Of a stretch of 64,000 nucleotides of DNA, positions 1 through 64,000 are shown in pieces. Each line of letters opens with the position of its first letter. The first letter of the stretch is position 1. Both the position numbers and the translations under genes were made by a program. The notes beneath the pieces are model-generated. The model was not told the origin of the DNA, searched no databases, and worked only from the letters and a program-made list of their open reading frames with translations. Source of the DNA: an uncultured Clostridia bacterium (GTDB taxonomy: Bacteria; Bacillota; Clostridia; Christensenellales; UBA1242); contig CANQOO010000003.1 in assembly GCA_947625515.1 (NCBI GenBank), positions 93,222-157,221 of the forward strand, given 5' to 3'.

Positions 1-2
1 TA

Positions 3-1004
3 AAAGACGAAAATGACCACACCGTTTCGGGGGAAATGGAAGAAGTTTTCACCGGAAACGCTCACACCATTGAGGAAGTTTGTGCGTTTCTGGAAGTTGA
101 CGCCAAGCACACGGCGAAGGCGGTTTGCTATCAAACATCCGACCATCGTCTTGTGGTGGTTTTCCTGCGAGGGGATTGCGACGTGAACGAAGTGAAGCTG
201 CAAAAAATTGCAAAAAGCGAACTTCTGCCAGTTGAGGTGGAAGAATTTGGGCTTTGTGCAGGCAACATTGGCTGCGTGAACTTGCATGTGCCAGCGGAAA
301 GCGTGGTTGTGTATGACGCCACACTGCAAGGGCTGGAAAACTTTGTGACGGGTGCCAACAAAAAGGATTTTCACCTCAAAAACGTCAGTGCCTCGCGTGA
401 CTTAAATGGCGTGGAATTTGTGGACGTTTCGCTTGTCAAAGAGAGCGAAAAGTGTGTCAAGTGCGGCCATGAATTGACGCTGACTCGCGGCATTGAAATT
501 GGCAACATCTTCCAACTTGGCACCAAATACACCGCGAGCATGGGCATGAAGGTGACTATGCCGGACGGAACAGCAAAAGAGCCAGTCATGGGCTGCTATG
601 GCATCGGCGTGGGACGCAGCCTTGCCAGCATAATTGAGGAAAAGGCGGACGACAAAGGGCTTGTTTGGCCAATGACAATCGCACCTTGGCACGTCCATCT
701 TTGCCCGCTTCGCATGGATGACGAAAATGTCAGTGCTCTTGCCGAAGAACTTTATCGCAACATGCAAAGTGCGGGCATCGAGGTGCTGTATGATGACCGC
801 AACGTGTCCGCGGGTGTGAAGTTGACCGACAGCGAACTGATGGGCTTGCCAATCCGCGTGCTTATCAGCCCAAAAACCATTGCCAACTCTCAGGCTGAGG
901 TGACGATGCGTGAAAGTGGCGAAAAACTTTTCATCAATTTCGGCGACCTTATCTCCGAACTTCGAGAGATGATTCGCGGTGAAATTGAAGAGATTGAAAA
1001 GTAA
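3..1004 (+). CDS. proS: Prolyl-tRNA synthetase, C-terminal part (5' end outside window)
   Basis: Charges tRNA-Pro with proline in the cytoplasm. The reading frame is open from the first bases, so the gene enters from the left and only about 334 residues are present. The first ~110 visible residues look like the YbaK-type editing insertion of bacterial-type ProRS. The class II core follows, with the motif 3 segment GCYGIGVGRSLASIIEE, and then the anticodon-binding domain starting near IAPWHVHLCPL. The ATG at base 36 is internal. The family assignment is secure; the N-terminal half with motifs 1 and 2 cannot be seen. Confidence 0.95.
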   Translation, partial: KDENDHTVSGEMEEVFTGNAHTIEEVCAFLEVDAKHTAKAVCYQTSDHRLVVVFLRGDCDVNEVKLQKIAKSELLPVEVEEFGLCAGNIGCVNLHVPAESVVVYDATLQGLENFVTGANKKDFHLKNVSASRDLNGVEFVDVSLVKESEKCVKCGHELTLTRGIEIGNIFQLGTKYTASMGMKVTMPDGTAKEPVMGCYGIGVGRSLASIIEEKADDKGLVWPMTIAPWHVHLCPLRMDDENVSALAEELYRNMQSAGIEVLYDDRNVSAGVKLTDSELMGLPIRVLISPKTIANSQAEVTMRESGEKLFINFGDLISELREMIRGEIEEIEK

Positions 1005-1451
1005 AACTGTGTTGAAAAAGACTGCTTGAAATAAAAACTTCTTAAAATTATATGAAAAAATACAAAGCTTATCACTCAAACGAGGCGACAAGACCTTATT
1101 AAGAAGTTGAAAAATTAAACACGCGTATTTTACGAAAATGCACTCTAAATTGGAATAGAAAAACAATAATCACTTCACAAATCTTGCATACTACACTATA
1201 AGTGGTGTAGTATGCTGCATAATAGGCACAATATATGGGATTTTATGTGATTGTGTTTTTTTTGTTTTGTTTCATTTTTGTATCGTTTTTTTGTTTCATT
1301 GAAATGTGGTTTGATAAGTTAAAGATAAAAATTTCTCACACAAATTTTTATTAAACTGCTTCTTTGTTTCATTTATCAAATTAATTTTGGTCTAGCGGAA
1401 TTTGTCTTATTAATATGTCCTATTTTTTGTGATGGAAAAATATAATATGAT
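1005..1451. other. Intergenic region without a gene
   Basis: A 447-base AT-rich gap between proS and the next membrane protein. It holds one interspersed palindromic repeat (1185-1236). Its last part carries a TATAAT box at 1441-1446, only five bases before the next start codon. No convincing ORF, tRNA or terminator was seen. Confidence 0.6.
1185..1236. repeat. Interspersed palindromic repeat, copy 1
   Basis: Perfect 11-bp inverted repeat GCATACTACAC (1186-1196) / GTGTAGTATGC (1205-1215), followed by TGCATAATA. It belongs to the family whose palindrome centre is TATGCATGCATA. It lies in the intergenic region downstream of proS. Confidence 0.8.
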
Positions 1452-2096
1452 ATGAAAATTCGAAATTTAAACTGGGCGGTGCGGACTTTTGTGCTTTCAA
1501 TCTTTTTGTCCATTTTTTTCAGTGTCGTATCGCAAAGTTTGTTTCCAACTCTGCCGGCGTTTCTTTCGCTTTTTGTCATCATTTTTTTTATGGTTTTTGC
1601 CTCAATTTTCGACATGATTGGCGTGGCTGTCACAAGCACGTCGCTTGAAAATTTGGAAAAATATTCTTCCTCCAAGGGCTTTGCCACGGCAAAAAAGCTC
1701 TGTCAAAGTCGGGAAAAAGTCTCTTCGTTCTGCGGGGACGTTGTGGGGGACATCTGCGGCATCCTCAGCGGTGCTGGGGGTGTGAGTTTGGTGCTTGCCA
1801 TGCACATTCAAGAGGCGGGGCTATATTTTCTCGCCACCTGTTTTGTCAGTTCTCTGATTGCGGGCCTGACAATTTTTGACAAGGCGGTGCTGAAAGGCTA
1901 CGCGGTGGAAAACTGCGAGAAAGTTGTGCTTGCCACTGGAAAAGTGATTGAGTTTTCGTTTGCAGATTTTGTTAAATCGCTTATAAAAAATAGGAAAAAG
2001 AAAAAGCAGGATAAGAATAATACAGCGAAATCTGCCCACAACAAAAAAGTTTTGAAGAAAGAATCTGACCTTAATAATCGCACAAAAAATGTGTGA
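1452..2096 (+). CDS. Conserved integral membrane protein, CorB/DUF21-like
   Basis: 214 residues. Hydrophobic segments at about residues 9-30, 36-60 and 115-155 are followed by a Lys/Asn-rich cytoplasmic tail from about residue 180. The FDMIGVAVTS and VSSFCGDVVGDICG regions resemble a Clostridia family often labelled a CorB-like Mg/Co transporter; I recall this from family knowledge and it is not proven here. No Shine-Dalgarno precedes the ATG. TATAAT lies at 1441-1446, so the mRNA may be leaderless. The function is unknown; transport is only a possibility. Confidence 0.75.
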   Translation: MKIRNLNWAVRTFVLSIFLSIFFSVVSQSLFPTLPAFLSLFVIIFFMVFASIFDMIGVAVTSTSLENLEKYSSSKGFATAKKLCQSREKVSSFCGDVVGDICGILSGAGGVSLVLAMHIQEAGLYFLATCFVSSLIAGLTIFDKAVLKGYAVENCEKVVLATGKVIEFSFADFVKSLIKNRKKKKQDKNNTAKSAHNKKVLKKESDLNNRTKNV

Positions 2097-2151
2097 GGTA
2101 TTTAAAATTTCCCTTTTTTTTAAAAAAATTTGAAAAAAAGTGGGAAAACAG

Positions 2152-2180
2152 TTGACATGCAATGTTTTTTGTGATAAGAT
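2152..2180 (+). promoter_or_regulatory. Promoter of the infC-rpmI-rplT operon
   Basis: TTGACA at 2152-2157, a 17-base spacer and TAAGAT at 2175-2180 form a near-consensus sigma-A promoter. The predicted start is near 2187, giving an untranslated leader of about 170 bases before infC. Confidence 0.8.
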
Positions 2181-2186
2181 ATTGCA

Positions 2187-2340
2187 CGTAAGAAAGCAGA
2201 AGATTCCCTTCTCACCCATCGAATTTTGTTTTGATGTGGTCACACAAATTGAATGTAAAACTTTTGCCTGAGTGTTTTCACAATGGCAAGCAAATTTAAT
2301 TTGATTTCGGGGAATTCTGCAATTTTGCAGAATTTTTTTA
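2187..2340 (+). promoter_or_regulatory. L20-type autoregulatory leader with intrinsic terminator
   Basis: The infC leader contains the segment CTTCTCACCCATCG, like known Firmicutes infC leaders, and ends in a strong terminator hairpin: AATTCTGCAA (2313-2322) pairing with TTGCAGAATT (2325-2334), followed by seven T. The Shine-Dalgarno follows directly. In Bacillus, ribosomal protein L20 binds this kind of leader and promotes premature termination. That role here is inferred from position and architecture; the exact L20-binding fold was not computed. Confidence 0.7.
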
Positions 2341-2355
2341 AAGGAGATTACGACA

Positions 2356-2868
2356 ATTTTTAAAGAACTTCAAATCAACAACCAAATTTATGCAAAAGAA
2401 GTGCGTCTTATTGGTGAGGATGGCGAGCAACTTGGCGTGCTTTCACGGGCAGAGGCACAAGCAAAAGCCGACCAGGCTGGTCTGGACCTTGTGTTGATGT
2501 CGCCACAAGCAAATCCGCCGGTGTGCAAACTTATGGACTATGGAAAATATAAGTTTGACGCCATCAAAAAAGAGAAAGAACTTCGCAAAAATCAAAAAAT
2601 CAGCGAAATTAAAGAGATTCAACTTTCCATGAGAATTGATGAATATCACGTCAATTTCAAACTGAAAAGTGCTCAGAAAATTTTGCAAGACGGCGACAAG
2701 GTGAAAGTTTCGCTTCGCATGCGTGGACGTGAACAAGCCTATGTCAAAAATGCGGTTGAAGATGTCAAGAAGTTTGTGGCACAACTTTCCGAGTTTGGCA
2801 CGGTGGACAAAGAGCCAGCCGTAATGGGGAAGAATGTGTCTGTTGTAATCAGTCCGAAAAAAGCGTAA
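2356..2868 (+). CDS. infC: Translation initiation factor IF-3, with AUU start codon
   Basis: IF-3 binds the 30S subunit, prevents premature 50S joining and proofreads the initiation codon. The conserved N-terminus (ELQINNQIYAKEVRLIGEDGEQ) begins well before the first ATG/GTG-type start at 2401. The only sensible start is ATT at 2356, nine bases after the Shine-Dalgarno AAGGAG (2341-2346). A rare AUU start is a classic trait of infC and lets IF-3 limit its own synthesis. The product is 170 aa, close to the usual length. It is the first gene of the operon with rpmI and rplT. Confidence 0.95.
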   Translation: MFKELQINNQIYAKEVRLIGEDGEQLGVLSRAEAQAKADQAGLDLVLMSPQANPPVCKLMDYGKYKFDAIKKEKELRKNQKISEIKEIQLSMRIDEYHVNFKLKSAQKILQDGDKVKVSLRMRGREQAYVKNAVEDVKKFVAQLSEFGTVDKEPAVMGKNVSVVISPKKA

Positions 2869-2883
2869 AAGGAGAAAAAGAAA

Positions 2884-3078
2884 ATGCCTAAACAAAAAAC
2901 ACACAGCGGCGTAAAGAAAAGATTTTCACTCACCGCAACAGGGAAAGTCAAGTATGCAAGACCAGGCAAGGGTCATTTCTTGACAGCCAAAAACAAAAGT
3001 CGTAAAAGAAAGCTTCGCAAGGGCTCTTACATCAATGGGAAGAACACCCAAAACATCAAGACCTTGCTTGCAAAGTAA
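2884..3078 (+). CDS. rpmI: 50S ribosomal protein L35
   Basis: 64-residue, very basic protein starting MPKQKTHSGVKKRFS, the typical L35 N-terminus, with the GKGHFLTAKNKSRKRKLRKG region of the family. It follows infC by 15 bases with its own AAAGGAG ribosome binding site and precedes rplT. It is part of the large ribosomal subunit. Confidence 0.97.
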   Translation: MPKQKTHSGVKKRFSLTATGKVKYARPGKGHFLTAKNKSRKRKLRKGSYINGKNTQNIKTLLAK

Positions 3079-3097
3079 GTGAATAGGAGAGTGCAAC

Positions 3098-3445
3098 ATG
3101 AGAATTAAAAGAGGCGTAAACGCAGTTAAAAAACGCAGAAAAATTTTAAAGCAAGCCAAAGGATACTTTGGTGCAAAGAGCAAACTCTATCGCACCGCAC
3201 GCGAACAGGTGATGAAGAGTGGGCAATATGCTTACATCGGCAGAAAACAAAAGAAAAGAAACTTCCGTGCACTTTGGATCACCCGCATCAATGCAGGTTG
3301 CCACGCCAACGACATTTCTTATTCACGTTTCATCAGCGGCTTGAAAAAAGCAAATGTCAACCTCAACCGCAAAGTTTTGGCTGATATGGCTGTTCGTGAG
3401 CCAGCAGCGTTTGCAGAGCTTGTTGCAGTTGCAAAAAAGGCATAA
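3098..3445 (+). CDS. rplT: 50S ribosomal protein L20
   Basis: 115 residues, the normal L20 length, starting [15 protein letters not shown]. It is essential for early assembly of the 50S subunit on 23S rRNA and, in Firmicutes, is the likely repressor of this operon through the leader upstream of infC. GGAG-type ribosome binding site 19 bases after rpmI. No clear terminator was recognised in the 230 bases downstream. Confidence 0.97.
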
Positions 3446-3676
3446 CTTTTGCCTATGGCTTCGGGGGAAATTTTTCTCAAAAGATTTCTATGATTTTCTA
3501 TACAAGAAGTTCTTTCATAGATTATTCAAAACATTTTCCCGTCACAACTTTGCCTGATGCGTTGATATTTGTCAGCGTCACTTTGCAAAAAAACGTCATG
3601 TTTCAAAATTATGACAGGCTGCGAAAAGCTTTTGCATAGATTATGATTGGCTCATGCATACATGAGGAGTAGAATT

Positions 3677-4666
3677 TTGGAAAAAGCAAGCAAAAATTTC
3701 ATATCCAACCTGAAAAAGCAAAAACGAGAAAACAAGTCTTTGCTTTTTTTGGATAACATCAAAATCATCAAGGACGCACTTTCAAACAAAACAATTTTGC
3801 CAAAATGCATCCTGACAAGCCTGGACGAAGAGGCGTTTGATGCACTTGAAATTCTGCCAAACACTTTCAGACGTGCAGCTTTTGGCAATGCGTCAGGACA
3901 AGCAAATGGACAAAGTGACGGCACAAAAGCGGGGCGAATGAAAAGCGTCGTTTCAGAAGCCGTGCATTCAAAAAATGTTGACCCAAAAACTGAGCAGACT
4001 TGCAAGGCTCAAAACATTTCGTTTACAAAGCAAAGGGGTGAGCCTCAGAGCCTTTCGCAGGGACTTTCGTTTGAGGAGCAAATTCGTCTGATTGAACAGA
4101 GCGACGACTTGCCAATTTTTCGCGTTGACGAAAAAACAATCGAGCAACTTGCAGACACAAAAACACCACAGAAAGTATTATGCATTGCATACTACACACA
4201 ACATCTTGTGGATATTCCAAAACACAACTTTCTTGTGCTGGATGGCTTGCAAGACCCGGGAAATGTTGGCACGCTCATCCGAACCGCGAAGGCAAGCGGC
4301 TTTGAGGATGTCATTCTGGTGGAGTGCGTTCGCAAAAACAACGAAAAGCTTATTCGAAGTTCGGTTGGGGCAGTGCTTTCCAGCAATGTTATGGAGATGA
4401 GGCGACAAGAATTTGTCGAATTCGCCACCAAGAATGCTCTCAATCTTATCTGCTGCGACATGGATGGGCAAAGCATTTTTTCCTTTCAGCCGCAGGGGCG
4501 AGTTGGCGTTGTTGTTGGCAGCGAAGGACAGGGCGTCAGCAAGGAAATCCGCTCGCTTTGCCGTCACATGGTGAAAATTCCAATGTGCGAGGGGATTGAA
4601 AGTTTAAACGCTGGCGTCAGCGGCAGCATAATTATGTATGAAATAAACAAGAACAAATTTAATTAA
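3677..4666 (+). CDS. TrmH/SpoU-family 2'-O-ribose RNA methyltransferase
   Basis: Predicted SAM-dependent methyltransferase acting on rRNA or tRNA. The C-terminal SPOUT domain shows the family motifs DPGNVGTLIRTA, GSEGQGVS and ESLNAGVSGSI. The N-terminal substrate-binding domain contains a polar, Ser/Gly/Gln-rich insert at roughly residues 65-125 that looks disordered. I chose the TTG at 3677 because AGGAG at 3665-3669 is correctly spaced; an ATG at 3662 overlaps that site. It follows rplT, as the ysgA-type enzyme does in related genomes. A copy of the interspersed palindrome is embedded at the domain boundary. Confidence 0.88.
   Translation: MEKASKNFISNLKKQKRENKSLLFLDNIKIIKDALSNKTILPKCILTSLDEEAFDALEILPNTFRRAAFGNASGQANGQSDGTKAGRMKSVVSEAVHSKNVDPKTEQTCKAQNISFTKQRGEPQSLSQGLSFEEQIRLIEQSDDLPIFRVDEKTIEQLADTKTPQKVLCIAYYTQHLVDIPKHNFLVLDGLQDPGNVGTLIRTAKASGFEDVILVECVRKNNEKLIRSSVGAVLSSNVMEMRRQEFVEFATKNALNLICCDMDGQSIFSFQPQGRVGVVVGSEGQGVSKEIRSLCRHMVKIPMCEGIESLNAGVSGSIIMYEINKNKFN
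4174..4211. repeat. Interspersed palindromic repeat inside a coding region
   Basis: GTATTATGCA (4175-4184) facing TGCATACTAC (4186-4195), flanked by ACACCACA and ACACACAACATCTTGTGG, matches the family found between genes elsewhere. It is read through as part of the segment VLCIAYYTQHL of the methyltransferase, at the junction of its two domains. Confidence 0.6.
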
Positions 4667-4694
4667 ATTTAAAAACCATTCATGGCAATTTGTT

Positions 4695-4722
4695 TTGAAA
4701 AATTGTTGCCATGTGATATAAT
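4695..4722 (+). promoter_or_regulatory. Promoter of yebC
   Basis: TTGAAA (4695-4700), a 16-base spacer and a perfect TATAAT (4717-4722). The leader is about 70 bases and ends in the AAAGGAG ribosome binding site of yebC. Confidence 0.75.
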
Positions 4723-4798
4723 TAAATTATAAGTGAAATTTTCAGAAATAAGTTTGATACAATTTCGAAGAATTGCTTAAAACAAAAAGGAGAAAACT

Positions 4799-5530
4799 AT
4801 GTCCGGACATTCAAAATGGCATAACATTCAGGCTAAAAAAGGTAAAACTGATGCCGCAAGAGGCAAAATTTTCACAAAAATCGGCCGCGAAATCGCCGTG
4901 TGCGTTAAGCAGGGCGGCAGCGACCCGAATGTTAACAGTAAACTTAAAGACATAATCGCAAAGGCCAAGCAGAACAATATGCCAAGCGACAACATTGAAC
5001 GCTCCATCAAAAAAGCGGCGGGCGAACTTGGCGGCGTGAACTATGAGGCCATCACATATGAGGGCTACGGCGTGGGCGGCTCCGCTGTGATTGTGGAATG
5101 TTTGACTGACAACAAAAATCGCACCGCGGGCGATGTGCGTCACTCTTTTGATAAACATGGCGGCAGTTTGGGAAGCAACGGCTGCGTTTCCTATCTTTTC
5201 AAACGCCAGGGCATTGTGGTTGTTGTGGATGTGAAGGACGCCGAGGCACTTATGCTTGACGCCATTGAACTTGGTGCGACAGACGTTCAGGAAGATGAGG
5301 ACAGCGTGGAGATTATCACTCCGGCAAACGAACATGGCAAAATGCACGAAGAGTTGGAAAAGAAGGGCTATCATGTTGTTTCCAGCGAAACCGCTCTTGT
5401 GCCAGACATGTATGTTGACCTGAGTGAAGACCAGCAAGCAAAATTCCAACGCATGCTTGACGCATTGGAAGATTTGGACGACGTTCAGGAGGTCTATCAC
5501 AACGTAAATCTTCCGGACGAGGAAGAATAA
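4799..5530 (+). CDS. yebC: YebC/PmpR-family protein (TACO1 family)
   Basis: 243 residues starting MSGHSKWHNIQAKKGKTDAA, the hallmark of the family, and full length. Family members are cytoplasmic and have been described both as transcriptional regulators (PmpR) and as translation factors that help ribosomes through proline-rich stretches; the sequence does not settle which applies. Its location just before ruvC-ruvA-ruvB is a very common bacterial arrangement. Confidence 0.95.
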   Translation: MSGHSKWHNIQAKKGKTDAARGKIFTKIGREIAVCVKQGGSDPNVNSKLKDIIAKAKQNNMPSDNIERSIKKAAGELGGVNYEAITYEGYGVGGSAVIVECLTDNKNRTAGDVRHSFDKHGGSLGSNGCVSYLFKRQGIVVVVDVKDAEALMLDAIELGATDVQEDEDSVEIITPANEHGKMHEELEKKGYHVVSSETALVPDMYVDLSEDQQAKFQRMLDALEDLDDVQEVYHNVNLPDEEE

Positions 5531-5572
5531 TCCAAGGCTTTGAGAACATTTTTTCATACACTCCGTTTTTAT

Positions 5573-5602
5573 TTGACAAGGCGGGGTGTTTTTTATTAAA
5601 AT
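5573..5602 (+). promoter_or_regulatory. ruvC promoter, predicting a leaderless mRNA
   Basis: TTGACA (5573-5578), an 18-base spacer and TAAAAT (5597-5602). The ATG of ruvC is six bases after the -10 box, so the expected transcription start coincides with the start codon. There is no Shine-Dalgarno. Confidence 0.65.
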
Positions 5603-5608
5603 GATATC

Positions 5609-6097
5609 ATGAGAATTTTAGGAATTGACCCAGGATATGGCATTGTGGGCTTTGGCATCATCGACACGCACAGAGATAACGCCGTCGTGGACTATGGGGT
5701 GATTGAGACGCCTAAGGAAGAAAGCTTTCCAGTTCGACTGCAACGAATTGAGGAGAGTTTACGAGTGCTTTTCGAAAGATACAGGCCGGACGAGGTGGCG
5801 ATTGAAGAGCTTTTCTATTTCCGCAATCAAACCACCGTCATTCCAGTTGCGGAAGCCCGCGGGGTGATTGTGCTGACCGCCACGAAGCATTGCGAACGCA
5901 TTTTTGAATACACTCCAATGCAAATCAAGCAGGCCTTGACAGGCAACGGCCGCGCGGACAAGAAACAGATGCAATTTATGGTCAAGGCGGTGCTGGGGCT
6001 GGAAAAAATTCCAAAGCCGGACGATGCCGCGGATGCCCTTGCCGTCGCACTATGTCACAGTCAAATCAATCCAAGACTGAACGACAATATGATTTAA
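5609..6097 (+). CDS. ruvC: Holliday junction endonuclease RuvC
   Basis: 162 residues, the usual length. The RNase H-like fold begins MRILGIDPGYGIVGFG (first catalytic Asp in GIDPG), has Glu in AIEELFY and ends with the acidic pair in KPDDAADALAVALCH. It cuts Holliday junctions symmetrically after branch migration by RuvAB, whose genes follow. Its promoter lies so close to the ATG that the mRNA is probably leaderless. Confidence 0.95.
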   Translation: MRILGIDPGYGIVGFGIIDTHRDNAVVDYGVIETPKEESFPVRLQRIEESLRVLFERYRPDEVAIEELFYFRNQTTVIPVAEARGVIVLTATKHCERIFEYTPMQIKQALTGNGRADKKQMQFMVKAVLGLEKIPKPDDAADALAVALCHSQINPRLNDNMI

Positions 6098-6269
6098 AAC
6101 CCCGTTTCTTATGAGGTTGCTTCATTTTTGAAGTTTCATAATTTTAGAAATTACATAATTTGTGAAACTACATAATTTGAAGTTACATAATTGAAGAAAA
6201 ATTCGGATAATGCGATATAAGCCAAAATTTGTTACAAGGCGGAAATCAACAAAAAAAGGATGAACAAAA

Positions 6270-6869
6270 ATGATATCATTTCTTGTCGGAACTATTGAAG
6301 AAAAAAATGAAAATTTGCTTGTGTTGGACGTGAATGGCGTGGGCTATGAGATGACAATTTCCAACAACACACTTGCAAGTTTGCCCATGGAAGGGGAAAC
6401 TGTGAAAGTTTTAACATATCTGCAAGTGAGCGAAAATGTGGGAGTATGCCTGTATGGTTTTGCAACGGCAGAAGAAAAGGCGATGTTCGAAAAACTCATC
6501 ACCGTCTCTGGAATTGGCCCAAAAAGTGCCATTGCTGTGCTTTCCGGCGTGAAACTTTCCGAACTTATGACCGCCATCGCAAGCGGAGATTCAACCGCAC
6601 TTTCCAAAGTGAAGGGGCTTGGCAAGAAAAGTGCGGAACGCATTTGCCTGGAACTGAAAGATAAAATCACCGCCGTTTCGCTGGGCGGATTTGACGATTT
6701 GCCGCTGATGGAAAATATCAACGAGGGCGTTTTGAACGACGCCGTGCAGACTTTGATAAGTTTGGGCGTCAATAAAAACGAAGCATATCGTCTTGCACGC
6801 AGCAAAATGACCGAAAATTGTACCGCAGAAGAAATCATCCTGAAAGTGCTCAAAGAATATGGAAAATAA
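6270..6869 (+). CDS. ruvA: Holliday junction branch migration protein RuvA
   Basis: 199 residues. It has an N-terminal OB fold, two helix-hairpin-helix motifs (ISGIGPKSA-type and VKGLGKKSAERI) and a C-terminal domain III that contacts RuvB. Tetramers hold the four-way junction while RuvB pumps DNA. The start is preceded by AAAGGATG. The 170-base gap after ruvC contains short AT-rich repeats of ACATAATTTG. Confidence 0.95.
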   Translation: MISFLVGTIEEKNENLLVLDVNGVGYEMTISNNTLASLPMEGETVKVLTYLQVSENVGVCLYGFATAEEKAMFEKLITVSGIGPKSAIAVLSGVKLSELMTAIASGDSTALSKVKGLGKKSAERICLELKDKITAVSLGGFDDLPLMENINEGVLNDAVQTLISLGVNKNEAYRLARSKMTENCTAEEIILKVLKEYGK

Positions 6870-6893
6870 CATTAATCCAAAACACAAAATAAA

Positions 6894-6957
6894 GCGTAGT
6901 ATGCATGCATAATACACCAATATTGGTGTGATATGCAAATTATACTGCATTTGGTGT
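6894..6957. repeat. Interspersed palindromic repeat, copy 2
   Basis: Contains GTAGTATGCATGCATAATAC and CACCAATATTGGTG in succession, then TGATATGCA and a partial copy ending TTTGGTGTG. It lies 24 bases downstream of the ruvA stop codon. Confidence 0.8.
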
Positions 6958-7076
6958 GTTTAAGCAAATTATACTGTCATAATGATTTTGAATAATGTAA
7001 GCAAAAGAATTTCTTAATTCAATTAAAGCAAAATTAAGATTTGTTTAATACAAAATTAATTTTAAAAGGAAAGGGT

Positions 7077-8081
7077 ATGGAAGACAGGTTCATCACAAGC
7101 TCCAAAAATTGGACGGACGCCGAGATTGAAAATTCACTCAGGCCGACGGCACTGACGCAGTATGTGGGGCAAAGCAAGGTTAAACAGAGTTTGCAGGTGT
7201 ATATTCAGGCGGCGAAAACTCGAAAAGATGCACTGGACCATGTGCTTTTGTATGGTCCTCCGGGGCTTGGCAAGACGACGCTTGCACATATTATTGCAAA
7301 CGAACTGGGCTCTCAGTTTAAGGTGACATCTGGCCCGGCGATTGAGCATGCTGCCGACCTTGCGGCAATTCTCACAAATCTTGGCAAGAACGACGTGCTT
7401 TTTATTGACGAAATTCACCGCCTGAACAAGAGCGTTGAGGAAATTTTATATCCTGCCATGGAGGATTTTGCACTGGACTTTATCGTCGGCAAAGGGCCTT
7501 CGGCGAAAAATATGCGGCTTAAAATTCAGCCTTTCACGCTGATTGGTGCCACCACCAAGGCGGGCATGCTGACGGGCCCACTGCGTGACAGATTTGGTGT
7601 GATTTGCCGTTTGGAACTTTATGAGCCGCAAGAGCTTCAAGAAATCATCACGCGTTCGGCGGGGATTTTGAAAATCGACATTGACCCCGAAGCAAGCCTG
7701 GACATCGCAAAACGCTCGCGAGGCACGCCGCGAATCGCAAACAGGCTTCTTAAACGTGTGCGTGACTATGCTGAGGTTTTGGGCTCCGGCAAAATCACTA
7801 AACAAATCACTGACCAGGCACTTTCAAAAATGGAAATTGACGACCTAGGGCTGGATTTCATCGACCGCAAAATTTTGGACAGCATCATCAACAAGTTCGG
7901 CGGCGGCCCTGTGGGTTTGGAAACGCTTGCCGCAACAATTTGTGAGGACAGTGGAACTATTGAGGACGTCTATGAGCCATATCTTTTGCAACTTGGCTTC
8001 ATCGCACGCACTCCACGTGGGCGAATTGCACTTGAAAACGCTTATAAGCATTTGGGGCTTGATGTGCCAGAGCATCAGTGA
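7077..8081 (+). CDS. ruvB: Holliday junction DNA helicase RuvB
   Basis: 334 residues from the ATG at 7077, which follows AAAGGAAAGG; an in-frame ATG at 7041 lacks a ribosome binding site. It is an AAA+ motor with Walker [14 protein letters not shown], Walker [10 protein letters not shown], sensor [10 protein letters not shown], and the arginine finger region in GPLRDRFG. The C-terminal winged helix binds DNA ([17 protein letters not shown]). It acts with RuvA in branch migration. Confidence 0.96.
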
Positions 8082-8102
8082 TGCAAAAATTTTTGGAAGA
8101 TT

Positions 8103-8155
8103 GCATTGCACTATACAAAGTGTAATATGCACGCATAATACACCACATATTGTAG
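8103..8155. repeat. Interspersed palindromic repeat, copy 3
   Basis: A more diverged copy: GCACTATACAAAGTGTAATATGC followed by GCATAATACACCACATATTGTAG. It lies 21 bases downstream of the ruvB stop. Confidence 0.7.
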
Positions 8156-8243
8156 AAAAACTCTAATGCGAAAAATCGCTAACTAAATAAGAAAATTCTG
8201 AAACAAACGCTGCTAGTAAGCACTAATATGGAAACTAAAAATA

Positions 8244-9335
8244 ATGGAAGAAAACAGAAACCTTTTGAGAAGCACATATTTTTATGACCTGCCAAGCGAG
8301 TTGATTGCTCAGACGCCGATTGAGCCACGCGACCACTCGCGACTTTTTTGCTATAATCGCAAGACAGGCAAGATTTTGCACAAACACTTTTATGATATTT
8401 TGGACTTTCTTCATGCCGGCGACGTGCTTGTGGTCAACAATACCAAGGTTTTGCCGGCACGCCTTTTTGGATTTAAGTCCAGCACGGGAGCAAAAATTGA
8501 GGTGCTTTTGCAAAAACGTATCGACCTCAAAAATTGGGAAGTAATCACCAAGCCTGCCAAGCGTTTAGACATCGGCACCGAGGTGGTGTTCAATGAAAAC
8601 ATCAAGTGCGTTGTCACCGAAAAAGGGGATTATGGTGCCTGCAAAATTCGTTTCGAATTCTCGCCAAACAAAACATTTGAAGAGCATTTGATGGAGATTG
8701 GCACCATGCCGCTGCCGCCATACATCAAGGAAAAACTGAAAAATCGCGACCGCTATCAGACAGTGTATGCCAAAGTTGAGGGTTCCAGTGCCGCTCCGAC
8801 GGCTGGGCTTCATTTCACGCCCGAACTTCTGCAAAAAATTCGCGAAAAGGGCGTGGAAATTTGCGAGGTGCTGCTGCATGTGGGACTAGGCACTTTCCGC
8901 CCAGTGAAGGAGGACAACATCCAAAATCACGAGATGCACAGCGAATATTTTGAAATTTCGCCTGAGGTCGCGGAAAAAATTAACAAGGCCAAAAAAGAGG
9001 GGCGAAGGATTATTGCCGTCGGCACAACTTCGGTGCGAGTGCTGGAAAGCGGTGCGGCTTTGCGAAGCGAAGTTGAAGGAAGCGACATTGAAAAAGATAA
9101 GGGAAATTATGTTCTCATTCCGCAAAAACGTGAGACAAAAATTTTCATCTATCCGCCATACAAATTCAAAATGGTGGACGCTCTCATCACCAATTTCCAT
9201 CTGCCGGAAAGCACGCTTATCATGCTTGTTTCGGCATTTGTGGGCGACATCGACAAAACTTTGGCACTTTATGAAACCGCCGTGCAGGAAAAATATCGTT
9301 TCTTTTCTTTCGGCGATGCCATGTTTTTGGAGTGA
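8244..9335 (+). CDS. queA: S-adenosylmethionine:tRNA ribosyltransferase-isomerase
   Basis: 363 residues. QueA transfers the ribosyl part of SAM to 7-aminomethyl-7-deazaguanine in tRNA, giving epoxyqueuosine. Family landmarks are the N-terminal YDLPSELIAQTPIEPRDHSRL, PTAGLHFTPELL, HVGLGTFRPV, and the C-terminal DALITNFHLPESTLIMLVSAF. Paired with tgt directly downstream, the usual queuosine gene pair. The enzymes making the preQ1 precursor are not in the window, so precursor could be made elsewhere or salvaged. Confidence 0.96.
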   Translation: MEENRNLLRSTYFYDLPSELIAQTPIEPRDHSRLFCYNRKTGKILHKHFYDILDFLHAGDVLVVNNTKVLPARLFGFKSSTGAKIEVLLQKRIDLKNWEVITKPAKRLDIGTEVVFNENIKCVVTEKGDYGACKIRFEFSPNKTFEEHLMEIGTMPLPPYIKEKLKNRDRYQTVYAKVEGSSAAPTAGLHFTPELLQKIREKGVEICEVLLHVGLGTFRPVKEDNIQNHEMHSEYFEISPEVAEKINKAKKEGRRIIAVGTTSVRVLESGAALRSEVEGSDIEKDKGNYVLIPQKRETKIFIYPPYKFKMVDALITNFHLPESTLIMLVSAFVGDIDKTLALYETAVQEKYRFFSFGDAMFLE

Positions 9336-9354
9336 CTCCTCCGCTTGGGCAACG

Positions 9355-9377
9355 CTGCCGCTCACGGCAATTTTTTG
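9355..9377 (+). terminator. Terminator after queA
   Basis: GCCG, a four-base loop and CGGC, followed by AATTTTTTG, immediately downstream of the queA stop. The stem is short but GC-rich and the T run is good. Confidence 0.6.
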
Positions 9378-9486
9378 AAAAGATAAGATATTTTAAACAT
9401 TTAAAAAATATGTAAACAACTTTGAAGCACGTAAAACATAATCTAAAAAATGTCAATAAAAAACATGCAAAGTGCCAAGAATTTAA

Positions 9487-10662
<1,176 letters not shown>

Positions 10663-11243
10663 AAGAAAAAAGAATTATAGATATAGACGATTAAAACAAA
10701 AAGCAATAAAAAATGGACTTTTTGCATATATCGTAGGAAGAAGTTTTTACAGCCAAGAAAATGGCTGCAAACAAGACTTTGCGGAATCTTTTAAATGGAA
10801 TAAATACGGATTTGAAACTCTTCACGACCCGCGATGTCAATATGGTTATGCAATGTTTTATTATGACGATGGCGAAAGTGAACCAGAAGGTGTAGTCGAA
10901 AAAGATAATGATTATGCAAACAAACTTTTTGCCGATGCTTATGCAAAACTGAAAAACTTGGCAAAGAATGACATGTATGCCAATTTCATTTTAGGAGCGT
11001 ATCATAACTATGAAATTGGCGGGAAGAAGAAAGATTTTTCATGTGCCATAAAATTTATAAGAAAAAGTGCGGATTTGGGTCATTCAGGGGCTTGCTATGA
11101 TATGGGCAAATTTTACAAGGAGGGCACGGGGTTAAAAAAATGAGTGCTTAAGCCTCAAATATTTTAAAAAAGCTGCACAACTTGGCAACATTAGGGCAGA
11201 AGAAGAAATTAAAAACTTTGATAATAGAGAAAAATCCAATTAA
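10663..11243 (+). pseudogene. Sel1-like repeat protein remnant, frameshifted
   Basis: Translation after tgt gives a helical-repeat protein with Sel1 (TPR-like) units such as CAIKFIRKSADLGHSGACYDMGK. There is no in-frame ATG near the 5' end; the only upstream one (10568) lies inside tgt, so the 5' end looks lost. At a run of seven A (about 11127-11140) the frame stops, but the -1 frame continues as another Sel1 unit, CLSLKYFKKAAQLGNIRAEE, ending at 11243. This fits a decayed gene; a programmed -1 shift on the A-run is a weaker alternative. It sits just outside the phage attachment site. Confidence 0.65.
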
Positions 11244-11312
11244 TTCATTCAAATTAATTCATTCAAATTTTTTGGGAGGGCGTTCTGATTTTGATGATAT
11301 TTTACAATTCAC

Positions 11313-11334
11313 ATCTATTCGCAAAAGACAGGTT
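11313..11334 (+). repeat. attL: left copy of the 22-bp prophage direct repeat
   Basis: Exact copy of 16498-16519; the core reads CTATTCGCAAAAGACAGG. Bases outside differ immediately on both sides (C versus A before, A versus T after), so the identity is exactly 22 bp. It marks the left boundary of the gokushovirus prophage. TATTCGCAAAA is reminiscent of a XerC-binding arm (bacterial dif arms often contain TTCGCATAA), but the opposite arm is poor. Confidence 0.85.
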
Positions 11335-11342
11335 AGGCAAAT

Positions 11343-11356
11343 GTATACGCAAGTAT
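11343..11356 (+). promoter_or_regulatory. Operator-like site upstream of phage structural genes
   Basis: GTATACGCAAGTAT, 13 of 14 bases identical to GTATACGCGAGTAT at 16261-16274 near the start of the RHH transcript. It contains the inverted half-sites ATAC and GTAT with a 4-base gap, a size suited to a ribbon-helix-helix protein. It lies between attL and the first phage ORF. The operator role is an inference. Confidence 0.55.
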
Positions 11357-11390
11357 GCATTTTTTTAATTAAAAAAACGGGAGGGGAGTA

Positions 11391-11720
11391 ATGGTAAACG
11401 ATGCCACATTTTGGACAACTATTGCTTCGGCAGCAGTTGGAATTGTTATGTCTGTTGTATCTGTTCTCATCAACAAGAAAAAGAATAAATCTCAAAAATT
11501 GGTGGAGCTGGCTAAAATTGCTCAAAAACTGCCTGAGTTTATTTCTGAAGCTGAAAACATCTTTGGGGCTGGGAATGGAGCAGCTAAACTGACTTACGTG
11601 CTCAACAAGGTGCAAATCGAATGTTTGAAAAACAATGTCGAATTCAATGAAGAACAATTCAAGGGCGAAATCGAGAACATTTTGAGCACACCAGAAAAGA
11701 AGGTGCCGAATGCTGACTAA
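11391..11720 (+). CDS. Phage membrane protein, possible holin-like
   Basis: 109 residues. One N-terminal transmembrane segment (about residues 7-27, ending in the basic INKKKNK) is followed by a soluble helical domain with LNKVQIECLKNNVEFNEEQFKGEIE. The single N-terminal anchor plus charged helical tail recalls LLH-type phage holins, but I do not recognise a specific family. Strong ribosome binding site (GGGAGGGGAG). It is the first gene of the phage operon. Roles in lysis, or in inhibition of wall synthesis as in other microviruses, are possible but unproven. Confidence 0.75.
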   Translation: MVNDATFWTTIASAAVGIVMSVVSVLINKKKNKSQKLVELAKIAQKLPEFISEAENIFGAGNGAAKLTYVLNKVQIECLKNNVEFNEEQFKGEIENILSTPEKKVPNAD

Positions 11721-11799
11721 GAAAAAGCTTAAAGAACAAATCGACGAACTCAACAAAGAGATAAAAATCTTAAAAATGATTATCAATTCAATCAAATAA
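11710..11799 (+). CDS. 29-aa phage ORF, coiled-coil-like
   Basis: The start codon overlaps the last codons of the preceding ORF. The product MLTKKKLKEQIDELNKEIKI... is a short Lys/Glu-rich amphipathic helix with heptad-like Leu/Ile spacing. It is too small for family assignment. Translation is plausible because of tight packing between neighbours, but it could also be incidental. Confidence 0.4.
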   Translation: MLTKKKLKEQIDELNKEIKILKMIINSIK

Positions 11800-11809
11800 A
11801 GGAGAAAAA

Positions 11810-11929
11810 ATGAAAAAACGAAAAATGACAAACAAATCGCGTGACCGTGCAGTATTTGAAGTCACGGCCAACAAAATTCACAAGAAAAATCTTGACACAA
11901 GTTATCCAAAAGGAGGAATTAGATTATGA
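11810..11929 (+). CDS. Gokushovirus VP8, J-like DNA-packaging protein
   Basis: 39 residues, strongly basic, beginning MKKRKMTNKSRDRAVFE and ending KGGIRL. The C-terminal GGIRL-type ending and the NKIHKKN region match the small VP8 proteins of gokushoviruses, counterparts of the phiX174 J protein that accompanies the ssDNA into the capsid. GGAG ribosome binding site nine bases upstream. Its stop overlaps the VP5 start as ATGA, implying translational coupling. Confidence 0.75.
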   Translation: MKKRKMTNKSRDRAVFEVTANKIHKKNLDTSYPKGGIRL

Positions 11930-12177
11930 AACTTGAAATGTTTGCAGTTAAAGATGCAGTGCAAGGGGAGATGATGAACCCATTTTTGCTGAGAAACAAA
12001 GAAGAAGCAAAAAGAACTTTCAAAGCAGCTGTAAATTCCGGAAAGGACAGCAACATCTGCATTTACTACAAGGACATGCAGTTATACAGCCTGGGGGAAT
12101 ATGACTCAATCACCGGCGAAATCACATCCAATGTCGAATATGTTTGCAGTGGCTTGGATGTAAAAGAGGAGGAATAA
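11926..12177 (+). CDS. Gokushovirus VP5, non-structural protein
   Basis: 83 residues. MKLEMFAVKDAVQGEMMNPF, then NKEEAKRTFKAAVN and YSLGEYDSITG, follow the pattern of gokushovirus VP5 (ORF5) proteins, which typically keep an LGxxD segment. The family is thought to take part in ssDNA synthesis or switching to packaging, though its exact role is uncertain. It overlaps VP8 upstream and is followed within two bases by the VP3 start. Confidence 0.8.
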   Translation: MKLEMFAVKDAVQGEMMNPFLLRNKEEAKRTFKAAVNSGKDSNICIYYKDMQLYSLGEYDSITGEITSNVEYVCSGLDVKEEE

Positions 12178-12729
12178 ATGACAGAATTTAAAAGTTTTGT
12201 AAATCCACACGAGCCTCACAAATTTGCTGAGGGCGGATTCAAGGAAACAGTAGACGTGTATGAAGACATAATCAATACGAAGACTGGAAAGCTTGAAACA
12301 AAGAAAACGAAAGAGGAAAATTTCTACTCGAAAATTCAAGAAATGAAAGACAGCCAAACTTTGGAAAACATCTTGAAACGATACAACATCGACCTCAATG
12401 AAAGACATATCACGGAAATCAATGACGAAATCGTTGATATGACCAACATTCCAGAGGACTTGATTGAAACATATGCTCTTTCGAAAAAGCTGGAAACAAT
12501 ATTCAACGAATCGAGTGTGCAAATCAAAAATCACTTCGGAGATTTTGCAGGATTCTTGAAAAGCTTTCAAAGTGGGAAGTTGCAAAGCGAGCTGCAAGCT
12601 CTAAGCACAAAACCAAGGATGCAAGAGGCACAGGTGACTGAACAAGTGACACAAGGTCAAGCACAACCACAACCAGCACAACAAGTGCAACAAAATCAAC
12701 CAGCACAAGGAGGATTAATATATGGCTGA
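12178..12729 (+). CDS. Gokushovirus VP3, internal scaffolding protein
   Basis: 183 residues. The N-terminal FVNPHEPHKFAEGGFKET region and the central DIVDMTNIPEDL-like segment match internal scaffolding proteins of gokushoviruses, which guide procapsid assembly and leave the virion. The C-terminus is a Gln/Pro/Ala-rich tail (about residues 150-180), probably disordered. Its end overlaps the VP1 start by eight bases. Confidence 0.9.
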   Translation: MTEFKSFVNPHEPHKFAEGGFKETVDVYEDIINTKTGKLETKKTKEENFYSKIQEMKDSQTLENILKRYNIDLNERHITEINDEIVDMTNIPEDLIETYALSKKLETIFNESSVQIKNHFGDFAGFLKSFQSGKLQSELQALSTKPRMQEAQVTEQVTQGQAQPQPAQQVQQNQPAQGGLIYG

Positions 12730-14419
12730 TAACAGACAATTTGTCGAAAACATCGCACAGCTTATAAATCGACAGCAAAGAACAAAATTCAGTATGACCG
12801 GCAACAATGGCGGACTGAAACTTATGACCATGAACAAAGGCTATCTCTATCCGGTATTCACACAAGAAGTTTTGCCGGGTGACACATGGAAAATCAATGT
12901 CAAAGCACTAATTCGAGCAACAACCATGATTAAGCCTATCATGAACAACATGTGGGCACAAATTCAATGCTTCTTCGTGCCAAACAGACTGACATGCGAA
13001 CACTGGGAAGAAATCATGGGCGAGAACAAGCAAGGACCCTGGATTACGAACAAGACTACATACGAAGTGCCAAAACTGAAAGCCCCATCCGATGGTTGGA
13101 AAGCAAAAACACTTGCTGACTACCTTGGCGTGCCAACAAAAGTGAAAAATTTGGAAATTAACTCACTTTACACAAAAGGATATGCTCAAATTTGCAATGA
13201 CTGGTATCGAGACGAGGACAGAATGAACTTCACTCACATCACAAAGGACGAGAGCACATTAACCGGTGTGAACACAAACAACTATGTGACCGACATCGAG
13301 CTGGGCGGGGCACTCTTCCCGGTTGCAAAAGCACATGACATCTTCACTTCATCAGCAATTGAGCCTCAAAAAGGGCCAACTGTTATGCTGCCACTTGGAA
13401 ACACAGCACCTGTTATTGGAAATGGAAAAGCGTTAGGAATGGCAATAGCAAACCAAAAAAACAATTACAACATAGAAGAACAAATTATGAGTGTTGGATC
13501 AGTGGGACTAAATGTAGAAACGCCAAACGGTTCCCCTGATAAAGACCCGGCAGGATATCCAATGAACAGATTAACGGTGAGCGGGACAAGTCCACAGGGA
13601 AGAGTAGGGTTAACACAACAACCACAATATTCAGGCATAATAGCAGACTTGTCAAGTGCAGAAGGGGCAAGCATCAACGATTTACGAATTGCTATGGCTT
13701 TGCAACAAATGTATGAACTGGATGCACTGGCTGGGACGAGATACACCGAAATCATTTTCTCACACTTCGGAGTAAAGAGCAGCGATGCAAGATTGCAGAG
13801 AAGTGAATATTTGGGCGGAAAGAAAGTGCCTATCACTGTGACACAAGTAATTCAAAACTCTGAAACAGCAACAACACCACAAGGAAACCTTGCCGGCATG
13901 TCACAAACTTTCGATGGTGATGACTACTTCACCAAATCGTTTGAAGAACATGGCATTTTGTATGTTTTGTGCTGCATTAAAGGTGAAAATATCTATCAGC
14001 AAGGCTTGCCAGCAAAATTCAGCAAGTTTAAAAGAACTGACTATTATGACCCACTTTTTGCAAACTTGGGAATGCAACCAATCTACAACAGAGAAATCTA
14101 TGCCCAAGGAAATGCAAAAGACGACGAAGCTTTTGGCTACAAGGAAGCATGGGCAGAATATCGCTACCTCGACAAAGAAGTTGCAGGCGAATTCAGGAGC
14201 AACTTTGACAAATCAATCGACTACTGGCACATCGCAAGAGACTTCGACAGTCTGCCAACAAATGGTGAAGCTTTCATCCAAGAAGGAAAAGCAAACCTTG
14301 ACAGAGCACTGACAGTGTCAAGTGACGAAAGTGACCAATTCCAATGTGCGTTTGCTTTGGACGCAGTAGTAACACGTGTAATGCCACCACACAGCGTACC
14401 AGGACTTAGACGTTTCTAA
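12722..14419 (+). CDS. Gokushovirus major capsid protein VP1
   Basis: 565 residues, within the usual gokushovirus VP1 range. The jelly-roll capsid protein is recognisable from LMTMNKGYLYPVFTQEVLPGD, IKPIMNNMWAQIQCFFVPNRL, YTEIIFSHFGVKSSDARLQR and the C-terminal RVMPPHSVPGLRRF. Sixty copies form the T=1 shell. The loop at about residues 250-300, with GTSPQGRVGLTQQPQ, lies where gokushoviruses carry variable surface protrusions. Reading frame intact. Confidence 0.96.
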   Translation: MADNRQFVENIAQLINRQQRTKFSMTGNNGGLKLMTMNKGYLYPVFTQEVLPGDTWKINVKALIRATTMIKPIMNNMWAQIQCFFVPNRLTCEHWEEIMGENKQGPWITNKTTYEVPKLKAPSDGWKAKTLADYLGVPTKVKNLEINSLYTKGYAQICNDWYRDEDRMNFTHITKDESTLTGVNTNNYVTDIELGGALFPVAKAHDIFTSSAIEPQKGPTVMLPLGNTAPVIGNGKALGMAIANQKNNYNIEEQIMSVGSVGLNVETPNGSPDKDPAGYPMNRLTVSGTSPQGRVGLTQQPQYSGIIADLSSAEGASINDLRIAMALQQMYELDALAGTRYTEIIFSHFGVKSSDARLQRSEYLGGKKVPITVTQVIQNSETATTPQGNLAGMSQTFDGDDYFTKSFEEHGILYVLCCIKGENIYQQGLPAKFSKFKRTDYYDPLFANLGMQPIYNREIYAQGNAKDDEAFGYKEAWAEYRYLDKEVAGEFRSNFDKSIDYWHIARDFDSLPTNGEAFIQEGKANLDRALTVSSDESDQFQCAFALDAVVTRVMPPHSVPGLRRF

Positions 14420-14430
14420 GGAGGTGAAAA

Positions 14431-14844
14431 ATGGGTTTTCTTGAAGGAATAGGCTCAGCAGTAAATGACCTATTCGGAACGACAACAACAAACAACTTCA
14501 ACGCCCAACAAGCTCAGATACAAAGAGACTGGGAAACACAAATGTCAAACACAGCTTATCAAAGAGCAGTGGCAGACATGAAGGCAGCAGGTCTAAACCC
14601 AGCAATGATGTATCAAAGCGGGGGACAGGGTGCAAGCACTCCGTCGGGAGCAAGTGCAAGCGGAGTAAGAAACGGAATGACGATGGACCTGATAGGTTCC
14701 ACAGCAAACCTGGTGAACTCAATCACAAATGCAAGGCGAGTTGATGCAATGACCAAGTCAAACGAAATGAAGGCAAGCAATGCTACAAGACTTTACAAGA
14801 CCACAGAAAAAATTGCAAATATGCTAGCAAAATTCATGGCTTAA
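14431..14844 (+). CDS. Gokushovirus VP2, DNA pilot/minor spike protein
   Basis: 137 residues, shorter than many VP2 proteins. The N-terminal hydrophobic segment FLEGIGSAVNDLFG is followed by the family signature SNTAYQRAVADMKAAGLNPAMMYQSGG and a Gly/Ser/Ala-rich stretch. The rest is a helix-forming polar C-terminus. In microviruses the pilot protein helps deliver DNA through the envelope. GGAGG ribosome binding site 11 bases after VP1. Confidence 0.92.
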   Translation: MGFLEGIGSAVNDLFGTTTTNNFNAQQAQIQRDWETQMSNTAYQRAVADMKAAGLNPAMMYQSGGQGASTPSGASASGVRNGMTMDLIGSTANLVNSITNARRVDAMTKSNEMKASNATRLYKTTEKIANMLAKFMA

Positions 14845-14967
14845 AATCAACAAAGGTGACAATGTGGTGTCACCTAGCCACTAAATAAACAAGTATATAT
14901 TTGTGGCTAGTTTATATATTAACGTGCACGCACGCACGCGTGAGAGCGTGTATAAACTTTGTTGATT
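14845..14967. other. Predicted four-way-junction structure between VP2 and VP4
   Basis: An 11-bp perfect outer stem, AATCAACAAAG (14845-14855) with CTTTGTTGATT (14957-14967), encloses three hairpins: GGTGACA/TGTCACC (14855-14861/14868-14874), CTAGCCAC/GTGGCTAG (14874-14881/14903-14910), and TTTATA/TATAAA (14911-14916/14951-14956) whose loop holds a CACGCACGCACGCG run. It fills nearly the whole gap between the two genes. It could fold as a cruciform, as ssDNA or as RNA. A role in replication origin, packaging or translation control is inference. Confidence 0.7.
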
Positions 14968-14986
14968 TTTAAAAGAGAGGTGCAGA

Positions 14987-16021
14987 ATGGCAAGTTGTCC
15001 AAGACCAATGCATGCTTTCTACACCGGTGAAAAGACCGCCACAGGTGGTGAAAAAATGATTTTCACATCGAGATTCCAAGAAGAGGTGAAATACATGCAC
15101 CACCTGCCAAAAGGCGGTGATGTGGAGGTAACACTGGTCGATTATGTCGAAATTCCTTGCGGAAAGTGCATGATTTGCAAGGCCAATCAAGCTAAAAAGA
15201 AAGGCGAGCGAGCAATGGCTGAGGCAAACACATGGGAGCATAACGAAGTCATAAATCTGACCTACAATGATGAAAATCTGCCAACGAACACAAAACCGGA
15301 TGGCACAAAAGTCGCGACTTTAAGATACAAAGATGTCCAAGACTTCAAAAAAAGGCTTTTGAAAACTTGGAAAGAAAAATACAATGCAACAGGAATAAGA
15401 TTTTTATGTGCTTGTGAATATGGCGAAAAATATCAAAGGCCACACTACCATCTGATTATGTTCAATTTTGAGGCACAGGACAAAAAATTCTATGGCTACA
15501 CCAAAAAAGGTTCAAAAGAATATGGCAGCGAAGAAATTGCCAAAATTTGGGGCAAAGGCAACATAACACTTGGAGAAGTCACTCCGGAGACGATTCAGTA
15601 TGTTGCAAACTATTGCTTGAAAAAATTCAAGGGAAAAGAAGCAAAAGGAATTTACAAAGAGCTTGGAGTTGAACCGGAAAGCGTCAAATCAAGCAATAGA
15701 AGGGGTCTAGGAGCCAATTTTATAGAAAAACGTGTGGAGATATATAAAAACACCGGAAAATGCTTTCTAGGCACCTTCAACGGGCTGAAAACGATAGGTG
15801 TGAACAAATACTATGACCAAATGGTGGCAGATATCTATGGGGAAGATGTCTTGAAACAACTCAAAGAGGAAAGAATGAAGCTTGCATCAGACAGAGAGAA
15901 AACAAGAGCATTCATTTCGGGAATTGAAATTGAAACACAAAGACAAAATGACGAAAGAATATTCCTAGAGCGAATAAAAAAAGCAAAGGGAGGACGACAA
16001 TTTCAAAACACAGGCTATTAA
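14987..16021 (+). CDS. Gokushovirus VP4, rolling-circle replication initiator
   Basis: 344 residues. VP4 nicks the replicative form to start rolling-circle synthesis. The HUH motif is RPHYHLIMFN (about residue 150), the N-terminal Cys motif is PCGKCMICK, and the likely catalytic Tyr pair is in QYVANYCLKK. GLGANFIEK is also typical of the family. AGAGAGG ribosome binding site upstream. It is the last gene of the structural/replication block and is followed directly by a terminator. Confidence 0.95.
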   Translation: MASCPRPMHAFYTGEKTATGGEKMIFTSRFQEEVKYMHHLPKGGDVEVTLVDYVEIPCGKCMICKANQAKKKGERAMAEANTWEHNEVINLTYNDENLPTNTKPDGTKVATLRYKDVQDFKKRLLKTWKEKYNATGIRFLCACEYGEKYQRPHYHLIMFNFEAQDKKFYGYTKKGSKEYGSEEIAKIWGKGNITLGEVTPETIQYVANYCLKKFKGKEAKGIYKELGVEPESVKSSNRRGLGANFIEKRVEIYKNTGKCFLGTFNGLKTIGVNKYYDQMVADIYGEDVLKQLKEERMKLASDREKTRAFISGIEIETQRQNDERIFLERIKKAKGGRQFQNTGY

Positions 16022-16035
16022 GCTTGTGTTTTTTT
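16006..16035 (+). terminator. Terminator after VP4
   Basis: AAACACAGGCT (16006-16016), a four-base loop and AGCTTGTGTTT (16021-16031), followed by a run of T. The left arm overlaps the end of the VP4 coding sequence. Confidence 0.85.
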
Positions 16036-16175
16036 ATGCCCTCTGCTCGGGCCGGGCGGGCCCGCAAAGATCCTATGGCCGGATAGGCCGAGCGAGGAAG
16101 CAGTGGGCCTCAGGGCCGGCCAGGCTCATGCAAGCAGGCAGTCTCCAAGGGTCCGTCAGCATGGGGCAAAGAAAG
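16036..16175. other. GC-rich, palindrome-rich non-coding island in the prophage
   Basis: After the VP4 terminator the base composition jumps to strongly GC-rich within an AT-rich phage. It contains nested inverted repeats such as GGGCCGGGCGGGCCC, GGCCGGATAGGCC and GGGCCTCAGGGCC. No ORF was seen. Such structure in a microvirus could be an origin, a packaging signal or a conversion signal; which is not determinable here. Confidence 0.6.
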
Positions 16176-16223
16176 GGAAAAAATTGCTGCTAGAAAATTT
16201 TTTGAAAAATTTGATAAAATTGC

Positions 16224-16274
16224 TTGACAAGGTGTAAACACTTGTGCTACTAATATTAGCGTATACGCGAGTAT
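16224..16274 (+). promoter_or_regulatory. Promoter and operator-like sites of the phage RHH gene
   Basis: TTGACA (16224-16229) and an extended -10 of the type TGCTACTAA (TACTAA 16248-16253, spacing 18). The palindrome GTGTAAACAC (16232-16241) lies between the two boxes. GTATACGCGAGTAT (16261-16274) lies at the expected transcription start and matches the site at 11343. The layout fits autoregulation by the RHH protein; this is an inference. Confidence 0.6.
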
Positions 16275-16312
16275 TACAATTTGCCAATTAAAACATTAAA
16301 AGGAGGTGAATA

Positions 16313-16453
16313 ATGAAAAACATTCCATATTGCATTAGATTAAAGGAAGAAACTTTGAACAGTGTAAAAGAAGTCGCAAAAGCAAAAAAAAGACCAACAG
16401 GGCAATTATTAAGAATAATCATTGAAGATTACATCGAAAAAATAAACCTATAA
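16313..16453 (+). CDS. Small ribbon-helix-helix (CopG/Arc-like) DNA-binding protein, candidate phage repressor
   Basis: 46 residues: MKNIPYCIRLKEETLNSVKEVAKAK..., with a short N-terminal strand (YCIRL), two helices and a PTGQLLRIIIEDYIEK second helix, the classic RHH layout. It has a perfect AAAGGAGGTG ribosome binding site and its own promoter with palindromes. It is the last gene before attR and transcribed separately from the capsid genes. Standard gokushovirus genomes carry no such regulator that I know of, so it is the best candidate for holding the prophage silent. Function inferred, not shown. Confidence 0.8.
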   Translation: MKNIPYCIRLKEETLNSVKEVAKAKKRPTGQLLRIIIEDYIEKINL

Positions 16454-16479
16454 ATTTTTGGGCGACAAAACAATATTTT

Positions 16480-16489
16480 AAGTATACTT
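16480..16489. promoter_or_regulatory. Palindrome next to attR
   Basis: AAGTATACTT, a perfect 10-bp palindrome containing the same AGTAT/ATACT half-sites as the putative operators. It lies nine bases before attR. In the excised circular genome it would lie upstream of the capsid operon, on the other side of the attachment core from the 11343 site. Confidence 0.4.
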
Positions 16490-16497
16490 TGTAATAA

Positions 16498-16519
16498 ATC
16501 TATTCGCAAAAGACAGGTT
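16498..16519 (+). repeat. attR: right copy of the 22-bp prophage direct repeat
   Basis: Identical to 11313-11334 over 22 bases. Host sequence resumes after it, and the first host feature is an interspersed palindromic repeat at 16541. Excision between the two copies would restore a single site downstream of the Sel1 remnant. Confidence 0.85.
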
Positions 16520-16540
16520 TTACGCAGAGATAGGCTAGAT

Positions 16541-16586
16541 TTGGTGTAGTATGCAGCATAACACGCACAAAATGTGGTATTATGCA
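16541..16586. repeat. Interspersed palindromic repeat, copy 4
   Basis: TGGTGTAGTATGCAGCATAACAC followed by GCACAAAATGTGGTATTATGC, two half-elements of the family in tandem. It lies just right of the prophage. The rest of the 16454-16911 gap is very AT-rich, with no gene seen. Confidence 0.8.
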
Positions 16587-16823
16587 AATTTTTGATATAT
16601 TATGCAAAATCTTATTTCTTTTTAACAACTCAACTTATTTAAAAAATTATTTTTTTAATTAAACAATTTATCTTTTGCTAAATTATGTCATCTATTTACT
16701 TCTTCCTAAATTGTGTCATCTATAAGAATTTTTAAATTCACTCATTTTACTATAAACCGGCTAATTTTTTCGACTGATTTTTTTACGACTGGTTTCTATT
16801 ATTGTTTTTTTCGTTTAAGTTTA

Positions 16824-16858
16824 TAAAAAAAAATCTTATTAATTTAATAAGATTTTTT
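16824..16858. terminator. Bidirectional terminator, 3' of iscU
   Basis: AATCTTATTAA and TTTAATAAGATT form a long AT stem with A-runs on the left and T-runs on the right. It serves the - strand iscS-iscU operon and could also stop + strand transcription from the phage side. Confidence 0.75.
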
Positions 16859-16911
16859 CTAATTAAAATTTGCCTACCTACTTTTGTTCTTCAATTACAA
16901 ATTTGATTTAA

Positions 16912-17325
16912 TCACACATATTTGATTGGTTTCTTGGCGGAGCTTTTGATTTGCTTTTCTTTCTTTTTGTAATAGTCCTCAATGGCCGCTTTGATGCTTT
17001 CTTCCGCCAAAATTGAGCAGTGAATTTTGTGTGGAGGAAGTTCGCCCAAGAGGTCGATGACCTGTTTGTTGGTCACTTTCAGGGCCTCATCAATGGTTTT
17101 GCCCTTAATCAAGTCGCACGCCATATCGGTTGAAGCGATGGCGGCACAGCACCCAAAAGTCTTGAATTTGGCGTCTTCAATGATGCCTTCGTCGTTTATT
17201 TTGAGATACATTTTCATGATGTCTCCGCAGGCAGCGTTGCCCACTTCGCCGATGGCGTTTGCCCCACGCAAAGCCCCCGCGTTGTGCGGATTTTGGAACC
17301 TGTCGATTACCGTTTTACTGTACAT
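16912..17325 (-). CDS. iscU: Fe-S cluster scaffold protein IscU/NifU N-terminal type
   Basis: 137 residues from the ATG at 17325, which is preceded by AAAGGAGG; longer versions overlap iscS. Three conserved cluster-ligand Cys are visible in GNAACGDIM, FGCCAAIAS and KIHCSILAEE. It receives sulfur from the IscS product of the gene just upstream (11-base overlap) and assembles clusters for transfer to apoproteins. No IscR-type regulator gene is adjacent. Confidence 0.93.
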   Translation of the reverse strand: MYSKTVIDRFQNPHNAGALRGANAIGEVGNAACGDIMKMYLKINDEGIIEDAKFKTFGCCAAIASTDMACDLIKGKTIDEALKVTNKQVIDLLGELPPHKIHCSILAEESIKAAIEDYYKKKEKQIKSSAKKPIKYV

Positions 17326-18508
17326 TTTTCTTAACCTCCTTTTCTGGTTGAATTGGGGAAATTGCCCGCAGTTGTGCGACCACTTTTTGAAGTTGGTCGA
17401 TGACATAATCCACATCAGATTTTGAAATATTTGTGCCGAATGAAAATCTGACAGAACCTTGTGCGATTTCGTCCGGAACGCCCATAGCTTGCAGCACGTG
17501 CGATGGAAGCAGCGACCTTGATGTGCAAGCCGAGGCGGTGGAAACGCAAATTCCCGCCATGTCCAAAAGCATCAAGATGCTCTCGCCCTCAATTCCATAG
17601 AATGAAACATTCGCGATGGCGTTGGATTTTTGCTGAGGATGGCCGTTCACCTGATAATATTCCACTTTTTCTGCAAGTTTTTCAAGGAAATAGTCGCGAA
17701 TGCTCTTCAATTTTGCATTGGTGACAGCAATGTTTCGAGTGGCAATTTCAATCGCCTTTCCGAAGCCCGCGATGCCCGGGACATTTTCAGTGCCGGAGCG
17801 TTTGCCGCGTTCTTGGCTTATTCCGCCAAAAGTGATTGGGTCAATTCGCACGCCGTTTTTGACGTAAAGTGCCCCCACGCCTTTTGGCCCGTGAATTTTG
17901 TGAGCGGACATGCTCATAAGGTCAATTTCCATGTCCTGCACGTCCATTTTCACATGGCCGATGGCCTGCACGGCGTCGGTGTGGAACAAAATTTTATAGT
18001 CATGTGCAATTTTTGCAATCGCCTTGACGTTTTGGATGGTTCCAACTTCGTTGTTGACCGTCATGACTGAAATTAAAATGGTGTCCTTGCGGATGGCGTG
18101 CAAAAGTTCCGCCAAATCCACAAGCCCGTGCTTGTCAACAGGCAAATAAGTGATTTCAAAGCCCTCTTTCTGCAACTGTTCGCAGGCGTGCAGCACAGCG
18201 TGATGCTCGATTGAACTGGTGATGATGTGTTTGCCCTTGTTGGCGTTGGCGTGAGCCACCCCAATCAATGCCCAGTTGTCCGCCTCAGTGCCGCCGCTGG
18301 TGAAATAAATTTCGTTCGCTTTTGCGGCGTTTATGGCGTTCTTCACACGGTCGCGAGCACGGTCAATGATTGCTACCGCCTCTCTACCCAGCGAATGCAA
18401 CGAGCCGGCATTGCCGTAAATGGTGTTGAAGCACGGCAACATTTCGGTCATGACCTCGTTGGAAACATATGTGGTTGACGCATTGTCAAGATAGATTTTT
18501 CTTTCCAT
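17315..18508 (-). CDS. iscS: Cysteine desulfurase (IscS/NifS)
   Basis: 397 residues. PLP enzyme turning cysteine into alanine plus enzyme-bound persulfide. Visible landmarks are the N-terminal YLDNASTT, TSSIEHHAVLH, the PLP-lysine region SMSAHKIHGPKGVGALY, SGTENVPGIAGF and the active-site Cys loop STASACTSRS. It overlaps iscU, showing a dedicated iscSU unit. A second desulfurase (46770-47927) sits next to thiI and probably serves tRNA thiolation. Confidence 0.95.
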   Translation of the reverse strand: MERKIYLDNASTTYVSNEVMTEMLPCFNTIYGNAGSLHSLGREAVAIIDRARDRVKNAINAAKANEIYFTSGGTEADNWALIGVAHANANKGKHIITSSIEHHAVLHACEQLQKEGFEITYLPVDKHGLVDLAELLHAIRKDTILISVMTVNNEVGTIQNVKAIAKIAHDYKILFHTDAVQAIGHVKMDVQDMEIDLMSMSAHKIHGPKGVGALYVKNGVRIDPITFGGISQERGKRSGTENVPGIAGFGKAIEIATRNIAVTNAKLKSIRDYFLEKLAEKVEYYQVNGHPQQKSNAIANVSFYGIEGESILMLLDMAGICVSTASACTSRSLLPSHVLQAMGVPDEIAQGSVRFSFGTNISKSDVDYVIDQLQKVVAQLRAISPIQPEKEVKKNVQ

Positions 18509-18562
18509 ACTTTTCCTTTTTCCTTACCAATTTTGCAGTTTAGTCTGGCAAACTGTGTAAAT

Positions 18563-18591
18563 ATTTTATCACTCGCATAAAAATTTGTCAA
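18563..18591 (-). promoter_or_regulatory. Promoter of iscS-iscU
   Basis: Read on the - strand: TTGACA (18591-18586), a 17-base spacer and TAAAAT (18568-18563). It lies about 55 bases before the iscS ATG. No obvious Fe-S regulator site was recognised. Confidence 0.8.
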
Positions 18592-18728
18592 TAGAAAAAT
18601 TCTTCAAATAAGAAATTTAAAGCAAGTAAAGTCAGGCAGATATTTTCAAGCAGCGGATAATTTCAAGCAAATGAATTTATTATATTTGTTATGAACTTGA
18701 AAACATCAAACTTGAAAATCGTCCTCTC

Positions 18729-19043
18729 TCACTCTTTGACATACTTTTGGATGGTTTCCAGCACATCCTTCTTTTGCCAAAGTCCGACGTGCTTCTCTTT
18801 TTGCTGCCCATCGACAAACAAAATCATGGTCGGAATGCTCATTATCCCAAACGAGCGGGCAAGTTTTTCGTCATTATCGACGTCCACCTTAAAGATATGT
18901 GCAGCATCACCAAGTTCGCTTTGCACTTCTTCCAAAATTGGGGCTTGCATCCTGCACGGACCGCACCAAGTGGCGAAAAAATCAACGAGGACAACGCCTT
19001 TTTGCGTTTTGTCCTTAAATTCCTTCTCAGAAATAATCTCCAT
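18729..19043 (-). CDS. trxA: Thioredoxin
   Basis: 104 residues, standard length, with the redox motif FFATWCGPCRMQAP and the cis-Pro region MSIPTMILF. Cytoplasmic disulfide reductase. AAAGGAGAG ribosome binding site; the gene is monocistronic in appearance, between iscS and tcdA on the same strand. No thioredoxin reductase gene is in the window. Confidence 0.95.
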   Translation of the reverse strand: MEIISEKEFKDKTQKGVVLVDFFATWCGPCRMQAPILEEVQSELGDAAHIFKVDVDNDEKLARSFGIMSIPTMILFVDGQQKEKHVGLWQKKDVLETIQKYVKE

Positions 19044-19100
19044 TTTGCTCTCCTTTTTTTGTTAATTTTCGTTATAATTATAAACCAAAATTATTAAAAA

Positions 19101-19781
19101 TCAAAATTTTTGCAGGAGTTTTTGCGTCACAAAAGCAGAAATGACGCACCCGCACATAGCCGGGAAATAAGAAATGCTTCCAACAACGGAATTGTTGGAT
19201 TTTATCGGCGGAGTGTCGCATGTGACAACATCCAAGCTCTCCACCCCACATTCACGAAGTTTTTTCCGCATAACTTTTGCCAGGCCGTCGTGCGAAGTTT
19301 GGTATATGTCCACCACCTTAAACTGCGGCACCGCAATGCGATTTCCCGCTCCCATGGCAGAAACCACCGGAATTTGATTTGCTTTGCAAAATTGGATGAG
19401 TGCCACTTTGTCTGGCACGCTGTCGATAGCGTCAACGACATAATCAAAATTTTGCCCCAAAATTTGAGGGGCGTTTTCGACGGAAAGGCGTTGTGAAACA
19501 GCCCGCACGTCGCAATTTGGATTGATTTGCAGAATGATTTGTGTCATCACATCAACTTTCTTGCTGCCGACCGTCTGAACATTTGCCACAATTTGACGAT
19601 TGATGTTTGTTTGGTCAACAACGTCAAAATCCACCAATGTGAGTCGCCCCACGCCGGCTCGTGCAAGAAGATAAGCCACATATCCTCCCACGCCGCCAAT
19701 TCCAACAACTGCAACATGGCTTTTCTGCAATCTGTCAACACCATTTTTTCCAATCAAAAGTTCAGTTCGGTCACTCCACAT
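19101..19781 (-). CDS. tcdA: tRNA threonylcarbamoyladenosine dehydratase (ThiF/E1-like)
   Basis: 226 residues. It has an E1-like nucleotide-binding fold with VVGIGGVGGYVAYLLARAGVGRLTLVDFDVVD near the N-terminus and the ATP-site Arg/Asn in TNINRQ. VVDAIDSVPDKVAL and the C-terminal NNSVVGSISYFPAMCG match TcdA (YgdL). The enzyme cyclises t6A37 to ct6A in ANN-decoding tRNAs. Other ThiF-family roles (MoeB, ThiF) are less likely given the absence of CxxC zinc motifs and of sulfur-carrier genes nearby. Confidence 0.88.
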   Translation of the reverse strand: MWSDRTELLIGKNGVDRLQKSHVAVVGIGGVGGYVAYLLARAGVGRLTLVDFDVVDQTNINRQIVANVQTVGSKKVDVMTQIILQINPNCDVRAVSQRLSVENAPQILGQNFDYVVDAIDSVPDKVALIQFCKANQIPVVSAMGAGNRIAVPQFKVVDIYQTSHDGLAKVMRKKLRECGVESLDVVTCDTPPIKSNNSVVGSISYFPAMCGCVISAFVTQKLLQKF

Positions 19782-19901
19782 TTTCTTCCCTAATCATTTT
19801 AAAGCAAATTTTTACAACAACATTATTAGACTAGATTCCGTTTAAATCGCGTCTATTTCAAAACGTTTCTAACATGTCTATTTCAAGTTGTAAACTTTTT
19901 T

Positions 19902-19956
19902 AACACAATATATGGTGTATTATGCATGCATAATACCGCAGCATATGTTATAACAC
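19902..19956. repeat. Interspersed palindromic repeat, copy 5
   Basis: TATGGTGTATTATGCATGCATAATACCGCA plus a flanking GCATATGTTATAACAC arm; within it TATTATGCATGCATAATA is a perfect palindrome. It abuts the 3' end of hslU. Confidence 0.85.
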
Positions 19957-21243
19957 ATATTTCTTTAAATCAAATTTTTCTGTCTTATCTTTAAATACAT
20001 TTTGCACATAGGTGCGGTCAATCACGACATCAAGCAGTGGATGCTCGCCAGTCGCGTTGAAAGAAACATCCTCCAAAACACTTTCCATGATTGTGTGCAG
20101 TCGCCTTGCACCGAGGTCCTCGCTTGTTTCATTTTCTCGAGCCGCCATTTCAGCAATTTCGTCAAGAGCGTCGTCCTTAAAGATGAGGTTGATGTTGTCC
20201 ACCTTCAAAAGGTTGGCATATTGCAGTGTCACCGCATTTTTTGGTGCCGTCAAAATTTTCTTGAAGTCCTCTTTTGTCAAACTTTCAAGTTCGACACGGA
20301 TTGGAAAACGGCCTTGCAGTTCTGGAATCATATCTTCCATTTTTGCAACATGGAATGCTCCCGCTGCGATGAAAAGAATGAAGTCCGTCTTGACATTGCC
20401 ATATTTTGTCGGCACGGTGCTGCCCTCCACGATTGGAAGAATGTCACGTTGCACACCCTCTCGCGACACGTCCGCACTGTTTGTGGCCTGGCTTTTGCCG
20501 ATAATTTTGTCGATTTCGTCAATGAAAATGATGCCCTGCTCTTCTGCAAGTGCGATTGCCTCTTCATTCACATTGTCCATATCAATAATTTTATCGCTCT
20601 CCTCCTGCAAAAGTGCCTCGCGAGCGTTGCGGACGGAGAGTTTTTTCTTCTTATGTTTTTGCGGAGCCAAGCCTTCAAACATCGAGCCAAGATTGATTTC
20701 GTTTCCTCCAAAAGCCATCATAGGCTTTGGAGCTTCCAGCACAACAACCTCAACAATCTCGTCCTCACATTTGCCAGCATGCAGTTCTTCCATCAACGCC
20801 TCACGGTTGACCTCCACCTGCGTCACGCGACGATTTTGAAAGAGTGCGTCCACAAGTTTTTCTTCAACAATCGGCATAACTTTTGCCTCAACTGCTTTCT
20901 TTTTGTTGTCTTTCACCATGCGGACGGCAACCTCAACAAGGTCCCTCACCATGCTTTCCACATCGCGGCCAACATATCCAACTTCGGTGTATTTTGTCGC
21001 CTCAACCTTAACAAATGGTGAGCCCACCAGTTTGGCAAGCCTGCGAGCAATTTCCGTTTTGCCCACACCCGTTGGGCCACTCATGACAATGTTTTTTGGC
21101 GTAATTTCGTCACGCACATCTGCCGGCAAACGGCTGCGGCGATATCTGTTTCTAAGTGCCACCGCCACGGCACGCTTGGCGTTTTCTTGCCCAACAATAT
21201 ATTTGTCAAGTTCGGCAACAATTTGTTTTGGTGTAAAGTTCAT
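19948..21243 (-). CDS. hslU: ATPase subunit HslU (ClpY) of the HslUV protease
   Basis: 431 residues from the ATG at 21243. AAA+ unfoldase: Walker A SGPTGVGKTEIAR, Walker B IIFIDEIDKI, an inserted I-domain at about residues 110-230 and the arginine-finger region ELQGRFPIRVEL. The C-terminus ends KYVL, the short tail that docks into HslV to switch it on. It follows hslV on the same strand with a 168-base gap. The N-terminal extension back to 21282 lacks homology. Confidence 0.96.
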   Translation of the reverse strand: MNFTPKQIVAELDKYIVGQENAKRAVAVALRNRYRRSRLPADVRDEITPKNIVMSGPTGVGKTEIARRLAKLVGSPFVKVEATKYTEVGYVGRDVESMVRDLVEVAVRMVKDNKKKAVEAKVMPIVEEKLVDALFQNRRVTQVEVNREALMEELHAGKCEDEIVEVVVLEAPKPMMAFGGNEINLGSMFEGLAPQKHKKKKLSVRNAREALLQEESDKIIDMDNVNEEAIALAEEQGIIFIDEIDKIIGKSQATNSADVSREGVQRDILPIVEGSTVPTKYGNVKTDFILFIAAGAFHVAKMEDMIPELQGRFPIRVELESLTKEDFKKILTAPKNAVTLQYANLLKVDNINLIFKDDALDEIAEMAARENETSEDLGARRLHTIMESVLEDVSFNATGEHPLLDVVIDRTYVQNVFKDKTEKFDLKKYVL

Positions 21244-21411
21244 ATCATTCTCTCCCTTTCTTTGCTTTGTAAATCTTTGCAAGCAAATTCTTGCGGATGT
21301 AAAGTCTCATTGGCAATTAAATTTTTGCAAATGTTCAATTTTTCACAATTCATAGTTGTTCAAATTGCCAGTTTTCAATTCAGATTTTCCTTCTAAAACA
21401 TTTTTGAAATA

Positions 21412-21951
21412 TCACAGTTCTTCAACAATGATGTTGTCATTTGTAAACACGCAAATTTCGCTGGCAATTTTAAGTGCCTTATATGCCACCTCTTTTGCCT
21501 CATAGTTGGTGTTTTGAACAAGTGCCCGTGCGGCTGCAAGAGCATAATTTCCGCCAGAGCCAATCGCACAAATCCCCTCTTGCGGCTCAATGACGTTGCC
21601 GGCACCGTCCAAAATGAGGACTTGGTCTTTGTCAGCCACAATCATCATGGCGTCCAACTGTCTGCCCGCTTTGTCTTCTCGCCAAGTTTGAGCAAGCTCA
21701 ACCGCACTTCTCATCAAGTTGCCGGCATACTTGTTCAGCATTCCCTCAAAGCGTTCCGAAAGCGAAAATGCGTCAGCCACCGAACCGGCAAAGCCGACCA
21801 CAACTCTGTTGTTATATATCCTCCTCACCTTGCGGGCGTTGTTTTTGAAGATGATGCTGTTTTGCATCGTCACTTGTCCGTCGCCTGCCACTGCAATTTT
21901 GCCGTCTCGCTTTACTGCACAAATTGTTGTGCCTCTGAAAAGATTTTCCAT
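21412..21951 (-). CDS. hslV: Proteasome-like peptidase HslV (ClpQ)
   Basis: 179 residues. The N-terminal nucleophile is Thr in RGTTICAVKRDGKIAVAGDGQ, exposed after removal of the short MENLFRG propeptide. The GFAGSVADAF and ICAIGSGGNYALAAARAL blocks are family hallmarks. Double hexamers form the proteolytic chamber capped by HslU. AGGAGG ribosome binding site. It lies in the conserved dprA-topA-hslV-hslU order, here without xerC between topA and hslV. Confidence 0.96.
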   Translation of the reverse strand: MENLFRGTTICAVKRDGKIAVAGDGQVTMQNSIIFKNNARKVRRIYNNRVVVGFAGSVADAFSLSERFEGMLNKYAGNLMRSAVELAQTWREDKAGRQLDAMMIVADKDQVLILDGAGNVIEPQEGICAIGSGGNYALAAARALVQNTNYEAKEVAYKALKIASEICVFTNDNIIVEEL

Positions 21952-22054
21952 GTTACCTCCTCGAAATTTTTGCTGTTAATTTTGCATTAAATTTGTTTAA
22001 AAATCTGCCACCTTGCTGTTTTTTGAAAATTGAATATTAAATTTGTTGTCACAG

Positions 22055-24157
22055 TCAGTTTTGTGTATCGGCACGATAGTCGCACGCCGAACATTTGACA
22101 ACCTTGCCTTTTTTAATCAGATATTTCCCGCACTTAGGACATTTTTCACCCGTCGGAATGTCCCAACTCATAAAATTGCAGCCCTCTCTGTCTTCGCAGG
22201 CATAGAAAGTTTTGCCGCGTTTTGAGCGAAGTGCGAAAACATTTTTGCCACACTCTGGGCATTTTCCAACAGGCTTACGCTCGTTCTCTTCAAGATTTTT
22301 GATGTTTCGGCATTTAGGGAAATTGGAGCAGCCCAAAAACTTGCCAAAACGCCCTTCGCGAATGACCATTTTATGCCCGCATTTTTCGCAAATGATGTCC
22401 GTTTCCACAGGTTCTGCCTTCATGCTCAGTCCGCTTTCATCCGCACGCGAAAGAAGGTCTTTGAAGCCGTTCCAAAAACTGTCCACAACGCTGTGCCACT
22501 CATCCTTATCTTCCGCGATGTCATCCAGCCTGCTTTCCATATGAGCGGTGAATTTGACATTGATGACGCTGTTGAAGAATTTTTCCAAATAGTCAATCAT
22601 CTTCCGCCCAAGTTCGGTCGGCACAAGCGACTTGCCGTCCTTTGAGCAATAGTTTCTGGCAGTGAGAATGGTGATTGTTGCAGCATATGTTGCCGGCCTG
22701 CCAATCCCCTTTTCTTCCATTGCTTTCACAAGGCTCGCCTCGGTGAAACGTGCAGGCGGCTTGGTGAATTTTTGCTCTTCCTTAATCTCTTTGGCTGCCA
22801 AAACTTCGTTTTCAGATAGTTGCGGTAATTTCTCGGCGGCATTCTTATCCTTGCCCTTGCCCGCTTTTGAAGATTCATCGTCCTCTTTGTCGCCGTCCAC
22901 AAATTCTTTATACACCGCTGTGAAGCCGGCAAATTCCTGCGTGCGGCCGCTTGCCTTAAAGCCATAGCCTTCGCAGTCCAAGCCAACATTGACATTGGAA
23001 TATTCCGCCTCGCTCATTTGGCTTGCCATGAAGCGGTCATAGATAAGTTTATAAAGCCTGTAATTATCCCGCGTCAAGCTGCCCTGCACCATTTCAGGCG
23101 TCATGTGCATATTGATTGGCCTAATAGCCTCGTGGGCGTCCTGGGCGTTTTTCTTGCTGGCGTAAATGTTTGGCTTTTCTGGAATATAATCTTTGCCAAA
23201 TTTCTCGACAATAAACTCCCTGCACGCCATTTGAGCGTCCACGGACACACGCGTGCTGTCCGTTCTGATGTAAGTGATAAGTGCAATCTTGCCCTCGCCC
23301 TTCACCTCCACGCCCTCATACAGTTCCTGTGCCGCCATGGTGGTTTTTCGCAGGCTCATGCCCAATTTGTTGAGGGCGTCCTGCTGCATTGTGCTGGTGG
23401 TGAACGGTGCAAGTGCGTGAGATTTTGTGTGCGACTTTTTAATTTCCGTCACAACAAATTCTTTTCCCCTGATGGCAGAAAGAATGGTGTCCACCTGTGC
23501 ACGATTTTCTGGCTTAATCTTTTTGTTGCCAAAAGTTGCAAGCGAAGATTTAAACTTGATTTTGTCCTTTTCGTGCAGAGCGGTGATTGTCCAAAATTCT
23601 TCCGGCTTAAAATTTTCAATTTCCTTTTCCCGCTCCACAACAAGTTTCAGTGCGACAGACTGCACCCTGCCGGCGGAAAGTTTTGGGGCAATCTTTCGCG
23701 ACAAAATTGGCGAAAGTTTATAGCCCACAATGCGGTCAAGGACCCTGCGAGCCTGCTGAGCGTTGACAAGATTTAGGTCGATGGCACGCGGCTCATCCAA
23801 CGCTTTAAGCACCGCCTTTTTGGAAATTTCGTTAAATTGGATGCGGCACTTGGTGTTTGGGTCCAGCCCAAGAACATGTGCAACATGCCAAGAAATCGCC
23901 TCCCCTTCGCGGTCCGGGTCGGTTGCGATTAACACTTCTTCGGCGGCGGAGGCCTTCTTTTTCAACTCCGCAATCAACGCCTTTTTGTCTGGATTAATCT
24001 CATAGTGAGGTTCATAGTTGTTGTTGAGGTCTATGGCAAAAGATTTTGCCGGCAGGTCACGGATGTGCCCTTTTGTGGCAAACACTTCAAAGCCATTTCC
24101 CAAATATTTTTTCAGTGTATCCCGCTTTGCAGGTGCTTCAATGACGACAAGTTTCAA
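22055..24157 (-). CDS. topA: DNA topoisomerase I
   Basis: 700 residues, normal for Firmicutes. N-terminal Toprim domain (VVIEAPAKRDTLKKYLG; acidic triad in TDPDREGEAISWH), active-site Tyr in ITYIRTDSTRVS at about residue 300, and three C-terminal Cys4 zinc ribbons (CEKCGHKM...CSNFPKC, CPECGKN...CEDREGC, CPKCGKY...CSACDY). It relaxes negative supercoils behind RNA polymerase. A Lys/Asp-rich insertion lies near residues 420-450. Confidence 0.97.
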   Translation of the reverse strand: MKLVVIEAPAKRDTLKKYLGNGFEVFATKGHIRDLPAKSFAIDLNNNYEPHYEINPDKKALIAELKKKASAAEEVLIATDPDREGEAISWHVAHVLGLDPNTKCRIQFNEISKKAVLKALDEPRAIDLNLVNAQQARRVLDRIVGYKLSPILSRKIAPKLSAGRVQSVALKLVVEREKEIENFKPEEFWTITALHEKDKIKFKSSLATFGNKKIKPENRAQVDTILSAIRGKEFVVTEIKKSHTKSHALAPFTTSTMQQDALNKLGMSLRKTTMAAQELYEGVEVKGEGKIALITYIRTDSTRVSVDAQMACREFIVEKFGKDYIPEKPNIYASKKNAQDAHEAIRPINMHMTPEMVQGSLTRDNYRLYKLIYDRFMASQMSEAEYSNVNVGLDCEGYGFKASGRTQEFAGFTAVYKEFVDGDKEDDESSKAGKGKDKNAAEKLPQLSENEVLAAKEIKEEQKFTKPPARFTEASLVKAMEEKGIGRPATYAATITILTARNYCSKDGKSLVPTELGRKMIDYLEKFFNSVINVKFTAHMESRLDDIAEDKDEWHSVVDSFWNGFKDLLSRADESGLSMKAEPVETDIICEKCGHKMVIREGRFGKFLGCSNFPKCRNIKNLEENERKPVGKCPECGKNVFALRSKRGKTFYACEDREGCNFMSWDIPTGEKCPKCGKYLIKKGKVVKCSACDYRADTQN

Positions 24158-24380
24158 AACAATCTCCCTTCAAATCCCCATTTAAAGTTTTGGCAAGCAT
24201 TTCGCATTTTGCTGATTGGCATTTTCAAATTTGATTTTTCTAAGTTGCATTTTTATAAGTTGCTTTCCGTTGATTCGCTTTATTTTGCATTTTGCCGCGT
24301 TTTGCAAAAGAATTTCGTTCCGCCCTAGACAAGGCAGGCTTATTTTTTTTGCAAAAGCGTGTTGCATGCAATAAGACGCC

Positions 24381-25457
24381 CTACGTCAAGCAGAACATCT
24401 GTGCTGGCAACCTTCTTATTAAACCACGAATTTCCAAAGTTGTCAAACAAACATTCAACAAATTGACAGGAATTTTTGAATTTTCTGCCAAAAAATCAAA
24501 ACTACGCGGTTCGGCTTGCAGTAAATCCACAATTTTCTGCTCGTCAAAATTGAGCGAAACAACCTTCTTATCTTCCGCGGCGTGGTCCAGCCCATAGAAC
24601 TGCAAAATATCGTCCGGGCAAAGTGTGCATTCCGCCTGTCCGCTTTTGATGAGGCTGTTTGTCAGTTCGCTTTTCGGACTGTTGATGTTCCCTGGCACAG
24701 CAAAGATGTCCTTGCCATATTCAAGAGCATATTCTTTCGTGTGCAGCGTGCCGCTTTTCAGTCCAGCTTCCGGGATGAGTATGCCGTCGCTGACACCAGC
24801 CACAATCCTGTTGCGACGCGGGAAGGTGTATCTTTTCGGCTCGAACGAAGGTGGATATTCGGTGAAAATAAGCCCACCCTTTTGGACAATCTCCTGGGCA
24901 AGTTCGGTGTTTGTGGATGGATATATGTGATTGAAGCCGCTGCCGATGATGGCGATTGTCTTGCCACCCACATCAAGAGTGGCACGATGGGCAATTTGGT
25001 CGATGCCATAGCACAATCCGCTGACAATCACAAGCCCGCTTTCAGCAAGTTTCTTGGCAAATTTCTCTGTGACAAGCCTGCCATAACTGGACGGCATCCG
25101 CGTGCCGACAATGGCAAAACATCTTTGCGAAAGCAAGGACAAATCGCCCTTGGAATAAAGCACAAGCGGTCGGTCAGGAAGGTCAATCAAACTGGTGGGA
25201 TAGTTCGGCGAAAAGATGGTCAAAATCTCAATGCCAGAGTGCTGCATATTCTCAATGCAGCTGTCAAGTTCTCTGGCGTCATAGGCATCTTTCAACTTTC
25301 TAATTTCATCGGACGATAAAATTTGATATATAATAGGGTTGTTCAAAACGCTGTCCACTGAAAAATCTTCCAATTCCTCCAAAAGCATCTCCTGCTTCTT
25401 GTTGGCAATTTCTTGATAAGATAAAAATATCAAAAATCTGTCTTTCTGTGAAATCAA
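24381..25457 (-). CDS. dprA: DNA-processing protein DprA
   Basis: 358 residues from a TTG start at 25457, 7-8 bases after GGAGGG. The Rossmann-like DprA core is clear: IVGTRMPSSYGR, SGLCYGIDQIAHRATL, GSGFNHIYPSTN, FPRRNRIVAGVSDGILIPEAG and GKDIFAVPGNI. A C-terminal winged helix follows. It loads RecA on incoming ssDNA during transformation. With ComM nearby it suggests at least latent natural competence; no ComE/ComG genes are in the window. Confidence 0.95.
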   Translation of the reverse strand: MISQKDRFLIFLSYQEIANKKQEMLLEELEDFSVDSVLNNPIIYQILSSDEIRKLKDAYDARELDSCIENMQHSGIEILTIFSPNYPTSLIDLPDRPLVLYSKGDLSLLSQRCFAIVGTRMPSSYGRLVTEKFAKKLAESGLVIVSGLCYGIDQIAHRATLDVGGKTIAIIGSGFNHIYPSTNTELAQEIVQKGGLIFTEYPPSFEPKRYTFPRRNRIVAGVSDGILIPEAGLKSGTLHTKEYALEYGKDIFAVPGNINSPKSELTNSLIKSGQAECTLCPDDILQFYGLDHAAEDKKVVSLNFDEQKIVDLLQAEPRSFDFLAENSKIPVNLLNVCLTTLEIRGLIRRLPAQMFCLT

Positions 25458-25780
25458 TTCTTCCCTCCAATCACATTTTCTTCAACTTTTTTCTTCAACT
25501 TTCCAATTTGCTTTCTCATTTTTTAATTTTTCATTTGCTTATCTATTTTTTAACTTCCAATTTTGCTGTTCCAAGTTTTTCAATTTCTTATTTCAAATTT
25601 TCAATTTCTTATTTCAAATTTCTTTTTCCGAATTTGTGTATTATTTTTTAATAGGAAGTTATGTTCATTGCTCCGACACCACTTCCATTTTTGCATATCA
25701 CCACAAAATGTGGTGTAGTATGCAGCATAACACCGCAACGCCTGGTGTAATATGCAAAATTTACAATCTTTAAGATAAAT
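25458..25780. other. AT-rich intergenic region with short tandem repeats
   Basis: 323 bases between dprA and comM. It has two tandem copies of TTCAATTTCTTATTTCAAAT at 25577-25620, amid poorly ordered TTC/TTT-rich sequence, and an interspersed palindrome at 25692-25756. No gene seen. Confidence 0.6.
25692..25756. repeat. Interspersed palindromic repeat, copy 6
   Basis: Three half-elements in a row: TGCATATCACCACAAAATG, TGGTGTAGTATGCAGCATAAC and CACCGCAACGCCTGGTG followed by TAATATGCA. It lies 25 bases downstream of the comM stop codon. Confidence 0.8.
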
Positions 25781-27322
25781 TCAAACGCTCCAATACTTTC
25801 TGTCAAGATTGTGATAAGAAATCGCTTCGGCAATGTGTTGAGGCAAAATGTCAGCCTCCCCTTCAAGGTCGGCAATTGTGCGAGCAACCTTCAAAATTCT
25901 GTCGTGTGCACGAGCGGAGAGTTTAAGGCTGTCAAACGCCTGTTCCATCAAATTCAGCCCCTGCGGTGACAAATGACAAAATTTCTTCATTTGCGGCACA
26001 GACATCTTGGCGTTGGAAAAATTTTTGGAGTTTTTAAAGCGTTCAAGTTGAATTTTTCTTGCACGGTCCACCCTCGCTTTGATGTCGGCGGAACATTCTT
26101 CCTTCTCCGCACTGTTCAGTTCTCGATAGGAGACGTTGTCCACCTCCACCTGAATGTCAATTCTGTCCATGATTGGGCCCGAAATGCGGGAAAGATATTT
26201 TCGGATTTGCACCGGCGAGCATTTGCATTCGTGGTCATGAGAGCCATAGTAGCCGCACGGACAAGGGTTCATGCTGGCAATTAAAATGAAATTAGCGGGA
26301 TATGTTATGGTTTGATTCAGCCTCGAAACGGTGATTTGCCCATCCTCCATTGGCTGTCGAAGTGTTTCAATCATTTGCTTCGGATATTCCGGAAATTCAT
26401 CCAAAAACAGCACGCCATTATGTGCCATGCTTATCTCGCCAGGCTTGCTTTTGCTGCCGCCGCCTGCCATGCTTATGGTTGTGGTCGTGTGATGCGGACT
26501 GCGAAACGGTCGATGCGTGACAATGCCTTTTTTGAGGTCAAGTTCGCCGGCGACTGAGTGGATTTTTGTAACTTCCAACGCTTCCTCAAAGGTCAAATCG
26601 GGCAAAATTCCCGAAAAACACTTCGCCAGCATACTTTTGCCACTTCCCGGCGGGCCAATCATCAGCACGTTATGACCACCTGCCGCCGCAATTTCAAGTG
26701 CACGTTTCGCCTGAGCCTGCCCCTTCACATTCTCGAAATCTAAATTGTTTTGAGCGGTTTTCATCATCTCGTCAAAAGAGCGAATTTCAATCGGCTTCAA
26801 CTTTTCCTGCTGCTCGCCATTCAAAAAGTCCACAAGTTCTCTCAGGTGCGAAACGGCATACATTTCCATGCCCTCAATGAAGCGTGCTTCCTCTTCATTT
26901 TCCTTTGGCAAAACAACTTTTTTAAACCCCATTGCCCTGGCAGAAATCAGCATTGGCAAAACGCCCCTAACTTTTTTCACGCTGCCGTCCAGAGAAAGTT
27001 CGCCTATGAATATGTAATCCTTATATTGCTTGCCATGAATTTGGTCGGACGCCGCCAAAACGCCCACCGCGATGCCGAGGTCATAGATTGGACCTTCTTT
27101 TTTGATGTCTGCCGGAGCAAGATTGATGGTGTAGTGCTTGACCGGATATTCAAAGCCAGAATTGCGAATGGCGGACTTGACACGCTCACGCGACTCCTTC
27201 ACCGCCGTGTCGCCCAGCCCAACAATGTCCATGTTCGGCACGCCGCCCACCATGTCGGTTTCAATTTGCACCAAAAAGCCATCCAAGCCAACCAGTCCAA
27301 AACTCAAAACTTTTGAAAGCAT
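25781..27322 (-). CDS. comM: ComM/YifB-family AAA+ ATPase (Mg-chelatase-like)
   Basis: 513 residues. The N-terminal ribosomal-S5-like fold (PNMDIVGLGDTAVKESRERV) is followed by an AAA+ domain with Walker A MIGPPGSGKSMLAK at about residue 215 and Walker B GVLFLDEFPEY. SMNPCPCGYYG and the C-terminal Mg_chelatase_C domain with SARAHDRILKVARTIADLEG complete it. In transforming bacteria ComM is a hexameric helicase extending heteroduplex branches. The nearby dprA supports such a role, though many YifB proteins are uncharacterised. Confidence 0.92.
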   Translation of the reverse strand: MLSKVLSFGLVGLDGFLVQIETDMVGGVPNMDIVGLGDTAVKESRERVKSAIRNSGFEYPVKHYTINLAPADIKKEGPIYDLGIAVGVLAASDQIHGKQYKDYIFIGELSLDGSVKKVRGVLPMLISARAMGFKKVVLPKENEEEARFIEGMEMYAVSHLRELVDFLNGEQQEKLKPIEIRSFDEMMKTAQNNLDFENVKGQAQAKRALEIAAAGGHNVLMIGPPGSGKSMLAKCFSGILPDLTFEEALEVTKIHSVAGELDLKKGIVTHRPFRSPHHTTTTISMAGGGSKSKPGEISMAHNGVLFLDEFPEYPKQMIETLRQPMEDGQITVSRLNQTITYPANFILIASMNPCPCGYYGSHDHECKCSPVQIRKYLSRISGPIMDRIDIQVEVDNVSYRELNSAEKEECSADIKARVDRARKIQLERFKNSKNFSNAKMSVPQMKKFCHLSPQGLNLMEQAFDSLKLSARAHDRILKVARTIADLEGEADILPQHIAEAISYHNLDRKYWSV

Positions 27323-27612
27323 CTTTCCCCCAAATCAGAAAAATTACATGATGATTATATCAAATTCTCTTCATATTTCAAAATGATTTTTGCTTTCTTT
27401 CCGCATAAAAGAAAAAAGCAGAGCAAACGCCCCGCTTCAATTTGTCGAATTGTGATGATGCGTGACTTTTTGTGATTTTTTCACGCATTTCAACACTTCT
27501 TCAATTTCTTTATATGAATTTTAAATGACATGCAGAATTTTGACATTGTTTTTAATGTTTTTCCATTTATTTATATTAAATGTTTGTGTGCAATGTCGAA
27601 AACTTTGCCTTC

Positions 27613-27990
27613 TTAATATAAAATCATTCCCAGCAAAAAGCTTGCCGCCACGGCAAAGCAAAACAAAATGATTCCCCATTTGACGATTTTATCTTTCAGA
27701 ATTGTCTTCTCAAATTGTTTGCGATATGCCTTCTCGGCGACATCGAACTCCATGGCAGAAACTTGTCCGCCGCCAATTAATTTGGCACGATAGAAGACAA
27801 AATCTTCATCCCGCTCTTTCTTATATGCGGTGAAATAATCCACAATCAGCCACACTCCCCAAAAAATGGCAAGCAAAAGCAGGGATGCCATAACGAAATA
27901 GGCAAATCCCGGCCACGCTTTATTCAAAATTGCAAACAATGCCGCAAGAGCAATCATGGCGGCAGTGACAATATATTGCAGATTTTTCAT
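27613..27990 (-). CDS. Small membrane protein of unknown function
   Basis: 125 residues from the ATG at 27990 (GGGAAG-type ribosome binding site). Hydrophobic segments at about residues 5-23, 27-50 and 103-124 flank a charged cytoplasmic loop, YKKERDEDFVFYRAKLIGGGQ. No family recognised. It follows another small membrane protein (28035-28445) on the same strand with 44 bases between, so the two may be co-transcribed. Confidence 0.7.
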   Translation of the reverse strand: MKNLQYIVTAAMIALAALFAILNKAWPGFAYFVMASLLLLAIFWGVWLIVDYFTAYKKERDEDFVFYRAKLIGGGQVSAMEFDVAEKAYRKQFEKTILKDKIVKWGIILFCFAVAASFLLGMILY

Positions 27991-28034
27991 TTCTTCCCCA
28001 AACGTTGCAAAATATTGCAAGGCTTAACGCTGCT

Positions 28035-28445
28035 TTAAAGTTGAACCACAGCAAAAATATACACAACAACAATCACAACAGTGGCAACAATCCAACCGAC
28101 AAGCCACCAAATTGTGCGTTTTGTCCAGCCGGTTTTACGCATACGCATTGTCCAATAGAAGCCCAGCCAAATGCAGATGACATATGACAGACATTCGCCA
28201 ATGGACGCAAAAGCACTTGCCACAGATGGCGTGTTGTTTTTGAATGCCAACCTGAAAATCAGTGCAATCGCGATGAACGCAATGGCAAAATATGCGACGC
28301 AGTCCAAAACTTTTGTGCTGGACCAGGTGCGAACCGTCTTTTCCTTCTTTTGTTTTTCTTTCTTCTGTTTTTCGTGTTTTTGCTCGCTCGTTTTTTCTGT
28401 TTTCACAGTTTGAGGCTCATGCTCTTTTTTTACTTCCTCAGCCAT
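28035..28445 (-). CDS. Small membrane protein with charged N-terminal tail
   Basis: 136 residues. A Lys/Glu-rich soluble N-terminus of ~40 residues (repeats of KQKKEK) precedes three transmembrane segments at about residues 46-68, 74-98 and 112-135. The ATG follows GGAG. No known family. It lies downstream of rny on the same strand and upstream of another small membrane protein. Confidence 0.7.
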   Translation of the reverse strand: MAEEVKKEHEPQTVKTEKTSEQKHEKQKKEKQKKEKTVRTWSSTKVLDCVAYFAIAFIAIALIFRLAFKNNTPSVASAFASIGECLSYVICIWLGFYWTMRMRKTGWTKRTIWWLVGWIVATVVIVVVYIFAVVQL

Positions 28446-28667
28446 TTTACTCCTCCAATATTATTTTTGAATATATGAATCATATCAATGCGTTATTCCC
28501 CACAGCCAGTCCAAAGAATCTCGTTCAGGATTTCCTGCGAAAGGAGTTTCATTCCCGCCTTACATTGATTTATAGTCGTGTAAATTCTAGACAAATTCAG
28601 AACGCAGTTCAGACACCAACATCCCACGCAATAAAATTTTCGTCCATAAATTGGCGAGAGAGTTGCA

Positions 28668-30251
28668 TCATTTTGCGGTTTCGGAGAATCTGCTTTCGCG
28701 GATGACGTTCACCTTAATCTGCCCTGGATATTGCATCTCGTTTTCAATTTTTTGAGCAATTTCCTTCGCCATAAACATTGCCTGACTGTCCGAAATTTCG
28801 GTCGGCTTGACAATGATTCTCACTTCGCGTCCTGCCTGAACAGCGTAGGATTTATCAACGCCCTTAAAGCTGTTTGCAATTTCTTCAAGTTGTTGCAAGC
28901 GTTTGATGTAGTTTTCAAAACTGTCGCGTCTTGCACCCGGTCTGGAACTTGAAATGGCATCCGCAACCTGCACAATCACAGCCTCGATTGACTTGAATTC
29001 CACATTAAAGTGATGAGCCTCAATGCAATGCACAACTGCCTCGCTTTCGCCGCATTTTCTGGCAAGTTCAACGCCAATTTGCACATGCGTGCCTTCTTGT
29101 TCGTGGTCGAGAGCCTTGCCGATGTCGTGCAGCAGCCCACCGCGTTTGGCAACCTTAACATTTGCCCCCATTTCGCTTGCCAAAAGCCCGGCGATGATGG
29201 ATGTTTCGATGGAATGTTTCAGCACGTTTTGACCATAGCTTGTGCGATATTTCAGCCTGCCCAACGTTCTCATAAGTTCTGGGCTCAAATTGAAAATGCC
29301 CACTTCGTTGCAAGCGTCGTCTGCCGCCTGCTTGATGACCTTGTCCACCTCACGCTGCATCTTTTCCACAATTTCTTCCACGCGTGTTGGATGGATTCTG
29401 CCGTCCGAAATTAATTTTTCCAGACTCAGTCTTGCCACTTCACGCCTGATTGGGTCGAAGCAAGAAATGGTGATGGTCTCTGGGGTGTCATCCACGATAA
29501 GTTCCACGCCTGTTGCTGCCTCAATGGCACGGATGTTGCGACCTTCGCGGCCGATGATTCTTCCTTTCATTTCGTCATTAGGAAGTGCCACCACCGACAC
29601 GGTCATCTCGCTGGTTGTGTCCGTTGCACAGCGTTGCAGTGCCTGACCGATAATCCAGCGAGCCTTGTTTTCGCCCTCTTCGCGGGCATCCTCTTCAATT
29701 TTCTTGACAATTGATGCCGCCTCTTTCTGAGCGTCATTACGCATGTTGGAAATAAGCAGGTCTTTCGCCTCTTGCTTGGAAAGCTGAGAAGTTTTTTCCA
29801 GTTCTTCCACAATTTGGGCTTTCAAAGTTTCTTGCTCTTGCATCACTTTTTCGACACCAGCACGCGTGTCTTGAAGTTTCTTTCTTTCTTCTTCCAGCTG
29901 TGCGTTTTTGTTGTCCACAGCCTGTTCTTTTTTCTCGATGTATTCTTCCCGCTGATTCAGTCGCTCTTCAAATTTCGCTGCTTCCGAGCGTCTGTCTTTC
30001 ATTTCGCGTTCAATTTCATCTTTCATTTTTTGCGATTGCTCTTTGCTTTCAAGAATCGCCTCTTTTTTGATTGTCTTTGCTTCTGCATACGCATCTTCAA
30101 TGATTTTGATGGCATTAGATTTGTTTTTTTGCAGTTTTTTGCTGTTGTAAAGTTTAAAAATCAAAAATCCAACCGCAAGTCCCGCCAAAAACAGGACAAT
30201 TGCAATCACGGACACGATGGCAGGAGAGACATCAAGCATCAAAATTTTCAT
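28668..30251 (-). CDS. rny: Ribonuclease Y
   Basis: 527 residues from the ATG at 30251 (GGAGAG ribosome binding site); the upstream in-frame extension has no homology. N-terminal membrane anchor (about residues 10-33), a long coiled coil (about 40-190), a KH domain (GRIIGREGRNIRAIEAATGVELIVDDT) and an HD domain (GGLLHDIGKALDHE). It starts mRNA decay at the membrane in Firmicutes. The order rny - clpX - clpP - tig upstream is on one strand, but gaps suggest separate units. Confidence 0.97.
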   Translation of the reverse strand: MKILMLDVSPAIVSVIAIVLFLAGLAVGFLIFKLYNSKKLQKNKSNAIKIIEDAYAEAKTIKKEAILESKEQSQKMKDEIEREMKDRRSEAAKFEERLNQREEYIEKKEQAVDNKNAQLEEERKKLQDTRAGVEKVMQEQETLKAQIVEELEKTSQLSKQEAKDLLISNMRNDAQKEAASIVKKIEEDAREEGENKARWIIGQALQRCATDTTSEMTVSVVALPNDEMKGRIIGREGRNIRAIEAATGVELIVDDTPETITISCFDPIRREVARLSLEKLISDGRIHPTRVEEIVEKMQREVDKVIKQAADDACNEVGIFNLSPELMRTLGRLKYRTSYGQNVLKHSIETSIIAGLLASEMGANVKVAKRGGLLHDIGKALDHEQEGTHVQIGVELARKCGESEAVVHCIEAHHFNVEFKSIEAVIVQVADAISSSRPGARRDSFENYIKRLQQLEEIANSFKGVDKSYAVQAGREVRIIVKPTEISDSQAMFMAKEIAQKIENEMQYPGQIKVNVIRESRFSETAK

Positions 30252-30425
30252 ATTTCTCTCCTTTAATTCCTTTCCTTTAAGGTTTGCCGTCATTGACGAA
30301 AAAATAAAAGGCAAACTCTTAAACATAACAAGTTTACCTTTTTTTTATAAGATTGTCAAATAAAATTAATATAATATTAGCATTTTAACAAAGATTTTCT
30401 AAAAATATTTTTTGTTAATAACTTT

Positions 30426-31754
30426 TCACACGGCCGCTTTTTCTTCGCCGCTTGCTTTTGCGTCGTCCTGCCCAGCTTCACAGTCTTCACGCTTAATCAA
30501 AATTGGGTCGGCTGAATTTTCGATAAAGTCACGCGTTATGATGATTTTGCCGTAAACTTTTGGGTCAGGCATATCAAACATAAGTTCCAGCATGCGAGTT
30601 TCCATGATTGTGCGAATGCCACGAGCCCCAGTTTTGAGGTCGATAGCTTTTTTGGCGATGAAGGCGATGGCATCATCCTGAAACTCAATGTCAAAGCCGT
30701 CAATTTTGAACATTTGTTTATATTGCTTGATAAGCGAATTTTTTGGCTCAACCAAAATCCTCATCAATGCTTTATCGTCAAGATTGTCAAGGCCGGTCAC
30801 AATCGGAAGTCTCCCGACAAATTCTGGAATAAGCCCAAATTTGATGAGGTCATCCGGCTGAACGTCTTTGGAATAATCCACCTTCGCCTTTTCGTCCGCG
30901 TTTTTGATGTTTGCGTTAAAGCCAAGCGACGACGCTGAAAGACGCTTGTGGATGATGTCGTCCAGACCGACAAACGCCCCGCCACAAATGAAAAGAATGT
31001 TGGTGGTGTCAATTTGCAACATTTCCTGATGTGGATGTTTTCTGCCACCCTGTGGAGGAACGCTGGCAACTGTGCTTTCAATGATTTTCAAAAGTGCCTG
31101 CTGCACGCCTTCTCCGCCGACGTCACGCGTCAAAGAGCGATTTTCACTCTTGCGTGCAAGTTTGTCAATTTCGTCGATGTAGATGATGCCACGCTGAGCC
31201 TTTTCGATGTCAAAATCGGCATTTTGAATAAGTTTGAGAAGGACATTTTCCACGTCCTCGCCAACATATCCTGCCTCCGTCAAAGTTGTGGCATCCGCAC
31301 ACGCAAACGGCACATCCAAAATTCTTGCCAAAGTCTTGACAAGCAGGGTTTTTCCCGAGCCAGTCGGGCCAATCATAAGCACATTGCTCTTTTCAAGTTC
31401 GGTGACATTCTTGTCCGGACTTGCATCCTTTTTCTTCCCTTTTTGAAGTTGCATATTGTGATAGTTGAAGTTGATGCGTTTATAGTGATTGAACACCGCC
31501 ACGGAAAGCACCTTTTTTGCCTGTTCTTGTCCAATGACATAGTCATCAAGGGCAGCCTTGATTGCCTTTGGGGAAGGAAGAATTAAATCTTTGAAAGTCT
31601 TAACCTTGACAGTTTCTTCCTTCAAAATGTCGCTGCAAATTCGGATGCAGTCGTCACAAATGAATGCGTCACCGTTTGGGCTTGCAATAAGTTTTTTTGC
31701 GGCTTTTTGCGGTCTGCCACAAAACGAGCAACTGCACATTTCAATATCTTTCAT
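30426..31754 (-). CDS. clpX: ATP-dependent protease ATPase subunit ClpX
   Basis: 442 residues from the ATG at 31754, with GGAG six bases upstream. N-terminal C4 zinc finger (CSFCGRP...CDDCIRIC) for substrate and adaptor binding. The AAA+ module has Walker [17 protein letters not shown] and Walker [14 protein letters not shown], followed by the RKHPHQ (pore) loop region. It unfolds substrates for ClpP, encoded directly upstream. An interspersed palindrome separates the two genes. Confidence 0.97.
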
Positions 31755-31767
31755 ATTCCACTCCACA

Positions 31768-31812
31768 ACAATATTTTGTAGGTATTATGCAACATAATAC
31801 ACCAAATATTGA
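31768..31812. repeat. Interspersed palindromic repeat, copy 7, between clpP and clpX
   Basis: Arms CAATATTTTGTAGGTATTATG and CATAATACACCAAATATTG around a short centre. It begins right at the clpP stop codon and ends just upstream of the clpX ribosome binding site. It could act as a processing or attenuation hairpin between the two genes. Confidence 0.8.
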
Positions 31813-32415
31813 TTATTTTGTTTCTTTTTTGGTTTTTCTTGTCACAAAAATATTGTCAATCAAGCCATATTTTTTCGCTTCTTCCGCCGTCATATAATTG
31901 TCACGGTCGGTATCTTTTTCAATTATCTCCAAACTCTTGCCGGTGTTTTCACTTAAAATTTTGTTGAGCATTTGTTTTGTTTTTTGAATGTGTTTTGCCT
32001 GGATTTCAATGTCGCTTGCCTGACCCTGAGCCCCGCCAAGAGGTTGATGAATCATGATTTCGCTGTTTGGCAGTGCAAAGCGTTTGCCTTTTGTGCCGCT
32101 GGAAAGCAGGAAAGCCCCCATTGATGCTGCCAGCCCGATGCAAATTGTGGAAACGTCGCATTTGAGATAGTTCATTGTGTCATAAATTGCGATGCCAGCA
32201 CTCACTGAGCCGCCTGGGCTGTTGATATAAAGATATATGTCCTTATCAGGATTTTTGCCTTCAAGATAGATGAGTTGTGCGATGACAACATTTGCTGTCG
32301 CATCGTTAATCTCCCCTGTCAAGAAGACAATTCTGTCTTCAAGAAGTCTGGAATATATGTCATAAGACCTTTCACTGCCGCCAGTTTGGTCAATGACCAT
32401 AGGAATTAAAGCCAT
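31813..32415 (-). CDS. clpP: ATP-dependent Clp protease proteolytic subunit
   Basis: 200 residues from the ATG at 32415, because GGAGG lies eight bases before it and overlaps an alternative TTG. Catalytic Ser in [11 protein letters not shown], His in [11 protein letters not shown] and Asp in the [10 protein letters not shown] segment; [11 protein letters not shown] is the oxyanion region. Fourteen subunits form the chamber used by ClpX. Located between tig and clpX, as in many Gram-positives and proteobacteria. Confidence 0.97.
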
Positions 32416-32665
32416 TTTATTTTCCTCCAATTCATAAAATTTTCCTTGCCCATTTTTCAGGCGACCCTTTCTCGCTTTTGCAGCAGGTTTAGCCCACTGT
32501 GTCGAAATCTTTCGCCCTCTTTCTTAGGCAGTTATTTTCACCTGCTCGCATTTTAAGCCTTTTCCGCCGCATTTGGCAAAAAGTTTTTGCCATTTTTGCA
32601 AGCAGATTTTCACTTGCCCACCTGTGCAGTTTTTCTCACCCATTGGCAGGCAAGTTTTGGAAATC

Positions 32666-33919
32666 TTATTCTTTTTCAACAACCATCTTATTGTTGTCTT
32701 TCAAGAATTTGATAAGTCTTTCAAGAGTGATTTCGTTTTCTTTTCTGATTTTTTCTTCGCGTTCTGTGATGCCCGCTGTGGCCTTGTCAAGTTCTTCTTG
32801 GCTTGGTTCAAGATTTTCTTTATCAATTATTTTGCGATAAATATATCTTGTTTTAATATTCTTCAAAACGCGTTCTTTAATGCGATTTTCATAATCTTCC
32901 AAAGTTGTTCCGCCAGACTGGATGATGTATTGTTCCAGCGTCATTCCATAGGCTTTAAGCATATCTCGCATGTTTTTGATGTCGCCTTGCACCTGGTTTG
33001 CAATCATAATGTCTGGAATTTCCACATTTGTGTTGGCAAGCAGATATTCGCGGATGTTATATTCATATTCCTCTTGCTGGTCGTTTTTCTTCATATCTTG
33101 AATATGAGCAGTTGTGTGTTTTCTATACTCTTCCACGCTTTCAAATTCTGTCGCATCCGCAATAAATTTGTCGCTAAGCTCTGGAAGGTGCATTTCGCGA
33201 ACGTCTTTGATGGTCACTTTGAATGTGGCTTTCTTGCCTTGGAACTCTGCCGCACCATAGTTTTCTGGGAATGTGACATTCACATCAACATTTTCGCCTT
33301 TCTTGTGTCCGACAAGCTGGTCCTCAAATGTGTCGATGAAAGAGTGCGAGCCAATTTCCAGCGAATAGTCCTGGGCAGAGCCACCGTCAAACTCTTTATC
33401 ATCGATGAAGCCCATAAAATCAATCACAGCAATGTCGCCATTCTTCACTGGACGGTCAACCGATTCAAACTTTGCATTGTCTTCAAGCAGGTGATGAATT
33501 TGATGTTCAATCTCATGCTCTGTGACTTCTGCGGAATGCACCTTAATTTCGTTTCCGGTGTATTTGCAAAGTTCAAAGTCCGGCACAATTTCAAACAAAA
33601 TCTTCATTTTCAAGCCATCCTGAGCGGTGTAGCTTTCAAATTTTGTGGTTGGCATTGCAACAGGTTCAAGTTCTGGATTTTGTTCCAGCACATCATTGAG
33701 TGTTTTGTTGACAAAAAAGTCCACAGTGTCCTCAAAAAAGACGCTGTCGCCATATGTCTTTTCAATCACTCTTCTTGGAGCGTGCCCTTTGCGGAAGCCT
33801 TCAACATTAAAACGGCCTTTCGTCTGTTCATATGTCTTTTGAACGCCGTCTTCCCATTCCTGACCGCTGACAGTCAACTCAATTTCAACTTTTGTGTTTT
33901 CTTTTTTTAGCGTAAACAT
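32666..33919 (-). CDS. tig: Trigger factor (ribosome-associated chaperone)
   Basis: 417 residues from the ATG at 33919. The N-terminal ribosome-binding domain carries the signature GFRKGHAPRRVIEKTYG; a PPIase (FKBP) domain lies at about residues 150-240 (NGDIAVIDFMGFIDDKEFDGG...); the C-terminal helical chaperone domain follows. It binds nascent chains at the exit tunnel. First of the tig-clpP-clpX set. A 445-residue ORF on the opposite strand is a shadow. Confidence 0.96.
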   Translation of the reverse strand: MFTLKKENTKVEIELTVSGQEWEDGVQKTYEQTKGRFNVEGFRKGHAPRRVIEKTYGDSVFFEDTVDFFVNKTLNDVLEQNPELEPVAMPTTKFESYTAQDGLKMKILFEIVPDFELCKYTGNEIKVHSAEVTEHEIEHQIHHLLEDNAKFESVDRPVKNGDIAVIDFMGFIDDKEFDGGSAQDYSLEIGSHSFIDTFEDQLVGHKKGENVDVNVTFPENYGAAEFQGKKATFKVTIKDVREMHLPELSDKFIADATEFESVEEYRKHTTAHIQDMKKNDQQEEYEYNIREYLLANTNVEIPDIMIANQVQGDIKNMRDMLKAYGMTLEQYIIQSGGTTLEDYENRIKERVLKNIKTRYIYRKIIDKENLEPSQEELDKATAGITEREEKIRKENEITLERLIKFLKDNNKMVVEKE

Positions 33920-34075
33920 ATTTTCTCCTTTTGTTTTGCTTATTGTCTTGACAAACTTTCTTGACATGTTGCGAAAGTTGTCAAATGACCCCGTGCCGTC
34001 CGAGGCTGTGCCAGCATTGCCTTACGCCCCTTGTCAAGCACCACTGCCGCCCATTTCAGCACCAAAATCCTGTAA

Positions 34076-34104
34076 ATTTTATCACATTAATAAAAAAAAT
34101 GCAA
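34076..34104 (-). promoter_or_regulatory. Promoter of tig
   Basis: On the - strand: TTGCAT (34104-34099), a 17-base spacer and TAAAAT (34081-34076). The leader would be about 150 bases. The divergent 33920-34299 region otherwise holds only the recombinase promoter. Confidence 0.7.
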
Positions 34105-34264
34105 GCGTATTTGCCAGCTTTATGAGTTTTCTTTTGTCGAATGAGCGTTGTTGGTCGCCCTTCTGCTGCATCACCCATGCTTCTACATTGGGAAAAAGTT
34201 GAAAAAAGAAAAATGCAAGCACCAAATTTATTCGCAAAATCTTTATGAAAGTTGTTGAAAAAAT

Positions 34265-34293
34265 TTGCAAAAATTTCCAGCATGCTTTATAAT
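34265..34293 (+). promoter_or_regulatory. Promoter of the tyrosine recombinase, leaderless type
   Basis: TTGCAA (34265-34270), a 17-base spacer and a perfect TATAAT (34288-34293). The first in-frame ATG after the expected start is at 34300, six bases after the -10 box. No Shine-Dalgarno is possible for that start. Confidence 0.7.
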
Positions 34294-34299
34294 GAAAGC

Positions 34300-35346
34300 A
34301 TGAAAAACATGTCATTTGTGCAGGAACGCGACCTGAAAAACATGCGAAAAATTGGCTCTTATCTTGAAGCACTGCCGGAATATTGTTTTGATTTTTTCAC
34401 TGGCATTGAAAACAACACTTCCACCCTCACCCGCGTCAATTACGCCATGGACCTTTCTGTGTTTTTTGACTATTTGGAAAAATATGTGTGCAAAAAGCCA
34501 AAAATTGAAATTTCTCTAAGCGACTTGGAACGTTTGCAGGCACGCAACATCGAGAATTATCTTTCCTATTTGTCCTACTATGAAATCAACGACAAAATGG
34601 AGAAAAATGGCGAGCGTGGCAAGGCAAGAAAACTTGCAAGTGTGCGAAGTTTTTTTAAATATCTTTTCGACCACGATATGCTTTCCAGCAATGTTGCAAG
34701 CAAAATTAAGACGCCCAAACTGCACACGAAAGAAATCATTCGCCTGGAAAAAGACGAGGTTGAGCGGATGTTGGATGCGGTGCAGTCACCGTCCACTTTC
34801 ACGGAGCATCAAAGAAATTACAACAAAAACACGCAAATTCGCGACAACGCCATTGTCACACTTTTCCTAGGCACTGGCATCCGAATTTCGGAACTTGTCG
34901 GGCTGAATGTGGAGGATTTTGACTTCTCGCAGAAGGCATTCAAGGTCACACGCAAAGGTGGCAATCAGACCATCCTATATTTTTCTCTGGAAGTGGAAAA
35001 CGCCCTGAGGCCATGGCTGGAAAAACGCAAGACGCTGGGGCTAGACCCCGACGAGCATGCCATGTTCGTCTCTTTGCAGAACAAGAGAATATGCGTGCGA
35101 GCGGTGGAAAATTTGGTGAAAAAGTTTGCCAAAGAAAGCACCCCGCTGAAAAAAATTTCCCCACACAAACTCCGCTCCACATTTGGCACAAATCTATATC
35201 GCGAAACACAGGACATCTACATTGTTGCGGACGTTTTGGGACATAAAGATGTAAACACAACCAAAAGGCACTACGCCGCAATCAACGAAGATATGCGAAG
35301 AGCTGTGGCGAACAAAGTGAAAATCCATGCCGGAAACGCAGAGTGA
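34300..35346 (+). CDS. Tyrosine recombinase, XerC/XerD-like
   Basis: 348 residues from the ATG at 34300. N-terminal SAM-like core-binding domain (TRVNYAMDLSVFFDYLEKY) and a catalytic domain with all key residues: first Arg in FLGTGIRISELVGL, Lys in TRKGGNQ, His-x-x-Arg in SPHKLRSTFGTNLY, His in VLGHKDVNTT and nucleophile Tyr in KRHYAAINED. It looks like the chromosomal Xer recombinase resolving dimers at dif rather than a phage integrase, because its neighbours are housekeeping genes. It is a plausible enzyme for integrating the gokushovirus. Slightly longer than typical Xer (~300 aa). Confidence 0.88.
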   Translation: MKNMSFVQERDLKNMRKIGSYLEALPEYCFDFFTGIENNTSTLTRVNYAMDLSVFFDYLEKYVCKKPKIEISLSDLERLQARNIENYLSYLSYYEINDKMEKNGERGKARKLASVRSFFKYLFDHDMLSSNVASKIKTPKLHTKEIIRLEKDEVERMLDAVQSPSTFTEHQRNYNKNTQIRDNAIVTLFLGTGIRISELVGLNVEDFDFSQKAFKVTRKGGNQTILYFSLEVENALRPWLEKRKTLGLDPDEHAMFVSLQNKRICVRAVENLVKKFAKESTPLKKISPHKLRSTFGTNLYRETQDIYIVADVLGHKDVNTTKRHYAAINEDMRRAVANKVKIHAGNAE

Positions 35347-35684
35347 AAAATCTGAGCGAATGATACTCCAAAAGCGGAAATCTAAGACAAAATAATAAGA
35401 ACAAAAATCAAAACATCAAGCAAATAAAATTTGAAAACTAAAAAAATTGCTATGAAAAAAAGTTGAAGACATAAACAAAATATGGTGTATTATGCAATGC
35501 ATACTACACCATATTTTGTTATTACAAAAATAAAAATCCAATAGCCAATACAAATTTTCACAGATAATTCAAATACAATTTTCATAGTCAATGCAATGAT
35601 ATTTCTCAGTCAATTCTAGGTCAATTCAAATGAAATTCACATTCTGTGCAAACAGATTTTTCAGAGTCAATTTAGATGTGAATC
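35347..35684. other. Intergenic region, convergent
   Basis: 338 AT-rich bases between two converging genes. It contains the most perfect interspersed palindrome (35474-35520) and short GTCAATTC repetitions. No gene seen. Confidence 0.6.
35474..35520. repeat. Interspersed palindromic repeat, copy 8, near-perfect 47-bp palindrome
   Basis: Two 23-bp arms around one central base, with a single mismatch. The outer arms read AACAAAATATGGTGTA and TACACCATATTTTGTT, the inner part TTATGCA-A-TGCATAC. This copy gives the best picture of the full-length unit. Confidence 0.9.
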
Positions 35685-36851
35685 TCACAGCATAAAGTCG
35701 GAATAGACGCCATAGCCTTTTGTTGGGTCATTCAGAAAAACATGTGTGACCGCCCCAATAATTTTGCCGTCCTGCATGATTGGCGAGCCGCTCATGCCCT
35801 GCACAATGCCGCCTGTCAGCCCAAGAAGACGTTTGTCTTTCACGCGAAACACCATACTTTTGTCACTTGCCGATTTTTGAACGTTGGCTTTAATAATTTC
35901 GATGTCATATTCTTCTCTGATGCCGCTAATACTGGACACAATTTTCGCCGCACCAAGTTTCACGCCCAATCTCCCACCCAGTTTGGCAGTCAAATTTTCA
36001 TCCACCAGTCCCGACATGTCAGTCAAAACGCCGTTGATGCCGAATTTATAGTTATTTTCAATCGTCCCTTTTGGCTTTGTCTGCAAAAAGACGCAACGAA
36101 GTTCGCCCGGAACGTTTTTCTTGCCCTTTGTCACACCAATCAGGCTGCAATCAAACACTTTGCCGCCCGAAATTGGCACAACGTTTCCGCCACTTCCTTC
36201 CACAATCGGGTGCCCAAGTGCACCATATCTTCGGCTGTTTTTGTTCACAAATGTCAGCGTGCCGATGCCCGAAATGTCGTCTTTTGCCCACAGCCCCATC
36301 TTTAAATCTCCGCTTTGCTCGTCACGCGTGGTCTTGACAATCGTCTTTAACTTTTTATTCTTTCGCAAAAACTCCACTTCACTTTCTTCGGCACGTTCTT
36401 CCAAAAGCTGCGGCACATCGTCCAAACTTTCCACCTGATGCCCATTGATGGATGTGATGATGTCGCCCTCACGCAGCGTGCAGCCACTTTCGTTGCTGAC
36501 CACAATCGCTCCGTCCGAAACAAGCGAAAGTCCAAGCGGCACTCCGCCAACATAATATTCATCCTCTCCGGTCAGCACAATGCCCACACGCCGAATAGGA
36601 AGAAATCCGAAAAGTTTAAAAACAATCTCGTCCTGACGCGACTTCTGCCCGCCCACAATCTTTTCATTGTTCTCAATTTGAGCGTTAATGAAACTGCCAA
36701 ACCTGCGGGACTCATTGATTTGAGCAACATCGTCAAAACTCGCCAAAATGCCATCGTCTAAGCGAAAAATCTGCGTCATTGGAATGATTATTGAAAGGCA
36801 AAAAATCGCCACAAACACCAAGGAAACAATTTTGAAATATCGCGTTTTCAT
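35685..36851 (-). CDS. spoIVB: SpoIVB peptidase (S55 family, stage IV sporulation)
   Basis: 388 residues. N-terminal signal anchor (about residues 5-27), a PDZ domain (SGCTLREGDIITSINGHQV, around 125-190) and a C-terminal S55 peptidase domain with His in YGALGHPIV and Ser in IVQGMSGSPIMQDG. In Bacillus it is secreted from the forespore and triggers pro-sigma-K processing via SpoIVFA. It suggests that the host forms endospores or descends from spore formers. In many genomes spoIVB follows recN; here it is 4.4 kb away from recN. The start could be the GTG at 36857 or the ATG at 36851. Confidence 0.93.
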   Translation of the reverse strand: MKTRYFKIVSLVFVAIFCLSIIIPMTQIFRLDDGILASFDDVAQINESRRFGSFINAQIENNEKIVGGQKSRQDEIVFKLFGFLPIRRVGIVLTGEDEYYVGGVPLGLSLVSDGAIVVSNESGCTLREGDIITSINGHQVESLDDVPQLLEERAEESEVEFLRKNKKLKTIVKTTRDEQSGDLKMGLWAKDDISGIGTLTFVNKNSRRYGALGHPIVEGSGGNVVPISGGKVFDCSLIGVTKGKKNVPGELRCVFLQTKPKGTIENNYKFGINGVLTDMSGLVDENLTAKLGGRLGVKLGAAKIVSSISGIREEYDIEIIKANVQKSASDKSMVFRVKDKRLLGLTGGIVQGMSGSPIMQDGKIIGAVTHVFLNDPTKGYGVYSDFML

Positions 36852-36912
36852 ATGCACATAGTGTTTGTAGAATTGGCTGCATTATTCAAAAATTTCGCCC
36901 GAAAGTTCGGCC

Positions 36913-37542
36913 TCAAAGTGGGTCTTTCAGGACAAAAGCATATTTTGCAAGTTCTTTTTTCCGCTGCTTATATTGCGGGCAAATCCTCTCCACCGCCTTC
37001 CAAAATCTTGGCGAATGATTCATGTGCAGTCCGTGACAAAGTTCGTGGCAGATGACATACTCAACAAGTGGTCGTGGCAGGATGACTAACTTCCAATTCA
37101 ATTTCATAATTTTTTTTGAGCTGAAACTGCCCCAAATGTGAGTGGAAGAAACTTTTTTAATTTCCGAAAATTTAAGACCGGTTCGATGTGAAATTTCTCT
37201 TGCGAACTCTTCAACATCACAAAAATGGGACAAATAATATTTTTTAATCTCCTTGGCCTTTTTCAGGTCAGAAAAATCATCAAAACCAATCGCAATTTCG
37301 CTGGTGTGGACAAGTGGCTTGCCGTCAAAATATATCCACTCTTTAAAATTGAATGTTTCACCCAGGGCTTCACGTTCCTGCAATTTTGCAGCATTTTTAT
37401 GCAGCCAATCCTTCTTGCTGGCAAGAAAATCCTCAATTTTTTTTGCCGAAGTGCCAGTTGGCACCTTCAAAACGGCATTTTCCGAATCCAACAGCTTCAA
37501 ACAGATTGTCTTGCGAGGCATTTTTATGATTTCAATCTTCAT
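36913..37542 (-). CDS. YgjP/WLM-type metallopeptidase (DUF45)
   Basis: 209 residues. The zinc motif HELCHGLHMNHSPRFW (HExxH...H) at about residue 165 and the upstream SSKKIMKLNWKLVILP segment define the DUF45/YgjP family. The N-terminal half (about 1-95) is the usual all-beta/alpha lead. Family members are predicted soluble proteases of unknown substrate, often near restriction or DNA-repair genes, which is not the case here. Complete, separated by 61 bases from spoIVB on the same strand. Confidence 0.88.
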   Translation of the reverse strand: MKIEIIKMPRKTICLKLLDSENAVLKVPTGTSAKKIEDFLASKKDWLHKNAAKLQEREALGETFNFKEWIYFDGKPLVHTSEIAIGFDDFSDLKKAKEIKKYYLSHFCDVEEFAREISHRTGLKFSEIKKVSSTHIWGSFSSKKIMKLNWKLVILPRPLVEYVICHELCHGLHMNHSPRFWKAVERICPQYKQRKKELAKYAFVLKDPL

Positions 37543-37664
37543 GACCTGATTATATCACACTCTCACATCTCCGACAAAGAAATTTCCTTCCTTCGCATTC
37601 AATTTTGCCATTTTGTTTTTCCCGATTTTGTGATTTTGTATTTTTTAGCATGCTCACTTGCCTG

Positions 37665-37737
37665 CTTATGCTGCATAACACCACCATATATTGCGGTGTT
37701 ATGCAACATATCACCATGCATATTGTGGTGTTATGCA
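37665..37737. repeat. Interspersed palindromic repeat, copy 9 (double)
   Basis: GCTGCATAACACCACC, ATATTGCGGTGTTATGCA, ACATATCACCATGCATA and TTGTGGTGTTATGCA follow one another, so two complete hairpins lie in tandem. It sits between the divergent metallopeptidase and PadR-family genes, upstream of the latter's promoter. Confidence 0.8.
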
Positions 37738-37772
37738 TTTTTTAAATTTTTTGCATAATACCTCAATTTTGT

Positions 37773-37801
37773 TTGACAAATTTGTTTTTTAAATATAAAA
37801 T
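37773..37801 (+). promoter_or_regulatory. Promoter of the PadR-fusion gene
   Basis: TTGACA (37773-37778), a 17-base spacer and TAAAAT (37796-37801). The AAAGGAG ribosome binding site lies just before the ATG at 37823, giving a very short leader. Confidence 0.75.
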
Positions 37802-37822
37802 ATTTAACAAAAGGAGTTTGAT

Positions 37823-40015
37823 ATGGCAAACAACAGTGCAAACGGAGCCGCTTATCTGATTTTGGACAGTCTTGCAAGCGGCTCAAAATATGGTCTGGAA
37901 ATCATTGAACATATTTCCACCCGCACCGGCGGTCATGTGATTATGAAGAAGCCGACATTGTATTCCGCCCTCACCCGCATGGAGAAAAAGGGACTTGTTT
38001 CTTCGTCCTATTGGCAGACAAGCGACATGGGTGGAAAACGCCATTATTACACCATCACCAACGCCGGGAAGAAAGAACTTGACAGCCTTGAAGTCGAGTT
38101 TAAAAACGCGTCATTTGACGATTTTGACGAAGAAACCCCAGCAAACAAGGAGGAAAGCCTTGCACCAAGCACCGAAAAGCCGATTGTGGGCTGGCAAGAC
38201 AACATGTTCAACCTCACCGAGCAGCCAAAAGCGGAAAAAGCCTCCCAGCCAAAGGCCGATGATGTCATTGAAAATCAAATGGACCTCTTCTCTTTCCAGG
38301 CAGAACAAAACAACTCCGCCACGCCTGCAAACAATCCTGACACCGCATTTTCCTCAAATAATTTCGACTCAAACAATTTTGACGCTGCTGCATCTGCTAA
38401 CAATTTTAATGCTGAGTCTTCGAACAGTATCAACTCATTCAACTCCAACACAGCGAGAGATTTTAATACCTCCTCCGAAGATTCAAGCGATTTTAATGCA
38501 GAAAAAGCGGAAAAAATGGAATATTATCAGTCGATTTTGCAGCAGCAGCCGGCTTATTTGCAGCCTGAGACCCAAAACGACACCACAAACGCTGCCATAA
38601 ACAATGCCGCCAATGCCTCGGAGGACACACAAGATGACGCCGTTTTCTTGGATAGGTCCGAGGGCTTAGACGTCGCCCAAGAGAAGCAAAATCAAGCAAT
38701 TTATGACAGTTCTCAAGATTTGAAGAGATATCGCAAGCGTAGAAGCTTTGCGGAAAATCAGATTGAGATGTCAGTGGAATATGAGCGGGAAGAAGACCTG
38801 GAAAATCAACGCAAGCAAATTGAAAATTTGAAAAACACACTGCTCAACTTCCGTCAAAATAAGAATGAACAAATTTTGGATAATTTTGGCTCAAACTACG
38901 CACAAAACGGTTCAGATTCCTTATTTGCAAACACCGCTTCGGACAATTCCGGTGCCACATTAAGTGGTTCAAACACTCAGAGCCAGCCTCAGCAAGCATC
39001 TCCACAGCAGTGGGCATCTTTTGAACAGGCTCAAACGCAAGAACAAACTCAACGAAATCCTGTGTGGTCCTGGCAAAAACAAACCCAAGAGCAACCTGCT
39101 CAAAACTCTGCGACCGAAGACACTCAACGCATCGACGACGCCGTGTTTGTGACCTCCCGCGTCAACGAGGCAGAGATACCTGTTCAGAAAAAAATCCTGC
39201 CGCCTAATATCGAAATCGGCGTGGCGGATGCCAATCTCCCTGCCCCAAAGAGAAACGCCAATTTGGAGCCAACATATAAGGATATGATGGCAAAACTTTA
39301 TGAACGCAAAAAGGAAAAGGAAAAGACAAAACTTGAAAATTCGCAAAGCCCTTCGCGTTCAGCACAGCCGTCAGAAGAATTGACAAACAAACATTCTTCA
39401 CAAGACAAAGTTTCCCAGCAAAGCAGTGCTCGCAGCAGTCAGACTGCCAGCAATGGTCATGCACCTGCATATCAAACTTCATATGAAAGCGGAAATTTCA
39501 ACGATTTGGATAGTTTCGCCGACTATGCCACTCTGCGAGGCTATTATGCTCAACGAGGGATTGAGTTTAAGGAATACGCCAAAGCGTCAGTTGTTCGCAC
39601 GCACAACACCAATTTTCTGCAATTCATCTCTTCGATTGTGCTGTTGCTGCTTTCCGGCATTGGTTGCAGCGTGATTTTCGGCATTATTGCTGGAACACAT
39701 CTGTTAAATCCAAGCAGCAACTTCTTGTTCTACACCGTGCCGAGCCTGTTTTTGCTTTACTCCATCTTCATGTTTGTGCGATACAAAATTTACGCCAGCA
39801 AAAAAGCCGCCCTCGCCTACAACGCAGTCACGAATTGGGCAGTGCTGATTTTGATGCTGGTGGTCATTGTTGTCATAAACATCTGCTGCGGCATGGAATA
39901 TGAATTCATCAAAAATTTCCTCACATCTCTTTTGGTGCCAAGCTATGCCATGCTGCTGGCGTTCCCATGCAATTACTACATCAAAAAATTCTTGTATAAG
40001 CACTATGGTAAATAG
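37823..40015 (+). CDS. PadR-type winged-helix regulator fused to a membrane domain
   Basis: 730 residues. Residues ~1-95 are a PadR winged helix (LILDSLASGSKYGLEIIEHI, KPTLYSALTRMEKKGLVSSS, GKRHYYTITNAGKKELDSLE). A very long Asn/Gln/Ser-rich low-complexity region follows (~100-590), with one coiled-coil-like basic/acidic segment (~295-345). The C-terminus has four hydrophobic segments (~605-730). Ordinary PadR proteins are ~110-180 residues and soluble. The arrangement suggests a membrane-tethered transcription factor sensing the envelope, possibly released by proteolysis; this is inference. No target operon is adjacent. Confidence 0.85.
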   Translation: MANNSANGAAYLILDSLASGSKYGLEIIEHISTRTGGHVIMKKPTLYSALTRMEKKGLVSSSYWQTSDMGGKRHYYTITNAGKKELDSLEVEFKNASFDDFDEETPANKEESLAPSTEKPIVGWQDNMFNLTEQPKAEKASQPKADDVIENQMDLFSFQAEQNNSATPANNPDTAFSSNNFDSNNFDAAASANNFNAESSNSINSFNSNTARDFNTSSEDSSDFNAEKAEKMEYYQSILQQQPAYLQPETQNDTTNAAINNAANASEDTQDDAVFLDRSEGLDVAQEKQNQAIYDSSQDLKRYRKRRSFAENQIEMSVEYEREEDLENQRKQIENLKNTLLNFRQNKNEQILDNFGSNYAQNGSDSLFANTASDNSGATLSGSNTQSQPQQASPQQWASFEQAQTQEQTQRNPVWSWQKQTQEQPAQNSATEDTQRIDDAVFVTSRVNEAEIPVQKKILPPNIEIGVADANLPAPKRNANLEPTYKDMMAKLYERKKEKEKTKLENSQSPSRSAQPSEELTNKHSSQDKVSQQSSARSSQTASNGHAPAYQTSYESGNFNDLDSFADYATLRGYYAQRGIEFKEYAKASVVRTHNTNFLQFISSIVLLLLSGIGCSVIFGIIAGTHLLNPSSNFLFYTVPSLFLLYSIFMFVRYKIYASKKAALAYNAVTNWAVLILMLVVIVVINICCGMEYEFIKNFLTSLLVPSYAMLLAFPCNYYIKKFLYKHYGK

Positions 40016-40070
40016 GCTTGGCAAGATAATGAAATTCTGATTAAGGGCATTAACTCGCTTGAATAAGTTT

Positions 40071-40328
40071 TTGACAACTTTAAATAAAAAACCTAGACTT
40101 TTAGTATGAAAATCTTATAAAAGCACTCGACAATTTTATAGAAAACACAAATCAAAAAATTTTTTTGAAAATTGTGAATATTATTTTCAAATCGTCACAT
40201 CATAAGAGTAAGTTAAGCGACTGCCAAGACGGCAACAGTAGTTGCCAATATCGGCGAAGTGGACTTAACTTAAAAACGAAAAGAGATTTAGTTCTTGAAG
40301 AACAGTTTTGATCTCTTTTCTTTTTTTG
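40071..40328 (+). ncRNA. Candidate structured RNA with its own promoter and terminator
   Basis: In the 531-base gap after the PadR-fusion gene: a possible promoter TTGACA (40071-40076) / TAGACT (40094-40099). Then comes a closing stem TAAGTTAAG (40209-40217) / CTTAACTTA (40264-40272) enclosing mutually exclusive hairpins (TGCC/GGCA 40222-40234; GGCAAC/GTTGCC 40231-40246; GCC/GGC 40244-40255). A strong terminator follows: AAAAGAGAT (40279-40287), inner GTTCT/AGAAC, ATCTCTTTT (40311-40319), then T-rich. No known RNA family was recognised. The next gene is convergent, so this would be an independent small RNA or a 3'-UTR element. Confidence 0.5.
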
Positions 40329-40546
40329 CTCTTCTCTCCCGCACGTAGCCAGCGAAACATATTTATAAGGCCAACTTTTTGCACTGAGCATTTGTTTTAC
40401 ATCTTCTCACAATATGTCCACGTCGCATATTCTTATTCCATCCAACATCTTCGGTGCAAGATAACTGCCTATCTTTTGCAAACATCCAACATCTTCCTTG
40501 CAAGATGCCCGCTTATCTTATTGAAACAAGCACATTATGAAAAATG

Positions 40547-41155
40547 TCAGCTATTTTTCTTGCGGCGAAAGCGTTTGAAAAGTGACACGATCGCACAGCC
40601 CAAAAGCCAAATGGCAATCATGGCAAGTGCGACGATGAAAATATAGAATGTCGAGTTTGCAAACAGCAGGCACAGCACCAACACAATCGCACACGAAATG
40701 GCGTCGCCGATGGCAAGTGACACAAACGCCTGCCACGTTTTCAGTCCAAGCAGTGCTGCAATCACACCACCCGAATATACCCCCGTAAGCGGCAGCGGAA
40801 CAGCCACGAAAAACGCCACCCATGCACATTTTTTGAATGTGCTTTGTTTTGCATCCACCTTCTCCATGCGTGGGCGAAATTTGCCCTCCAAACGAGTCCA
40901 AATTTTCTCATGCACAAAGCCGCTTGTCTTGTTTTTGATGAGTTTTGTCAGCCACACAACAAGAATCGCCGGCAGCAAACTGCCAAGCAGTGCCACACAA
41001 AACGCCGCCAGCGGCGACAAAACTTGCTCGCCCCAAATTGCCACCGAAAGCCCAAATGGGATGGCAACTTTGCTTTCCAGCGTGGGAATCATTGCCATGA
41101 TAAGCACCGCCAAAACAACGCTATTGCCGAAATTATCTACAAAAAAATTGACCAT
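40547..41155 (-). CDS. Small multidrug export protein family (COG2426) membrane protein
   Basis: 202 residues from the ATG at 41155 (GGAG seven bases upstream). Five to six hydrophobic segments. IPTLESKVAIPFGLS near the N-terminus and FVAVPLPLTGVYSGG in the middle match the COG2426 family, whose transport role is largely inferred. It ends in a basic tail, KRFRRKKNS. It lies alone, between the RNA candidate and recN. Confidence 0.8.
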   Translation of the reverse strand: MVNFFVDNFGNSVVLAVLIMAMIPTLESKVAIPFGLSVAIWGEQVLSPLAAFCVALLGSLLPAILVVWLTKLIKNKTSGFVHEKIWTRLEGKFRPRMEKVDAKQSTFKKCAWVAFFVAVPLPLTGVYSGGVIAALLGLKTWQAFVSLAIGDAISCAIVLVLCLLFANSTFYIFIVALAMIAIWLLGCAIVSLFKRFRRKKNS

Positions 41156-41252
41156 AGGACAACTCCACATATTATCCTATGGCATTTAAATTTATTTTAG
41201 AATATAAGCCGACTTTTTGGGTGTCACTTTTTGAGGCATCACGTTTAAAGCG

Positions 41253-42908
41253 TCACTGCTCAAACAATTTTTTGGCATGCTGCATTGCCGTTTCGGAGAC
41301 ATGCAAAGAGCCGTCAATGAGTCGGGCAACCTCTTCAACAGCACGCTGATGAGAAAGATTGGACGCAGTGGAAACAGTTTGCTCGCCCACAAGCTTTTTC
41401 TCCACAAAAACGAACCGCTCTGCCTTCGCCGCAACGACCGGCGTGTGCGTGATGCAGATGATTTGCGTAAATTTTGAAATATTCACCAACTTTTCTGCCA
41501 CCTTGCCCGCAGTTATTCCGCTGATGCCGGCATCAATTTCGTCAAACACAACCGTCTGAACCATTTCTTTGCCAAGCATAACATTCTTAAATGCCAGCAA
41601 AAGTCTAGAAAGTTCCCCGCCGGACGCCGTTTTATGTAAGTCCTTAATGTCCTGTCCGCGATTGGCAGAAAACATAAACTTCACGCTGTCCGCCCCCTTC
41701 GCCGAACATTCACAAGGGGAAATTTGCACAACAAAACGCGTATTTTTCATTTCAAGGTCGGCAAGTTCGGTCATAATTCGCTGCTCAAATTCGCGGGCAA
41801 AACGCGTCCGCAGTGCGGTCAGATTATTGCATTGAGCGGCAAGTTCGCCCTCGACTTTTTGGGCGTCCGCTTGCAAAGCGGAAAGCAGCTGCTCGCTCTG
41901 CTCCAATTCTTCCAGCCTCTTTTGGCATTTTTCCTGATAAGCCAAAATGTCCTCAATCGTGCGGCCATATTTTTTGGAAAGAGTTTTAATCAAATCCAGC
42001 CGTGCATCAATTCTTTCAAGTTCCCGCGGGTCAAAATCGGAATTGTCTTTAATCGTTTCCAGCGTTTCCGCCACGTCCCGCACCTCATAATAGGCGTTTT
42101 CAAGACGCTCACGGCACTGGTCGATATCTTTAAACTGCGTAAAATTGGAAAGGTCGCTCTTGGCGGAATAAAGAAGCGAAGTGGCATTATCGCGGCCGTC
42201 AGTAAGTTTTTCCAGCACAGAGGTCAGACTTTCAAAAATCTTTTCAGAAGACGAAATGAAAGCAAAACGCTCTCGCAGCGACTCTTCCTCAGTCAAATCC
42301 AAGTGAGCATTTTCAATTTCGTCAATCTGGAAAGAAAGCAGGTCTTTTTCGCGGGCACGCTCGCTCTCGTCGCCGCCAAGTGAAGCAATTTTCGCACGAA
42401 TTTCCTTCAACTGACCAAAAAGAGATGCCACCACGGCACACTGATTCTCAATTTCCTTTCCGCCGAATCTGTCGAGGAAAGGAAGATGATTGGAAACGTT
42501 CAAAAGCCCAACACTGTCGTGCTGTCCGCAAAAATCCGCCATTTTGGATGTCAGCGAAACAAGCATTTTTGCCGTCACAGGGAAGCCGTTCACTTTCAGC
42601 GACGTTTTTCCATCCTGCGAAAGTGTTCGGGAAATAATCACCTCTCCGTCGCATTCGATGTCCCAATCTCGCAAAATTTGCAAGCAGTGTTCGCCGACAT
42701 TAGTAAAGACGCCGTCAACACGCATAAGGTTTTGCCCCGTGCGAACAAAATTTTTGTCCGACTTCGCCCCAAGCACAAACGACAAGGCATCAATAATTAT
42801 GCTCTTGCCGGCACCCGACTGCCCAAGCAAGCAGTTGAAGCCGCTGGAAAAATCTATTGTCTGCTTTTCGAAAAGAGCAAAATTGGAAAGTGTCAAAGAA
42901 GAAAGCAT
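41253..42908 (-). CDS. recN: DNA repair protein RecN
   Basis: 551 residues from the ATG at 42908. SMC-like ATPase: N-terminal LSNFALFEKQTIDFSSGFN and Walker A LGQSGAGKSIIIDAL (most RecN have GETGAGKS), a central coiled coil with a hinge, and the C-terminal signature TASGGELSRLLLAFK and Walker B VVFDEIDAGISG. It acts early at double-strand breaks. It lies downstream of argR, as in Bacillus, but a terminator and its own -10 box suggest separate transcription. Confidence 0.96.
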   Translation of the reverse strand: MLSSLTLSNFALFEKQTIDFSSGFNCLLGQSGAGKSIIIDALSFVLGAKSDKNFVRTGQNLMRVDGVFTNVGEHCLQILRDWDIECDGEVIISRTLSQDGKTSLKVNGFPVTAKMLVSLTSKMADFCGQHDSVGLLNVSNHLPFLDRFGGKEIENQCAVVASLFGQLKEIRAKIASLGGDESERAREKDLLSFQIDEIENAHLDLTEEESLRERFAFISSSEKIFESLTSVLEKLTDGRDNATSLLYSAKSDLSNFTQFKDIDQCRERLENAYYEVRDVAETLETIKDNSDFDPRELERIDARLDLIKTLSKKYGRTIEDILAYQEKCQKRLEELEQSEQLLSALQADAQKVEGELAAQCNNLTALRTRFAREFEQRIMTELADLEMKNTRFVVQISPCECSAKGADSVKFMFSANRGQDIKDLHKTASGGELSRLLLAFKNVMLGKEMVQTVVFDEIDAGISGITAGKVAEKLVNISKFTQIICITHTPVVAAKAERFVFVEKKLVGEQTVSTASNLSHQRAVEEVARLIDGSLHVSETAMQHAKKLFEQ

Positions 42909-43006
42909 ATCCACCCCTCATTGGAAACATTATACACTTTTTCAAGATATAAAGCAAACATTCGCGACGTAAAACTTGCCTGCTGACGCTTTATAAACAC
43001 GGCAAA

Positions 43007-43034
43007 ATAAAAAATGTCACAAAATGTGGCATTT
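43007..43034 (-). terminator. Terminator after argR
   Basis: On the - strand, AAATGCCAC (43034-43026), a five-base loop and GTGACATTT (43020-43012), followed by T-rich sequence. It lies between argR and recN. Confidence 0.75.
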
Positions 43035-43054
43035 GTTGGAAAAGGCTATTAAAA

Positions 43055-43510
43055 TTATGACATCATTTGTGTCAAGGTTGTCACCGCTTCTGTGGCAAGG
43101 GTTGTGGTCGGAAAGATGAGCATCACAGTGTCGTCGCCATAAGTTGCACCCATAAGTTCGTTGAGGTTAAGCTTGTCAATGAATGAGCAAACACCGGAGC
43201 CCATTCCTTTAATTGTTCTGACAACGGCAAGGTTGAGGGCGGGTTTGACGGAGATGACGCACTCGCGGAAGATGTTTATGTATTTATTGGAGACAACCTG
43301 CTGCTGGTCGCCGCCAAGGATGGCGTATTTATATTTGCCGCTGGACGACAAAATTTTGGTCAAGCCCAGTTCTTTGATATCGCGAGAAATTGTTGCCTGG
43401 GTGATTTCAAAATTGGCATTTTTCAATTCCCGAGCCAATTCTTCCTGAGTTTCAATCTCTTTTGTGGAGATAAGTTCCAAAATTTTTGACTGCCTTGAGC
43501 TTCTTGCCAT
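43055..43510 (-). CDS. argR: Arginine repressor
   Basis: 151 residues. N-terminal winged helix (QEELARELKNANFEITQATISRDIKELGL) and C-terminal hexamerisation/arginine-binding domain with GATYGDDTVMLIFP, where the Asp pair contacts arginine. It represses arginine synthesis and may activate catabolism. Three ARG-box-like palindromes upstream point to autoregulation. No arg biosynthetic gene is in the window. Confidence 0.95.
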   Translation of the reverse strand: MARSSRQSKILELISTKEIETQEELARELKNANFEITQATISRDIKELGLTKILSSSGKYKYAILGGDQQQVVSNKYINIFRECVISVKPALNLAVVRTIKGMGSGVCSFIDKLNLNELMGATYGDDTVMLIFPTTTLATEAVTTLTQMMS

Positions 43511-43564
43511 TTTCAGCCCTCCGAATGGCTACATGCCGCTAAATTACGGCGATGTAGCGATTTC

Positions 43565-43659
43565 TGCATAAATATAAATTTATGAATATTCATGCAATTT
43601 TGATAATTATACATCAAAATTTATAAAAATGCAAGTGATTTTTGCATAAATATTCGTCA
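43565..43659. promoter_or_regulatory. ARG-box-like array upstream of argR
   Basis: TGCATAAATATAAAT (43565-43579), TATGAATATTCATGCA (43581-43596) and TGCATAAATATTCGTCA (43643-43659) fit the known AT-rich ARG box pattern (TNTGNATWWWWATNCANA). Two are contiguous, as expected for hexamer binding. The function is inferred from the match and location. Confidence 0.65.
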
Positions 43660-43916
43660 ATTTTTCATAAAAATTTGAATTTTTGCAAATTTATGAAAAC
43701 GAAATTTATAAATATAAGTTAATATACATTTTCGTTTACGCCGCTCTCAGCACACCTCGCCCGTTCGCAACAAAAAAAATTTTTTCTCAGCGGGAAGCAA
43801 GCCAACTCACAAAAAGTTGGCTTCACTGAGCCACAAGTCGCTCTCAACAAAAAATCAAACTCACCCATTCTCAGCATGTGACAACCACTCTTTTCAAAAA
43901 TTCAAAAAAAACACTC

Positions 43917-43945
43917 TTGACAAGTCCCAAGACATATGATATACT
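43917..43945 (+). promoter_or_regulatory. Strong promoter of the 370-aa unknown gene
   Basis: Perfect TTGACA (43917-43922), 17-base spacer and TATACT (43940-43945). It is followed by CGGAG about eight bases before the ATG. The rest of the 43511-43966 gap holds the ARG boxes and AT-rich filler. Confidence 0.85.
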
Positions 43946-43966
43946 CCTAAATAACGGAGAAAAAAT

Positions 43967-45079
43967 ATGAACGATATAACAAGACTTTATTTGCGAGAAA
44001 ATGAAGAAATCATCGCAACGATTACCAAAAATTGGGAGAAAATGGGCAGAGCCATCGCCCCATCAGTGCTTGAAGCAGCAAAGGCTGCAAAGGCTGGCCT
44101 TATGGCACTTAAAAAATGTCCAAGTCTTAACAACATCTGGCACATCTATGAAAGATATCCAGAAGTTGTGCTTTTCCCACAAATTTTGGGCACAATCAAA
44201 GAGGCATATTTGGATGCTCACGCCCCTCAGGGACAAAGAAGAGACAAACAATTAAGCACATTTGAATTTTCTCTGAACAAAATGTATGAGGTGGCTCAGG
44301 TGTTTTATCCAAATTTTAAATCTATCTCTGCCGCCGAACTGCAAAAAGAGCTGGATGCAACAGAAGCCACTCTCACAAGTGTCCCTTATGAAAACAGAAA
44401 AATTACATCCGGCGTTAGAGGTACTCTCAAACATAACAGCACTCTCCTGCCAAAATTATTTTCACCTGAATCACTGAAAGACCCTCAAACACAAAGAATG
44501 TTGGTCTATTTGTCTGACCACAACGTTATCACCGTCGGCGACTTTATGAAATTTTTGAATGAGCATAACAGGGATTTCAGCACCTATATCAGCATCACCG
44601 GATTATCCGCCCCTTATCGTCAACTTCGCGAAGGCATTTTCGCAATGCATGACCGCCTTGCTCATCTTCACATGTCAGACTCGAACGCTTCAAAAGGTCA
44701 AATGCGTGAGAGCAGTTATGCCGTTGTTGGAACAGTTCCAACTGAAAAGCACACAGAAGTTGCTTCAACTGAGAAAAACATTGATGTTATGCCAGCAACA
44801 AAGGAAGTTTGCGAACCCGAAAAAGAGCATGACACCCTTCCAGCCCTTTATAAGGCCGTGTCCACCGGACAAATCAGCCCTTTGGAATTTGAACAAAGAT
44901 TGCACGCTTTGGCACAAGCAACAAACAATGCAGAGAACATTATGATGGCCATCAACACAATGGTAGGAATCATCAAATCAGTCAGTGAAACAGTTGAATT
45001 TTTGCTTGAACAAGTAAACAACACTTTGTTCAACGCGTCAAACAACAGCAAAAACAATGCCGGCGAAGGCAAGGACTGA
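43967..45079 (+). CDS. Conserved-looking protein of unknown function
   Basis: 370 residues, no recognised family. Mostly helical and soluble, starting MNDITRLYLRENEEIIATITKNW. The middle (about 240-290) is Thr/Glu/Lys-rich and probably a linker. The C-terminus is Asn/Lys-rich with a hydrophobic helix around 325-350 (IMMAINTMVGIIKSVSETVEFLLEQV), perhaps amphipathic. No signal peptide. It has a near-consensus promoter and its own terminator, so it is a well-expressed single gene. No context clue to function. Confidence 0.8.
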   Translation: MNDITRLYLRENEEIIATITKNWEKMGRAIAPSVLEAAKAAKAGLMALKKCPSLNNIWHIYERYPEVVLFPQILGTIKEAYLDAHAPQGQRRDKQLSTFEFSLNKMYEVAQVFYPNFKSISAAELQKELDATEATLTSVPYENRKITSGVRGTLKHNSTLLPKLFSPESLKDPQTQRMLVYLSDHNVITVGDFMKFLNEHNRDFSTYISITGLSAPYRQLREGIFAMHDRLAHLHMSDSNASKGQMRESSYAVVGTVPTEKHTEVASTEKNIDVMPATKEVCEPEKEHDTLPALYKAVSTGQISPLEFEQRLHALAQATNNAENIMMAINTMVGIIKSVSETVEFLLEQVNNTLFNASNNSKNNAGEGKD

Positions 45080-45120
45080 TTTCTCAATCAATCTATTTTT
45101 CACATCGTATAAAATAAGAA

Positions 45121-45194
45121 AAAGCAGAGCAATTCAAATAGAGCAATTTCCAAACAAAGAAAATGTAAAGCAGAGCAATTCAAGTAGAGCAATT
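45121..45194. repeat. Pair of 28-bp direct repeats
   Basis: Copies at 45121-45148 and 45167-45194 differ at one base; each contains AGAGCAATT twice. They lie between the unknown gene and its terminator. Confidence 0.75.
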
Positions 45195-45212
45195 ATTATG
45201 CATAAAGAAATA

Positions 45213-45242
45213 AAAAAAGCAGGCACCTCGCCTGTTTTTTTG
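45213..45242 (+). terminator. Terminator after the 370-aa unknown gene
   Basis: CAGGC (45220-45224), loop ACCTC and GCCTG (45230-45234), preceded by A-run and followed by eight T. The remaining gap to 45487 is extremely AT-rich, with no credible gene. Confidence 0.85.
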
Positions 45243-45487
45243 TTTTATATTGGATTTTTATCGATGTCACTGGCTGTTTTGAAGATTTTAATAAAAATTT
45301 TCAAACTTAATTTAGCCAAAATTTGTTATTGCAGCGTTTTTGGATTTATATTAAAATCAGTTGTTTCTTTTTATATTTTCTCTTTTTTTACATCTTTATT
45401 TATATTTTCTTTTTCCTTTTACATCTTTATAATATATTTCTTCTAAAATATAAAAATAATTATAAAAGCGATTTAGCCCATCCTTTT

Positions 45488-46651
45488 TCAAAATTCGTCA
45501 ATGTCTAAAATTTCTTCATTATTCAGGGCAGTTTGAACAAGTCCCTCAATGTCAAGCGACTTCTCCAAAAATTCCGCCCGTTTAATTGTCGGCTTGATGA
45601 CAGGATTCTTTGGCAAAAAGACAGTGCAGCAATCTTCATATGGCAAAATGGACGTTTCGTAAGTGCCAATTTTGCGTGCAATGCCCATGATTTCCTCTTT
45701 ATCAAACGCGATAAGTGGCCTAAAAACCGGCAGGCTGACCACAGAATTTGTCACATTCATGCTCTGCATTGTCTGGCTGGCAACCTGGCCCAAGCTTTCG
45801 CCGGTGATAATCGCCCCCGCGTTGTTTGCGACCGCCAAACGCTCCGCGATTCTCATCATGATGCGACGCATTATGGTGATCATGTATTCTTCGTCGCAGT
45901 TTTTGTGAATTTGTTCCTGAATTTCCGTGAAAGACACGATGTGCAGGCGGATTTTCCCGCAATAGGACGAAATTTCTTTGGCAAGCTCAATCACTTTTTC
46001 TTTCGCTTGCGGACTGGTGTATGGATAGGAATGGAAATGCACAGCCTCAATTTCCAAGCCGCGTTTTGCCATCATCCAGCCGGCAACAGGGCTGTCAATT
46101 CCGCCCGAAAGAAGCAGCAGACCCTTGCCGCCGCTGCCAAGAGGAAGCCCTCCAACGCACGGGTGCAACTTGCTGTAAACATATGTCTTGCCGTTTGTGC
46201 GAACCTCAACAAAAGCCGTCATTTGCGGCTCATACAAATCCACTTTCAGCGAAGGCCATTTTTCCAGCACCGCCCCGCCCAAATGTTTGTCCAAATCCAT
46301 GGATGTGAGCGGAAAATTTTTGTCAGCACGCTTAGACTCAATCCTAAACGTCCTCACCCCGCCAAAATCCAAGTCGCAAACCTGTTTTTCAATCTCCTGC
46401 AAACTGGTGTCGAACTCCACAGCGTCCGCAACACCAATCAGCCCAAAGACCTGCTGCAACTTTGCCAAGATGATGCCCTCGTCCGCCTCGGCATAATCGG
46501 AAAGAATAAGTCGCCCCTGCGTCTCTTCCAATTTGCAAGGGAATTGACGCAGTTTTTGAGCGATATTTTTCTTCAACCGTGAAATAAAATCGTGGCGGTT
46601 TCGCCCTTTCAAAAACAATTCTCCAAATTTAATCAGCAAAACTTTTTTCAT
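45488..46651 (-). CDS. thiI: tRNA 4-thiouridine synthetase ThiI
   Basis: 387 residues from the ATG at 46651. NFLD plus THUMP domain (to about residue 165) for tRNA binding, then a PP-loop ATPase with LLLSGGIDSPVAGWMM at about residue 180. EDCCTVFLPKNP near the C-terminus carries the catalytic Cys region. The rhodanese domain of the E. coli enzyme is absent, as is usual in Firmicutes, so sulfur comes directly from the desulfurase encoded upstream. It makes s4U8 in tRNA and may feed thiamine synthesis. Confidence 0.95.
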   Translation of the reverse strand: MKKVLLIKFGELFLKGRNRHDFISRLKKNIAQKLRQFPCKLEETQGRLILSDYAEADEGIILAKLQQVFGLIGVADAVEFDTSLQEIEKQVCDLDFGGVRTFRIESKRADKNFPLTSMDLDKHLGGAVLEKWPSLKVDLYEPQMTAFVEVRTNGKTYVYSKLHPCVGGLPLGSGGKGLLLLSGGIDSPVAGWMMAKRGLEIEAVHFHSYPYTSPQAKEKVIELAKEISSYCGKIRLHIVSFTEIQEQIHKNCDEEYMITIMRRIMMRIAERLAVANNAGAIITGESLGQVASQTMQSMNVTNSVVSLPVFRPLIAFDKEEIMGIARKIGTYETSILPYEDCCTVFLPKNPVIKPTIKRAEFLEKSLDIEGLVQTALNNEEILDIDEF

Positions 46652-46769
46652 ATTTTCTTCCCGTTTTTTTGACAACTTTGTTAAAACTTTTCCGCAATCT
46701 TTTCACGACTTTTCAGCATTTTTCACGTATCCATATAAGAGCATAAAAATATCTTTATCGAATCAAAAG

Positions 46770-47927
46770 TCAAGAAACGCGTTGCAAGATGTCCTCATAC
46801 ACCTTCGAGATAATTTCCGCAGCAGCATGCACTTCCTCGTCAGTCATGTAGGCATTGAAACTTATTCGCACGCTTGAAATGATGTCGTCCTTGTCCATAC
46901 CAATCTCTTCAAGTACGCGGTTGCCTGCTTTTTTAGCGGAGCAAGCACTGCCAAGCCCAACAATAACGCCGACAGCATCCAATGCGTGAAGCATCGTTTC
47001 GCCCTTCACACCCTGAAAAAGGAGATTTTCGATGTAAGGCGACCCGCCAAAATCATTGATTAAAATGTGCTTTTCGCCCGGCACCGCATCGCCAAATTTT
47101 CTCGCTCCGGCGTGCAAAAGGGTGTCGTTAAAAATTTTCTTTATGGCTTGCGTGCGTGCGAAATTTGCCTTTTCGTCAATAAGCGAAATCGCCTTGCACA
47201 TTTGCATAATTCCAGACACATTTTCCGTGCCAGAACGCAGTCCAAACTGCTGACCGCCGCCCTCAAAGAGGCTTTTAAGAGCCCCCTTATTTTTGACATA
47301 AAGCCCCGCGATGCCCTTGGGTGAATGAAATTTGTGGCCGCTGAAAGAATAGAGGTCCACGGCGGTGTCGCGAAGAGCGAACGGGATTTTCATGAAGCCT
47401 TGCACGCCGTCAACATGCAAAACTGCTCGCGGGCATTTGGCGTTTTTGAGAGCAGAAATTGCCTTCAAATCGTTAATTGCCCCAGTTTCGTTGCTGACAT
47501 GCATGATGCTAATAAGCCGCGTGCGGTCATTCAAGACGCTTGCCAAGCATTCAAGGTCCACCTGCCCATTTTTGGCAAGCGGAACATAATGCACCATAAA
47601 TCCCTGCAACTCCAACTTTCTTGCAACGTTAAAAACTGACGGATGCTCGCCCGCGGAAAAGACATATTCCCAATTTCCCGACCTCACGCTGCCTGAAATG
47701 GCGAGGTTGTTGTTCTCGGTGGCACAGCCCGTGAAAAGGATGTTGCCCTCCGATGCCCCCAGCCGTTCAAGAATAAACTTCTCCGCGTCGGCAATAAGTT
47801 TAGAAACCTGCAAAGATTCTCCCGACAAAGCAGACGGATTGAAAAAGCGAGTGCATGAAAATTCCTTATGAACCTCCACGCATTCGTCAAACATTTTTGT
47901 TGTGCTTGCATTGTCAAGATAAATCAT
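46770..47927 (-). CDS. Cysteine desulfurase, partner of ThiI (NifZ-like)
   Basis: 385 residues. YLDNASTTKMFDE at the N-terminus, SAGEHPSVFNVA, PLP-lysine region YSFSGHKFHSPKGIAGLYV, SGTENVSGIMQM and active-site Cys in GLGSACSAKKAGN. Placement 118 bases upstream of thiI on the same strand matches the nifZ-thiI pair of Bacillus, where the desulfurase is dedicated to s4U formation. It is distinct from the IscU-linked copy at 17.3 kb. Confidence 0.92.
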   Translation of the reverse strand: MIYLDNASTTKMFDECVEVHKEFSCTRFFNPSALSGESLQVSKLIADAEKFILERLGASEGNILFTGCATENNNLAISGSVRSGNWEYVFSAGEHPSVFNVARKLELQGFMVHYVPLAKNGQVDLECLASVLNDRTRLISIMHVSNETGAINDLKAISALKNAKCPRAVLHVDGVQGFMKIPFALRDTAVDLYSFSGHKFHSPKGIAGLYVKNKGALKSLFEGGGQQFGLRSGTENVSGIMQMCKAISLIDEKANFARTQAIKKIFNDTLLHAGARKFGDAVPGEKHILINDFGGSPYIENLLFQGVKGETMLHALDAVGVIVGLGSACSAKKAGNRVLEEIGMDKDDIISSVRISFNAYMTDEEVHAAAEIISKVYEDILQRVS

Positions 47928-48010
47928 TCTTTCACATTCCCTAATTTTTCAGCAATTTCCTCTTCAATTTCGCCAGCCGTTTTCATTTAGCCTTATTTTG
48001 CAGCAACCCA

Positions 48011-48046
48011 CAAAATATGGTGTAGTATGCATGCATAATACCGCAG
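48011..48046. repeat. Interspersed palindromic repeat, copy 10
   Basis: CAAAATATGGTGTAGTATGC followed directly by ATGCATAATACCGCA. It lies in the 295-base gap downstream of pheT; no gene seen in that gap. Confidence 0.8.
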
Positions 48047-48222
48047 GATGTTGAGCATTGGCCAAAAACATCAGACAGTCGCAAAACATCCGTCAAACAA
48101 CCTTCATGCGGCCTTCATACGTTAACATTATTCGGCTAGCCGAGCCAAATTTTTCGCCATTCTCCCACTCATGCTCAAATTTTCACTTTCACTTCCGCTC
48201 AGCGTTTTCCCGCTCAGCTCTC

Positions 48223-50640
48223 TCAATTTTCTCTCAATTTTGCCCCAAAGCGGAATTCCAAGCTCTTCAAAACCTTCTTAATCATGGCAGCAATTTCGTC
48301 ACCTGTCAACGTTTTGTCGTCGCTTGCAAGGACAATTTTATATGCCATACTTTTCTTGCCATCGCCCAGCGTCTGGCTGCGATATATGTCAAAAAGTTGA
48401 ACATCAAAACAGTTTTTGCCGCAAGCCGATTTAATGGCGTTTGAAAGTTCTTCGTTGGTCACGCTTTCATCAACCACCACAGCGATGTCACGCTCCACCG
48501 GCGGAAATTTGGAGACTTCTTTGGTGGAATATTGCTTCTCCGGCAGGGACGCCAAATAGTCGGTGTCCAGTTCGCCATAAAAAACATCGGACGAAATGTT
48601 GTAGTTTTTCAAAACCGTCTTATGCACTTTCCCGAACCAACCAACCACGCGGCCGTTCTCGTCCAAGATGTCCGCACTCACGCCCGTGTGCAAATATGTT
48701 TGTTCGCTACGCCTAAGCGTGTATTTCAGTGGGAAGCCCAGCAGCAAGTCCTCCACCACTTTTTTCATTTGGAAGAAGTCGAAGCCATTTTCGCAAACGG
48801 CGAATGAAAGTCGATTGTTTTCGTTCGGCAGTTCGGTCAAAGGCAGCGATTTTGGCTGATAAACACGCCCGACCTCAAAGAACCTCATCTCTTTGTTGCC
48901 GACCGACAAGTTGTAGGCAATGTCCAGCAACAGTGCATGTGCCATCACAGTTCTGACCGTGGAAAGGTCCTCGCTGATTGGATTGGCGATGGCAATCACT
49001 TTGCGTCTCTCGTCGTCGGCACGCAGCAACAGTTTGTCGCATGCCGATGCGGAATAAAGCGAATAGTTCAGCGTCTCAAAAAATCCATTGTCAACCAAAA
49101 TGTTTTTCAGCCCATTTTCCATGGAAAGCCTTGGCTCAAACTGCCCAACGGTGTTTGTGGAATTTTCAAAAACGCTGCCCTCCACATTGTTATAGACATC
49201 ATAGCCATAAATTCGGATGACCTCTTCCGCAATATCGTTTTCGTTCTGCAAATCTTCACGCAGGATTGGCGGCACACATGTCAGCACATCTCCACGAATT
49301 GTTGTCTCAATGCCCAGCCCGTTCAAAATTTCAGCCACGCGTTCTTGCGGGATGTCTATCCCCAAAATTTTGATAACTTTGGAATAGGAAAGTGTGAGCG
49401 TCTGTTTTTTGCCAAGTTTTTCTGACTGATTACAAATGTCCAAAATGCCATCCACAATCTCGCCGCAACGCAGCATATCCACAAAATGCAACGCCCGTTT
49501 AAGAGCCAGCGTCGGGCTGTTTATGTTGACGCCCTTCTCGTAGCGAGCCGAGCTGTCCGTTCTTAGACCATATTTTTTGGCGGTCAAACGCACGCTTTTC
49601 AGGTCAAATACCGCACATTCAAATACGCTCTCGGTGGTGGTTGGACTGATGCAAGAATTCACTCCGCCAATCACACCTGCAATAACAACCGGCTTGTTCG
49701 CATCGGCAATCACCATCACGGAGTCGTCAAGGTCATACGTGTTTCCATTCAAGACAGCAATTTTTTCGCCCTTGCACGCTTGACGCACCTCAATCTTATG
49801 TCCGTCAAGATATTGATAATCAAACGCGTGCATAGGCTGCCCCTGTTCAACAAGCACATAATTTGTGATGTCAACCATGGTGTTTATAGGCTTAATCCCC
49901 ACCGCAAAAAGTCGGCTTCGCAGCCACAGTGGCGAGCGGGAAAGTTTAATGTTTTTCACGAAAGCACCCGTGTATCGAGGGCAGTTTGGCGTGTTTACAG
50001 CAATTTTCACATAATCATGCACATCGCCGCCAACAGTCTTATATGAAACATCGAAATCCTTGAACTTTTTGCCAAACATCGCACAAACTTCGCGTGCGAT
50101 GCCCACAACACTGTTGCAATCCGGACGATTAGGCGTCACGTTGACGTCAAAAACGACATCGTTTAGCAAAAGTGCATCTTCAATCTTCGTTCCCGGCACA
50201 AAATCACTTGGCAAAATCAAAATGCCATTTACGCCCGCACCGTCAAAATAATTTTCGTCAATGCCCAGTTCCTCTCCCGAGCAGAACATGCCGTCACTTG
50301 TCACGCCGCGGAAATTGGATGGCTTAATTTTCACGCCATTGCACAAATCTGCCCCATCCAAAGAGACAGGCACATTTGCACCTTCAAAAACATTTGTCGC
50401 CGAGGTGATGATTTGCACATTTTTAAATCCGACATTCACCTGGCAGACCACCAGTCTGTCCGCCTCTGGGTGCTTTTCGATTTTGTCGATATGCCCAACA
50501 TATACATCATGAAGATGTTCGTTCATATGCAGAATTTCTTCCACCTCAAAACCCGACACCGTCAGTTTGTCGGCAATTTCCTGCGGGGAAAGTTCATGCA
50601 AATCCACAAAATCACACAGCCAATTATAAGAAATTTTCAT
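48223..50640 (-). CDS. pheT: Phenylalanyl-tRNA synthetase beta subunit
   Basis: 805 residues from the ATG at 50640. Domains in order: B1/tRNA-binding OB fold (about 40-150, VGHIDKIEKHPEADRLVVCQVNVG), B3/B4 editing domain (about 210-390), B5 (about 400-470), catalytic-like B6/B7 core, and C-terminal anticodon-binding FDX-ACB domain (VSKFPPVERDIAVVVDESV). It forms the alpha2beta2 enzyme with PheS, encoded upstream after a 318-base gap that includes an interspersed repeat. Confidence 0.97.
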   Translation of the reverse strand: MKISYNWLCDFVDLHELSPQEIADKLTVSGFEVEEILHMNEHLHDVYVGHIDKIEKHPEADRLVVCQVNVGFKNVQIITSATNVFEGANVPVSLDGADLCNGVKIKPSNFRGVTSDGMFCSGEELGIDENYFDGAGVNGILILPSDFVPGTKIEDALLLNDVVFDVNVTPNRPDCNSVVGIAREVCAMFGKKFKDFDVSYKTVGGDVHDYVKIAVNTPNCPRYTGAFVKNIKLSRSPLWLRSRLFAVGIKPINTMVDITNYVLVEQGQPMHAFDYQYLDGHKIEVRQACKGEKIAVLNGNTYDLDDSVMVIADANKPVVIAGVIGGVNSCISPTTTESVFECAVFDLKSVRLTAKKYGLRTDSSARYEKGVNINSPTLALKRALHFVDMLRCGEIVDGILDICNQSEKLGKKQTLTLSYSKVIKILGIDIPQERVAEILNGLGIETTIRGDVLTCVPPILREDLQNENDIAEEVIRIYGYDVYNNVEGSVFENSTNTVGQFEPRLSMENGLKNILVDNGFFETLNYSLYSASACDKLLLRADDERRKVIAIANPISEDLSTVRTVMAHALLLDIAYNLSVGNKEMRFFEVGRVYQPKSLPLTELPNENNRLSFAVCENGFDFFQMKKVVEDLLLGFPLKYTLRRSEQTYLHTGVSADILDENGRVVGWFGKVHKTVLKNYNISSDVFYGELDTDYLASLPEKQYSTKEVSKFPPVERDIAVVVDESVTNEELSNAIKSACGKNCFDVQLFDIYRSQTLGDGKKSMAYKIVLASDDKTLTGDEIAAMIKKVLKSLEFRFGAKLREN

Positions 50641-50883
50641 TTTATTCTCCTTTTTGTCTTCCCATAAATTCAAATCAAATTTGTCTTTCACATAAATTCA
50701 AATCAAATTAATTTACAAATACAATGCACGCCCAACCACTCAAAGCACAGCCTATCCAATCAAATCTACATCAACAAGTCGCTTCATAGTCATGCCATTA
50801 TTAGCGATTTCGTTATCAAATTTTCTCTCATATAACGCTTCATATCAAAGACAGTTCGCTTGCCAATTTTATCTAACAATTCT

Positions 50884-50948
50884 TGCATACAACACCAAAT
50901 ATTGTGTATTACGCATGCATACTACGCTTTATATGGTGTATTATGCAA
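50884..50948. repeat. Interspersed palindromic repeat, copy 11, between pheS and pheT
   Basis: TGCATACAACACCAAATATTG, TGTATTACGCATGCATAC and TACGCTTTATATGGTGTATT in succession. It starts ten bases after the pheS stop. It may modulate the pheS/pheT ratio or mRNA stability if the two genes share a transcript (inference). The rest of 50641-50883 has no gene. Confidence 0.8.
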
Positions 50949-50958
50949 TCTTAAAACC

Positions 50959-51978
50959 TCATCTCATCTGTTTCAAGAAACGCAAATCGTTTCTGAAAAG
51001 ATATTTGATGTTAGGGATTTTGTTGGTCACCATAACACTGCGGTCAATGCCCGGGCCGAAAGCAAAGCCGGAATATTTTTTGCTGTCGATGCCGCTCATT
51101 TCCAAAATTTTTGGATTTACAATGCCCCCACCGAAGAATTCCGAGAAGCCCGTCCCCTTACAAAGCGAGCAGCCCTTTCCGTGGCACATCTGACATGTGG
51201 CGTCAATTTCAATGGACGGCTCTGTAAACGGGAAGAACGCTGGACGCACACGCATTTTCACATCCTTGCCATACAACCTGACAGCCATTTCCTTCACCAT
51301 AATCATAAAGTCTTTCAAGCTGACGTTCTCATCAATGACCAAAGCCTCAAACTGATTGAAAATTGGAGAGTGCGAACTGTCGTCGTCGTTTCTGTAAACT
51401 CTGCCAGGGCAGACAATCTTAAATGGCGGCTTCATTGTCTCCATAGCCCGCACCTGAGCAGGTGAAGTGTGTGTTCGCATCAAAATTTTGTCGGTGATAT
51501 ACAAACTGTCCTGCATGTCGCGTGCAGGGTGATTTTTTGGCACATTCAACGCCTCAAAGTTGTGATAATCCGTTTCAACCTCCGGTGTTTGGATGACCGT
51601 GAAGCCCATTTCAACGCAAAGTTCCACAAATTTGTTGTTGAAGCGAGAAAGAGGATGCAAAGCCCCGCGTTTCACGCCCCGACTTGGCTCTGTTATGTCA
51701 ATTTTTTCGTTCTCCATGTCAGCGGCAAGTTTTGCATTTTCAAGGTCAGCAAGTTTTTGCGAAAGAGCCGCTTCAATCTGTGTCCTCACAGCATTAGCCA
51801 AACTGCCCACCTCACGCCTTTCGTCAGCAGGGACATCCTTCATCCCACGCAAAATTTGCGTCAACGCACCAGTTTTGCCCAAAAACTTCACGCGGGTTTC
51901 GTCGAGGGCCTTCAAATCTGCCGCCCTCTCAATTTCCTGTAAACCATTTTTCAAAATCTCTTCAAGTTGGTCTTTCAT
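50959..51978 (-). CDS. pheS: Phenylalanyl-tRNA synthetase alpha subunit
   Basis: 339 residues from the ATG at 51978, right after the T-box terminator and a GGAG site; upstream codons belong to the leader RNA. N-terminal coiled coil, then the class II core: motif 2 region GRVYRNDDDSSHSPIFNQFE, and motif 3 with FAFGPGIDRSVM. A Cys-rich turn, CQMCHGKGCSLCKGTGF, is typical of Firmicutes PheS. It pairs with pheT downstream. Confidence 0.97.
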   Translation of the reverse strand: MKDQLEEILKNGLQEIERAADLKALDETRVKFLGKTGALTQILRGMKDVPADERREVGSLANAVRTQIEAALSQKLADLENAKLAADMENEKIDITEPSRGVKRGALHPLSRFNNKFVELCVEMGFTVIQTPEVETDYHNFEALNVPKNHPARDMQDSLYITDKILMRTHTSPAQVRAMETMKPPFKIVCPGRVYRNDDDSSHSPIFNQFEALVIDENVSLKDFMIMVKEMAVRLYGKDVKMRVRPAFFPFTEPSIEIDATCQMCHGKGCSLCKGTGFSEFFGGGIVNPKILEMSGIDSKKYSGFAFGPGIDRSVMVTNKIPNIKYLFRNDLRFLKQMR

Positions 51979-51982
51979 TTTC

Positions 51983-52342
51983 TCTCCTTTTAATAAAAAA
52001 ATCGCCCACACATTAGGACGACTTGCATCGTGATACCACCTAACTTCGTGCGAAAAAACGCACCTCATTCTCGCCATTACGCTGCGTCGCGGCAACCCCT
52101 ACTTTTTCACTTAAACTTCATGCAAACGCCATACAAACAAAGCACCTTTCTGCATCTGCGGCACGCCATTTTGCACGACAATTTGTTATAAAAACATAAC
52201 AAACTTTGCACAATCCATCAATATTTTTCAAGGTCGCAACTGGTGGAAGCGAATTCATTTTCATGCCACGGCTTGGCTCTCAGCAACCCAAGCTCTCTGT
52301 GCGAGGCAAACGAAAATCACGTTCTTCCGTCATCGTTTTTAC
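51983..52342 (-). promoter_or_regulatory. T-box riboswitch (Phe) controlling pheST
   Basis: Read on the - strand. The Stem I AG-bulge region AGAGAGCTTGGGTTGCTGAGAGC lies around 52275-52300 (shown in parts: AGAGAGC, GGGTTG, TGAGAGC). A TTC codon at about 52252-52257 is the likely Phe specifier. The T-box sequence TTAGGTGGTATCACG is at 52043-52029. The terminator (GTCGTCC ... GGGCGAT then seven T) follows at 52025-51998. Uncharged tRNA-Phe would stabilise the antiterminator and turn on pheST. Confidence 0.93.
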
Positions 52343-52348
52343 GCGTAA

Positions 52349-52378
52349 ATTATACCCTAACTGCCCAAAATTTGTCAA
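52349..52378 (-). promoter_or_regulatory. Promoter of the pheST T-box leader
   Basis: On the - strand: TTGACA (52378-52373), 18-base spacer and a perfect TATAAT (52354-52349). The predicted start, near 52342, begins the T-box leader. It is divergent from the next promoter, whose boxes start at 52396. Confidence 0.85.
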
Positions 52379-52395
52379 GCAAAATGCACACAAAA

Positions 52396-52424
52396 TTGCA
52401 ATTTCAGGAAAAATGTGCTAGAAT
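52396..52424 (+). promoter_or_regulatory. Promoter of the RluA-type gene, leaderless type
   Basis: TTGCAA (52396-52401), 17-base spacer and extended -10 TGCTAGAAT (TAGAAT 52419-52424). The ATG at 52430 follows after five bases with no Shine-Dalgarno, as for the recombinase gene at 34300. Confidence 0.65.
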
Positions 52425-52429
52425 ATGGC

Positions 52430-53458
52430 ATGACGCATTCAAACAAGCCTGAAAAATATAAAAATTATGACTCGGTGAAAAATGAGAATAACACTGTAAA
52501 ATATGAGAACTCTATCTCGAAATATAGAACTGACTCTGAAAAATATGAAAATTATGACTTGGCGGAATATGAAAATTTTCGCATACAAAATTCTTGTTCT
52601 CTCAAGCAGCCGACAGTGTATTATTTTTTAAAAGAGAATGGCATTTCCGAAACATACATCAAAAATCTGCGAAAAACTGCCGCCGCCATTCTCCTAAATG
52701 GCAGCCCCGTCAACACAAGGGCAAAAATTTCGGACGGAGATGTGCTTGCAATTTTCAAAAATCCGTCACCTCCAACCGTCACAAACCTTTGCGATGGCGA
52801 CCTTGAAATTTTGTTTGAAGACGCCGATTTTTTGATTGTCAATAAGCCGCACAATCTTGTCTGCACGCCGACACGTTCACATTATGGGATGAATTTGGGC
52901 GGGCAAATTTGCCGGCACATGGCAAGTTCCGACACCAATTTTGTGCTTCGGATTTTAAATCGACTGGACCGCGAAACGGCAGGGATTGTGGTGGTTGCAA
53001 AGAATGTGCTTGCCTACAACAGCCTTACGCTCAACAAGATTGAAAAAGAGTATCACGCAATAGCAAGCGGAAATATTTATAAAAACATAACCATCAACGC
53101 CCCAATCCTCACAATAACAAGGGACGGCATCAATGAGATTAGACGCGTCGTTTCGCCAGATGGCAAAGCCGCCATAACCCATATTGAAGTTGTGAAAAAT
53201 TTTTGCGACACAAGGTGCGACAATAGTTTTTGCCATATAAAACTCAGATTGGAAACCGGCCGCACGCATCAAATTAGGGTGCATCTTTCTTCCATCGGGC
53301 ATCCCCTTCTTGGCGACACACTCTATTCAAATCGGCACAATGACACTCCGCAGCACACCATGCTGCTTTTGAAGCGGATTCACTTCCAACATTTTCGCAC
53401 TGGCAAAATGGTTGAAATTGAGGTGCCATTCCCGCCTGAATGGCAAAATTATGTTTGA
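52430..53458 (+). CDS. RluA-family RNA pseudouridine synthase
   Basis: 342 residues. After an odd N-terminal extension of about 55 residues rich in Lys/Tyr/Asn/Glu with repeated KYENYD-like words comes an S4-like domain (about 60-105). The catalytic domain has RLDRETAG (Asp nucleophile) in the context LNRLDRETAG, where most relatives have His before RLD. TGRTHQIRVHL and HPLLGDTLY are further hallmarks. It isomerises uridines in rRNA or tRNA; the exact target is not predictable. The TTG/CTG-type start at 52415 is an alternative to the ATG at 52430. Confidence 0.9.
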   Translation: MTHSNKPEKYKNYDSVKNENNTVKYENSISKYRTDSEKYENYDLAEYENFRIQNSCSLKQPTVYYFLKENGISETYIKNLRKTAAAILLNGSPVNTRAKISDGDVLAIFKNPSPPTVTNLCDGDLEILFEDADFLIVNKPHNLVCTPTRSHYGMNLGGQICRHMASSDTNFVLRILNRLDRETAGIVVVAKNVLAYNSLTLNKIEKEYHAIASGNIYKNITINAPILTITRDGINEIRRVVSPDGKAAITHIEVVKNFCDTRCDNSFCHIKLRLETGRTHQIRVHLSSIGHPLLGDTLYSNRHNDTPQHTMLLLKRIHFQHFRTGKMVEIEVPFPPEWQNYV

Positions 53459-53631
53459 CCGCATGCAAATAATATCCTCCCAACAATAGGGTCAAAGATA
53501 ATAACACCACCACAATATGCTTTTTTCAGAATCAAAACATAATTTTTTCAGGCATAACCGCCCCGCAGCAAAACGCCAATAAAATCTCTTCGCCTTGCGA
53601 AAAAACACCTTAACTCAAAAATTTCTGTAAG

Positions 53632-53663
53632 AAAAAAGCCCACGCAGCGGTGGACTTTTTTTA
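53632..53663. terminator. Bidirectional terminator
   Basis: AAAAAAGCCCAC and GTGGACTTTTTTT with a short loop. It serves the small - strand gene to its right and probably the RluA-type gene to its left. Confidence 0.8.
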
Positions 53664-53671
53664 GGGCAAAA

Positions 53672-53860
53672 CTATTTGCAGGCCTTTGTGGAAGAAGATT
53701 TTTTCCCACTGCAGCCTTTGCAACTTCCCTTCGCGGAGCTTGACTTGCTTGTTGTTTTGCAACTTGTCTTTCCGCTTGCAGATTTGGCAGAGGCTTTTCC
53801 AGTCATTTCTGCACCAGCCTCCATGTTGGAAGTTTTTGCCGCTTTTTTTCTACCGAACAT
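53672..53860 (-). CDS. Small Lys/Ser/Ala/Cys-rich protein
   Basis: 62 residues, strongly basic. MFGRKKAAKTSNMEAGAEM, then a low-complexity tail of Lys, Ser, Ala and Thr with four Cys (SCKTTSK, SCKGCSGKK, KACK). Excellent ribosome binding site (AAGGAGGG) and its own terminator support expression. No family recognised. The composition could suit nucleic-acid or metal binding, or a modified peptide; none of these is shown. Confidence 0.65.
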   Translation of the reverse strand: MFGRKKAAKTSNMEAGAEMTGKASAKSASGKTSCKTTSKSSSAKGSCKGCSGKKSSSTKACK

Positions 53861-54342
53861 AGTTTTCCCTCCTTAAAATTCAAGGTCAAACAACCTTGTG
53901 CTATTATTGTGGCAAATTTTGACAAAAATATACAAAAATAAATCTCATTTGCAAGAGGGAAGATAAACGAGAAAGGAAATGGATGTGATGTAACAAGAAA
54001 AAGATTGAAAGAACAAAAACAAGATAAGCCACAAGGACATGTCATGATGTTTGTTGTTCTTAGTGTCATATTGATATCAAAACAGAAACGGCTGACTGCT
54101 GTGCAGCATAGACGTGGCATCATTTTTGCCTAAAAAGAAAAATCGCGAAAATTTTCGCGAAATTTTTTATGTTAGAACGCAAAACTTTGGGGCTCACATG
54201 TGTCAGTAATCGAAACACATACATTATACCCCAAAATTTTATGATTCAAATTTGCTCATGCATGTCTAGGCCCATTCGCAACTGCCTCTCTCGTCCAAAT
54301 TCACGAAGTTTGCCGAACCTGCCACCTGCCCGCATTTGCCCC
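53861..54342. other. Intergenic region, no gene seen
   Basis: 482 bases. It contains a hairpin CAAGGT/ACCTTG (53881-53898) in the 5' leader of the small gene and a perfect palindrome TCGCGAAAATTTTCGCGA at about 54143-54160 followed by T-run, probably a terminator. An open frame of 106 codons on the - strand (53803-54123) overlaps the small gene and has no ribosome binding site. Confidence 0.5.
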
Positions 54343-54723
54343 TTATTTCTTTCCTTTCTTAGGGCCGCTCTGTTCGTCAAGAAGATTGTAATATTCGTCA
54401 AACACGTCCATTGCAACTTTCTCGTCTGTTTCCACCATCAAAAGTGGAGCCTTGCCCTCTTCTTCATGAACAAAGAAAACAATCGCCTCATCCTCAGCAA
54501 TACCGTCAATTTTGTCGATAGGTCTCAAAACGCAATACAGCTTGTTGTTGTGAGGGATGACAGCAATTTGTTCAAACGTGATTTTTTTGCCGTTGCCATC
54601 CATCAAAATGATAGGGTCTTTGTTATCTTCATCCAAAAGCACGTCAAGAATATCAATTTGAGTCTCTCTTTCTTGCACCTTTTTTGAAACTTCTTCAATT
54701 TGTTGCACTTTTTTCTTTTCCAT
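54343..54723 (-). CDS. DUF1292 protein (YrzB-like)
   Basis: 126 residues, acidic. The DUF1292 core is ILDVLLDEDNKDPIILMDGNGKKITFEQIAVIP and YCVLRPIDKIDGIAEDEAIVFF; Lys-rich N- and C-terminal tails. Function unknown. It sits 11 bases downstream of ruvX, the usual Firmicutes order (yrrK-yrzB in Bacillus), which supports the call. Confidence 0.88.
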   Translation of the reverse strand: MEKKKVQQIEEVSKKVQERETQIDILDVLLDEDNKDPIILMDGNGKKITFEQIAVIPHNNKLYCVLRPIDKIDGIAEDEAIVFFVHEEEGKAPLLMVETDEKVAMDVFDEYYNLLDEQSGPKKGKK

Positions 54724-54734
54724 TTTTCTCTCCT

Positions 54735-55160
54735 TTACTTTTTTGGATGCTCATCCATATAATTTTGCAAAATGATTTGTGCAGAAATTTTGTCCAAAAG
54801 CTCTTTGCGTTTTTCCCACTTCAAATGAGCCTCTTTCAGCAGTTCCTCTGCTTCGAAGGAGGTGTATCTCTCATCCTGAAACGCAACTTCCACGCCCGCA
54901 GTGCCAGCAAGTTTTGCCCCAAAATCCCGAACAATGAGCGACATTTCGCTTTCTGTGCCGTCGGCGTTGAGCGGCAACCCCAGCACAATCAATGTCACCG
55001 ATTTCTCTTTGACAAGATTGGAAAAATATGAAAGATTTTGCTGCTCTGACTGGGTCTTGTAGATGTGGTCCGCACTGGCGATTGTGCCAGATAAATCCGA
55101 AAAAGCCACTCCTATGCGTGCCTTGCCATAATCAAGCCCCATAATTCTGGTATTCTGCAT
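54735..55160 (-). CDS. ruvX: Putative Holliday junction resolvase / 16S pre-rRNA nuclease RuvX (YqgF)
   Basis: 141 residues with an RNase H-like fold: MGLDYGKARIGVAFSD at the N-terminus and VEVAFQDERYTSFEAEELL near the C-terminus carry the acidic active site. YqgF proteins mature the 5' end of 16S rRNA; the Holliday junction role is older and less certain. Followed directly by the DUF1292 gene. Confidence 0.93.
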   Translation of the reverse strand: MQNTRIMGLDYGKARIGVAFSDLSGTIASADHIYKTQSEQQNLSYFSNLVKEKSVTLIVLGLPLNADGTESEMSLIVRDFGAKLAGTAGVEVAFQDERYTSFEAEELLKEAHLKWEKRKELLDKISAQIILQNYMDEHPKK

Positions 55161-55289
55161 ATCTCACCATTGATATTTTATCTAATTACGCAAAAATAGT
55201 CAAACAATTTGCAAAAATAGTCAAATTTTTTGTCTAAAAATTGTTTTTTTTATGACCGCCGCGTGATTAGAGCAGCAGTTTATGCCGCC

Positions 55290-55916
55290 TTATGCTTTTC
55301 TCTTTCTGCCTCTGCCGCCTGTATAGACGCGTTCTTTGCCAAAGTTGACATAAGTGATGCCGGAATTTTTGCCGGAAAGCTCTTCCAGTTGCATTTTGCC
55401 AAAAGATGAATTAAACTCTGGCAAGCCAGCGAGGAAGTTTTTGCCAACAAGCAGCCCGCTTGTTGTGCCATTTTTGCTGCTGGCAGTGAAGCCCATAAGC
55501 CCCATGCCTTGTTTGAGCATGAATTGCACTTTTGCCGCCTTGTCAAATGCGTTTGGCATGATAAGAACTGGGCAATCGTTTGGCAAGGTGATTGTCAAGT
55601 TTCCGCTGCATCCTGCAAAACAACCGTCGCCAATGACAATCGCTCCCTCAATATATTTGCCCATTTTTTCAGCAAACGATTCCGACTGACGCTTTTTCTT
55701 GAAATGTGCCTGCCAGATGTCAACATCACCTTTGCCCACCTTCGCAAAATTTTCAATGCAAGGAAGGATAAATTTGCTCATCCTCTCATCAGACAGCCAA
55801 ACGATGCGTTTAAGCCGCCCTTCCTCGGTCTCAAAGCCATACTTTGGCTGCCCGTCATCGCCAAAACTAACCCAAAGTTGACCATATCTTTTCGGTTTTC
55901 TCATTTTCTTTGACAT
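55290..55916 (-). CDS. Hypothetical protein
   Basis: 208 residues from the ATG at 55916, after TGGAG; an in-frame ATG lies 12 bases upstream. Basic at both ends (KKMRKPKRYGQ, GGRGRKRKA). The middle segment AIVIGDGCFAGCSGNLTITLP resembles one unit of BspA-type leucine-rich repeats, but the repeat is not iterated. No signal peptide. No firm family; a cytoplasmic, perhaps nucleic-acid-associated protein is only a guess. Confidence 0.7.
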   Translation of the reverse strand: MSKKMRKPKRYGQLWVSFGDDGQPKYGFETEEGRLKRIVWLSDERMSKFILPCIENFAKVGKGDVDIWQAHFKKKRQSESFAEKMGKYIEGAIVIGDGCFAGCSGNLTITLPNDCPVLIMPNAFDKAAKVQFMLKQGMGLMGFTASSKNGTTSGLLVGKNFLAGLPEFNSSFGKMQLEELSGKNSGITYVNFGKERVYTGGRGRKRKA

Positions 55917-56185
55917 ATTTTTCTCCATTTATATAAGATTAATAGCATTCTAGCACAACATCCCCCTCCCCGTCAAACTTTTTTATGCTATTTTAACAAT
56001 TTTTTTTAAAAATTCAAAAATTTATTTAAATTTATAATTTTTTGTGAAAACAATCAGAAAATTTTAATTGCTAAAATTTATTTTTTATCTTTTATATGAA
56101 CATTCATAAGATTTTGAAAATAAACACGGATTTCAATTTTATTTAAGAACAATATGATAAAAAAAAGCCGGATAGTCCAGCATTT

Positions 56186-58687
56186 TCATTTACACTCAAA
56201 CAGATTTTTGCCCTCGCCGACTGAAACAATCAGCGGAAGTGGAAGGTCACACACCGTTTCCATGGCATTTTTGAGGATTCCTTTCACCATTTCCACCTCT
56301 TCGCTTGGGGAGTCCACAATCAGTTCGTCGTGAATTTGAAGAATGATATGGCTTTTCAAGCCCCCTTCCCGCAAACGTTTGTCAACCTCAATCATCGCCA
56401 TTTTGATAACATCGCTTGCCGTGCCTTGAAGCGGCATATTCATTGCCACGCGTTCAGCAAACTTCCTAACTTGATAATTGCCTGAATTCATTTCCGGGAT
56501 GTGCCTAATGCGTCCAAAATAGGACCTGATGTAGCCGTGTTCTTTGGCAAAATCCACATTTGAATCCATAAAACTTTTGATTTTTGGATATCTAGAAAAA
56601 TAGTTTTCAATATATGTCTTGGCTCTGGCACGGGAAGTTTTGATGTTTTGAGAAAGTCCAAAGTCGCTTATGCCATAGATAATGCCAAAATTGACCGCCT
56701 TGGCATCGCGACGCTGCTCTCGCGTCACGCTCTCCACCGGCACGCCAAAAATTTCGCTGGCAGTTTTTGTGTGAATGTCCACGCCGTGCAGATAGGCGTC
56801 AATCATGCTGTCCTCATGTGCCAAATTTGCCAAAAGACGAAGTTCAATTTGATTATAGTCCGCCGAAATAATCTGCCCGCCATCATATTTTGAAATGAAG
56901 ATTTTTCGCAATGCCCGACCCTCTTCATCCCGCGTTGGAATGTTTTGCATGTTTGGCTCACTGCTGGAAAGCCGTCCGGTTGAAGTAAGCGTTTGATTGA
57001 GCGTGGTATGCACCACCGGGCCTGTGGTTTGGCAAATTTTTTGATACACATTCACATATGTGCTGATGATTTTGTTCACCTTGCGATATGCAATGATAAG
57101 TTCCACAATTTCGTGCTGCCAGCGGATGTCATCCAGCACAGCAAAACTTGTGGACTGTTTTTTGTTGTTAAAACTTTTCAGCCCCAACTTATCAAACAAG
57201 ATACTCGCAACCTGCCTTGGCGAATTGATGTTGAATTGCTCGCCGGCAAGCTTATAAATTTTGTCAGTCAGTTCATCAAGCTCAGCCTTATATTTTGTCC
57301 CCAACTCATCCAGCACCTGTTCGTCCAGCCTAAAACCTTCGCTCTCCATGTCCGCAAGCACTCGCACAAGTGGGATTTCCAAGTTTTGATATATCTCAAT
57401 CACCTTCTCTTGCTGCATCTTCTCTTCGAGTTCACATTTAAGCGATGGAAACTCTTGCACTCGTGCAAATGGCAATTTTGGAAGCCCGGCAAACAGCACA
57501 TAACGGGCAATTTCTATGTCGAAAAAGTTTTCAAGCCCGATACCCAGCCCCTGCAAATGCTTAATGTCGCTCTTGGAAGAATTGGTGATTTTGCAAACGG
57601 ATGCATCCTCAAAAACATCTTTCAGCACCCTTAACGCATCGTCCAGTTCCACTGTCTGAGTGAAAAAGTCAAACTCTCTTTTGACATAAAAGACTTCCTT
57701 CGAGTCAACTGCAAATTCCAGATTTGTAAGGTCAAAACAGAAAATGGATTTGACGGAATTTTTAAGTGCCTCCACCTGAGATAAATTTTCCAGGCAAACA
57801 CGCTTCGGCTCATTCTTTTTCACTTGCACAAGGTCGCCGAAAATGTCCTTCCGCCCGACTAAACTGCGAAAGTCCCACTCTTCAAAAAACTCTTTCACCG
57901 CCACAGAGAAAGGAAGATTAAACGTGCAGTTTTGCAAAGAGCAATCAAAGTCACAGTCTGTTTTGATTGTGGCAAGCGTGTGGGACATATATGCACTTTC
58001 CAGCCCATTTTCCAGTTTCTCTTTCAATTTTCCACCAATATCTTTGATGTTTTCATAAACACCGTCCAGCGAGCCATATTGGTGCAAAAGTGTCAGAGCA
58101 GTTTTTTCGCCAACGCCGGCAACGCCAGGGATGTTGTCACTGGAATCGCCCATCAAACTTTTAAGTTCAATAATGCCGCTTGGGGCAAGCCCAAATTTTT
58201 CAAAAAGTGCGGCGGCATCAAACTTTTCAACGTCGCTGACCCCCTTGCGTGTCAACCAAACTTCGGTGCTTGGGTCAATGAGTTGCAAAAGGTCGCGGTC
58301 TCCGGACACCAAAATGTTCTGCACACCCGAATGTTTCGCCAGCGTGCCAATGATGTCATCCGCCTCAATGCCAGGAATTTCATAAATTTTTATGCCCATA
58401 ACTTCCAGCATTTGCTTAATGGCAGAAAATTGAGAAATTAGGTCGGACGGCGTTTCTTTTCTGCCGGCCTTATATTCCGCAAAGATATCGTTTCGAAAAG
58501 TTTTGCGAGCATGGTCAAACGCCACCGCAACATAGTTCGGCTTTTGCTCTGTCACAAGTTTAACGAGCAGATTTGCAAACCCGAACACTGCTCCCGAAGG
58601 CTGTTTTTGGCGATTGGAAAGATAAGGCATCGCATAATATGCCCTGTTTGCCAAACTATTTCCGTCAATGATGATAAACTTTTCCAC
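56186..58687 (-). CDS. polA: DNA polymerase I
   Basis: 833 residues. N-terminal 5'-3' exonuclease (about 1-290: IDGNSLANRAYYA, VSGDRDLLQL, GDSSDNIPGV). The middle 3'-5' exonuclease-like domain (about 300-460) lacks the catalytic Asp-x-Glu, having FCFDLTNLEF instead, so proofreading is probably absent, as in Bacillus. Polymerase domain with SADYNQIELRLLA (motif A), RDAKAVNFGIIYG (motif B) and ILQIHDELIVDSP (motif C). It fills gaps in repair and removes RNA primers. Confidence 0.97.
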   Translation of the reverse strand: MEKFIIIDGNSLANRAYYAMPYLSNRQKQPSGAVFGFANLLVKLVTEQKPNYVAVAFDHARKTFRNDIFAEYKAGRKETPSDLISQFSAIKQMLEVMGIKIYEIPGIEADDIIGTLAKHSGVQNILVSGDRDLLQLIDPSTEVWLTRKGVSDVEKFDAAALFEKFGLAPSGIIELKSLMGDSSDNIPGVAGVGEKTALTLLHQYGSLDGVYENIKDIGGKLKEKLENGLESAYMSHTLATIKTDCDFDCSLQNCTFNLPFSVAVKEFFEEWDFRSLVGRKDIFGDLVQVKKNEPKRVCLENLSQVEALKNSVKSIFCFDLTNLEFAVDSKEVFYVKREFDFFTQTVELDDALRVLKDVFEDASVCKITNSSKSDIKHLQGLGIGLENFFDIEIARYVLFAGLPKLPFARVQEFPSLKCELEEKMQQEKVIEIYQNLEIPLVRVLADMESEGFRLDEQVLDELGTKYKAELDELTDKIYKLAGEQFNINSPRQVASILFDKLGLKSFNNKKQSTSFAVLDDIRWQHEIVELIIAYRKVNKIISTYVNVYQKICQTTGPVVHTTLNQTLTSTGRLSSSEPNMQNIPTRDEEGRALRKIFISKYDGGQIISADYNQIELRLLANLAHEDSMIDAYLHGVDIHTKTASEIFGVPVESVTREQRRDAKAVNFGIIYGISDFGLSQNIKTSRARAKTYIENYFSRYPKIKSFMDSNVDFAKEHGYIRSYFGRIRHIPEMNSGNYQVRKFAERVAMNMPLQGTASDVIKMAMIEVDKRLREGGLKSHIILQIHDELIVDSPSEEVEMVKGILKNAMETVCDLPLPLIVSVGEGKNLFECK

Positions 58688-58874
58688 AATAAACTCACAA
58701 AATAAATAAATTTTTAGAAACTAAAATGAACTTAATTTTCAGAATTCTTCCGACTATTAAATATTCTCAAATATTAAATTCTCAAATATCAAAATCTTAA
58801 ATGATTAACATTTAAAAACTTATTATCGAACAGCATCTCAACGCAATTTTCAAACAACGTCTTAACGCGAAAAA

Positions 58875-59222
58875 TTAAATTCGCAAGACGGTTTTTGCAG
58901 CGGCCACAGCGGCGTCGGCTGTTTCTTTTTTGTTGAACATGTCATAGAAGAAATCTGGCACGCAAAGCACAATCACATAGCACATAATCGCCAAAATCAA
59001 CAGAATGAAAAACACCATTTTAAGCGGGCTGCCGGCAAAATTGACAAGTGCAAACGCAAAAATTATCGCCACGCCGCCAAAGTTTACAATTACGTCAAAA
59101 ACTTTTGTAAACCAGCCCATATCTGGGTTCCAATCCGTCTGCACCCTTATGACATTGACCGCCAAAAACGCAATGTAAATAATCGAAAAAATGGACAAAA
59201 TCGTATATATCACCTTTTTCAT
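58875..59222 (-). CDS. Small membrane protein of unknown function
   Basis: 115 residues from the ATG at 59222. Three hydrophobic segments at about residues 5-25, 42-62 and 68-92, a short loop with WNPDMGWF and an Ala/Lys-rich C-terminal helix. No family recognised. It lies between polA and the second prophage and could belong to either. Confidence 0.6.
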   Translation of the reverse strand: MKKVIYTILSIFSIIYIAFLAVNVIRVQTDWNPDMGWFTKVFDVIVNFGGVAIIFAFALVNFAGSPLKMVFFILLILAIMCYVIVLCVPDFFYDMFNKKETADAAVAAAKTVLRI

Positions 59223-59309
59223 AGCACTCTCCAAAAATTTTTAAAAACAGCTAACAATTAAATAGCAAAAAGAGATAACTATATATAATAAACAATAACA
59301 TATTAATCA

Positions 59310-59434
59310 CCTCATTTGCAAATCTTTTTCAAAAAAAAATATTAAAAGCTCTATTTGCAAAAATAGCAAATCTTTTCAAAAAAATTTTTTTAAAAACCTT
59401 ATTTGCAAAATTTGCAATTTATTTCGCAAAAAAA
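59310..59434. repeat. Three imperfect AT-rich tandem repeats
   Basis: Units starting CTCATTTGCAAATC (59311), CTCTATTTGCAAAAATAGC (59349) and CTTATTTGCAAAATTTGC (59398), each followed by a T-then-A-rich stretch. They lie in the 331-base gap at the edge of the second prophage; an attachment or regulatory role is possible but untested. Confidence 0.6.
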
Positions 59435-59488
59435 ACAACAAAGAAATTTTACAAAAATCTCACAAAACTCATGCTAAAACTTTGCCAA

Positions 59489-59520
59489 TAAAAAACTGCC
59501 AAGCATATTTTGCCTGGCAG
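59489..59520 (-). terminator. Terminator of the second prophage's late operon
   Basis: On the - strand, CTGCCAGGCAAAATATGCTTGGCAG forms a stem (CTGCCA/TGGCAG with inner GCA pairs; 59520-59496) followed by TTTTTTATTG. It lies directly after the holin gene. Confidence 0.85.
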
Positions 59521-59553
59521 CCTTTTGTTTTGCATATTTATACGTTTTAGCGT

Positions 59554-59880
59554 TTATTTATTCACATTGTTCTCTTCTTTGTCTGCATCGCCGGTTTCGT
59601 CGTCAGCGGATTGGACAGATTGTTGCGAATTGATATCGTTTGAATTTTCTTCATCGCTCAAATTTGGCTTGTCTTCGTTTTGTTGGTCTTTTGACACATT
59701 TATGTTCACAATGCCAAACACTGCAAGAAGCCCTGCAACGCTGAGGATGGCATCCTCAACAACCTGGTTTTCTATTGTGAATCCAAAGAATTTTCCAAAT
59801 GCATTCAAAAGCACAACAACGGCAGACGCAAGTGCGAGCCAAAAACTGTATGGACGAATTTTTTTCAAAAATTTTTTCAT
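59554..59880 (-). CDS. Phage holin, phi LC3-like
   Basis: 108 residues from the ATG at 59880. IRPYSFWLALASAVVVLLNAFGKFFG and AILSVAGLLAVFGIVNINVS give two membrane segments in the pattern of phi LC3-type holins. The tail (about 60-108) is highly acidic (Asn/Asp/Glu/Ser-rich). It would permeabilise the membrane for lysis, but no endolysin gene follows. Confidence 0.8.
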   Translation of the reverse strand: MKKFLKKIRPYSFWLALASAVVVLLNAFGKFFGFTIENQVVEDAILSVAGLLAVFGIVNINVSKDQQNEDKPNLSDEENSNDINSQQSVQSADDETGDADKEENNVNK

Positions 59881-60045
59881 ATTATGCCTACATAACCCTA
59901 AAATTTCTGCCAAAACCTGCCAATCGCATCATTTTTGTCATCAACAAATTTAAATATGTCAATAACATCCAAGTTGAAATGTTTAAGTGACTTAAATTGA
60001 AGAATCGCTTTTTAAGCGACTGGCAATTTCGTATAATTTGGCAGA

Positions 60046-60387
60046 TTATTTGCCCTCCTCAGATGTGCGTGCCGCCTGCGGTTTTAACGCGTCTGTTTTA
60101 AGCACATTTGCGTTGGACGTTTGCGTTTTCGGGGTGCTTGTTTTAATGGCTTGTGTCTTTTGTTTTTGCACTACGTTTCGCGATTTAAGCATGTCCTTAA
60201 TTTCGGTCAAATCTTCTCTCACATCCTCCAAAGTTTGCAAATGAGTGGTCAAAGTTTCGATGGTTTGCTGATATTTTTCCTCCCGCGTTTTGCTGTCTTT
60301 GAGCATATACAAAAACAGCCACACAAACAGGATTGCAAACACCCCGTTGCTTACCACAATGCTTATGACATCATTCCAAATGTCCAT
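60046..60387 (-). CDS. BhlA/UviB-type holin-like protein
   Basis: 113 residues. One N-terminal transmembrane helix (about 7-29, ISIVVSNGVFAILFVWLFLYML), then a charged coiled coil (DSKTREEKYQQTIETLTTHLQTLEDVREDL), the layout of the BhlA/UviB family. The last ~35 residues are Lys/Thr/Ala-rich. Family proteins accompany holins in phages and bacteriocin clusters. Confidence 0.8.
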   Translation of the reverse strand: MDIWNDVISIVVSNGVFAILFVWLFLYMLKDSKTREEKYQQTIETLTTHLQTLEDVREDLTEIKDMLKSRNVVQKQKTQAIKTSTPKTQTSNANVLKTDALKPQAARTSEEGK

Positions 60388-60489
60388 CTTTTTTGTCCTT
60401 AAATAATAATTTTTTCATAACCATCATCTCTCCTCTTCGTGATAAAGATGACTTTCTGTGAAAGTTGGTCAAGTCAAAAGCGGTGATTT

Positions 60490-61986
60490 TCATTTTTCAA
60501 CATCAAAAACAATTTTTGGTTTTTTTATGTCACATTTTGCATCATTTGTTTTGAAAGAAAATTGGAAAATTTGTCCTTTTATGCTCACACATTGTCGCTG
60601 CAAATTTTCGCACGGTGAAAAATGCAAAATTTTGGTTTCGCTGTCACTTTCAATCTCAACATCAAGCTCGGACGAAGTGGTCAAGAAAATTTCCTTAATT
60701 TTTTTGCATTTGCCCTCAAAGCCAAGGTCGGTTTTGAAGGAAGTCCAACACTTTTTGTTGGCACTTGCGAAGGTCTGTCCAGACATGACAAGTTCGCCCA
60801 CACGCTGCTTGTTGTCGCCATAGAAACATGCACAAAGTTTGCTCATATAAGGGTTGTCAATCCGCAGCAGTTGCCTTATGTCCACCCCTCGCAAAATATT
60901 GAGCGAAAAGTCGTTGACATCAATTTCAAAAAGCACGTTGTTGACATAATCCCCCTCTTCGCAGCCCACGCGTTCTTCGTCCGGAAACTTGCATTTTGTG
61001 GCGAAATAATATTTCCCATTGTTGCAAGCCGAGCAGCAGTGCGTGTTGTCTATATCTTCAAAATATACATCAAACTTTTCGTTTAACTTGTTCACCGAAT
61101 TGCCGTTGAAGGAATAAATTCCATCGCGAGTTGCAAACAAGACAACATCTCCGCACACGCAAATTGAATTTTCAAAAATTTTTGAGGAAGAAGTGTATAA
61201 ATGCGTGAAAGAAAAGTCATTTTTAGAGCTGTAAAGAGAGATTTTGGTGATGCCATACTCTCTGAATAAATATACATAATCATTGAAGGCAACAAGCTTG
61301 GTAAACATTCCACGGTCATCCAAAAATTCGATGGTGGAATTGCCTTCTTCTTGCCAATTTTTTAAGTTTAAATTTTTTGTATAAACAAGTGCATTGCGAT
61401 TTTTGTTTGTAATTCCAAAAAAATTGTCATAGTGCACAACACATGAAATCATTGACGGCACATTTTCATATTGCCCCTCAGAATTGGCGGTAAGATAAAG
61501 CATACCTTCATTGCTGAAAAAAGCCATTCCGTCCTCATCTGCAATGCGATATATGCATTGAAAAGTTGGAAAGCTTTTCAGCGACTGAGAACGCATGCTC
61601 ACCCACCCGCCTGTGGGGTCAATTAGGAGGCATTGCCAAATTTTGTGTGCAGAATCCATCAGCAGAAGATTGTAGGAATATTCATTCGTGCTGGTTTGGA
61701 ACGCTTTTTGCATCCAAATTCCGTCAATTTCATCCAATTTGCTGGCAAAATTGAAACTATGGCAGTTTTCAAGGTCGCTTGCAAGCGATGGCACCTGCAA
61801 ATCACGGAAGCCTAGTCCGCTTTTCAATGCCCCGTCGCAATAAGAGAGATTATAAAAATTTTTGCACGCGGTCGGTTTGGCAACCGAATCATCCTTGTTG
61901 GACACAATCCCGTCCTCAAACACAGAAAATATCAAATCCTTCTGCTCGACAGGCTTGTGCTTTTTCAGGTTTTTATAGAAAATCAA
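60490..61986 (-). CDS. Phage tail nozzle-like beta-propeller protein
   Basis: 498 residues from the TTG at 61986, which overlaps the upstream stop as TTGA and is correctly spaced from AGGAG; an ATG at 61992 is too close to that site. The sequence is made of beta-rich blades, e.g. NDYVYLFREYGITKISLY, GDVVLFATRDGIYSFNG, NNGKYYFATKC. This resembles podovirus nozzle/tail tubular protein B, which closes the short tail. Assignment rests on fold-like pattern and gene order rather than clear motif identity. Confidence 0.65.
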   Translation of the reverse strand: MIFYKNLKKHKPVEQKDLIFSVFEDGIVSNKDDSVAKPTACKNFYNLSYCDGALKSGLGFRDLQVPSLASDLENCHSFNFASKLDEIDGIWMQKAFQTSTNEYSYNLLLMDSAHKIWQCLLIDPTGGWVSMRSQSLKSFPTFQCIYRIADEDGMAFFSNEGMLYLTANSEGQYENVPSMISCVVHYDNFFGITNKNRNALVYTKNLNLKNWQEEGNSTIEFLDDRGMFTKLVAFNDYVYLFREYGITKISLYSSKNDFSFTHLYTSSSKIFENSICVCGDVVLFATRDGIYSFNGNSVNKLNEKFDVYFEDIDNTHCCSACNNGKYYFATKCKFPDEERVGCEEGDYVNNVLFEIDVNDFSLNILRGVDIRQLLRIDNPYMSKLCACFYGDNKQRVGELVMSGQTFASANKKCWTSFKTDLGFEGKCKKIKEIFLTTSSELDVEIESDSETKILHFSPCENLQRQCVSIKGQIFQFSFKTNDAKCDIKKPKIVFDVEK

Positions 61987-62537
61987 ATCCATCTCCTTTT
62001 TGGCAAGACATGCTCGCCGTGTTTTCTTGAAAGCATAAACAAACTTTCCTTAAATCTGTTTTCCCAAATTTCCGCATCCTCCGAAAGCCCGTCAATCAAA
62101 AGATATTCGCTCGCGACGCCATAGGCATAGATGCGTGCGGAAAGATTACATGGGGCATCCACCGTGCTTTCAAGGGTCAGCTCGTCGGGCAGGAAACTGT
62201 AAGTCACGCTTCTGGCATGCCCGTTTATTTCGGCGAAGTTTGGAAAAAGCCTAAACTTCAAATTCATCCCAAAGCGATTCTTAATTTCGTAAACATGCAC
62301 AACCTGTTTTTTCAAATCAGAAAAATTTAAGATGCTTTCGCAGTCCACACTTTCTTTTGTCAGAAATGGAAGATAGTCGCTGGCAATTTCTTGATTGACC
62401 AAATTGAAACATCTGGTCAGACAATCCACTTTCTCCTGCTCGGACGTGGTCAGCACGCCGCCCGCTGCAATTTTCTTTGAAATCTCTCTTTCTCCCACAA
62501 ATTCACAAACAAGTGTCAAGATATCCTTAACTGTCAT
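61983..62537 (-). CDS. Phage head-tail adaptor-like protein
   Basis: 184 residues from the ATG at 62537 (GAGGAG ribosome binding site). Helical N-terminus followed by a beta-rich middle (VVHVYEIKNRFGMNLKFRLFPNF) and a helical C-terminus. Size and position between capsid and nozzle genes match podovirus adaptor/tail tubular A proteins. Overlaps the genes on both sides by a few bases. Confidence 0.65.
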   Translation of the reverse strand: MTVKDILTLVCEFVGEREISKKIAAGGVLTTSEQEKVDCLTRCFNLVNQEIASDYLPFLTKESVDCESILNFSDLKKQVVHVYEIKNRFGMNLKFRLFPNFAEINGHARSVTYSFLPDELTLESTVDAPCNLSARIYAYGVASEYLLIDGLSEDAEIWENRFKESLFMLSRKHGEHVLPKRRWI

Positions 62538-62850
62538 AAAGTTTCTCCTCAAAGTTGTTCAAGACTGCCTTGATGTTTGCCTGCTCAATCGCACGATTTT
62601 CCGCCTCCATCTCCTCAAAAAGAGCATCGCTGTTCTGCACACGCGTTTTGAGGGTGAAACTTATGGCACGCTCATCAAGCACATCAAAAGGGAAGGTCAG
62701 ACAATAAGTCCCCTTCCCCTGTGCGTGATTGTGAAGTTCAAACTGTCTTGTGTCTGGGTTGAACATCACAAAATAGTTCTTATCGATTGTGCGGATTCGC
62801 TTGACAATGTCAAGGCAGTCGCTTTCAATTTCAAACAACTTTTTCTTCAT
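62527..62850 (-). CDS. Small phage structural-region protein, function unknown
   Basis: 107 residues. MKKKLFEIESDCLDIVKRIRTIDKNYFVMFNPDTRQFELHNH, then a helical acidic C-terminus. It lies 20 bases after the capsid gene and overlaps the adaptor gene by 11 bases. Not recognised as a known decoration or connector protein; phage membership is clear from context. Confidence 0.7.
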   Translation of the reverse strand: MKKKLFEIESDCLDIVKRIRTIDKNYFVMFNPDTRQFELHNHAQGKGTYCLTFPFDVLDERAISFTLKTRVQNSDALFEEMEAENRAIEQANIKAVLNNFEEKLYDS

Positions 62851-62870
62851 TTATTTTTCCTTTTTCATGC

Positions 62871-64000
62871 TTATTCTGGCATTGTTGTTGACACACTGTG
62901 AACGTAGCCCACGCCGGACGGCTTCTGGCAAAGAAGTTCTGTGTATTTAACAAGCGTTGCACTGTATGCCGGCTTGTCAGCAAATTGTTTCAAAATTCTG
63001 CCGTTCTGGTCTTCCAGCCATTTCCAATCGCCAAGTTCGTAGAATGTGAAGTCATCTGTGTTCAAGAAGTATGCTTCACCTGCGGCAACATGGTTTGTTG
63101 GAACAATTGGTGTGCCAAAATGAGTCAGCACTTTCATGCCGTCTTCAAGAGTGGTGTAGGAAATGTTTTTGTTGTAGGTTGTCAAGTATTTTTGATACAA
63201 CCTTTTAAGTTCGTAAGAGCAGTTGATGAAGTTGACAGATGTCCCTTTCATTTCAAGGTCATCAATCACTTCTTGCACGAAGTCCTCGTCGAATGCCTTG
63301 CTTGTTCCATCAATTGTTGTGGCGTTCATGACAGGATAGCTTGTGCGATTTACGCCATAAAGTTCAGTGTTCTTTGCAATTCCTTTCAGCCCAACAATTT
63401 CGCCGCCCTTAGAGCCGTGAACATAAATCTCGTCATTTGCAGCAAGTTCAACGCTGCCGTCAAACTCGATGGTCTTGGCAATTTTGTCAACCGCTTTCAC
63501 GCGGACGTTGCTCTGTTTTGGAGATTCTCCGGCCTGAGCATAGATGTCCACACGCATTCCTGGGGCAACCGCTTCCGCGTTGGAAATTTTCTTTCCTTCC
63601 ACGTCAGTAACAGTTGCAAGAAGCCCTGTGCCATCGCCATAAATCATTCTTGAAAGATTGAAGATGCTGGCTTTAAGCAGGCTGTCCATGCCATCTTGCA
63701 GGACGTTTACAAAAGAATTTACATCGGATGAAGCACAACGAACAGCTTTATCGCTGACTTCAAATCTTCCGTAAAGGTTTTTAAGTGGTGCAACAAAAGA
63801 AAGATATGGAGTGTCCACACCGGCAGGAAGTGTTGCATCCTCTGCCCCTGCCATAATTCCGCCATTGATGCCAACTGGGGCAACAACGCGAACCTCTCTT
63901 CCCACGATGTTTCTGGTGCTGCGTTTAATGCGAGAGAACAGTGGGTTTGTTTTTGTGTTTATCTGGTCTGCAATCACGCCAAGATAAACGTCTTTAAGCA
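62871..64000 (-). CDS. Phage major capsid protein, HK97-like (5' end outside window)
   Basis: The frame stays open to the window edge (LKDVYLGVIADQINTKTNPLF...), so the GTG at 63977 is internal and the gene continues to the right. NPLFSRIKRSTRNIVGREVRVVAPVG and LYGRFEVSDKAVRCASSDVNSFVNVLQDGM, then a long beta/alpha region ending KYTELLCQKPSGVGYVHSVS, are typical of HK97-fold capsid proteins in Firmicutes phages. About 376 residues are visible. Confidence 0.85.
   Translation of the reverse strand, partial: LKDVYLGVIADQINTKTNPLFSRIKRSTRNIVGREVRVVAPVGINGGIMAGAEDATLPAGVDTPYLSFVAPLKNLYGRFEVSDKAVRCASSDVNSFVNVLQDGMDSLLKASIFNLSRMIYGDGTGLLATVTDVEGKKISNAEAVAPGMRVDIYAQAGESPKQSNVRVKAVDKIAKTIEFDGSVELAANDEIYVHGSKGGEIVGLKGIAKNTELYGVNRTSYPVMNATTIDGTSKAFDEDFVQEVIDDLEMKGTSVNFINCSYELKRLYQKYLTTYNKNISYTTLEDGMKVLTHFGTPIVPTNHVAAGEAYFLNTDDFTFYELGDWKWLEDQNGRILKQFADKPAYSATLVKYTELLCQKPSGVGYVHSVSTTMPE

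Follow-up and report, generated by a model that had tools for sequence, protein, structure and literature searches.

We found that the window, a 64-kb stretch (64,000 nucleotides) of an uncultured Clostridia chromosome, carries a complete and likely temperate gokushovirus, which was probably inserted by the host's own Xer recombinase at the predicted dif site and which is predicted to be silenced by a 46-aa ribbon-helix-helix (RHH) repressor encoded next to the attachment site. Judged from sequence, this combined reading is considered likely. Gokushoviruses are common in gut viromes, though host and route to dormancy are known for only a few. Through the integration site described here, free circular genomes of one clade can be linked to a host genus, the candidate switch is small (one 46-aa gene and short operators), and the relation of dif core orientation to prophage orientation becomes directly testable.

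Prophage boundaries and gene content

The prophage unit comprises 5,185 bp (window 11313-16519) and is bounded by exact 22-bp direct repeats, as the original prediction stated; the two copies are identical and are the only ones in the whole host genome when up to 3 mismatches are allowed (G000, a draft of 11 contigs that is 80.67% complete). Host genes were likewise confirmed on both sides, with queA/tgt and a shortened Sel1-repeat ORF on the left and iscU/iscS on the right, where the iscU/nifU-type scaffold scored 172 bits against a model cut-off of 188. Because Rfam and tRNA scans of the 64-kb window returned no matches, insertion at a tRNA site was ruled out.

It had also been predicted that the core gokushovirus genes were present and intact, and this was borne out: all phage frames are open, VP1 to VP5 have profile matches and a VP8-like ORF is present (Table 1), giving the Gokushovirinae gene set of VP4, VP5, VP3, VP1, VP2, and VP8 in a genome of about 5 kb. 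VP1 is of the Phage_F family and was placed in a tree alongside the classified gokushovirus phiMH2K (Gokushovirinae by its record), to whose VP1 it is 38% identical. Two genes were added to the earlier list, namely the holin-like gene (PF09682) and the 46-aa RHH gene, and no integrase was found among the phage ORFs. In comparisons of VP1, VP3, and VP4 with relatives, dN was 0.12-0.29 and dS was at least 1.2 or not computable through saturation; in many pairs dS was saturated or could not be computed. By this measure the structural genes are under purifying selection.

Table 1. Features of the prophage and its host surroundings (window positions)
Feature	Position	Strand	Evidence or remark
Host tgt, left flank	9526..10662	+	Orthologue at L010 (MAG Lapin-005 bin60), 85%
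attL, left junction	11313..11334	+	Host arm, then core hexamer GACAGG (11327-11332) and first bases of degenerate phage arm; exact repeat, dif structure
Predicted operator GTATACGCAAGTAT	11343..11356	+	Upstream of structural genes; common to RHH promoter region
Holin-like membrane protein, 109 aa	11391..11720	+	PF09682 1.8e-6; phrog_6918 2.7e-11
VP8-like basic DNA-binding peptide, 39 aa	11810..11929	+	Translation; PQ006699.1 counterpart annotated DNA binding protein
VP5	11926..12177	+	PF20577 1.2e-18
VP3 internal scaffolding protein	12178..12729	+	PF09675 5.6e-13
VP1 major capsid protein, 565 aa	12722..14419	+	PF02305 7.7e-136
VP2 pilot protein, 137 aa	14431..14844	+	phrog_11693 1.8e-26
VP4 rolling-circle replication initiator, 344 aa	14987..16021	+	PF23343 1.6e-16; phrog_942 5.1e-76
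-35-like TTGACA, presumed RHH promoter	16224..16229	+	By eye beside motif; absent from consensus scan output
Predicted operator pair	16253..16274	+	Motif on - strand 16253-16266 (2 mismatches) and + strand 16261-16274
RHH protein, 46 aa, predicted lysogeny repressor	16313..16453	+	6iya_A (CopG-family PDB chain) 2.2e-4; AF2 pLDDT 92.1
attR, right junction	16498..16519	+	Intact phage arm, then core GACAGG (16512-16517) and first bases of host arm
Host dif right arm TTTTACGCAGAGAT	16518..16531	+	Completes regenerated dif
Host iscU/nifU-type scaffold, right flank	16912..17415	-	TIGR03419 4.8e-51
Host Xer-type tyrosine recombinase, 364 aa, presumed integrase	34252..35346	+	Best NCBIfam model XerS NF003462 3.3e-52, below cut-off

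Insertion at the predicted dif site

The host site forms a palindrome of 14+6+14, and once the prophage was removed from the contig the cumulative G-C peak lay 85 bp from it (skew +0.097 on the left, -0.114 on the right). The 22-bp repeat is thus predicted to be a dif half-site at the predicted end of replication. Dif-like sites with at most 3 mismatches were detected in 56/197 genomes of the family, one per genome, with a reversed-pattern control of 0 in every row; the remaining 141 had none at that threshold. Empty copies were encountered in same-genus genomes: in G142 and G131 the copy adjoins iscU, and in G187 it falls between iscU and tgt. With insertion at the predicted dif, a duplicated core, and no integrase of its own, the element is a candidate Xer-exploiting integrative element (IMEX).

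The presumed integrase is XerS-like only (177 bits against an equivalog cut-off of 267). The host genome contains four PF00589 matches, comprising one full-length Xer (the presumed integrase), one partial recombinase frame, and fragments; among 7 relatives, G034 and G049 have exactly one match and the other five have 2-8. The distance between xer and dif is 18 kb in the window, about 13 kb in G131, and about 3-5 kb in G034, G059, G053, and G049. The host is a candidate single-Xer system of the XerS/XerH type.

We propose that a circular double-stranded form of the phage recombined into the predicted dif through this host enzyme. Since the attP arm adjoining the repressor gene is a good dif arm and the other is degenerate, insertion would regenerate a complete dif at the repressor end and leave a weak site at the opposite end, and the asymmetric core hexamer would set the insertion orientation.

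Sister prophages and wider occurrence

A search of other Clostridia for the same insertion identified sister prophages at the same iscU-side dif in two same-genus genomes, supporting the original reading of a gokushovirus prophage in a Clostridia chromosome. These are L009 (Candidatus Caccovivens faecavium; genome G639) and L010 (MAG Lapin-005 bin60, recorded as uncultured Clostridia; genome G579). Both lie in the opposite orientation, and their core hexamer is CCTGTC, versus GACAGG here. The closest phage, L010, is 82% identical in VP1 and VP4 and 35% in the RHH protein, and its nucleotide similarity ends at the RHH-attP segment. A flipped core produced by a 6-bp inversion between the palindromic arms was considered; because of where the similarity stops and how far RHH identity falls below that of VP1 and VP4, wholesale replacement of the RHH-attP segment is the better fit.

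A VP1 relative was found in 4/101 genomes of the genus and, at the level of the order, in 3/396 genomes, every one from the same family. Across the class, PF02305 matched in 4/391 genomes, with 2 matches above the cut-off; each count includes the host itself. The phage adjoins a dif-like site in 6/8 wider-family genomes with a VP1 match, including the other-genus relatives G053, G049, and G072. The G053 and G049 phages lie inside their contigs (117,813 bp and 99,090 bp, respectively).

A predicted repressor and its predicted operators

By combined fold and sequence similarity, the 46-aa protein is an Arc/CopG ribbon-helix-helix regulator; the gene alone scores under Pfam's cut-off. The AF2 monomer displays two helices behind an extended N-terminus, the strand itself being unassigned, and the Foldseek top ten include Arc, CopG, AmrZ, and PutA chains (probability 0.97-1.00; best E 0.047, none at or below 0.001).

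The operator motif has 3 matches in the 64-kb window (at most 2 mismatches) versus 0.15 expected. Upstream of the structural genes it is enclosed by a hairpin at 11340-11363 that is followed by a T-run, a palindrome that is also terminator-like. In a sigma-70 promoter scan the count was not clearly in excess (19 against 13.5 +/- 3.3). A motif common to the RHH and structural-gene promoter regions was recovered in 5/6 phages (p <= 0.032; combined 6e-7), and the pairing of each phage's own regions was equalled in 2/20,000 permuted pairings. The shared motif is weak or absent in L016, L092, and L093, and L010, L090, L092, L093, and L016 each obtain a higher score when paired with a region from another phage; the TGTN2-3ACA pattern was derived post hoc from the same sequences.

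Because the motifs in front of the RHH gene reappear ahead of the structural genes and vary from phage to phage, we favor a repressor acting on its own operators. The RHH protein likely keeps the prophage silent as a lysogeny repressor, and it would do so by binding both its own promoter and the structural-gene promoter, whose operon would extend through to rep.

Free circular relatives and the regulator-attP linkage

Free circular relatives, 76-78% identical in VP1, carry a matching attP. In 6/6 deposited free genomes with an RHH gene, a dif-like attP follows the RHH stop codon at a distance of 2-36 bp, against 0/16 without the gene (Markov controls, 1/110); three of the six (L090-L092) were picked through RHH matches, and in VP1 all six also rank with the closest genomes. 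At 13/13 readable sites the better dif arm is on the rep/RHH side.

In the reverse direction, the dif-core pattern alone retrieved 24 viral-contig stretches (18 + 6). Only two of them contained VP1, so the dif-like 18-mer by itself is a weak finder. In L073 (127-bp terminal overlap) an RHH gene adjoins the dif-like site, and L064, on the same contig as L011, carries Cro/C1-type genes. The regulator gene, its operators, and attP seem to move together as an exchangeable segment. A broader proposal, offered tentatively and at slightly less than even confidence, is that in gut gokushoviruses of Christensenellales-type Clostridia an RHH or Cro/C1-type repressor, its own operators, and an adjacent dif half-site form an exchangeable lysogeny cassette; such 5-kb ssDNA phages would be genuinely temperate, grouped by immunity, and fixed in orientation at the chromosome terminus, and would exploit a single-Xer host.

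Alternative explanations

Plasmid CopG is a copy-number regulator, and the RHH protein could instead be a copy-number regulator or autoregulator of replication, or an orphan antitoxin-like protein. Its nearest solved relatives include CopG and, by fold, RHH antitoxins, the motif pair at 16253-16274 is located at the gene's own promoter, and two related phages without RHH have a Cro/C1-type HTH gene in its place. We regard this explanation as rather unlikely: the motif also precedes the structural genes and co-varies from one phage to the next, RHH tracks attP across the 22 free genomes and L073, and the scanned phage ORFs included no recognisable toxin gene. That the element is a decaying relic is improbable. 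The restriction of VP1 relatives to so few genomes of the genus would suit a relic, which the open frames, the dN and dS values, and the free circular relatives argue against, as does the recording of the phage's VP1 cluster (90% level) on a near-unit-length 5,036-bp contig.

The partial tyrosine-recombinase frame and fragments in the host genome could point to insertion by another recombinase or by illegitimate recombination; this is very improbable, since the site is identified as dif by palindrome, skew, and single copy, the junctions here are exact, and the same site was used in three genomes. The draft state of the host genome might likewise suggest a chimera, with a free phage and a chromosome wrongly joined during assembly or binning. 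This worry is answered because two other assemblies hold the sister phage at the same dif, with Xer-type junctions, and relatives have the site empty; the other-genus phages are also beside dif-like sites, and we give a chimera almost no weight. The preferred reading remains a prophage that is probably temperate and was probably inserted by Xer.

Comparison with known systems

The original prediction's view of the literature holds for gokushovirus lysogeny in enterobacteria; its statement that microvirus prophages were otherwise described in Bacteroidetes is outdated. Microvirus prophages in Erysipelatoclostridium and Mammaliicoccus sciuri isolates have been called the first in Gram-positives (mBio 2022, PMC9239249), which rules out novelty as the first Firmicutes case; the passage on these prophages leaves gokushovirus status unstated, and sections 5 and 8 of that report describe neither mechanism nor regulators. 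The dif/Xer mechanism, the regulator gene, and the free circular relatives were missed by the original prediction.

Like the window phage, the Enterogokushovirus prophages of Escherichia (EC6098), for which excision and pseudolysogeny were demonstrated, are integrase-less and lie beside dif, and the spacer and one arm of their phage dif are more variable (eLife 2020, PMC7062461). They differ in requiring both XerC and XerD, where our host likely has one Xer, and in having 4.3-4.7 kb and six genes (PMC7062461); the window phage has an RHH gene and a holin-like gene. The BMV proviruses of Bacteroidetes also use dif-like sites without an integrase, but represent another microvirus group in another host phylum (PLoS One 2011, PMC3091885). 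The word repressor is absent from the main text of both papers, and among titles and abstract openings we found no paper title pairing gokushovirus with repressor or Microviridae with ribbon-helix-helix. The probable single-Xer host and the predicted regulator-attP lysogeny cassette look new. The Vibrio cholerae IMEX phages (VGJphi and TLCphi type) similarly hijack host Xer (PMC5357621), but are filamentous XerC/XerD users of a different capsid family; the TLCphi attP has one good arm and one divergent arm (reviewed in PMC5357621).

Gokushovirus prophage and gene content

The original prediction of a complete gokushovirus at window positions 11313-16519 was borne out, with exact 22-bp direct repeats enclosing the whole gene set (table below), and host genes, as proposed, lie on both sides: queA and tgt on the left, together with a Sel1-repeat ORF of reduced length, and iscU and iscS on the right. 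The repeats occurred at no third place in the 1.11-Mb host genome (11 contigs, 80.67% complete), even at 3 mismatches. No integrase was recognised among seven scanned phage ORFs. It was noted that the Sel1-repeat ORF (10568-11143, beside tgt) stops short of its orthologue in L010 (uncultured Clostridia Lapin-005 bin60), and that this gokushovirus carries a holin-like gene, highly variable among close relatives (17-82% identity), with no endolysin recognised alongside.

Window positions of the prophage genes and predicted operators (RHH, ribbon-helix-helix)
Feature	Position	Strand
Predicted operator, upstream of structural genes	11343	
Holin-like gene	11391-11720	
VP8-like gene	11810-11929	
VP5	11926-12177	
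VP3	12178-12729	
VP1	12722-14419	
VP2	14431-14844	
VP4 (rep)	14987-16021	
Predicted operator, upstream of RHH	16253	-
Predicted operator, upstream of RHH	16261	+
RHH ORF, 46 aa	16313-16453	

Insertion at dif

Read across the flanks, the host site is ATCTATTCGCAAAA-GACAGG-TTTTACGCAGAGAT, with a 6-bp core and arms palindromic at 11 of 14 positions; this insertion site is dif. With the prophage taken out of the 157-kb contig, the cumulative G-C maximum lies 85 bp from dif, and GC skew changes from +0.097 on the left side to -0.114 on the right side. Most recognisable genes switch direction at dif, exceptions such as xer lying further right. A dif-like match (≤3 mismatches) was found in single copy in each of 56 of 197 family genomes, 141 having none at this threshold, and the reversed-pattern control gave 0 in every row. 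Unoccupied copies adjoin iscU in two relatives (G142, G131) and lie between iscU and tgt in another (G187). It was also noted that the host left arm (11313-11326) equals the phage arm and is not the palindromic partner of the right arm (16518-16531); the arms of a same-genus genome (L039) match each other, and the window left arm is perhaps a product of gene conversion between the two junctions.

Same-site insertions were also looked for in other Clostridia genomes, and were found at the dif of L010 and L009 (Candidatus Caccovivens faecavium), whose sister phages share about 78-82% and 71% VP1 identity, respectively, with the window phage. Both occupy the iscU-side dif and are flipped relative to iscU compared with the window phage; the core on the phage plus strand reads CCTGTC in both and GACAGG in the window. 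Because conservative recombination requires matching cores, insertion orientation must follow the core, and the three prophages are consistent with this (n = 3). At all 13 sites with both arms readable (window, L009, L010, L011, L014-L017, L073, L090-L093), the better dif arm lies on the rep/RHH side (0-2 mismatches) and the worse on the other (2-7). Insertion would thus yield a single complete dif, next to the regulator.

Dif-like sites adjoin more distant family prophages too (G053, G049, G072), and dif linkage was found in 6 of 8 wider-family genomes with a VP1 match; the VP1 contigs of G617 and G083 (3,591 and 5,410 bp) showed phage genes only, with no dif-like site. The G049 prophage (L017, 6213-6278 and 11552-11617) has an unusually long junction duplication with exact stretches of 23 and 42 bp, as if the phage had carried a piece of host flank. 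The 7,707-bp viral contig L011 (IMGVR_UViG_3300029705_002556) holds an exact 114-bp repeat at 1 and 5670, each copy leading into divergent versions of HTH and early genes; either two related gokushoviruses lie in tandem at a dif-like site, or the contig was joined in assembly.

Candidate recombinase

A 364-aa Xer encoded at 34252-35346 is the likely recombinase acting on dif; its best model was XerS, at a score under that model's cut-off. Exactly one tyrosine recombinase was found in G034 (100% complete) and G049 (98%), and 2-8 matches in the other five of seven relatives tested. The xer gene is about 3-5 kb away from dif in G034, G059, G053 and G049, and further away in G131 (about 13 kb) and in the window (18 kb). 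Taken together, these counts and distances make a single-Xer system in the host likely but not proven.

Predicted regulator and its operators

The RHH protein alone fell under Pfam cut-offs (RHH_1, E 0.01). A 31-sequence RHH profile matched CopG-family chains in PDB (6iya_A, 2.2e-4; CopG 1b01_A, 0.028), the AlphaFold2 model (pLDDT 92.1) has helices at 12-24 and 29-45, and Foldseek placed PutA, Arc, AmrZ and CopG chains among the first ten ranks (probability 0.97-1.00, E ≥0.047).

Allowing up to 2 mismatches, the predicted operator GTATACGCRAGTAT has three matches across the 64-kb window, against an expectation of 0.15. A motif common to the RHH and structural promoter regions was found in five of six phages (p ≤ 0.032; combined 6e-7), L016 being the exception (p 0.30). 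Across ten phages, the own promoter pairing was equalled or exceeded by 2 of 20,000 permuted pairings; for five phages (L010, L090, L092, L093, L016), the region of one or more of the other phages gives a higher score than the own pairing. The pattern TGTN2-3ACA, defined post hoc and also matched by some TTGACA boxes, was 20-fold denser in promoter regions (22 occurrences over 1,502 bp, against 33 over 45,152 bp elsewhere; nine phages). A T-run follows the window palindrome at 11340-11363, which could therefore also be read as a terminator.

Between the window phage and L010, identity is 82% for holin, about 78-82% for VP1, 82% for VP4, 70% for VP3, 69% for VP2 and 35% for RHH, and blastn similarity ends between rep and the junction; over ten pairs, mean identity is 38% for RHH and 78% for VP1. 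This would fit either exchange or fast divergence of the regulator-operator-attP segment.

Linkage of regulator and attP in free genomes

Two faecal genomes deposited as circular, PQ006699.1 (Neotoma, 5,221 bp, VP1 78% identical) and MZ089778.1 (Marmota, 5,259 bp, 77%), carry a dif-like attP at the corresponding position, between the RHH gene and a holin-like or equivalent gene. Among 22 free genomes (these two and two batches of 10; ON840020.1 recorded as linear), the RHH profile was positive in six (next best E 0.017). A dif-like site was found in all six, starting 2-36 bp past the RHH stop, and in none of the 16 RHH-negative genomes; Markov controls gave 1 of 110. Three of the six (L090-L092) were picked through RHH matches and none for the dif site. 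By VP1 the six also rank with the closest genomes, so the association is partly kinship; on a 35-row VP1 tree the RHH label requires five changes (gain or loss), at least three across well-supported branches. In the reverse test, 2 of 24 viral-contig stretches picked by dif-core patterns alone encode VP1: L073 (5,563 bp, 127-bp terminal overlap), where an RHH gene (E 4.3e-14) adjoins the dif-like site, and L064 (same contig as L011), with Cro/C1-type genes. At the att sites of L017 and L011, a Cro/C1-type HTH gene replaces RHH (HTH_3 E 3e-17, 1.7e-15, 5.3e-13).

Host group and relation to known prophages

Within the genus, VP1 matches were found in 4 of 101 genomes, the window's own included; two of them match L009 and L010 by contig coordinates. 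Caccovivens corresponds to GTDB genus UBA11517 of family UBA1242, order Christensenellales, according to PeerJ 2021 (PMC8035907); from the coordinate matches we infer that the window genome belongs to this genus.

A gokushovirus prophage at dif is of a known kind. Gokushovirus lysogeny that depends on Xer is described in eLife 2020 (PMC7062461). That study reports 48 genomes with dif-like motifs from across its gokushovirus MAGs, and that no gokushovirus prophages turned up in other bacteria with sequenced genomes. Proviruses in Bacteroidetes (PLoS One 2011, PMC3091885) and microvirus prophages in Firmicutes (mBio 2022, PMC9239249) have been reported, and the IMEX account in the available part of the Xer review PMC5357621 concerns XerC/XerD hosts. 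In open-licence literature on gokushovirus repressors, Microviridae RHH and Clostridia/Firmicutes gokushovirus prophages, no title described a system of this type. The host group, the probable reliance on a single Xer, the occurrence of both orientations at one site and the predicted regulator-attP lysogeny cassette would be new.

A podovirus-type major capsid protein was also noted close to the contig end, at 62871-63977 (-) (NF033394, E 2.3e-51), and is probably part of a second, tailed prophage running off the contig.
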